A DNA stretch of 37,552 nucleotides from contig JAAXWU010000009.1 of NCBI GenBank assembly GCA_013334855.1, positions 1-37,552 on the forward strand. Direction: 5' to 3'. Each line of letters begins with the position of its first letter. Position 1 is the first letter of the stretch. This DNA comes from Chlorobaculum sp. (GTDB lineage: Bacteria; Bacteroidota; Chlorobiia; Chlorobiales; Chlorobiaceae). Under the pieces are notes generated by a model, which saw nothing but the letters and a program-made list of their open reading frames with translations, was not told where the DNA came from and did not search any database. Positions 1-37,552 of the stretch are shown piece by piece. Position numbers and translations under genes: made by a program.

Positions 1-30
1 CGGTGAAGTAACGGAGGAAAGCAAACCATA

Positions 31-64
31 AAAAAGCGTCCCGACTGTTCAGGACGCTTTTTTT
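31..64. terminator. Rho-independent terminator
   Basis: An 11-base stem, AAAAAGCGTCC and its complement, encloses a loop of about ten bases. A run of T follows on the + strand and a run of A precedes it, so it can work in both directions. It probably ends a gene that lies left of the window. Confidence 0.85.
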
Positions 65-244
65 ACGGGGATTCGTGGAGGGCCTGGAGTGGGGCGTTGC
101 TGTCGCTTTTTGATTTGCGTAAAACGGAGGGAATTCGTAACCTGTTGCAAGCACAGTGCTTTATTGCTATTGGCAGGTACAGGTTCCTGGAAAGGCTTAC
201 AGGGTAGCGGCAAGAGACCATCGGTAACAGACTCATTTTTTCCC

Positions 245-979
245 ATGAATAAAGTCAGTACATCAGCACGGCAGGCTTCGATGCGTTGTTATCTCTTCGT
301 TATTTCTATTTTCACGTTGACAGCTCTTTCCGTTTCCCCTCGAATGCTCCATGCTCGGCAAATTCATGTCGCCATCGGCGAAGAGTATGGCGGCGGTGTC
401 GTAGGCTGTATTTTTCAGCCAGGCGATCCTGGATATGTGTCTGGAGAACAGCACGGCCTCATCGTCTCCCGAAGTCGTCTTGACTATGCGTCGGTTTATG
501 GCCGGACGCCGCCCGATACCACTGACGCTTCATACAATGAGTGGTTGATAAAGGATCATCGTTTCAGATGGAGCACCGGCGTTACGGCGTCTCCTTCATC
601 CCCGCTTTATTCCGGTAAGCCGGTCGGCACATCGACCGCTTTCGGAACCGGACGGTCGAATACGTTGGCCATTCTCGCGCTCTATCCCGCCTCGCGCTTC
701 AAATACACGGCGGCGGCGATGTGCGTCAGCTACTCGGTCACGGTCGATGGAAGGAGCTTCGATGACTGGTATCTGCCCAGCAAGGACGAACTGGCCCGGC
801 TGGCGCTGCATCAAGAAGATTTCGGCGGTCTGGTATATGACAACGTATTCTGGAGCTCGTCAGAGGATGGTCCGGAAATCGCCTGGAACTATTATTTGAT
901 CAGGAGCAGCTCGGACGACATTCCCGACAACGTCCACAAGAGTGGACCCGGCAGCGTACTCGCCGTGAGAGATTTCTGA
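245..979 (+). CDS. Exported Lcl/DUF1566-domain protein
   Basis: Encodes 244 residues if started at the ATG at 245. A second ATG at 281 begins a clean signal peptide (MRCYLFVISIFTLTALSV), and either could be the real start since neither has a strong ribosome binding site. The open frame runs further upstream to 89, but that part does not read like protein. After the signal comes a GGGVVGCIFQPGDPGY stretch followed by QHGLIV, then DDWYLPSKDEL near residue 172 and FWSSSE near 202. These are hallmarks of the Lcl/DUF1566 fold, a C-type-lectin-like module found in exported bacterial proteins, often as repeats. Function is unknown; binding or surface display is the usual guess. It is first of three exported-protein genes in the same direction. 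Confidence 0.75.
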   Translation: MNKVSTSARQASMRCYLFVISIFTLTALSVSPRMLHARQIHVAIGEEYGGGVVGCIFQPGDPGYVSGEQHGLIVSRSRLDYASVYGRTPPDTTDASYNEWLIKDHRFRWSTGVTASPSSPLYSGKPVGTSTAFGTGRSNTLAILALYPASRFKYTAAAMCVSYSVTVDGRSFDDWYLPSKDELARLALHQEDFGGLVYDNVFWSSSEDGPEIAWNYYLIRSSSDDIPDNVHKSGPGSVLAVRDF

Positions 980-1051
980 GCCGGTCTTCTCGTCGCTTGC
1001 CCTGATCGAGTTTTTCAAACATCATTCAACCTGGCAACCGGATAGAGCCTG

Positions 1052-1624
1052 ATGAAAAAGCACTTTTTTATCGTTTCGTTTCTCATTTGCGCTTTCGCTA
1101 CCAAAGGGATTTCTGCCGAAATGCCAGATAGCGGAGAGCTGCAAGCTCGCGCCACTCAAGGAGACATGAGGGATCAATTCAGTTATGCGCTCTACCTCGT
1201 TGAAAATGATCCCGCAGGTTTCGATAAAGCGATGCCCTGGTTCATCCGCGCTGACGCCTCTGGTGACGCTGTCTGCGAGTATGTGGTGGCCCAGTTGCTG
1301 ATCGTAAATGACGAAGGGGTACTACCTGCGCTTCCATGGCTGAAAAAATCGGCTGCCCATGGATTTTTTCCCGCAATGAATCACCTGGGTGAACTCTACA
1401 GCAAGAAATACTCCGGAATCGAGACAAATTACGTCGAGGCTGAGCGCTGGTTCCGCATCGCATCTGACGGAGGATATGCTCCAGCCGACTACAATCTCGG
1501 GAAGATGTATCTTGAAGGTCTCGGTGTTCCCAAAGATATCGACAAGGCGATTTTGCTTTTGCAGCGCTCCGGGAGCAAAGGGGTGAGTCTGCTCAGAATG
1601 AAAGGATTAATCAAGCTCTACTAA
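1052..1624 (+). CDS. Exported Sel1-like repeat protein
   Basis: 190 residues. An N-terminal signal peptide (MKKHFFIVSFLICAFATKG) likely ends at SAE. The rest is alpha-helical Sel1/TPR-like repeats: A..YLVENDPAGFDKAMPWFIRA, then LPWLKKSAAHGFFPAMNHLG, then AERWFRIASDGGYAPA, then YNLGKMYLEGLGVPKD. Sel1 repeats make solenoids that serve as protein-protein scaffolds; no enzyme activity is implied. The gene sits 72 bases after the Lcl gene and only six bases before the next one, so the last two are almost surely co-transcribed. The C-terminus (LLRMKGLIKLY) completes the last helix, so it does not look truncated. Confidence 0.8.
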   Translation: MKKHFFIVSFLICAFATKGISAEMPDSGELQARATQGDMRDQFSYALYLVENDPAGFDKAMPWFIRADASGDAVCEYVVAQLLIVNDEGVLPALPWLKKSAAHGFFPAMNHLGELYSKKYSGIETNYVEAERWFRIASDGGYAPADYNLGKMYLEGLGVPKDIDKAILLLQRSGSKGVSLLRMKGLIKLY

Positions 1625-1630
1625 AAAAGG

Positions 1631-3259
1631 ATGCCGAAAAAATTCATTGTCACGATTTCGGCCATATGCCTTCTGGCCGCAACGCCGTCAGTTGCAAGCG
1701 AGAGCGGGGCCTCGTTCGAGGAGACGGTCAGGGTGCAGCGCGAGCAGATTTCCGCGGCGATTGCCGATCCGGTCAACGGATGCGGCCAGTTCCAGTGGCG
1801 CTATGCGGAACGGGGCGCCGATCTCGTCTATGAACCGGTCAGCGGATATGTCTGGGCGACCTTTCCCGATCTGGCGATCCAGTTTACGCATGACGAGGCA
1901 CAGAAGTATCTCGATTCGCTCACCCTCGCCGGGCAGAAGGGATGGCGACTGCTGACTGAAGAGGCGTTATTTCCATCCAGTCTCGGAGTGCTGTACAACA
2001 TCGATTTGCGTGTGAGCAACGCCGATATTTTGCGGTTTCGCGTGCCATCCATCGCCGAGTACTCCAAAAGCAGTACGCTTCTTTCCGGTATCAGCCATAG
2101 CGGCGGTTATTCTCACTACTTCATACGAAACGGGCTTTTCAACGATTCACGTGATACTGCGCAGGCGTATCTGCTTGCTGTACGTCCCTTCAACGAACTC
2201 GACCGTCTGGTCGCCGACAACCGGCAGCGTACCGACAGCGAGTTGCTCCGCATGGTTGCAGGCTACCTGCTCAAGGGCCAGACGACCTTGATCTTCGAGC
2301 CGCCACAGACGCCGGTTTTGCCGCCCTATCCTCCGGCTCCGGAGATCGTGAAGGGGGAGTTTGAAACGACGCCGCAATACACGGCAAGGCGGGATGCCGC
2401 GCTGAAGGGGTGGGAAGAGCGGAAAGCCGCGATTGACGAGGCGTATCTCCGAAGCGAGGAGTCATACCGGCAAGCGGTTGCCGCATCGGAATCGAAGTAT
2501 CTCGGCGATCTCGTTCGAATGCATGAGCAGATCGGTTATCAGCGACAGGTGGCGATCGAGAGTGCCTGGCAACTGCTGTTCGGAGACCCTGTGTTCGATG
2601 CGGTCTCCTATGATGCCGATGCCCAGAGCTTCCGGATCAAGCTCCGTTCCGCCAGACGAGCCTTCATGCAGGAGATCAGTGTGCCCGTTCCCATTGCCGA
2701 GGCTCCCGCTTACAAGGCCAGATTGCTCGACAAGTCCCTCGTCCCCGCCGTCAGGCTCGACATCGATAATGCCGGAGTGGTGAGCTTTGCCGGAATGGAT
2801 GTCAAAACCAACGACATCCGCATCAACGATGAATATCAGCAAACGTTGAAGCTGAACAATATTGCGGCTTACCGGTCGTTTATCGCAAAGAATCCCTCCG
2901 CGCCCCAGATTGCCGATGCCAGAGTCCGTATGGCCGGACTCGAGAAAGCGGTCGCAGACAGGGCGGCCTCTGTCGAGGCGATGGTTGCCGCCGAGCGTGC
3001 CAAAAGGGCGGAGGAGCAGCGTGCCGAGCTGGTCAAATACAATCAGAAAAAGAGCGTCGGCGACAAAATCTGCCTGAACATGCGTTTCCTGCTCTTCTTC
3101 CATACCAAAGTCACCGGATATGTGGAAGGCGTCTCAGGCAACCGCATCCACGTTCGTATTGCCGACACCGAGCATCAATCCGTGCGCTACCACGGCGTGG
3201 ACCTCGAGCCGGGATTGCTCATCTGGGACTATTTCAACAACTGGAAGGCATTTGAATGA
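1631..3259 (+). CDS. Exported protein with coiled coil and SH3-like C-terminus
   Basis: 542 residues with a signal peptide ending near SVASES. I do not recognise the family as a whole. Residues about 30-200 contain GQKGWRLLTEEALF and end with YLLAVRPF, which resemble the 'WRLPT.EEL' and 'LAVR.F' signatures of Lcl/DUF1566 proteins, so this part may be a divergent relative of the gene at 245. A proline-rich linker (PPQTPVLPPYPPAP) follows, then a charged helix around 250-315 likely to be coiled coil, a beta-rich middle, another charged helix near 430-470, and a C-terminal stretch (TGYVEGVSGNRIHVRI) that reads like an SH3-type barrel. Six bases separate it from the Sel1 gene, implying a shared transcript. 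Confidence 0.7.
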   Translation: MPKKFIVTISAICLLAATPSVASESGASFEETVRVQREQISAAIADPVNGCGQFQWRYAERGADLVYEPVSGYVWATFPDLAIQFTHDEAQKYLDSLTLAGQKGWRLLTEEALFPSSLGVLYNIDLRVSNADILRFRVPSIAEYSKSSTLLSGISHSGGYSHYFIRNGLFNDSRDTAQAYLLAVRPFNELDRLVADNRQRTDSELLRMVAGYLLKGQTTLIFEPPQTPVLPPYPPAPEIVKGEFETTPQYTARRDAALKGWEERKAAIDEAYLRSEESYRQAVAASESKYLGDLVRMHEQIGYQRQVAIESAWQLLFGDPVFDAVSYDADAQSFRIKLRSARRAFMQEISVPVPIAEAPAYKARLLDKSLVPAVRLDIDNAGVVSFAGMDVKTNDIRINDEYQQTLKLNNIAAYRSFIAKNPSAPQIADARVRMAGLEKAVADRAASVEAMVAAERAKRAEEQRAELVKYNQKKSVGDKICLNMRFLLFFHTKVTGYVEGVSGNRIHVRIADTEHQSVRYHGVDLEPGLLIWDYFNNWKAFE

Positions 3260-3398
3260 CAATGATTGGCAGGAGGGTGGAGCTGCAAGGCTCCTCATCC
3301 AGCCATCCGCGCATTGTGTGCTCGCAGGTTATTGACGCACGCCGCCGCTCATCGCGCCCTGATTTTCATTCATCGTAGACCCTATTCCGTCGCTTGTG

Positions 3399-3460
3399 AA
3401 AATTTGCAAGCAAAGAACTATACAAATCAAAGCATTTGCCCTGTTTGTAAAATTTGCAAG
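3399..3460. repeat. Two direct copies of AAAATTTGCAAG
   Basis: AAAATTTGCAAG occurs at 3399-3410 and 3449-3460, 50 bases apart, each preceded by TTGT and followed by an A-rich tract. The spacing is close to five helical turns, so the copies would face the same side of DNA. They lie in the gene-free stretch between the exported-protein cluster and sbcD and could be regulator sites or an old repeat remnant. Confidence 0.45.
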
Positions 3461-3522
3461 TAAATAACGTACTTTTTACCAGCCTGTAGCTTGGCGCTCC
3501 AAAAGGCGGTTCCTACATTGTT

Positions 3523-3560
3523 CATTATCCATTATCAATTCTCCCTTATCCCTTATCCCT
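3523..3560 (+). repeat. Heptanucleotide tandem repeat before sbcD
   Basis: The bases parse as 7-mers: CATTATC, CATTATC, AATTCTC, CCTTATC, CCTTATC, then CCT, running directly into the TTG proposed as the sbcD start. An ATG at 3491 is in frame through the repeat into sbcD. A gain or loss of one 7-base unit would break that extended frame but not the TTG start. Confidence 0.6.
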
Positions 3561-4813
3561 TGAGAGTACTTCATACATCGGACTGGCATCTTGGGCGGTC
3601 GCTGTTCGGTCGCGGTCGGCAGCGGGAGTTCGAGGCTTTTCTCGACTGGCTGGCGGGTACCGTCGAGTCGCGGGGCATCGAGCTGTTGGTGGTCGCGGGC
3701 GATATTTTCGACACCACCACGCCGGGCAACGCCACGCAGAAGCTCTATTACCAGTTCCTGAACCGCATCGCTCTCACGCCAGGCTCTCCCTGCCGCCATG
3801 TGGTCATCACGAGCGGCAATCACGATTCGCCCACCTTTCTCGATGCGCCGAAGGAGCTGCTTCGTGCGTTTGACGTGCATGTGCTCGGCGCGGTGACCGG
3901 CAATCCCGAAGATGAGGTGCGCGTGCTGCATGACCGGCAGGGGAGTCCCGAAGCTATCGTGTGCGCAGTGCCGTTTCTGCGGGATCGCGACATCCGCACG
4001 GTCGAGGCGGGGGAGAGTTTGGAGGACAAGATTCGCAAGCTCTCCGACGGCGTGTCGCTGCACTACGCTGAAATTGCACGGATTGCCGACGAGCGCCGCC
4101 AGAGCCTCGGCGCGGACATTCCGGTGATCGCGATGGGCCATCTCTTTACGGCGGGCTGCATCACCGTCGAGGAGGATGGCGTGCGCGAGGTCTATGCCGG
4201 GGCGCTTTCGCTCATCTGCTCGGCGGCCTTTCCGCCCGTGTTCGACTACGTGGCGCTCGGTCACATGCACGTGCCGCAACGGGTCGATAAAACCGAACAT
4301 ATGCGTTATTGCGGCTCGCCCATTCCGATGGGATTCGGCGAGGCGAAGCAAGAGAAGCTGGTGCTTCAGGTCGATTTCGAGGGGCGCACGCCAGCCGTCA
4401 CGGAGATTGCCATTCCATGCTTCCAGCCGCTCGAACGGCTTGCCGGAGGCCTCGACGAACTGAGCCTCTCCATCGCTGCGCTCCGGTCGGCAGGCAGCAC
4501 GGCGTGGCTCGAAATCGAGTACCGTGGCGACGAGCCGCCAGCGGTGGTGCAGCAGGCGATGGAAAAGGCGGTCGCGGGATCGCTGCTTGAAATCCGCCGC
4601 ATCCGCAACAACCGCCCGCTCCAGCAGGCGCTGCGCCAGTCCGCGACCGACGAGACGCTCCAGCAGCTCGACCCCGAAGCGGTCTTCAGCCGCTGCCTCG
4701 ATGCGTACGGCACGGAAGAAGCGCTCCGTCCCGATCTTCTGGCGAGCTATCGCGAGGTGTTGCGCTCGATCCGCGAGGAGGATGTGATGGCTGAAAAGGA
4801 GTCCGGCTTATGA
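3560..4813 (+). CDS. sbcD: Exonuclease subunit SbcD (Mre11-like)
   Basis: About 417 residues from the TTG at 3560, chosen because the family begins right at 'RVLHTSDWHLGR'. The upstream ATG at 3491 would add 23 residues of repeat-derived sequence. Calcineurin-like phosphoesterase motifs are all present: DWH (D8, H10), GDIFD (near 47-51), GNHD (near 86-89), MGHLF, and LGHMHVPQ. These residues bind the two Mn ions that drive 3'-5' dsDNA exonuclease and ssDNA endonuclease activity. SbcD pairs with SbcC to open hairpins and trim blocked DNA ends during repair. Its stop overlaps the sbcC start by four bases (ATGA), so the two are translationally coupled. Confidence 0.95.
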   Translation: MRVLHTSDWHLGRSLFGRGRQREFEAFLDWLAGTVESRGIELLVVAGDIFDTTTPGNATQKLYYQFLNRIALTPGSPCRHVVITSGNHDSPTFLDAPKELLRAFDVHVLGAVTGNPEDEVRVLHDRQGSPEAIVCAVPFLRDRDIRTVEAGESLEDKIRKLSDGVSLHYAEIARIADERRQSLGADIPVIAMGHLFTAGCITVEEDGVREVYAGALSLICSAAFPPVFDYVALGHMHVPQRVDKTEHMRYCGSPIPMGFGEAKQEKLVLQVDFEGRTPAVTEIAIPCFQPLERLAGGLDELSLSIAALRSAGSTAWLEIEYRGDEPPAVVQQAMEKAVAGSLLEIRRIRNNRPLQQALRQSATDETLQQLDPEAVFSRCLDAYGTEEALRPDLLASYREVLRSIREEDVMAEKESGL

Positions 4814-7800
4814 TTATCCAGAAGCTCCGTTTCGCAAATCTCAACTCGCTGCAAGGGGAGTGGGAGATCGATTTCACCCGCACGGAGTATCTGTCGGACG
4901 GTCTGTTCGCCATCACCGGGCCGACCGGCTCGGGCAAGAGCACCATTCTCGACGCCATCTGCCTTGCGCTCTACGGCCAGACGCCGCGACTTGGAAGGAT
5001 CACCAAGAGCAGCAACGAAATCATGTCGCGCCACGCGGGCGATTGCTTCGCCGAAGTGATCTTCGCCACCGCCTCCGGCGCGTACCGTTGCCACTGGAGC
5101 CAGCACCGCTCCCGCCACAAGCGCGGCGGCGAGTTGCAGGCGCAGAAGCACGAAATTTCCGACGCGGCGTCGGGCGCGGTTATCCAGACAAAATTGCAGG
5201 AGACGTTGCAGGAGGTAGAGGCGCGAACTGGTATGGACTTCGACCGCTTCACCCGTTCGATGATGCTTGCCCAGGGCGCATTCGCGGCGTTTCTCCTGGC
5301 CGCAGCCGACGAGCGTGCGCCCGTGCTCGAACAGATCACCGGCACGGAGATCTACTCGCTCATCTCGATGAAGGTGCACGAGCGGCGGCGCGACGAGCAG
5401 ACGCGGCTCGAACGGCTCCTGCTCGAATGCGAGGGCATCCGTCTGCTTGGCGATGAAGAGCTGCTAACGCTCGAATCGGAGCGGGCGGGGTGCATCGAAA
5501 CGGAACGCGAGTTGAACGCAGGAGTCGAAAGCGATTCGGCGGCGTTGCGGTGGTTGCAGGAGATCGCCCGGCTCGAAGGGGAGCTTGGGGCCATCGGCAG
5601 CGAATCGGCAGCGCTCGACGCCGAGCGCGAGGCGTTTCGGGCGGACGAGGAGCGCCTCCGGCTCGCCCGCAATGCTGCCGCCGTCGAGCCTCTCTACGCC
5701 GTGCTGAAGCTCAAGCGGGCGCAGTTGCAGCGCGACAGCGAGGAGCTTCTTGCCCGGGAGGCGATGCGTCCCGATGCCGAGCGCCAGCGGCTGGAGGCCG
5801 AAGTGCGGCACGAAGCTGCCGTGCTGGCGCTCGCTTCGATGCAGGAGAGCGTCGCCGCGGCGCGGCCGCTTATCGCTGCTGCGCGTCAGCTCGACGCGGT
5901 GATCTATGGCAAGCAGCGCGAGGCGGAGCGGCGGAAGCGGGAGCTGGAGGCGCTTGAAGAGCGGCGCGGGCGGCTCGATGCCGAGCGCACGTCGGCTTCC
6001 GCAAGCGTCGAGTCGTATCGACAGAAGTTGCAGGTGTTGCGAAGCTGGCAGCAGGAGCACTGCGCGGACGCTACGCTTGTCGGCGCACTCTCGGGCATCC
6101 GCCACGCCTTCGACGAGCTGCGCCCGGCGGCGGAGCGAGAGAAGACCGCGGCGTCTGGCATCGCGTCCGTTCAGCAAACCATCGGGCAGTTGCGGGACGA
6201 GATCGCGAAGAACGAGCTGGAGTCGAAAGCCTCGCAATCCTCGTTCGACGAGGCTCGCCGGATGCTCGACGATCGCAAAGCGTCGTTCGCTTCGCAGCTT
6301 GGCGGCTCGACGCTCAAAGCGCTTCGCGACCAGCTCGATATTTTACGCGAGCGCCGCAGGCTGCTCGAAGAGATCGTGGCGCTCTATGCTTCCGGCAAGG
6401 AGCTGCTGCCGAAGATCGAGCGTATCGATGCCGAGATTCAGGAGAATGAACGCAGGCGTGGCGATACGTCGATCAAGCTCGATCATGCCCGTGAGCTTCT
6501 GGAGCACGCGGAGCGCGAGGCGGCTTCGCAGGAGGAGATTGCGCGACTGGCCGACAAGGTGCGCAGTTACGAACAGGATCGGCTTGCGCTTGTGGAGGGC
6601 AAGCCCTGCCCGCTCTGCGGCTCATCGCACCATCCCTATGCTGAAGGAGTGTTGCCTGAGCGCGGCGACGAAGCGTTGCAAGCGGCAAGAACTGTCGTGC
6701 GGGAGCGTGACTCTGCTGTCCGGAAGCTTGAGATCGCGCTCGCCTCGATCGGCAAGGAGATCGAACAGATGCAGCAGCGCCGCGCTGACCTCGCCGCCAT
6801 GCGTGAAACCTCCGGGCGGCAGTGCCTCGCGCTGCTCCAAAAAGCCGGAATCGCAGCCGCGCCGCGTGAAGCCGAGCCGGTCGTGCTCGAAGCGCTTGCG
6901 GAGTGTGGCGGCAAGGCTGACGAGCTTTCCGCCCGCATCGGGCAGCTCGACCTGCTCGAACAGCGGATTCGCGAGGTGGAGGCCCGGTTGCAGCAGCTCT
7001 CCGAAACCGCGCGAAACGACGAGCGGCGACTCGAACAGGCCGCCGAACGGCAGCGCGTCAGCCGCCTCGACCTCGCACGTCTCGAACGCGACCATGAAGC
7101 GGCGCATCGAGAGCATGACGAGCGGACACAGCTTTTGCGCCGCCTCGTCGAACCATTTGGCATCGCGCTTCATGAAGAAATCGCCGAGCCGCTGGTCGCC
7201 GGTCTTGAAGAGCGGCGCGATGCGTGGTTGAACGAAGAGGCGCGGGGCAAGAGTCTCGAACATTTCGTGCAGGACGGAGAAGCGTCGCTTCGGAGTTTAG
7301 ACGAGCAGCTTGCAGCGCTCGACGCCGATCTTGTAGCGAGGCGCGTAGAGGTCGAAGCGGTATTTACTGAGGTGGAATCCGGCAAAAAAGAGCGGAACGA
7401 GCTGTTCGGTGACCAATCGCCCGATGTCGAGGAGGAACGTCTCGAACGCCTCGCGCAGACGGCTCGTGACCAGCTTGCCGGGGCGTCGGAATCGCTCAAC
7501 GCAGCGCGGCAGGCGCTCGCCGTGCTCGATACCTCGATCGCGGAGTTGCGGCGCAGTGTCCAGCAAGTGCGCGAGGAGGCCGAAAGCCGCGAGGCGGAGT
7601 TCATCGCGGCGCTTGCCGGAAAAGGGTTTGCCGACGAAGCGGCCTTCAACGCGGCGTGTCTGCCAGAGACCGGGCGCGAGCGACTCGAAAGCGCCGCAAC
7701 CGAGTTGGGGAACCGGAAGCGCGACATCGATCTTAAACGTAGCGACCGCGAGGCGCGGCTGCGTGACGAACTGGAGCGCCGCCTCACGGCCGCCTCCGCC

Positions 7801-8475
7801 GACGAGCTTTCGGCGCGGCTCGAAGCGCATCAGGGGCAGCTTCGCGACGTGCGCGGGCGGATCGGCGCTATCGCGAGCCAGCTCGAAGCGCACGCGCAGG
7901 CGGCGGACGAGCATCGCTCGAAAATGGATACGGTCGAAGCGCAACGAGCCGAGTGCCACCGGTGGGAGCTGCTGCACCATCTCATCGGCTCCGCCGACGG
8001 CAAGAAGTTCCGTAACTTCGCCCAAGGCATCACCTTCGAGATCATGATCAACCACGCCAACAAGCAGCTCTCGCGCATGACCGACCGCTACGTGCTGCTG
8101 CACGATCCATCGGGTGCGCTCGAACTCAGCGTGATTGACCAGTGGCAGGCGGGCGAAGTGCGCTCCACGCGCAATCTTTCCGGCGGCGAGAGCTTCATCG
8201 TCAGCCTCGCGCTAGCCCTCGGCCTGTCGCAGATGGCGAGCCGGAACGTGCGCGTCGATTCGCTCTTTCTCGACGAAGGGTTCGGCACCCTCGACGAAGA
8301 GGCGCTCGAAACAGCGCTGAAAACGCTCGGCAGCCTCCAGCAGTCCGGCAAGCTGATCGGCGTCATCTCGCACGTGCCCGCGCTCCGGGATCGCATTGCG
8401 ACGCACATCCGGGTCACGCCGATCAACGGCGGCAGGAGCGCCATCGACGGCCCCGGCGTCAGCGGCCCGAGGTGA
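4810..8475 (+). CDS. sbcC: Exonuclease subunit SbcC (Rad50-like SMC ATPase)
   Basis: 1221 residues, somewhat longer than the roughly 1050 of E. coli SbcC. Walker A GPTGSGKS is at 37-44. Two very long coiled-coil arms rich in E, R, A and L flank a zinc hook, KPCPLCGSSHHP, with Cys600 and Cys603. The ABC signature LSGGES is near 1123, and the Walker B/D-loop LFLDEGFGTLDE has Asp1155 and Glu1156. ATP binding brings the two heads together and gates DNA access to SbcD; the hook joins two SbcC arms through zinc. All catalytic motifs are intact. It converges on the next gene with only 14 bases between them. Confidence 0.96.
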   Translation: MIIQKLRFANLNSLQGEWEIDFTRTEYLSDGLFAITGPTGSGKSTILDAICLALYGQTPRLGRITKSSNEIMSRHAGDCFAEVIFATASGAYRCHWSQHRSRHKRGGELQAQKHEISDAASGAVIQTKLQETLQEVEARTGMDFDRFTRSMMLAQGAFAAFLLAAADERAPVLEQITGTEIYSLISMKVHERRRDEQTRLERLLLECEGIRLLGDEELLTLESERAGCIETERELNAGVESDSAALRWLQEIARLEGELGAIGSESAALDAEREAFRADEERLRLARNAAAVEPLYAVLKLKRAQLQRDSEELLAREAMRPDAERQRLEAEVRHEAAVLALASMQESVAAARPLIAAARQLDAVIYGKQREAERRKRELEALEERRGRLDAERTSASASVESYRQKLQVLRSWQQEHCADATLVGALSGIRHAFDELRPAAEREKTAASGIASVQQTIGQLRDEIAKNELESKASQSSFDEARRMLDDRKASFASQLGGSTLKALRDQLDILRERRRLLEEIVALYASGKELLPKIERIDAEIQENERRRGDTSIKLDHARELLEHAEREAASQEEIARLADKVRSYEQDRLALVEGKPCPLCGSSHHPYAEGVLPERGDEALQAARTVVRERDSAVRKLEIALASIGKEIEQMQQRRADLAAMRETSGRQCLALLQKAGIAAAPREAEPVVLEALAECGGKADELSARIGQLDLLEQRIREVEARLQQLSETARNDERRLEQAAERQRVSRLDLARLERDHEAAHREHDERTQLLRRLVEPFGIALHEEIAEPLVAGLEERRDAWLNEEARGKSLEHFVQDGEASLRSLDEQLAALDADLVARRVEVEAVFTEVESGKKERNELFGDQSPDVEEERLERLAQTARDQLAGASESLNAARQALAVLDTSIAELRRSVQQVREEAESREAEFIAALAGKGFADEAAFNAACLPETGRERLESAATELGNRKRDIDLKRSDREARLRDELERRLTAASADELSARLEAHQGQLRDVRGRIGAIASQLEAHAQAADEHRSKMDTVEAQRAECHRWELLHHLIGSADGKKFRNFAQGITFEIMINHANKQLSRMTDRYVLLHDPSGALELSVIDQWQAGEVRSTRNLSGGESFIVSLALALGLSQMASRNVRVDSLFLDEGFGTLDEEALETALKTLGSLQQSGKLIGVISHVPALRDRIATHIRVTPINGGRSAIDGPGVSGPR

Positions 8476-8489
8476 GGCTGTCAGCGGCG

Positions 8490-9080
8490 TCAGTAATAGG
8501 CGAGCAGATAGTAGATATTCTTCTGGATTTCGCTCACGACGAAGCGGTAGCTGATCTCGTTGCGCCACCAGAAGAGGGGATTCCACCACGATGGTTTCGT
8601 CGCCACCAGCCGGAAGCGCTTTCCAGCTCCACCAAATGCCTTGTTCCAGGTCTTGTTCAGGCGGAGCATGTGCGGCGGATCGCTGACCACGATGGCGCTT
8701 TTCCACCTATGCCTGTCCATCAGATCGGAGGTGTTTTCCGCCTCCTCCCAGCTCGTTTCCGACCAGGTATCGACGATGATGTTTTTTCTCGGCACGCCCC
8801 GCTCCATGAGCTTGCGTTCACGCCAGTTAGGATGATCCGACCGGTAATAGCGGCTGTCGATGCCGGTCAGCACGATGTGTTTCGCAAACCCCGCCTTGTA
8901 AAGCTCGGCCCCTTTGCTGACCCGCAGTCCGTCATCGCCTCCAAGCACGACTATGACATCCGCTTTTGCAGGTTTGGAGGCGTGCAATGACAAAAGAAAG
9001 CCGAGTCCCAGGTACAGCGTGGAACTCAGAACGCTTGAGATCAGAAAGAAAAGCAGCGAGATTTTCAGAAAAGCTTTCAT
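8490..9080 (-). CDS. DUF218 (YdcF/SanA-like) membrane-anchored protein
   Basis: 196 residues from the ATG at 9080, chosen because MKAFLKISLLFFLISSVL starts a clear N-terminal membrane anchor; an upstream ATG at 9161 would add 27 hydrophilic residues. The DUF218 core follows: ADVIVVLGGDDGLRVSKGAELY, then HIVLTG, ERGVPRKNII-like spacing (here MERGVPRKNIIVD), WEEAENT, and IVVSDPPHMLRL. Family members such as E. coli SanA and YdcF are linked to envelope barrier function or nucleotide-like ligands, but the reaction is not settled. A second DUF218 gene lies at 36697 on the other strand and lacks the anchor. Confidence 0.85.
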   Translation of the reverse strand: MKAFLKISLLFFLISSVLSSTLYLGLGFLLSLHASKPAKADVIVVLGGDDGLRVSKGAELYKAGFAKHIVLTGIDSRYYRSDHPNWRERKLMERGVPRKNIIVDTWSETSWEEAENTSDLMDRHRWKSAIVVSDPPHMLRLNKTWNKAFGGAGKRFRLVATKPSWWNPLFWWRNEISYRFVVSEIQKNIYYLLAYY

Positions 9081-9563
9081 GGTGGCGAACTTCGGTAATT
9101 CCAGATCACGTAATTGATTATGGGTTCTTTGCAAAGACTGCGTCGGAGATTGGTTGCACACTGCTATTGCGTCTGCCGCTCATGCCGCCATGATAGACGG
9201 ACCAGAGACTCATGACGTTCCGTACGCAGCATTGATTATCATTCCTGAAAATAAAATACGCAACCAAAGAACGGAAGCGGAAGCGTTCTGATAGACCCAG
9301 CACCGAACCCGTATCTTCTGATCAAATCTATAACTCTTTTTTAAATATTCAATTATGTTGTTTTTCAGGTCAATTCAGCTTCCATGGAGGCTGTGCGGGT
9401 TTGAAGTATGAATCGGGTATTATCTTTGTGACAGGTTGCGTATTATTTTGAAATGTTTGTATATTTCGAGCATACTTTATAAACAACGCGATTTCCGACA
9501 GATAGTCCGAACCCATCCTCGGGCAAAGAAGAGGTATCGCGCAAATTACTTCGCGAGGAGAAG
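9081..9563. other. Gene-free stretch between DUF218 and small membrane gene
   Basis: About 480 bases without a convincing gene. It becomes AT-rich after 9320 and presumably carries the promoters of the two divergent neighbours. No repeat, RNA gene or strong promoter match stood out. Confidence 0.5.
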
Positions 9564-9968
9564 ATGGATACCAGTGCAATTGGCGCCATTCTGGCTTTGT
9601 TGATAGTTATATACTTTTTGTTCCGTCTCGGACACGCATTGGCTACTGATTATTTCAATAGCTCGTTTTATCCCTGGGTGGGAGCGATCGTAATTTTTAT
9701 AACGGGACTGGGGCCAGTAATGGAAAACAATCCGGCCGGTTTCCTCGGATTTATTCCTGTATGCACCTATATCCTGCTGAAGCTCGCAGATGGCATGAGT
9801 TTTGAAGCCTCGCTGATGCAACGTTCCAAGGCGGTTGCCTTTTCAGCAGGAGCCTCCATCATCGTCTATCTGATAACGCATCATCTCTTCCATTTTGGCG
9901 TAATGGAGGCATCGCTCGGCTCGATTATCGCTGCTTTTATCCTCGGTAAGGCGGGTTACTCTGCATAA
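9564..9968 (+). CDS. Small multi-pass membrane protein, unknown
   Basis: 134 residues, preceded by a good ribosome binding site (GCGAGGAGAAG just before ATG). Four hydrophobic segments can be seen: SAIGAILALLIVIYFLFRLG, WVGAIVIFITGLGPVM, FLGFIPVCTYILL, and two short ones near the end (FSAGASIIVYLITH and SLGSIIAAFILGKAG). It is not a family I recognise, and no charged catalytic motif is apparent. It stands alone between oppositely directed genes. Confidence 0.65.
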   Translation: MDTSAIGAILALLIVIYFLFRLGHALATDYFNSSFYPWVGAIVIFITGLGPVMENNPAGFLGFIPVCTYILLKLADGMSFEASLMQRSKAVAFSAGASIIVYLITHHLFHFGVMEASLGSIIAAFILGKAGYSA

Positions 9969-10233
9969 TTCCACTTCAGGACTCACCTTGCGGAGAACCT
10001 GATCGCTTCGCAGAAGGGATGGTTGGCCAATTACAATGGATGCGGACTTCGCATTCCATCGAACCAAAATCACGGCTGAATCGAATTTTTCAGGCAGTCA
10101 AATTTCCGTTTATCCCTGTCACTATACCCCTCATTCGTATACAACGGGGCGATGCTGCCATTGGTTTCAATACCGGCAGGGGATGGGATCGGCAAGGGGA
10201 TGCCAGAATGAGACAAAGTGAATGAGTCGGAGG

Positions 10234-10857
10234 TCAGGAGGCGGAATTCTCGTCGATCACGCTTTCGATCAGGCTGTTGAGGTCGTCGGGCTGACGACTG
10301 TCCTGAACGTCGAGAATGCGCACGCCGGTGGCGAAGCGCTTGTCGTAATAGCTTTCGTTGAGGGTGTCGCGGGTGATGCCTTTGGAGAGGGAGGAGTGGA
10401 CGAAGGTGTCGTTGCCGACGAAGATGCCGACGTGGTTGATGCGGTTTTTGCCATTCTTGAACAGCACCAGGTCGCCGGGTTTGAGTTCGCTTCGTGATAC
10501 TTTCTCGCCCATCGTCGCCATCTCTTGTGAAGAGTGAGGGAGCTTGACGTCGAGCGTTTTATTGAACATGTAGCTGACGAAGCCCGAGCAATCGAAGCCT
10601 GAAGGGCTGTCGCCGCCGAAGCGGTAACGGATGCCAAGATATTGCTTTACGTCGGTGAAAAGATTCTGGATGCTTTCAACCGATTTCCTGACCGGTGAGA
10701 ACATACTGGTTGACGGCGTGGATTGATCCGCTTCGGTTGCCTCGTCGGCAGCCATGAGCGCGGGGGAGTTGAAGATCAGCGAAGCGGCAACGGTGGCGCA
10801 AATCGTTAGACTTTTCAGAATCTGATGGTATGGCCGGGTTTGCTGCTCTGCTCGCAT
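10234..10857 (-). CDS. NlpC/P60 peptidoglycan endopeptidase
   Basis: 207 residues. An N-terminal signal peptide ends near LMAADE, then a linker, then an NlpC/P60 domain from about residue 70. Catalytic Cys90 lies in FDCSGFV, His142 in NHVGIFVG, and a third polar residue is likely His154 in FVHSSLSKGI. The motif order and the RYRFGGDSPSGFDCSG lead-in match gamma-D-glutamyl-meso-DAP endopeptidases of the Spr/MepS type, which cut cell-wall cross-bridges in the periplasm. The C-terminal extension after VRILD is short and acidic. There is no lipobox, so the protein is probably soluble. Confidence 0.92.
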   Translation of the reverse strand: MRAEQQTRPYHQILKSLTICATVAASLIFNSPALMAADEATEADQSTPSTSMFSPVRKSVESIQNLFTDVKQYLGIRYRFGGDSPSGFDCSGFVSYMFNKTLDVKLPHSSQEMATMGEKVSRSELKPGDLVLFKNGKNRINHVGIFVGNDTFVHSSLSKGITRDTLNESYYDKRFATGVRILDVQDSRQPDDLNSLIESVIDENSAS

Positions 10858-10929
10858 AAAAATCTATGGATTGTTCAACTTCCGTGCGAAACGGAGATTG
10901 ATAGTGTTAATGCATTGTTTTTCAGGATG

Positions 10930-13173
10930 TTACATTTTAGGACTCTTTTCGTGATTATCCAAACCTTTTTCACGCCGTTGCCGTGTTTTTCTAAGCTTTT
11001 TCCTGACTTTTAACTGATTTATTTTCATGAAAACCGATACTTCGTCACTGATTTTACGGATAGTCGCGGCACCAAGCGGAAAATATTTCGGCGCGACCAC
11101 GTCGCCGTAACCCTCCTCGATGCCTTTGGAGTCGAACTGCGCCGGATAGATCATGATTTTACTGATACCGGCCAGATGCTTTTCGAGCCGGTCAGGCAGA
11201 TGGTCGAAGCTCATTCTCCAGGAGATCGACTCCCGGCGGGCGGTGATGAAAACGATGATGTCATCCTCCCTGAATTGAGACTTCTGTTTCGAAACATCCT
11301 CCCAATCCCGGAAGCTTTTGTACGGCTCGTACAGAACCGGCGTCGCAGAGGGCATTTTTTTCAGCGCTTCGGCAATGGCAATGCGGCTTTTGCGGTCGCA
11401 ATGGAGTTGCAGCGCAATGCCGAGCTCCTGCGACAGGCGGCTCATTATACGCAGCCACTGCTCGAATCCCTTCTCCTTCTCGACGAGCGGCGGGCAGATC
11501 ACCACCACTCTCCGGTGCATGGCCAGCGGACGGGCGAGCTGGCAGACGAGCGTGGTCTTGCTGGTGCACTCCACGATGCTTCCCGTGGCATCGTTGATCA
11601 TCCGCTCGATGAAGCCATGCCGGGCAGGCCAGTCGAAGATGATCAGATCGGCCTGCGACTCCTTGACGGTTCTGCCGATACCGCTGCAAAAGTTGTAGTC
11701 GATAGTGGCGATAACGTTGATGCGAGCGTCGAGCGAGGTCGCGAAATCGACCACCGGGGCCAGCTCTTTTCTCGCTTTTTTCACATTCGTTTCGGCCTCG
11801 CGGTCATTGGGCACGACGGTCAGGAGGGTCAGCGGATTCGAGGATTTTTTCTCCCGCATCATCACGGCCAGTTCGAGCACCCGTTCAGAGGGCCTCCCTT
11901 CGGCGATGGGCAGCAGAATCTGTTCGCCGGAACCCTCCGGCTCGTTCTCGATTCCGGCAAGAGCGCCGTTCTCTTCGAGCGCCAGCTTCTTCGAGGCGGA
12001 CTCAGTCACCATTGAAGCCACGATGCAGGTCACCAGAATCAGGATGATGGTGCCGTTGAGGATGTTCAGGTCGATGATTCGCGCCTGATAGCCGACCAGG
12101 ATGATGGCAATGGTGGCGGCGGCGTGCGAGCTGCTCAGACCAAAGATGATCTGCCCCTGCGCTTTGGTGTAGCCAAGCAGCTTGCGGGTCGAGAGGGCGG
12201 CGAGCCATTTTCCGACGAGTGCCACCACAGTCAGGACGGCGGCGATAATCAGCGCCATCGGGCTGCTCAGGATCACCCTCAGATCCACCAGCATCCCGAC
12301 GCTGATGAGGAAGAAGGGGATGAAGAGCGAGTTACCGATGAACTCGATGCGGTTCATCAGCGCCGAGGAGTTCGGGATGAGCGGATTGAGGGCCAGACCC
12401 GCCGCGAATGCGCCGACAATCGGCTCTATTCCGGCCAGCTTGGCCAGGAACGCCGAAAAGAAGACGGCGGCCAAGACGAAGATGTAGTGGGCGTGTTTCT
12501 CGTTTTCGAGCCGGGTGAAAAACCAGCGGGCGATGGCTGGCAGCACGAGAAAGACGATGAGCGTGAAAATGGCAATCGAAATGGCCAGGTGCAGCCAGAA
12601 GCTTTGGTCGAGACTGCCCTGGCTGTAGTTGATGATGAGCGCCAGAATGATCAGCACCGCCGTGTCGGTCAGAATCGTGCCGCCAACGGTGATCGCCACC
12701 GCCTGGTTCTTCGAGACCCCCATGCGGCTGGCAATCGGATAGGCGACCAGCGTGTGGGTGGCGAACATGCTCGCCGTCAGGAGGCTGGTGCTGAGGGGGT
12801 AGCTCAACAGGTAGCGGCAGACCGGATAGCCGACGGCGATGGGGATGGCGAAGGTCAACAGGCCGAACAGAATGCTTTTGTAGCGATTTTTTTTGAAATC
12901 GTTCACATCGAGTTCAAGTCCGGCGATGAAGAGAATGTAGAGCAGTCCGATGGTCGAGAACAGCTCCACTGCCGAACTTTTTTCCAGAAGGTTCAAACTG
13001 TGTGGCCCGATGAGCACGCCCGAGAGAATCAGCCCCACCGTGCCGGGGATATTGAAGCGCTTGAAGACAATCGGCGCGAGCAGGATGACGAACAGCACGA
13101 GCGAAAAGACCAGCACCGGATTGGTCAACGGCAAGTGGAATTCCTGAAGAAGCTGACGGTAATAGGGTTCCAT
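10930..13173 (-). CDS. Monovalent cation:proton antiporter (CPA2, KefB-like) with USP-like tail
   Basis: 747 residues. The first 400 or so form a Na+/H+-exchanger fold of about twelve membrane segments, beginning LTNPVLVFSLVLFVILLAPI and including GLILSGVLIGPHSLNLL and GIEPIVGAFAAGLALNP, typical of the CPA2 family. The cytosolic half (about 430-720) contains LLPIAEGRPSERVLELAVMM and DLIIFDWPARHGFIERM, which resemble universal-stress-protein folds often fused to such transporters as nucleotide-sensing regulators. It likely exchanges K+ or Na+ for H+ at the inner membrane. No partner gene (KefG-like) is adjacent. The basic tail KVRKKLRKTRQRREK is notable. Confidence 0.9.
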   Translation of the reverse strand: MEPYYRQLLQEFHLPLTNPVLVFSLVLFVILLAPIVFKRFNIPGTVGLILSGVLIGPHSLNLLEKSSAVELFSTIGLLYILFIAGLELDVNDFKKNRYKSILFGLLTFAIPIAVGYPVCRYLLSYPLSTSLLTASMFATHTLVAYPIASRMGVSKNQAVAITVGGTILTDTAVLIILALIINYSQGSLDQSFWLHLAISIAIFTLIVFLVLPAIARWFFTRLENEKHAHYIFVLAAVFFSAFLAKLAGIEPIVGAFAAGLALNPLIPNSSALMNRIEFIGNSLFIPFFLISVGMLVDLRVILSSPMALIIAAVLTVVALVGKWLAALSTRKLLGYTKAQGQIIFGLSSSHAAATIAIILVGYQARIIDLNILNGTIILILVTCIVASMVTESASKKLALEENGALAGIENEPEGSGEQILLPIAEGRPSERVLELAVMMREKKSSNPLTLLTVVPNDREAETNVKKARKELAPVVDFATSLDARINVIATIDYNFCSGIGRTVKESQADLIIFDWPARHGFIERMINDATGSIVECTSKTTLVCQLARPLAMHRRVVVICPPLVEKEKGFEQWLRIMSRLSQELGIALQLHCDRKSRIAIAEALKKMPSATPVLYEPYKSFRDWEDVSKQKSQFREDDIIVFITARRESISWRMSFDHLPDRLEKHLAGISKIMIYPAQFDSKGIEEGYGDVVAPKYFPLGAATIRKISDEVSVFMKINQLKVRKKLRKTRQRREKGLDNHEKSPKM

Positions 13174-13461
13174 AAGGCTTGCGTTTGCTTCCGGTTATGG
13201 TTGCTGGCCAGAGGGATTTCAGATTGAATTTAAGGAATTTAACTGAATGCACCCGTTTCATGCTTCAGAGAGCGGATAAGGCTTTGTCATGGTTGTGGTT
13301 TGCTTGAAAAGTTCTTTACAAAGAAAAGTCAAAGCAACTATTGTAAAATATTGATGTCAAAAGTAGGCGGCTCATCATTCAGAGCGAGCTTCGCTTGCGA
13401 GTCGTAACCTTCCACGCTATTTTCTCTCTGTTTGAAAAAATCATTCTTACCATTGCATCGC

Positions 13462-14289
13462 ATGAAGAGTTGCTCCGCATCCCTTGGCGTGGTCATTACC
13501 GGCGGCACTGCCGGACTCGGGCTGGCGATGGCGCGGGAGTTTCTGCGTGCCGGTGATCGCGTGGTAATCTGCGGGCGTCGCGAATCGACGCTGGCGTCGG
13601 CATTGCAGGCGCTCGGCGGGGAGGCGCACGGCATGGCGTGCGATGTGTCCGACTCCCGGCAGGCCGCCCAGTTTGCCGCGTTCGCCGCAGGGAAGCTTGG
13701 CGTCATCGACCGCTGGATCAACAATGCGGGCACAGCGGGCCGGATGCGCCGTCCGCTCTGGGAACTCGATCTTGCCGACATCGACGAAACCTGCCGCACC
13801 AATCTTTCCGGCAGCATGATGCCGTGCGCGGAAGCGCTTCGCGTGATGCTCCGCCAGCCCGAGGGCGGGGAAGAGCCGCGCTATCATCTGTTCAACATGG
13901 GATTTACGTCGGCAGGCCTCCGTTCGTCGCCGACTTCCGTGCCGCATCGGGCCTCCAAACGGGCGGTCGCGATCATGAGCGAGCTGCTTCGCCGGGAACT
14001 CGAAGCCGCCGGAAAGCGCTCGGTCGGCGTGTACGAACTGAGTCCCGGCCTTGTGCTGACCGATCTGTTGCTCCGCGACGCCACCCCCGCGCAGAAGCGC
14101 TTTTTCAACGCCATGGCCGAAACGCCGGAAACCGTCGCATCGAAGCTGGTTCCCGCGATCCGGGCCGTCAGCGGGCGAGGAGGCACGCTGCGCTACCAGC
14201 CGTTATTTTTCATGCTTGCCAAACTGGCAGCTTCGTTGTTCGGGTATCGCAAGGAGCGGTTTTTCAATAAGAGCGGAGAGCCGCACTAA
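13462..14289 (+). CDS. SDR oxidoreductase, NYC1/NOL-like, active-site Tyr replaced by His
   Basis: 275 residues from the ATG at 13462; a TTG at 13432 would add ten. The Rossmann motif TGGTAGLG and the NNAG motif (WINNAGTAG) identify a classical short-chain dehydrogenase using NAD(P)H. The run from WINNAG through YELSPGLVLTDLLL and LVPAIRAV resembles, from memory, plant chlorophyll b reductases NYC1/NOL, which would fit a pigment role in a phototroph; this is unverified. The expected YxxxK motif reads HRASK: His162 (CAT, one base from TAT) and Lys166. Loss of the Tyr that donates the proton would impair ordinary SDR catalysis unless His substitutes. It stands alone with no operon partner. Confidence 0.85.
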   Translation: MKSCSASLGVVITGGTAGLGLAMAREFLRAGDRVVICGRRESTLASALQALGGEAHGMACDVSDSRQAAQFAAFAAGKLGVIDRWINNAGTAGRMRRPLWELDLADIDETCRTNLSGSMMPCAEALRVMLRQPEGGEEPRYHLFNMGFTSAGLRSSPTSVPHRASKRAVAIMSELLRRELEAAGKRSVGVYELSPGLVLTDLLLRDATPAQKRFFNAMAETPETVASKLVPAIRAVSGRGGTLRYQPLFFMLAKLAASLFGYRKERFFNKSGEPH

Positions 14290-14403
14290 CACGCAGCTTC
14301 GCTCCACCGTCCCTTCCGTCCATCGAGTCCACGTCGTCTATTTTGCTGCTTTTCGCAAAGAGCTTGACAAAGCGAAGAGCCTGCACACCTAAAAAACTGT
14401 TGC

Positions 14404-14631
14404 TTAGCCATGCGAGAAAAAGAGCGTATTGGCTTTATTGCATTTGGCATTTCCCAAACCCGCAATTATGTCGCCTATGCACCATGCGCCTACCTTCACC
14501 TGACGCCCGACGGGGCGAAACTGTTTGCCAACAGTGAGCTTCTGCGCTTGCGAAGGAGATTCGCAATGCGCTATTACAGGATTCATCAGCAGCATCGCCG
14601 AGAGTAATCCGATGGTCCTGCGTCGCTTCAT
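14404..14631 (-). CDS. Possible small exported protein
   Basis: 75 residues. The start, MKRRRTIGLLSAMLLMNPVI followed by AHC, reads as a signal peptide, and the remainder has two further cysteines (GAWCIGDI, NAKCNK). No ribosome binding site is visible and no family comes to mind. It lies in the 430-base space between two SDR genes, which holds nothing else that I can support. It may be spurious. Confidence 0.3.
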   Translation of the reverse strand: MKRRRTIGLLSAMLLMNPVIAHCESPSQAQKLTVGKQFRPVGRQVKVGAWCIGDIIAGLGNAKCNKANTLFFSHG

Positions 14632-14719
14632 GGCGGTATCCGGTCAATGTTAAATGTTCCGCCTCATTCAGCTTTTGCAGGCATCGCAATCGAATCAGCG
14701 CGAGCCGCTTGACGACCCG

Positions 14720-15463
14720 TCACAGCATCAGCAAGCCTCCCGAGACCGGGATGTAGCAGCCGGTCACGAAGCGGCTGTGGTCGGAGGCGACGGCGAGCAC
14801 TACGCCGGCGATGTCTTCCGGAAGAGCGACGCGCTTGAGCGGGGCCATCTCGCCGATCATCGCTTTCTGCTCCTCCGGGAGCCATGCCGTGGCGTCGGTG
14901 AGTGTGAGGCCGGGGGCGACCACGTTGACGCGGACGCCGAAGGGGCCGACCTCTTCGGCAAGCGAGCGGACAAAGGCGTCGAGACCCGATTTCGCTGTCG
15001 AGTGGACGATGAAGCCCGGCGAGGAGTGGCGCGAGAGAGTGCTCGATATGGCGATGATGCTGCCCGATTTCCGCTCGATCATGCCCGGCAGCACCGCCTG
15101 GCAAGAGAAAAAGATCGACTTCAACTCGCCGGTGAGCTTCGCTTCGAACTCGTCCCAGGTGAATTGCGTGAAGGGTTTGACGGGAAAGCCGATCGATGCA
15201 TTGGCGACAAGCAGATCGACCGGCCCGAGGCGTTGCTCCACTTCGGCGACCATCGTGCGAACCTGCGCCTCGTCACGCGCATCCGCCCGGACGGCCATCG
15301 CACGTCCGCCAGCCTGCGTGATTTCAGCGACGACAGCCATCGCCGCGCTCTCGCTCTGGAACCAATTGACCGCCACCGCGGCCCCCTCGGCGGCCAGAAG
15401 CTTCGCCGTAGCCCGCCCAATCCCCCGGCTCGCGCCAGTTACCAGTGCAACTTTGCCTTTCAT
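14720..15463 (-). CDS. SDR oxidoreductase (FabG-like), active-site Tyr replaced by His
   Basis: 248 residues from the ATG at 15463, where the family normally starts (MKGKVALVTGASRGIG); an upstream ATG at 15502 adds 13. TGASRGIG binds the dinucleotide, VANASIG replaces NNAG, and the end (FVTGCYIPVSGG) matches the usual 'TGQ.I.VDGG'. The catalytic motif reads HSTAK, His154 and Lys158 (codon CAC), in place of YxxxK. Overall similarity is to 3-oxoacyl-ACP reductase-type SDRs, but the substrate cannot be told. It is the second SDR in 2 kb with the same substitution, although the two proteins otherwise differ clearly and are transcribed toward each other. Confidence 0.85.
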   Translation of the reverse strand: MKGKVALVTGASRGIGRATAKLLAAEGAAVAVNWFQSESAAMAVVAEITQAGGRAMAVRADARDEAQVRTMVAEVEQRLGPVDLLVANASIGFPVKPFTQFTWDEFEAKLTGELKSIFFSCQAVLPGMIERKSGSIIAISSTLSRHSSPGFIVHSTAKSGLDAFVRSLAEEVGPFGVRVNVVAPGLTLTDATAWLPEEQKAMIGEMAPLKRVALPEDIAGVVLAVASDHSRFVTGCYIPVSGGLLML

Positions 15464-15510
15464 GATTTGTGCGTGTTGGTTATGAAATATCACACGATAC
15501 AAGGTAGCGC

Positions 15511-15547
15511 AAAGAGCCGCAATCCTGAAAACAGATTGCGGCTCTTT
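15511..15547 (-). terminator. Rho-independent terminator
   Basis: A 14-base perfect stem, AAAGAGCCGCAATC and its complement, with a nine-base loop. It lies 28 bases beyond the stop of the propeller gene and would end that leftward transcript. Leading A's and trailing T's make it usable in both directions. Confidence 0.85.
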
Positions 15548-15574
15548 GGCATCAGATGGAACGGTTCACGCCTG

Positions 15575-17599
15575 TCAGTGCGTCAGCGCAAATGCGATAG
15601 TGAGCGAACGGTCATACTGGCTCTGCCGTCCGTAACCATTGATCGCTCTTGCGGCGACATAGACACTCGCATAGAACGCCGCGCTCGTGCAAGCGCCCAG
15701 AAGTGCGCCCACATTTTTCTGGAAGGTAAATGGCGCGAGCTGCGCCTGACCATCCACGCTGCACTCCGGCACGCCAGGAACCGGCCCCTTTCCAGCTCTG
15801 CCAACGCGCCATGAGTAGGTTGCCTGAAGGGTTGGATGAGACGCGACATAGCGGATCGAGAGCTTGTCGGCAAGGTTGTTATACTTGAGCATACCGCAAT
15901 CGGTCGTAGCGTACACGCCTCCGATTTCCGGCATATCCATTGCCGCCGTACAGACGTTGTTGTCAATCATGACGAACACCACCTGCTGCTGCACCTTGAC
16001 TCCGGCGTCGGTGTAAAATTCGATCGTGAACGTTCGCTTGCCATTCGCGACCGAGACGCTGTTCATGATGAGCCCGAGATCGCTGTTCATATAGAATACT
16101 CCCGGCTGGTGCATGAGATAACAGCCGTCTTTACCCCATTTGGTCTCCGGCTTGAATTCGACCGGAATTTCATATTTCCCGTTTGCCGCATTGAGCTTGA
16201 GATCCCACCAGGTATCCATTCTTGGAGTCGCATCCACCAGTACCCGGTAATACTTTACTCCCTGCTGCGATGCAAGCGGATGGTTGAACTGCAAGGAAAG
16301 AACTCCACCGAATGGTGAATTTTTTACGAACTGGTATGGGTATACAGGCTGCGTGGTGGTATCAGCGTAACCTGCGGCGGTGACAAGATTCCAGGGGACA
16401 AGTCCGATTCCCTTGAAAAGGCCGGTAGGCAATGAAATTCCCGAAAGAATATCGGTCTTCTGGATCATGGTATCGCAGCAGACCAGAAGTTGCGAAGCGC
16501 TAACGCACACCACGCTCGACGGGCGCACCCCCGTGCCGGTGACAACCTGAACGGCGGCGCCTGCGCCCAGTTCGGTCTTGAGCAGCGTCACGCGGTTTGC
16601 CGGATCCCGTTCGGCAACGAAGAAGGAGGATTTCGACGCATCGGCCCACGTGAGGAAGAACGGATTGGTCAGCCCGGTAGCGAGCACAACAGGGGCCTTC
16701 CCCTGAAGCGAGTACTTCGTCACCTTTCCGCCACCCGACTGCTCGCTGATGTAGGCGTAGGCGAGATCGCTCGACACAAGCAGACCTATGGCGTTGTTCA
16801 GGCCGTTGAGGAGAACTTTCTGCTTGTTCGTTTTCAGATCGATCTGGATCAGTCGCCCCGGATTGGCGAATTCGACAACGAAAAGCTGATTGTGCTGCTC
16901 GTCGAGGCACATCTGGTGCGGAGCCTGCAAACCGGTAGCGATAACCGTTGCCGCGTTTCTGTTCGCATTGTTCATGGCAACCCTCACCAGCGAACCGGTT
17001 CGTTCCGTCACGTATGCCGTCAGTCCATTGGCGCTGGTCACGACATCCTCCGGCATGGTGTAGCCTGTTCCGATGGTATGGCAGGGCGAAGCGAACTTGT
17101 AGGTCGCCCACTCTATCTTGAGGTCGTAGCCATACTGCAACACCTTGATTTTGGCGATGTTACCAGACTTTGTTCGTACCGCGAACACATCATTTGCCGT
17201 CAGATGGTTCGTGGCGTCGTTGTTGCCGGGGATCGGAGTCGAACCGAAAGAGAGAGATTGCAAGGCGGCGGGCGTCAGCGAATTGAAATCGACCGGCCCG
17301 AGGTTGACGATACCAACCCCAGCCATCGGCACCATCTGTCTTTTGACGTTATCGATCTGTTCCCACCAGATATCGTAGATTTTTGACATATCTCCTCCGA
17401 GCGTACCCGTTTCGCAGTCAAAAATCCAGGTACCCTTGATAACCGTCGTGCCCGATGAAACGACGCCTGTGGACGGCGCGACAAGATCGAGCACGCTGAG
17501 AGCGCCTTTCGAATACTCGGTAAAGAGAAGCTGGTTGGTGTTCGGCAAATACTTGCTGCCGATTGCAGCGCCCAGATTCTCGGCAATTGTTGTCAGCAT
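15575..17599 (-). CDS. Large beta-propeller (NHL/YVTN-like) protein, unknown
   Basis: 674 residues, with GGAG nine bases before the ATG. The N-terminus (MLTTIAENLGAAIGSKYLPN) is not a signal peptide, so it may be cytosolic or leave by another route. Residues 180-420 carry repeated blades, such as MPEDVVTSANGLTAYVTE, LQAPHQMCLDEQHNQLFVVE and GLLVSSDLAYAYISEQ, which look like an NHL/YVTN six- or seven-bladed propeller. The second half is beta-rich without a recognised domain and has several cysteines (NVCTAAMD, TTDCGML, PECSVDG, LGACTSA). No catalytic residues are evident. A strong terminator follows, and a long gene-free space precedes it, so it is a single-gene unit. Confidence 0.75.
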   Translation of the reverse strand: MLTTIAENLGAAIGSKYLPNTNQLLFTEYSKGALSVLDLVAPSTGVVSSGTTVIKGTWIFDCETGTLGGDMSKIYDIWWEQIDNVKRQMVPMAGVGIVNLGPVDFNSLTPAALQSLSFGSTPIPGNNDATNHLTANDVFAVRTKSGNIAKIKVLQYGYDLKIEWATYKFASPCHTIGTGYTMPEDVVTSANGLTAYVTERTGSLVRVAMNNANRNAATVIATGLQAPHQMCLDEQHNQLFVVEFANPGRLIQIDLKTNKQKVLLNGLNNAIGLLVSSDLAYAYISEQSGGGKVTKYSLQGKAPVVLATGLTNPFFLTWADASKSSFFVAERDPANRVTLLKTELGAGAAVQVVTGTGVRPSSVVCVSASQLLVCCDTMIQKTDILSGISLPTGLFKGIGLVPWNLVTAAGYADTTTQPVYPYQFVKNSPFGGVLSLQFNHPLASQQGVKYYRVLVDATPRMDTWWDLKLNAANGKYEIPVEFKPETKWGKDGCYLMHQPGVFYMNSDLGLIMNSVSVANGKRTFTIEFYTDAGVKVQQQVVFVMIDNNVCTAAMDMPEIGGVYATTDCGMLKYNNLADKLSIRYVASHPTLQATYSWRVGRAGKGPVPGVPECSVDGQAQLAPFTFQKNVGALLGACTSAAFYASVYVAARAINGYGRQSQYDRSLTIAFALTH

Positions 17600-18260
17600 G
17601 ATTCATCTCCGGTTTATTGTTTGGAAACTTTTTTTGAAACAGGTAGTGAAAAACGAAAATTCTTATCCAGACACTGAACGATCTATGTTCAAGGCAACGA
17701 TTGCCCGGCTTCCAGATAAATAACTCAACGAAGCAAAGAAGCGCTGCACGGTCGACTAATCAGGAATTCATTGCAAGCACGATACTAAAAGTGCCGCAGC
17801 GGGCAAAGCTGAGGCGTCAGTGGTCACATCGTCAGCGGTTCTGAACGATGCCGGGCAGCGTCAAGCGTACGCGGTTTTTTATCTGCTGCTTCCGCTGTGA
17901 GTAGCAGATGCCCGTAGTCTCTCAGTATTCACGATTGTTATTTACGTAATTATGAGGTCTTTTGCAAGCAATTTTTAAGAAGACCTCTTCTTGGCAGAAA
18001 AAATTATGTGCTTTATCGCGAACAGAATCGGGTCGCACCGTCGTCCTCAGTGGGGAGTTGCGTGGGGGGTGATCGAGGCGATGATGCTCGATGTATGGAT
18101 GTCGTTGGCGTATTTTGCCGGGGGGACCTTTTTGCTTACAGTGATATGAATGCGATTTACTGCTTTTGCAGCTTTTTGCGTATCGATTTATTCAGGGAGA
18201 GGAGCGGAATATGGCGCAAAAACTGGTATGTTTATACTGAACGAGCAAGTGCAATGTCAC
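17600..18260. other. Gene-poor stretch with an inverted repeat and a 47-codon ORF
   Basis: About 660 bases. GAGGTCTT at 17954-17961 and AAGACCTC at 17980-17987 form a perfect 8-base inverted repeat, either operator or hairpin. An ATG at 18006 opens 47 codons ending at 18149, whose product has one hydrophobic segment (WMSLAYFAGGTFLLTVI); the next ATG follows its stop immediately. There is no ribosome binding site, so I do not call either as a gene. Confidence 0.35.
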
Positions 18261-18493
18261 TCACAGATAAAACCCCAGGCATTGCAAGCTTGCCTGAATT
18301 CGGTCTTTTTTGTTGAGCCTTCTCGACCAGTATTTCGACAGGTCGCCTTTGAGTTGTTCCGGCTGCCGGATGCTACCGAAGTCCCTCGAAGATTTTTTCG
18401 ATCTTTCGCTGAACGGACTTGTCCCCCACGCTGAAGCCAGTACTTCAGGTCATTGGCCGCTTGCCGGGTTACGATTATGGAATATCTTCCCAT
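18261..18493 (-). pseudogene. YoeB/Txe-family toxin pseudogene
   Basis: A broken toxin gene read from an ATG at 18493. It begins [19 protein letters not shown] in one frame, continues [16 protein letters not shown] in a second, meets an in-frame stop (TAG), and then shifts to a third frame giving [19 protein letters not shown] and [14 protein letters not shown] before TGA. The last part matches the YoeB core (PE.LK..LS..WSRRI...HR), the fold of a ribosome-dependent mRNA endonuclease. At least two frameshifts and a stop mean it cannot make active toxin. Its start overlaps the end of the antitoxin remnant, as in working pairs. Confidence 0.8.
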
Positions 18494-18733
18494 AACTGCT
18501 TGCTATCCTTGACCTCCTGGACGCGGCCTTCGGCGATCTCCTCTTCTGCTTCTTTCAAAGCGCTGAGGAGTTCGGGGGTGGAGAAACAGGGGTCGTTGTC
18601 ACTGATCTTGCGGGCATGGATGATTTCATAGGTCTCGCTTTTCCCGCATTGAATGATGACTCGCTCTTTCTGGGCAAGATTCAGGTATTTTCGCAGATTT
18701 CTCCGCAGCTCTGTTGTAACTTATCGCGATCAT
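18475..18733 (-). pseudogene. YefM/Phd-like antitoxin pseudogene
   Basis: From ATG at 18733 the frame reads MIAISYN, then a single extra A shifts it; the next frame gives ELRRNLRKYLNLAQKERVII, then SETYEIIHARKIS, and ends LKEAEEEIAEGRVQEVKDSK with LWEDIP before TAA. The layout is a YefM/Phd-type antitoxin: an N-terminal DNA-binding half starting with 'ISY.E.R.NL' and an acidic C-terminal tail that would wrap the toxin. Removing one base near 18713 would restore the whole frame. It overlaps the toxin remnant by 19 bases. Confidence 0.7.
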
Positions 18734-18749
18734 GATGCTCTGTCCATGA

Positions 18750-19832
18750 ATGTTACCTTATAATGGACAAACAACTATCGACAACCTAAGCACTCACCTT
18801 GCCTTGAATAACTCGAAACTTCACGGGCTGTGGCGGCTGTTGCGCTTCGAGCTGGCGTTCGCGGCGGGGGCTTGTGTGGTGCTGGCCGAGGTGCTGGCGC
18901 TTGGCGGATGGCCGCCGTTGCGGCTGGGATTGTCCGGCTTTCTCAGTGTTTTCAGCATCGCGGCGGCGGTGCTGGTGCTGAACGACTGGTTCGATGTCGA
19001 GACCGACCGCATCAACGCGCCGGCGCGCCCGCTGCCTGCCGGAGTGGTGACGAAGCGTGAGGTGCTCGCGCTGTCGGTGGCCGCAGCGCTCTCCGGTTGC
19101 GCTTCGGCGGCGATGATCGGTTTCAGCGCCTTCATCGCGGCCTGCGTAATGCTGCTGCTGGGCGTACTGTACGACTGGAAACTCAAGCGGTACGGGCTTT
19201 TCGGGAATCTCGTCGTTGGCTTTTCGGTCGGCATGAGCTTCATCTTCGGCGGCATCGCTGTGGGCAATCCGTTCGAGCCGGTGGTGCTCTTTCTTGCCGT
19301 GATGACGATGTGCGTCGATCTCGGCGAGGAGATTGCGGCGGACTCGCTCGACGTCGAGGGTGATCGTCAATCCGGATCCCGCTCGCTTGCCATCATGCTC
19401 GGCGCTGACAAGGCGATGCGCATCGCCGCAGCCGTTTTCGCGCTGGTGATCGCGGGTAGCGCCGCGCCGTTCTTTGTGGGATGGTTCGGCTGGATTTACC
19501 TTCCGCCGATCATCGCCTTCGACGTCATCGTCGCCTACTGGATGGTAGACGACAACTACGACGGCAGCAACTTCATCGTCCGCCAACTCTTCTTCTATGG
19601 CGGCACCCGCGACGAATTCGCCCAAAGGCAAAAGTGTTTGAGCACACTCGCCAAAACCGTAGCAAAACGAAAAGACGAAAAAACGCTGAAAATAGAAATA
19701 GACGAAGAAGCCTTCGACCGCCTCTACGGCTTCCAGTCCCACCCAATCCCCGTCACGCCAGGCCGCAAAATCACCGTCCGCGTCATCAGTCAGTTCGGGG
19801 AGGAGAGCATGAAGGTTCTGGGGATGGGGTGA
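18750..19832 (+). CDS. UbiA-family prenyltransferase fused to type III Mod C-terminus
   Basis: 360 residues. Residues 25-262 are a UbiA-type integral membrane prenyltransferase, closest in style to geranylgeranylglyceryl-phosphate transferases: [12 protein letters not shown] at 78-89 and DSLDVEGD at 198-205 are the two Asp-rich prenyl-diphosphate/Mg sites, with about eight membrane segments. At AYW (about 262-264) the sequence turns into [18 protein letters not shown], then [18 protein letters not shown] and [15 protein letters not shown], which I know as the C-terminus of type III restriction-modification methylases (Mod). The expected last UbiA membrane helix is missing, and codon use becomes A-rich across the join near 19535-19545. 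Whether this chimera folds is doubtful. No ribosome binding site is obvious. Confidence 0.8.
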
Positions 19833-19895
19833 TGTGAACATTCAGAAATGATGCAGTATTTCGTTTTCTGTTATTAAATTTACTTGAAAATCATT

Positions 19896-20462
19896 ATGTC
19901 TGATATTTGGAATACATCAATGATGTTTTTGATAGGTCTTCCGGTTTTTGCGGGCATATATGTCCGATATAAATCATATGGCGATCATTTTTATTGGCAT
20001 ACTTTTCGGGTGACAATACCTATATTTTTTACGATAAGCATAGGATATTCTTTTATTCATTATGCAAACCCACCAGAGGCGGTATTATCGTATAATGGTT
20101 TTGTTGGCGTTTGGATCTATTATTTGATAGGTTTCTTTTTTGTCGGAGCAATAATGACAGATGTATTAAACGGACAAGAGCTTGGTGACGTAGTATTGGC
20201 GATAATCGTTTGTTCTTTTTTTATCGTTGTCGGTGGATTGTTCTCAATAGCAGGTACTCTGATTTCAGGCTTCAATCTTGCTGCCGTGGTCTATTCGGCT
20301 TTTTTTGCTGGTGGTATAGATAACGTGTTTTTCTGGAAGGATATTTTTGATTTTTTTGATATTAATTTGTTTATTATAAGAGTTTTCCTTCTGATTGTGT
20401 CTGCTTTTTCTGGCGCTGTGGAGTTTGTGAGCTATATTCATGATCATGTTCTTGAACATTAA
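19896..20462 (+). CDS. AT-rich multi-pass membrane protein, unknown
   Basis: 188 residues from ATG at 19896; a TTG at 19884 would add four. About five hydrophobic helices alternate with short loops, for example MMFLIGLPVFAGIYV, FRVTIPIFFTISIGYSFI, WIYYLIGFFFVGAIM and VVLAIIVCSFFIVVGGLF. No domain is recognised. Codons are strongly A/T-ending, unlike the flanking core genes, which suggests recent transfer. It sits between two methylase C-terminal remnants, so it may have arrived as cargo at a restriction-modification locus; a role in defence (membrane effector) is possible but only a guess. Confidence 0.6.
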   Translation: MSDIWNTSMMFLIGLPVFAGIYVRYKSYGDHFYWHTFRVTIPIFFTISIGYSFIHYANPPEAVLSYNGFVGVWIYYLIGFFFVGAIMTDVLNGQELGDVVLAIIVCSFFIVVGGLFSIAGTLISGFNLAAVVYSAFFAGGIDNVFFWKDIFDFFDINLFIIRVFLLIVSAFSGAVEFVSYIHDHVLEH

Positions 20463-20639
20463 TACTTTCTCTTGTTTAAAATGTTGTTCATATATATCAT
20501 TTGTATCAGAATGTAAAAGCTTAACAAAAATATCAGGACGAATTTTTTTACCGACTGAAATACCTTTGCTTTGCAGGTGAGAAACAACGCATGGAGGAGC
20601 TGGAGAAATGTGTAGACAACCATCGATGATTCGCTCATT

Positions 20640-20994
20640 GGCGGCTGAATATCTAATCTGTGTCGCCGTAGTTGGCAACCCGGAAGCGCTTGTGGCGATG
20701 CGCTATGAGGACACCAGCGAAGTCCGTAGCGACGGAGCCGAAGGCATAGCCTGCTGGTTCATCGACACCGACTACAACATGGATTCCTTCTTCGTCCGCC
20801 AAGCCTATTTCCTCGGCGCAAACGACCCGTACAAAGCGCTGAAAACAACGCTAAAATCCGAAATCAACGAAGAAGCCTGGTCAACCCTGAACAGCAACAT
20901 ATCGCGCCCGTTCGCCAAGCCGGATACGGGGCGGATTGCCGTGAAGGTGATCAACCACCTCGGCGACGAGGTGATGAAGGCGTATAGAGTGTGA
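20640..20994 (+). pseudogene. Type III Mod methylase C-terminal remnant
   Basis: The open frame starts at 20608, but the family-like part begins near 20700. It reads EDTSEVRSDGAEGIACWFID, then DSFFVRQAYFLGANDPYKAL, then LKSEINEEAWSTL, and ends GRIAVKVINHLGDEVMKAYR with V. I recognise this as the tail of a type III or related adenine methylase. The catalytic part (DPPY motif and the SAM-binding region) is absent, and the DNA upstream is AT-rich and unrelated. The tail differs from that fused to UbiA at 19535-19832, so two distinct mod genes once contributed. GC content jumps back up just over this remnant. Confidence 0.7.
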
Positions 20995-21100
20995 ATATAT
21001 GTTTTCGTATTATAATAATATTTTATAATATTAAAGGTCTCATTTTGATGTGCATTAATATTTTGTTTTATAGTAGATTTTAGGATAAATAAAATTTTAT

Positions 21101-23344
21101 ATGGCAAAGAAAGATACTCAGCTATGGTCTCAACTTGAAAAAGTTGTAAGGTTTGTTGCATCTCATCTTTATAATCGGCCTGCAAATCCTGAAAATGTGA
21201 GCGGGGTTAGATGTGATTGTGTGTTGAAAATTGAACAAGATAGTTGGGTTTTGATTGAAACTACTGTAGAGAAATCATTGGCTAAATTGAGAACAGATCT
21301 TGCTAAATTTGCAGTTATCCGACCTAGTTTAATTGCAAAAAATATTTATCCAAAATGCTATTATATTACGCTTGATGCACCAAATCAGAGTTTAGTTGAA
21401 TCAGGCAAAGAAAATTATATAGAAGTAATGTCAATAAAAGAATTTGGAAAAAAATTATTTAATTATCAGGATTATCAATATTTAAGGTTAAAGAAGCCAT
21501 TTGGGAGCGCTGTAAATCCTTTTTCTGGAGAAATTGACGTTACTCCGTACGCACAAGTTACATATTCTGGCGATAAGGGAGAAGATTATACTTTAGAAGA
21601 TATAGCTGGTTTAATAGGGAAAAATAGACATGTTGTACTTCTTGGCGCATATGGCACTGGGAAAAGTCGATGTGTTCAAGAGGTGTTTAGGATACTCTCT
21701 AATAATACTGATAAGAATTTTCAATTTCCGATTGCTATAAATTTGAAGGAAAATTGGGGTCTTAAAAGAGCTGCAGAAATAATAACGCGACACCTTTCGG
21801 ATTTGGGTTTAAGTGGTCAGATTGATTATTTGATGAAAATATATAAAGAAAATAGCGTTTGCTTTCTTTTAGATGGTTTTGATGAAATAGGTGCTCAGAC
21901 TTGGAGTGATAATCCTGAAAAATTAAAAGATATAAGATATGTTTCTTTGCAAGGTGTTAGAAATTTGGTAGAGGATGTTACTGGAGGGGTGTTGATTGTT
22001 GGTAGAGAGCATTACTTTAATAGTGATGAGGAAATGATAAAGTGTTTGGGCCTTTCAAAAAAAAATCCTGTAATTATAAGATGTAAAACGGAATTTTCAA
22101 CTCAAGAAATGGAATCCTATCTTACAGATAGGAAAATAAATATATCAGTTCCTTCTTGGTTGCCAAAGAGGCCTTTAATTTGTCAGGTGGTTGCTGAATT
22201 TAATATTGTAGATGCTGAGAAAATATTTTCATCTTCAGAGGGAGAGATAGAATTTTGGGAGTTACTTATAAATACAATCTGTGAAAGAGAAGCAAAGATT
22301 AATCCGGTTCTGGATCCAATTGTTATAAAAAAAGTGTTAACCCGTTTGTCAAGAATATCTCGTTGTAAAGTTAATGACTATGGCCCTATTACTTTACAAG
22401 AAATCTATAGGGCTTTTGAGGACTGTACGGGTATTCATACAACAGATGAAACTGCTATAATGCTGCAAAGATTGCCTGGGTTAGGAAGAATTGGCCCAGA
22501 AAGTTTGGATAGGCAATTTGTTGATATCTACTTATTAGATGGGTTAAGGGCAGAAGATTTAGTCGATTCAATAGGCGTACTTGATTTATCAATTATAGAT
22601 GAGAATTGGCAAAATCCTTTAAGGTTTTTTGGTTTAAGATATGTTGGGGCAAAACTTTTAATTGAGGGGAATAGACAGGCTTTTTCTTCGTATTTTAATA
22701 AGGCAAGTAATAGGAGAAATAAGATATTGCTTGGTGATATCGTGGCAAGTATGGCTAAGTTGAGCGATTTGGAAATTGATTTTAATAATTGTGTGATTGA
22801 TGGTACTATTATCGCTGAACTTGATCTCTCTATTGCCATTATAAATAATATCAAATTTACTGATTCTATAATTGAGGTTTTAAATATAGAGAATAATTTG
22901 GCTAGTAATGTGTATTTTTCAAAATGTATAATTATGCAATTATCTGGAGTTTCATCTTTAAGAGGACTACCTTTATGGATTGAGGAATGCTCTATTGAAA
23001 AGTATCAAACGGTTCATACTGTATCAAGAATTCGTGATGCTGATTTTAATGCGGCGCAACTTATTCTTCTTACATTTATCAGGAAGTTATTTCTTCAGCC
23101 AGGAAGTGCTCGAAAAGAGTCTGCTCTTTTGCGGGGTTTAGGAGATGCTGCGAATAAGAAATTAGCGGAAAAAATAATTAAGATTTTAATTAAGGAAGAT
23201 ATTGTATCTACGGCAGATGGACAAGAAGGACTATTATATGTTCCGAATCGGTCAAAAGCTCAAAGAATGAAGCAAATAATGGATCGTCTATCGTTGAGTG
23301 ATGATAGAATATGGCATAGTGTTTCGCAATTAGGAAGTAAATAA
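21101..23344 (+). CDS. NACHT (STAND) NTPase with nuclease-like N-terminus, putative antiphage protein
   Basis: 747 residues, AT-rich. Residues 1-120 contain GVRCDCVLKI, then WVLIETTVEKS (Asp39, Glu53, Thr55), arranged like a PD-(D/E)XK nuclease core but with Thr where Lys is expected, so activity is uncertain. The NACHT module follows: Walker A GAYGTGKS (182-189), Walker B FLLDGFDEIG (255-264), and VGREHYF (300-306) as sensor 1. Residues 350-530 are helical. Residues 555-625 (DFNNCVIDGTIIAELDLS and on) resemble a pentapeptide/LRR-like sensor, and the C-terminus looks like winged-helix. Bacterial NACHT proteins sense phage and trigger abortive responses. The neighbours are restriction-modification and toxin-antitoxin remnants. 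No frameshift or internal stop is seen. Confidence 0.85.
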   Translation: MAKKDTQLWSQLEKVVRFVASHLYNRPANPENVSGVRCDCVLKIEQDSWVLIETTVEKSLAKLRTDLAKFAVIRPSLIAKNIYPKCYYITLDAPNQSLVESGKENYIEVMSIKEFGKKLFNYQDYQYLRLKKPFGSAVNPFSGEIDVTPYAQVTYSGDKGEDYTLEDIAGLIGKNRHVVLLGAYGTGKSRCVQEVFRILSNNTDKNFQFPIAINLKENWGLKRAAEIITRHLSDLGLSGQIDYLMKIYKENSVCFLLDGFDEIGAQTWSDNPEKLKDIRYVSLQGVRNLVEDVTGGVLIVGREHYFNSDEEMIKCLGLSKKNPVIIRCKTEFSTQEMESYLTDRKINISVPSWLPKRPLICQVVAEFNIVDAEKIFSSSEGEIEFWELLINTICEREAKINPVLDPIVIKKVLTRLSRISRCKVNDYGPITLQEIYRAFEDCTGIHTTDETAIMLQRLPGLGRIGPESLDRQFVDIYLLDGLRAEDLVDSIGVLDLSIIDENWQNPLRFFGLRYVGAKLLIEGNRQAFSSYFNKASNRRNKILLGDIVASMAKLSDLEIDFNNCVIDGTIIAELDLSIAIINNIKFTDSIIEVLNIENNLASNVYFSKCIIMQLSGVSSLRGLPLWIEECSIEKYQTVHTVSRIRDADFNAAQLILLTFIRKLFLQPGSARKESALLRGLGDAANKKLAEKIIKILIKEDIVSTADGQEGLLYVPNRSKAQRMKQIMDRLSLSDDRIWHSVSQLGSK

Positions 23345-23433
23345 AGCTTCTTGTAAATCAATTGATTGCAGTTTAATAATGTATTTTAATATTTCTCAAG
23401 GTGATCTGATATTAATGTAAAATAATGTACAAT

Positions 23434-24450
23434 ATGAGATATGTGCTATTGGTGATTTGGTTTTGTATTGCATTTTTCAGTACAGACTTATTAGCGGAAT
23501 CTCAAAACAAGGTCAATACAATAATTTATCTCTCAAAGGGTAAGATATCTTGTTATAACGTTTTAACAAAGACTACAGACAAATCGCTTCTCAATAACGA
23601 AACGGTTGAAAAATTTATTCTATCCCCAACAAAAAGATACCTGGCTTATGAAAAGGTGATTAAATATTATGATTTTTATTATGAAATAGACAATAAAGAT
23701 GAAAAGCCAACAAAAATAGCATTGAGTTCAGTAGTGATTTATGATTTGAGTGATCATAAAAAGATTGCAGAAGTATTTCCAAAAGAAAACGAGTTATTGA
23801 ATATTGTCAAATGGGCTGATGATAATATAATACTTTATAGGTCTGGCGATGAATTGTCGGTAAGCGGGTGGTTCACACTTGATACTACAGGAGTGATTAA
23901 AGATTTGCGCGATTATGAGTTATCAACGACACAGAGGAGTATTGTATATTCACGTGACAGATCAACAATGCTCTCTATCGACAACTCGAATAATTTACAT
24001 ATGATTGATTTACAATCGATGAAGGATACGCAAGTATACAGTTCTGCTAATAACCTTTTAGATTTTAATATGTCATTCGATAAAAAATATATAGTTATGC
24101 TTGAGGTTGTCGATAACCAAAGGTTGACTATTGATAAAGTTACCTTATTATCTCTGGCCGATTCAAAACAAACAGAAATTTATAATGCAAAAGCAGTTGC
24201 AAAAAATGACCCATGCATATCTATTTCTCCTGATGGTTCAGTAATAAGTATTGAACTAAATGATAGCGTGATGATTTTACTCAATACAGTCACAAAAGAA
24301 AAAAGCAGAATTAAAGGGTATGGCGTCTGCTGGATTGATAACAATACCTTTGTTTATAAAAAAAAGTCTGATCTTTACATCTATAATATCAAAAACAAAT
24401 CAGAAAAATTGTTTCATAAAAACGCAAAAAAAGCAGCATCTTTTAACTAA
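23434..24450 (+). CDS. Exported beta-propeller (WD40/TolB-like) protein
   Basis: 338 residues from ATG at 23434 (a start at 23425 would add three). The N-terminus MRYVLLVIWFCIAFFSTDLL is a signal peptide ending near AES. The rest is a run of beta-rich repeats of WD40/TolB style, e.g. VEKFILSPTKRYLAYEK, NLLDFNMSFDKKYIVMLE and DPCISISPDGSVISIEL, suggesting a propeller of about six blades. No catalytic motif is visible. It lies 89 bases after the NACHT gene, is equally AT-rich and probably came with it; a functional link is not shown, and an exported partner would be unusual for a cytosolic sensor. Confidence 0.65.
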   Translation: MRYVLLVIWFCIAFFSTDLLAESQNKVNTIIYLSKGKISCYNVLTKTTDKSLLNNETVEKFILSPTKRYLAYEKVIKYYDFYYEIDNKDEKPTKIALSSVVIYDLSDHKKIAEVFPKENELLNIVKWADDNIILYRSGDELSVSGWFTLDTTGVIKDLRDYELSTTQRSIVYSRDRSTMLSIDNSNNLHMIDLQSMKDTQVYSSANNLLDFNMSFDKKYIVMLEVVDNQRLTIDKVTLLSLADSKQTEIYNAKAVAKNDPCISISPDGSVISIELNDSVMILLNTVTKEKSRIKGYGVCWIDNNTFVYKKKSDLYIYNIKNKSEKLFHKNAKKAASFN

Positions 24451-24559
24451 TCCCTCCGACAAAAAAAATGTACAAATCAGGGGACAATTATTATATAACG
24501 TAGATGAAAAATCGTACATTTGAACCGCAAATGCTCTTGCGCGGAAAATGCGTAATGGT

Positions 24560-24747
24560 GTGTCAAGACAAAAATGAAGGCTGATTGTTTCTGTTCGCCC
24601 TTCGAATAACGAGGATTCGTCATCGAGAGTCCCGACAAATAGGGACGAGGCGATCCATCTTTACTGCCTTTGCCGATTCTGGATGGATTGCCACGTCGCG
24701 TTGCTCCTCGCAATGACAGGGGGTTCACGACTGCTTTCCATTGACAC
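24560..24747 (+). mobile_element. MITE-like element, copy 1
   Basis: A 188-base element bounded by GTGTCAA and TTGACAC. Inside, GATTCGTCATCGAGAG pairs with CTCCTCGCAATGACAG, and GCGATCCATC pairs with GGATTGCC, so the transcript would fold into a long hairpin. It encodes nothing. It shares its core with the copies at 25201 and 34344 but has a different left part (24577-24600). It marks the right edge of the AT-rich region. Confidence 0.75.
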
Positions 24748-24930
24748 GGTAGTGGTTGCGGGAATGAGCGGCAAGGATCGCCGTCAACGTTACCGGAAGT
24801 TGCAGGGCGCGACGTAACAGGCAGCTACTCTTTACTCCGAGTCTATGGTGACTGAGCTGTTGCCGTCAAACGAGGGAGTTTGATTTGGTCGTAAATCAGA
24901 AATATTTGTTGTACGAAAACAGGGAGTGAC

Positions 24931-25179
24931 ATGGGAAAGAGATATGAGATAGGCAATGATTTTTTTCGTGAAAAAATATTGGCTGCCATGTTGTTTGGGT
25001 TCCGTAACGTCAAAAATCCGTCAACCGTCACCGTTCATCCTGAACTCATGGTGAAGATAAGGGAGAATTTCAAGGATAAAGTGATCTCGCCGAAACAGTT
25101 TGGCGATGTGGAGGTGTTTTGCGGGCTGACGGTCATTGAAGATGTGACAAAAGAAAAGGATTACATCTCAGTCAATTAA
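24931..25179 (+). CDS. Small hypothetical protein
   Basis: 82 residues, with a good ribosome binding site (AGGGAGTGAC before ATG). No signal peptide or membrane segment. The sequence has an amphipathic start (MGKRYEIGNDFFREKILAAM) and a beta-like C-terminus (FGDVEVFCGLTVIEDV). I do not recognise the family. It is bracketed by two MITE copies, at 24560 and 25201, which may mean that both flanks moved or that the gene survived between insertions. Confidence 0.6.
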   Translation: MGKRYEIGNDFFREKILAAMLFGFRNVKNPSTVTVHPELMVKIRENFKDKVISPKQFGDVEVFCGLTVIEDVTKEKDYISVN

Positions 25180-25200
25180 ACCTTGAAAAACAATCGTGGC

Positions 25201-25368
25201 GTGTCAAAAGAATAATGACGGGGAGATTCGTCATCGCGAGTCACGACCTGTCGGGACGTGGCGATCCATCCTTTTTCGCTATCGCGCTGAATCCGTATGG
25301 ATTGCCGCGCCGCTTTGTGGCTCGCAATGACGCGGAAAGTACATGACAGTTTGGTATTGACTTGACAA
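25201..25368 (+). mobile_element. MITE-like element, copy 2
   Basis: About 168 bases, from GTGTCAAAAG to TTGACTTGACAA, 21 bases after the stop of the 82-residue gene. Internal arms GATTCGTCATCGCGAG and GGCTCGCAATGACG, and GTGGCGATCCATCC against GGATTGCCGCG, can pair. It is nearly the same as copy 3 read on the other strand, including the stretch GCTATCGCGCTGAATCCGTA in the middle. Confidence 0.8.
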
Positions 25369-25444
25369 TAGTTCAGGCTCGGCGAACGGCTGATGGGCAA
25401 GCAGAAGTGCATCGCAGGATGGATGCACATTCTTCCGTTTCGTC

Positions 25445-25627
25445 TCACTTTTTGATGTAGGCGTTCAGGCCGATGGTTACGGGTTTGCCCTCGATCATGA
25501 CGTTGGTGACGGTGTTGCCGTGGGTGCTGGCGACGACGAGGGTTTTGCCGGATGACGATGGAGTCGGTTTTTCGAGGTCGATTTCTATGCAGAGCTTGTT
25601 GTCCCTGATTTCGACGGTCATGGCCAT
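25445..25627 (-). CDS. Small hypothetical protein
   Basis: 60 residues (or 58 from the second Met). The composition is alternating beta-type: MTVEIRDNKLCIEIDLEKPT, then SSSGKTLVVASTHGNTVTNV, then EGKPVTIGLNAYIKK. It looks like a compact cytosolic beta-sheet protein with good coding bias, similar in style to small conserved proteins found in many bacteria, but I cannot name the family. It ends the minus-strand group headed by the NADH dehydrogenase gene, about 100 bases downstream of it, so it may share that transcript. Confidence 0.65.
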   Translation of the reverse strand: MAMTVEIRDNKLCIEIDLEKPTPSSSGKTLVVASTHGNTVTNVMIEGKPVTIGLNAYIKK

Positions 25628-25729
25628 AGCTGAGATGTTTTGATGGTTAAAGAGATGTTGCCGACTTCAATATACCCATCCGCCGGAGATTCGGAAGCGA
25701 CGGAAATCATGAGACGGATCATCGCATAA

Positions 25730-27040
25730 TCAGGATGATCGGGACGTCTCGGGATCGGCTGGTTCCGCCTTTTCGGGTACTGTTGGATAGAATCTCCACT
25801 CTTTGTTGACGATGCGGGCGCCATGCCCGAAGATGAAAAAGGACCAACCCCATTGCAACAGGACGAAGAGCCTGTGTTTGGCGCCGCTGAGGTAGTACAG
25901 GTGAACCGCGAGCCAGATGAACCATGCAGGCAAACCGGAAAGCCTGACGTTGCCCCGTTCGGCAATAGCGGTGTTTTTGCCGATGGTGGCCATCTGTCCC
26001 TTGTCGCGGTAGACGAAAGGTGTGCGGGGTTTTCCCTGAATATCGTTCAGGATGTTCCTTCCGATGGCCTGTCCCTCCTGAAGGGCGACTGAAGCAAGCC
26101 CCGGAAGAGTACCGCCTTCCGGCAGTTTGAAATGAGCCTGGTCTCCTCCAGCGAACACGTCGGGGTGTCCGGGAACGCTCAGGTCATCACCAACGATGAT
26201 TCGCCCGGTATTGTCTGTCTCGAACCCGATGGTTTTGCCGATGCTGGTAGCCCGGACTCCGGCGGCCCAGAGCACCGTGGCGGCCTCGATTCTGTTGTCG
26301 CCCATCTGCACGCCGTTTTCATCGATGCCGGTAACCTTGCAGCAACTGAGCACTTTGACCCCCAGCCCCGCAAGCGCTTCGGTGGCTTTGGCGGAAAGTT
26401 CAGGGGAAAAAGTATGAAGAATGCGTTGCGCCGAATGAGCGATGAAGATACGCACCTGCGACGGGTCGATATTCTTGAAATACTTCGACAGATAGTGTCG
26501 GCTCATTTCACCGATCGATCCGGCAAGTTCGACGCCTGTCGGGCCTCCGCCGACAATGACGAAGGTCAGCAGTTTTCTTTTTTCTTCGGGATCGAGGGAT
26601 CTTTCGGCGTTTTCATATGCTTCCATGACCCTTCTGCGGATTTCGGCGGCCTGGGCGATTGTTTTGAGGCCGGGAGCGAACTCCTCCCATTCGTTATGGC
26701 CGAAATAGTGATGTTTCGTGCCGCAGGCCATGACGAGAGTGTCGTAGGTGATCTCTCCGAAATCGGTAAAGATGGTATTGGTGAAGGGATCGACCGTCTT
26801 GACAACGCCTTTGAGGACGGTCACGTTTTTATACTTCGACAGCATCATGCGTAGCGGATAGGCAATTTCACCTGCATTGAGTGCCGCCATCGCGACCTGG
26901 TAGAGAAGTGGCTGGAAAAGGTGGAAATTGTGCTTGTCGAGGAGCGTGACCCTTAACTCTTTACGGTTGCCCAGCTCTTTGGCCACATTGAGACCGGCAA
27001 ATCCGCCACCGACAATAACGACATGTTTCATTGAGGACAA
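25730..27040 (-). CDS. ndh: Type II NADH dehydrogenase (NDH-2)
   Basis: 436 residues. The FAD-binding Rossmann motif VVIVGGGFAGLNVA (7-20) and the NAD-binding motif VIVGGGPTGVELAG (161-174) are intact, as are the FQPLLYQVA segment and the LVMACGTKHHYFG region. VFAGGDQAHF near residue 305 is the second FAD contact. The C-terminal AWFIWLAVHLYYL and LFVLLQWGWSFFIFG are amphipathic or hydrophobic and would hold the enzyme on the membrane. NDH-2 passes electrons from NADH to quinone without pumping protons. The tail after VNKEWRFYPT is short and acidic. The related sulfide:quinone reductase family has conserved catalytic cysteines that I do not see at matching places, so NDH-2 is preferred. Confidence 0.92.
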   Translation of the reverse strand: MSSMKHVVIVGGGFAGLNVAKELGNRKELRVTLLDKHNFHLFQPLLYQVAMAALNAGEIAYPLRMMLSKYKNVTVLKGVVKTVDPFTNTIFTDFGEITYDTLVMACGTKHHYFGHNEWEEFAPGLKTIAQAAEIRRRVMEAYENAERSLDPEEKRKLLTFVIVGGGPTGVELAGSIGEMSRHYLSKYFKNIDPSQVRIFIAHSAQRILHTFSPELSAKATEALAGLGVKVLSCCKVTGIDENGVQMGDNRIEAATVLWAAGVRATSIGKTIGFETDNTGRIIVGDDLSVPGHPDVFAGGDQAHFKLPEGGTLPGLASVALQEGQAIGRNILNDIQGKPRTPFVYRDKGQMATIGKNTAIAERGNVRLSGLPAWFIWLAVHLYYLSGAKHRLFVLLQWGWSFFIFGHGARIVNKEWRFYPTVPEKAEPADPETSRSS

Positions 27041-27471
27041 TCGGGAGCTTGTTTGATAACTGCTTTCGCAATCGTTAACATCAATATAATGTAATTAATT
27101 GCGTAAGAAAGATAAATAATCTTAAAAAGTGAGAGACAGTAACCGTTTTGACTCATGTGTTTCGGGAAGCAGGGAAATTGTCGGAGAAGTGGGAGCTTGC
27201 TCCAGATTGCTGACTGATTGTTTGGCGTGTCTGCCGAGATGTGAAAGATTTGTCATTCAGACGGGAGAATTGGCGGGGGAGTTCTAAGGGGTGCAAATCC
27301 ATGAGATAACGAATGATGGCTAATCGAGCATTCTGCCTGATTGGGAAGTATCAGGATCGGGGGGTTTGGCATCTCCGAGGTCACTTCTCGGGACAGTTTC
27401 CCGGTCAAGCGATTATGCTGGAATCGAGACTTCGCCTGTAGGCAGCGACTCTCTACTCATTCCATGCCGGA
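27041..27471. other. Gene-free stretch upstream of ndh
   Basis: About 430 bases between the ndh start and the SOUL gene stop. The first 90 are AT-rich and should carry the ndh promoter. I see no RNA gene, repeat or conserved ORF. Confidence 0.5.
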
Positions 27472-35949: not shown

Positions 35950-36166
35950 GACTGATTTTACGTATGTTTCATCACGGACGGCCAGCTTTTTTTGTGAATA
36001 AGCCCTTCGTTCTCAATGGAACAGGTATCTTTGTCATTGTTTCCAATAATACTGAAGTCAGTCGGAAATCACTCTGAGCATGTGGTTCCGCCATGCGGGA
36101 TCGACGGCGCGATTTGAATCGGCACAAAAAAATCGGCGACATGCAGCACGTTAACATCTACCAATC

Positions 36167-36694
36167 ATGGACAGTTATCTGAAATTGATTCAATCAACGC
36201 CCGTGCCGGTTATCCTGATTGTCGCCGGGATCGTGTTTCTGCTTTTGTCTATTTCGGGAGGCATTAGCGGTAAGATAAAAGTAGAGTCGGGACGGCAGGT
36301 TACTGCAGGTGTTATCGGTGGCGTACTGCTGCTGATCGGTTTGTCGCTCAATTTCGGTCTTGTCGGCAAAGGAACGGATCAGCAAAAAGGAGGTGATCAG
36401 GATGGCGGATCGGTGGTGAATTCAAGTCAGGAGGGTCGGCCCTATTACACACTCCGAAAAATCACGGATCAGGATATTGCCGGAAAAAGTCGAACCGAGC
36501 TGAGTCTGATGCGCAACACGATTTATGCCTGGCACGGCATGAAATTTTCTCGTCAAGATTTACAGGAGTACTTCAATCGTCAGAGTTGGTACAAGCCGAT
36601 ATATGATCCCGGAAATTTTCCTCTTACTCTATTGAGCCTGGTCGAGCAGGAAAATATCCAGTTATTGAAGTATCATGAGGCCAATGCGCGTTGA
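36167..36694 (+). CDS. YARHG-domain membrane protein
   Basis: 175 residues. Two N-terminal membrane helices (PVPVILIVAGIVFLLLSISG and TAGVIGGVLLLIGLSL) are joined by a short basic loop, followed by a Gly/Gln-rich linker and an exported or cytosolic YARHG domain at about 100-165: LSLMRNTIYAWHGMKFSRQD, then LQEYFNRQSWYKPIYD. The signature YARHG reads YAWHG here. YARHG domains are common in extracellular proteins and are presumed to bind wall components. The stop codon overlaps the region of the next start, so the two genes are probably coupled. Confidence 0.8.
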   Translation: MDSYLKLIQSTPVPVILIVAGIVFLLLSISGGISGKIKVESGRQVTAGVIGGVLLLIGLSLNFGLVGKGTDQQKGGDQDGGSVVNSSQEGRPYYTLRKITDQDIAGKSRTELSLMRNTIYAWHGMKFSRQDLQEYFNRQSWYKPIYDPGNFPLTLLSLVEQENIQLLKYHEANAR

Positions 36695-36696
36695 GT

Positions 36697-37218
36697 ATGT
36701 CGGCTGAGGCAGAGGTCATCGTCGTACTTGGCGCGTCTGTTCTTCCGGATGGAACGCCAAGCCCAACGCTTGAACGTCGCACATTTTACGGGATCGATCT
36801 CTATCAGCGGCACGAAGCCTCCTGCCTGTTGTTTTCAGGTGGGGTTGGTCGCAGCGGGTTTTCCGAGGCGCTGGTCATGCGTCAAATCGCACTCGAACGG
36901 GGAGTCCCTGAAGCGCATATCTTCATCGACGATCTTTCCACGGATACGCTGGAAAGTGCTGTCAACTGCTCGATGATCATAAAGGAAAACGGCTGGAGTA
37001 AAGTCATTATTGTCACCGACAGCTACCATTTATTGCGCAGTTTATTCGCCTTTCGGCAGATGGGAGTCGATGTCGAAGGTCGCTCTCCAACGACCGGCAG
37101 GGGGATGACTTCCAGAGGGCGATGGATTTTCTATCATGTAAGAGAAATTATTGCGCTTCCCTGGTATCTGGTTCGGTTAAGCTTTCAAAAGTATCTGAAG
37201 CAGAAATCACTCCGGTAA
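36697..37218 (+). CDS. DUF218 (YdcF-like) soluble protein
   Basis: 173 residues from ATG at 36697, two bases after the previous stop; a TTG at 36691 overlaps that stop and would add two residues. DUF218 motifs are clear: AEVIVVLGASVLPDGTPSPT, LERRTFYGIDLY, CLLFSGGVG, SEALVMRQIALERGVPEAHI, DDLSTDTLESAVN and VIIVTDSYHLLRSLF. No N-terminal anchor is present, in contrast to the DUF218 protein at 9080, but VREIIALPWYLVRLSF near the end could touch the membrane. The reaction is unknown; a role in envelope metabolism is the common suggestion, and the coupling to a YARHG protein agrees with that. Confidence 0.85.
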   Translation: MSAEAEVIVVLGASVLPDGTPSPTLERRTFYGIDLYQRHEASCLLFSGGVGRSGFSEALVMRQIALERGVPEAHIFIDDLSTDTLESAVNCSMIIKENGWSKVIIVTDSYHLLRSLFAFRQMGVDVEGRSPTTGRGMTSRGRWIFYHVREIIALPWYLVRLSFQKYLKQKSLR

Positions 37219-37235
37219 TCGACGGCCGCCCCCGC

Positions 37236-37552
37236 TCATTTCGTGGCGAAGAGCTTCGGCAGCGCTACTCCCGCAGGTTCGCGCATCACCAGGTCATAGC
37301 TGATCGCGCCTGATGGCTCCGGGTTGATTTCGATGCAGTAAGCTCCGGCTTTCCGGGCGAGGGTGGGGTAGCCTGCCGCAGGCCAGACGGTGCCGGAGGT
37401 GCCGATACTGATGAAAAGGTCGCAATCGGCAATCATCTCCGCAGCTTCCTGCATGACCGCCTCGTCGAGCATGTCGCCGAACCAGACGATGCCGGGCCGG
37501 AGCCAGTTGCCGCAATCGCAGCGCAGCGTTTCGTAGTCGCGTCCCAAATCCT
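37236..37552 (-). CDS. cobB: Sir2-family NAD-dependent deacylase, C-terminal part
   Basis: Partial: the gene enters from beyond the right edge and its start is not in the window. About 105 residues are seen, with CDCGNWLRPGIVWFGD (half of the four-cysteine zinc site, then the RP.VVWFGE signature), DLFISIGTSGTVWPAAGYP, AYCIEINPEPS and a final VALPKLF. Sir2 enzymes remove acyl groups from lysine using NAD+ and release nicotinamide. The visible segment is intact and family-like. It converges on the DUF218 gene with 17 bases between them. Confidence 0.9.
   Translation of the reverse strand, partial: DLGRDYETLRCDCGNWLRPGIVWFGDMLDEAVMQEAAEMIADCDLFISIGTSGTVWPAAGYPTLARKAGAYCIEINPEPSGAISYDLVMREPAGVALPKLFATK

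Follow-up and report, generated by a model that had tools for sequence, protein, structure and literature searches.

The window, meaning the whole 37,552-nucleotide stretch of Chlorobaculum sp. DNA that was analyzed, belongs to a genome assembly of 2.55 Mb in 233 contigs. Its genes include UbiA, SOUL, and type-II NADH dehydrogenase (NDH2), as identified with Pfam. The gene studied here starts with ATG and encodes 747 residues with no internal stops, according to the ORF list and the translation. Its GC content is 0.33 and its GC3 is 0.23, whereas the background GC is 0.53–0.55 and the GC3 of flanking genes is 0.65–0.78. The AT-rich stretch around it is bordered on the left by a DNA methyltransferase remnant. 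No recognized defense system was found directly beside the gene in the window. The features are listed in Table 1.

Table 1. Features of the NACHT gene and its surroundings, in window coordinates
Feature	Position	Strand	Basis
Whole gene, nuclease–NACHT–beta-helix–winged-helix, 747 aa	21101..23344	+	ORF, full-length homologs, AlphaFold 2
N-terminal PD-(D/E)XK-fold domain, aa 1–120	21101..21460	+	Secondary structure H-E-E-E-H-E-H-E; Foldseek
E13, candidate motif I acid, invariant	21137..21139	+	Family alignment
D39, motif II, invariant, strand 2	21215..21217	+	Model and alignment
E53-T54-T55, motif III; E53 invariant, 55 = T/S	21257..21265	+	Model and alignment
K62-L-R64, candidate relocated catalytic lysine, helix after motif III	21284..21292	+	Model, alignment; precedents PMC1913061, PMC4909276
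NACHT NTPase core, aa 165–330	21593..22090	+	Pfam NACHT; Foldseek NLRC4/NAIP/NLRP3
Walker A GAYGTGKS, aa 182–189	21644..21667	+	Translation and alignment
Walker B FLLDGFDE, aa 255–262	21863..21886	+	Translation and alignment
Helical part behind NTPase, aa 331–556 (476–556 poorly conserved)	22091..22768	+	Model, conservation profile
Short pentapeptide-like beta-helix, aa 557–638, probable sensor	22769..23014	+	Strands 558–635; weak pentapeptide matches; low conservation
Winged-helix-like domain, aa 641–716, conserved G-R-(K/Q/E)-E-x-x-L	23021..23248	+	Model; weak BlaI wing match, E 0.21
AT-rich imported stretch around gene, limits approximate	20001..24600	.	GC 0.32–0.42 vs 0.53; 19537–25754 without DNA match in five related-genome regions

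Several smaller features lie nearby. The remnant at 20608–20994 is the C-terminal part of a site-specific DNA methyltransferase, and plasmid enzymes match it at up to 73% identity. At its end, the UbiA ORF runs in frame into a second methyltransferase tail (19530–19814, 35% similar), giving either a chimeric 360-residue ORF or an assembly join. Directly downstream of the gene is an AT-rich ORF (23425–24450) with a signal-peptide-like start. It is present in a single copy in the genome, and its weak beta-propeller match (E 2e-5) was below the cut-off. Right of the AT-rich stretch, an intergenic repeat occurs in two copies (24614–24717 and 25225–25331) that are 78–84% identical. A clean empty integration site was not obtained, because the UbiA and NDH2 genes are not adjacent in related genomes and positions 19537–25754 matched nothing in the five related-genome regions compared.

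The NTPase core was analyzed with the translation, the family alignment, and Pfam. The Walker A motif GAYGTGKS occupies residues 182–189, and the Walker B motif, with the preceding cysteine, reads (C)FLLDGFDE at residues 254–262. The cores of both motifs were invariant in all 12 members of the family. The Pfam NACHT model (PF05729) matched the 747-residue protein with an E-value of 2.2e-6 and a score of 28.0 bits, which exceeds the curated threshold (26.7). It also matched all 10 members of a ten-sequence family alignment at E ≤ 1. The original prediction, made from the DNA letters, was an intact NTPase core in one AT-rich gene; the ORF, the Walker motifs, the Pfam match, and the GC content all agree with it. 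The whole protein was modeled using AlphaFold 2 with ten family sequences as input (pLDDT 85, pTM 0.72). With the full model, Foldseek returned NLRC4/NAIP, NLRPs (including NLRP3), and AVAST5. Together with the Pfam score and the invariant Walker motifs, these NLR matches supported the assignment as a bacterial NACHT protein. Pfam, NCBIfam, and PADLOC named nothing beyond the NACHT core in this protein; judged by these sequence searches, the family had no prior label.

Full-length homologs were found on an Erwinia persicina plasmid (38.6% identity), in Pseudomonas phage Haddon (27% identity), in a Selenomonadaceae MAG, in Olsenella sp. An290, and on ten IMG/VR contigs. The family comprised 12 nonredundant full-length members; pairs of them shared a median of 35% identity, and 50 positions of the alignment were invariant. 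Genome contigs were searched with a single sequence as query, not an alignment, and the genome coverage was thin. In samples of genomes, a full match was present in 1 of 86 genomes of the host family and in 1 of 394 of the host phylum, both being the host itself. The counts were 1 of 189 for the family of the Selenomonadaceae genome and 1 of 140 for that of the Olsenella genome. Besides the host, 19 of the 86 host family genomes matched over about residues 103–311 only, through distant NACHT proteins. Viral sequences searched with the single protein as query gave no match, and a DNA comparison with two members found no close relatives in E. coli. In a plasmid tblastn search, family members alone reached useful E-values. 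The family is rare, patchy, and horizontally spread.

Nine domains encoded in the host genome pass the Pfam cut-off for NACHT. They are located on contigs C13, C70, C82, C100, C143, and C181 and in the window, and C181 holds three of them.

Residues 1–135 were modeled alone using AlphaFold 2 (pLDDT 86, pTM 0.77). The core order of the model was helix, three strands, helix, strand, which is that of the PD-(D/E)XK core. Foldseek analysis of the isolated domain indicated that almost all top matches were PD-(D/E)XK nucleases, among them BspD6I nickase subunits, arenavirus endonucleases, Card1, Can2, Cdn1, and EndoMS; the scores were modest (best E 9e-4, TM-score about 0.36–0.59). A profile of the domain had a single match among PDB sequences, adiponectin, which was spurious. 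By these models, residues 1–120 adopt a PD-(D/E)XK fold, and the nuclease-like N-terminus read earlier from the letters was borne out by structure prediction.

Five charged residues within residues 1–120 were invariant in the 12 members: E13, D39, E53, K62, and R64. Each of them is a candidate for the active site. D39 and E53 supply the acids of motifs II and III. The motif-III lysine is missing; every one of the 12 members has T or S at position 55. The PD-(D/E)XK superfamily includes known variants without this lysine. The D...ExT pattern first noticed at the N-terminus corresponds to D39 and E53-T-T55, and its conservation across the 12 members, whose median pairwise identity is 35%, excluded a chance origin. 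It had been described as an altered nuclease motif. The ExT is real, but it is conserved and has precedents (DUF1626, PMC1913061). K62 and R64, which the original prediction did not mention, are both located on the helix after motif III in the model. DUF1626 nucleases have a motif-III threonine and basic residues in the next helix (PMC1913061), and the Hantaan and influenza endonucleases deploy their catalytic lysine from a helix (PMC4909276). Because of these precedents and the invariance of E13, D39, E53, K62, and R64, we favor an active nuclease with a migrated lysine. On the model and these analogies, the domain is quite probably such an enzyme, with K62 in the predicted role of the lysine.

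Alternatively, the N-terminal domain could be an inactive restriction endonuclease (iREase) that binds nucleic acid or nucleotides as a sensor or adaptor, with the response coming from another part of the protein or from another protein. The replacement of the motif-III lysine by T or S in every member would fit this explanation, and a published proposal casts inactive REases that are paired with NTPases as nucleotide sensors (PMC12839542). In addition, the Pfam family of NACHT-associated inactive restriction endonucleases (NA-iREase1, PF22722) matched a Chlorobiaceae cousin, a ParA-Mrr-NACHT protein, with an E-value of 2.7e-5. However, the window protein had no NA-iREase1 match at E ≤ 1. It contains no second effector domain and has no conserved partner gene. 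E13, D39, E53, and K62/R64 are also invariant at 35% median identity, whereas loss would be expected in an inactive enzyme. We consider the inactive form unlikely.

The C-terminal part was examined with the AlphaFold 2 model and a family profile. The model contained seven beta strands between residues 558 and 635. In the comparison of the family profile with the PDB, pentapeptide-repeat proteins were the best matches for residues 552–614, but they were weak (E 0.02–0.2). Pentapeptide or leucine-rich repeats had been proposed for residues 555–625. The region is pentapeptide-like, as indicated by the seven strands and the profile matches; leucine-rich repeats were ruled out by the short strands and the pentapeptide matches. 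A winged-helix-like domain (about residues 641–716), absent from the original prediction, follows. It is formed in the model by helices 651–665, 673–677, and 686–698 and strands 702–707 and 710–715. Its BlaI match with the family profile was weak (E 0.21).

The mean pairwise identity was 41% in the NTPase and 37% in the winged helix, and it was 25% both in the helices of residues 476–556 and in the beta-helix. Between two homologs (L026 and L027), the beta-helix was 35% identical, whereas the other parts were 52–76% identical. The beta-helix ranks with the most rapidly evolving segments, which is what a sensor would show, in line with the solenoid sensor region proposed at the outset. From this conservation profile, the fast-evolving region of residues 476–638 probably follows a sensor pattern; relaxed constraint would look alike.

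The neighborhoods of the homologs were compared. The homologs of phage Haddon and of L031 adjoin an integrase, and that of the Erwinia plasmid (L021) is near an integrase and repE. P2-like prophages carry homologs together with GpU (L029) or with terminase and portal genes (L038). Two further homologs adjoin a terminase gene (L026) and a tail-collar gene (L032). No obvious phage genes adjoin the Selenomonadaceae (L023) and Olsenella (L024) homologs. P2-like phages carry hotspots of antiviral genes (PMC9122126). The occurrence in prophages and plasmids of unrelated bacteria suggests that the protein may protect against phages or rival mobile elements.

On the Erwinia plasmid, the gene lies upstream of an integrase that is 80% identical to an E. 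coli IncF plasmid integrase. On the E. coli IncF plasmids (L052/L053), a different NACHT gene occupies the corresponding place by the integrase, near a replication gene. As these 80% identical integrases are preceded by different NACHT genes, the integrase-linked site is suggested to be a plasmid hotspot for NACHT genes. In one of the P2-like prophages (L038), the NACHT gene is followed by a DUF3644 gene (10398–11645), and a close relative (L039) has an ORF equal in size at this position.

No neighbor gene recurred outside related phages, so the protein probably acts alone. Partner genes, including the ORF at 23425–24450, were dropped on this ground, and that ORF has no plasmid homolog.

A mobile-element gene without a defense role, such as a prophage or plasmid maintenance regulator whose winged helix binds DNA, would also be compatible with the well-conserved winged-helix-like C-terminus and with the several members that adjoin integrase or replication genes. 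However, phages of unrelated types carry members, and others lie outside obvious mobile elements, with no shared partner. Their effector–STAND–sensor layout is typical of defense proteins. A role other than defense is quite improbable in our judgment.

We consider it likely that the protein is a single-gene STAND-type receptor directed against phages or mobile elements and spread horizontally. Its proposed mechanism is borrowed from bNACHT25/32 and from STAND biology. At rest, as in NLR and other STAND proteins, the protein would be autoinhibited, its NACHT domain holding a nucleotide. The C-terminus would read a signal from the phage or the infected host, most likely through residues 476–638 as judged from the conservation profile, with the winged helix assisting. 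The NACHT domain would then oligomerize in an ATP-dependent manner and bring the N-terminal domains together. The PD-(D/E)XK domain, with E13, D39, E53, and K62/R64, would thereby become an active metal-dependent nuclease. By analogy with bNACHT25/32, it would cut DNA, possibly RNA, and the infection would be aborted.

The NLR immune receptors of animals are related to bacterial NACHT proteins, whose triggers are mostly obscure. The family described here is compact, is encoded by a single gene, has members in a sequenced Pseudomonas phage and on a plasmid, and has a short, fast-evolving candidate sensor. The trigger and the sensor could be mapped by phage genetics. The nuclease offers a clean test case for a PD-(D/E)XK immune-receptor enzyme that would work with a lysine in the next helix. 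More tentatively, the family may form a separate, undescribed NLR-like clade, borne mainly by temperate phages and plasmids for use against rivals, with an E...D...ExT...K/R nuclease and a beta-helix beside the winged helix as the putative trigger reader.

A close functional comparison is with bNACHT25 and bNACHT32. Their N-terminal PD-(D/E)XK domains are DNases, the D48A mutation abolishes defense, and infection leads to DNA loss (PMC12169576). These clade 6 proteins, whose antiphage activity was tested in E. coli, likewise have PD-(D/E)XK followed by NACHT in a single protein (PMC12169576). The original prediction was that the domain order, with an altered nuclease motif, may be an uncharacterized type; the databases do name only the NACHT core, but the nuclease–NACHT order is known from bNACHT25/32 (PMC12169576). 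This shared order raises the option of a defense protein as proposed, but one that belongs to a known bNACHT clade such as clade 6, which would be compatible with our preferred explanation. By their published description, bNACHT25/32 differ in having NCH1 C-termini and needing DnaJ, whereas the window family has a beta-helix, a winged helix, and an ExT/S motif III. No NCH match was found in Pfam at E ≤ 1, the presence of the NCH1 model among those searched being unconfirmed. The SNaCT domain of bNACHT clade 14 had no match in the family, though in the same library SNaCT5 matched another plasmid NACHT protein used as a control. PADLOC 2.0.0, including AVAST, gave no credible match; the best was mad8 at 0.0075, in the NTPase part only, and other family members had none except one fragment at 0.007. 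With the plasmid tblastn result, these differences make membership in a described clade conceivable but rather doubtful.

Within the host family, the Chlorobiaceae ParA-Mrr-NACHT STAND proteins (L002–L020) have a nuclease, a linker, and a NACHT domain co-linear with residues 1–316 at 24–27% identity. The hhalign comparison of the nuclease parts gave weak support for homology (probability 63%). These proteins differ in their extra N-terminal ParA-like domain and in their Mrr-type nuclease, in which several have the canonical ECK and others ECV; one of them (L004) carries pentapeptide and WD40 repeats at the C-terminus. They are very large and widespread in the host family, and some copies are short, with ECV replacing ECK.

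We know of no NACHT fusions of DUF1626-type nucleases. These nucleases, likened here by description, share the motif-III threonine and the basic next helix with the window family (PMC1913061). The arenavirus endonucleases matched by Foldseek resemble the N-terminal domain in structure only, and the viral enzymes cut RNA. In the Hantaan enzyme, 14 residues separate E110 from K124, whereas 9 separate E53 from K62 in the window protein. Animal NLRs (NLRC4, NAIP, and NLRP3) and AVAST5 have the NACHT/STAND core and the subsequent helices in common with it, whereas their effector and sensor domains differ.
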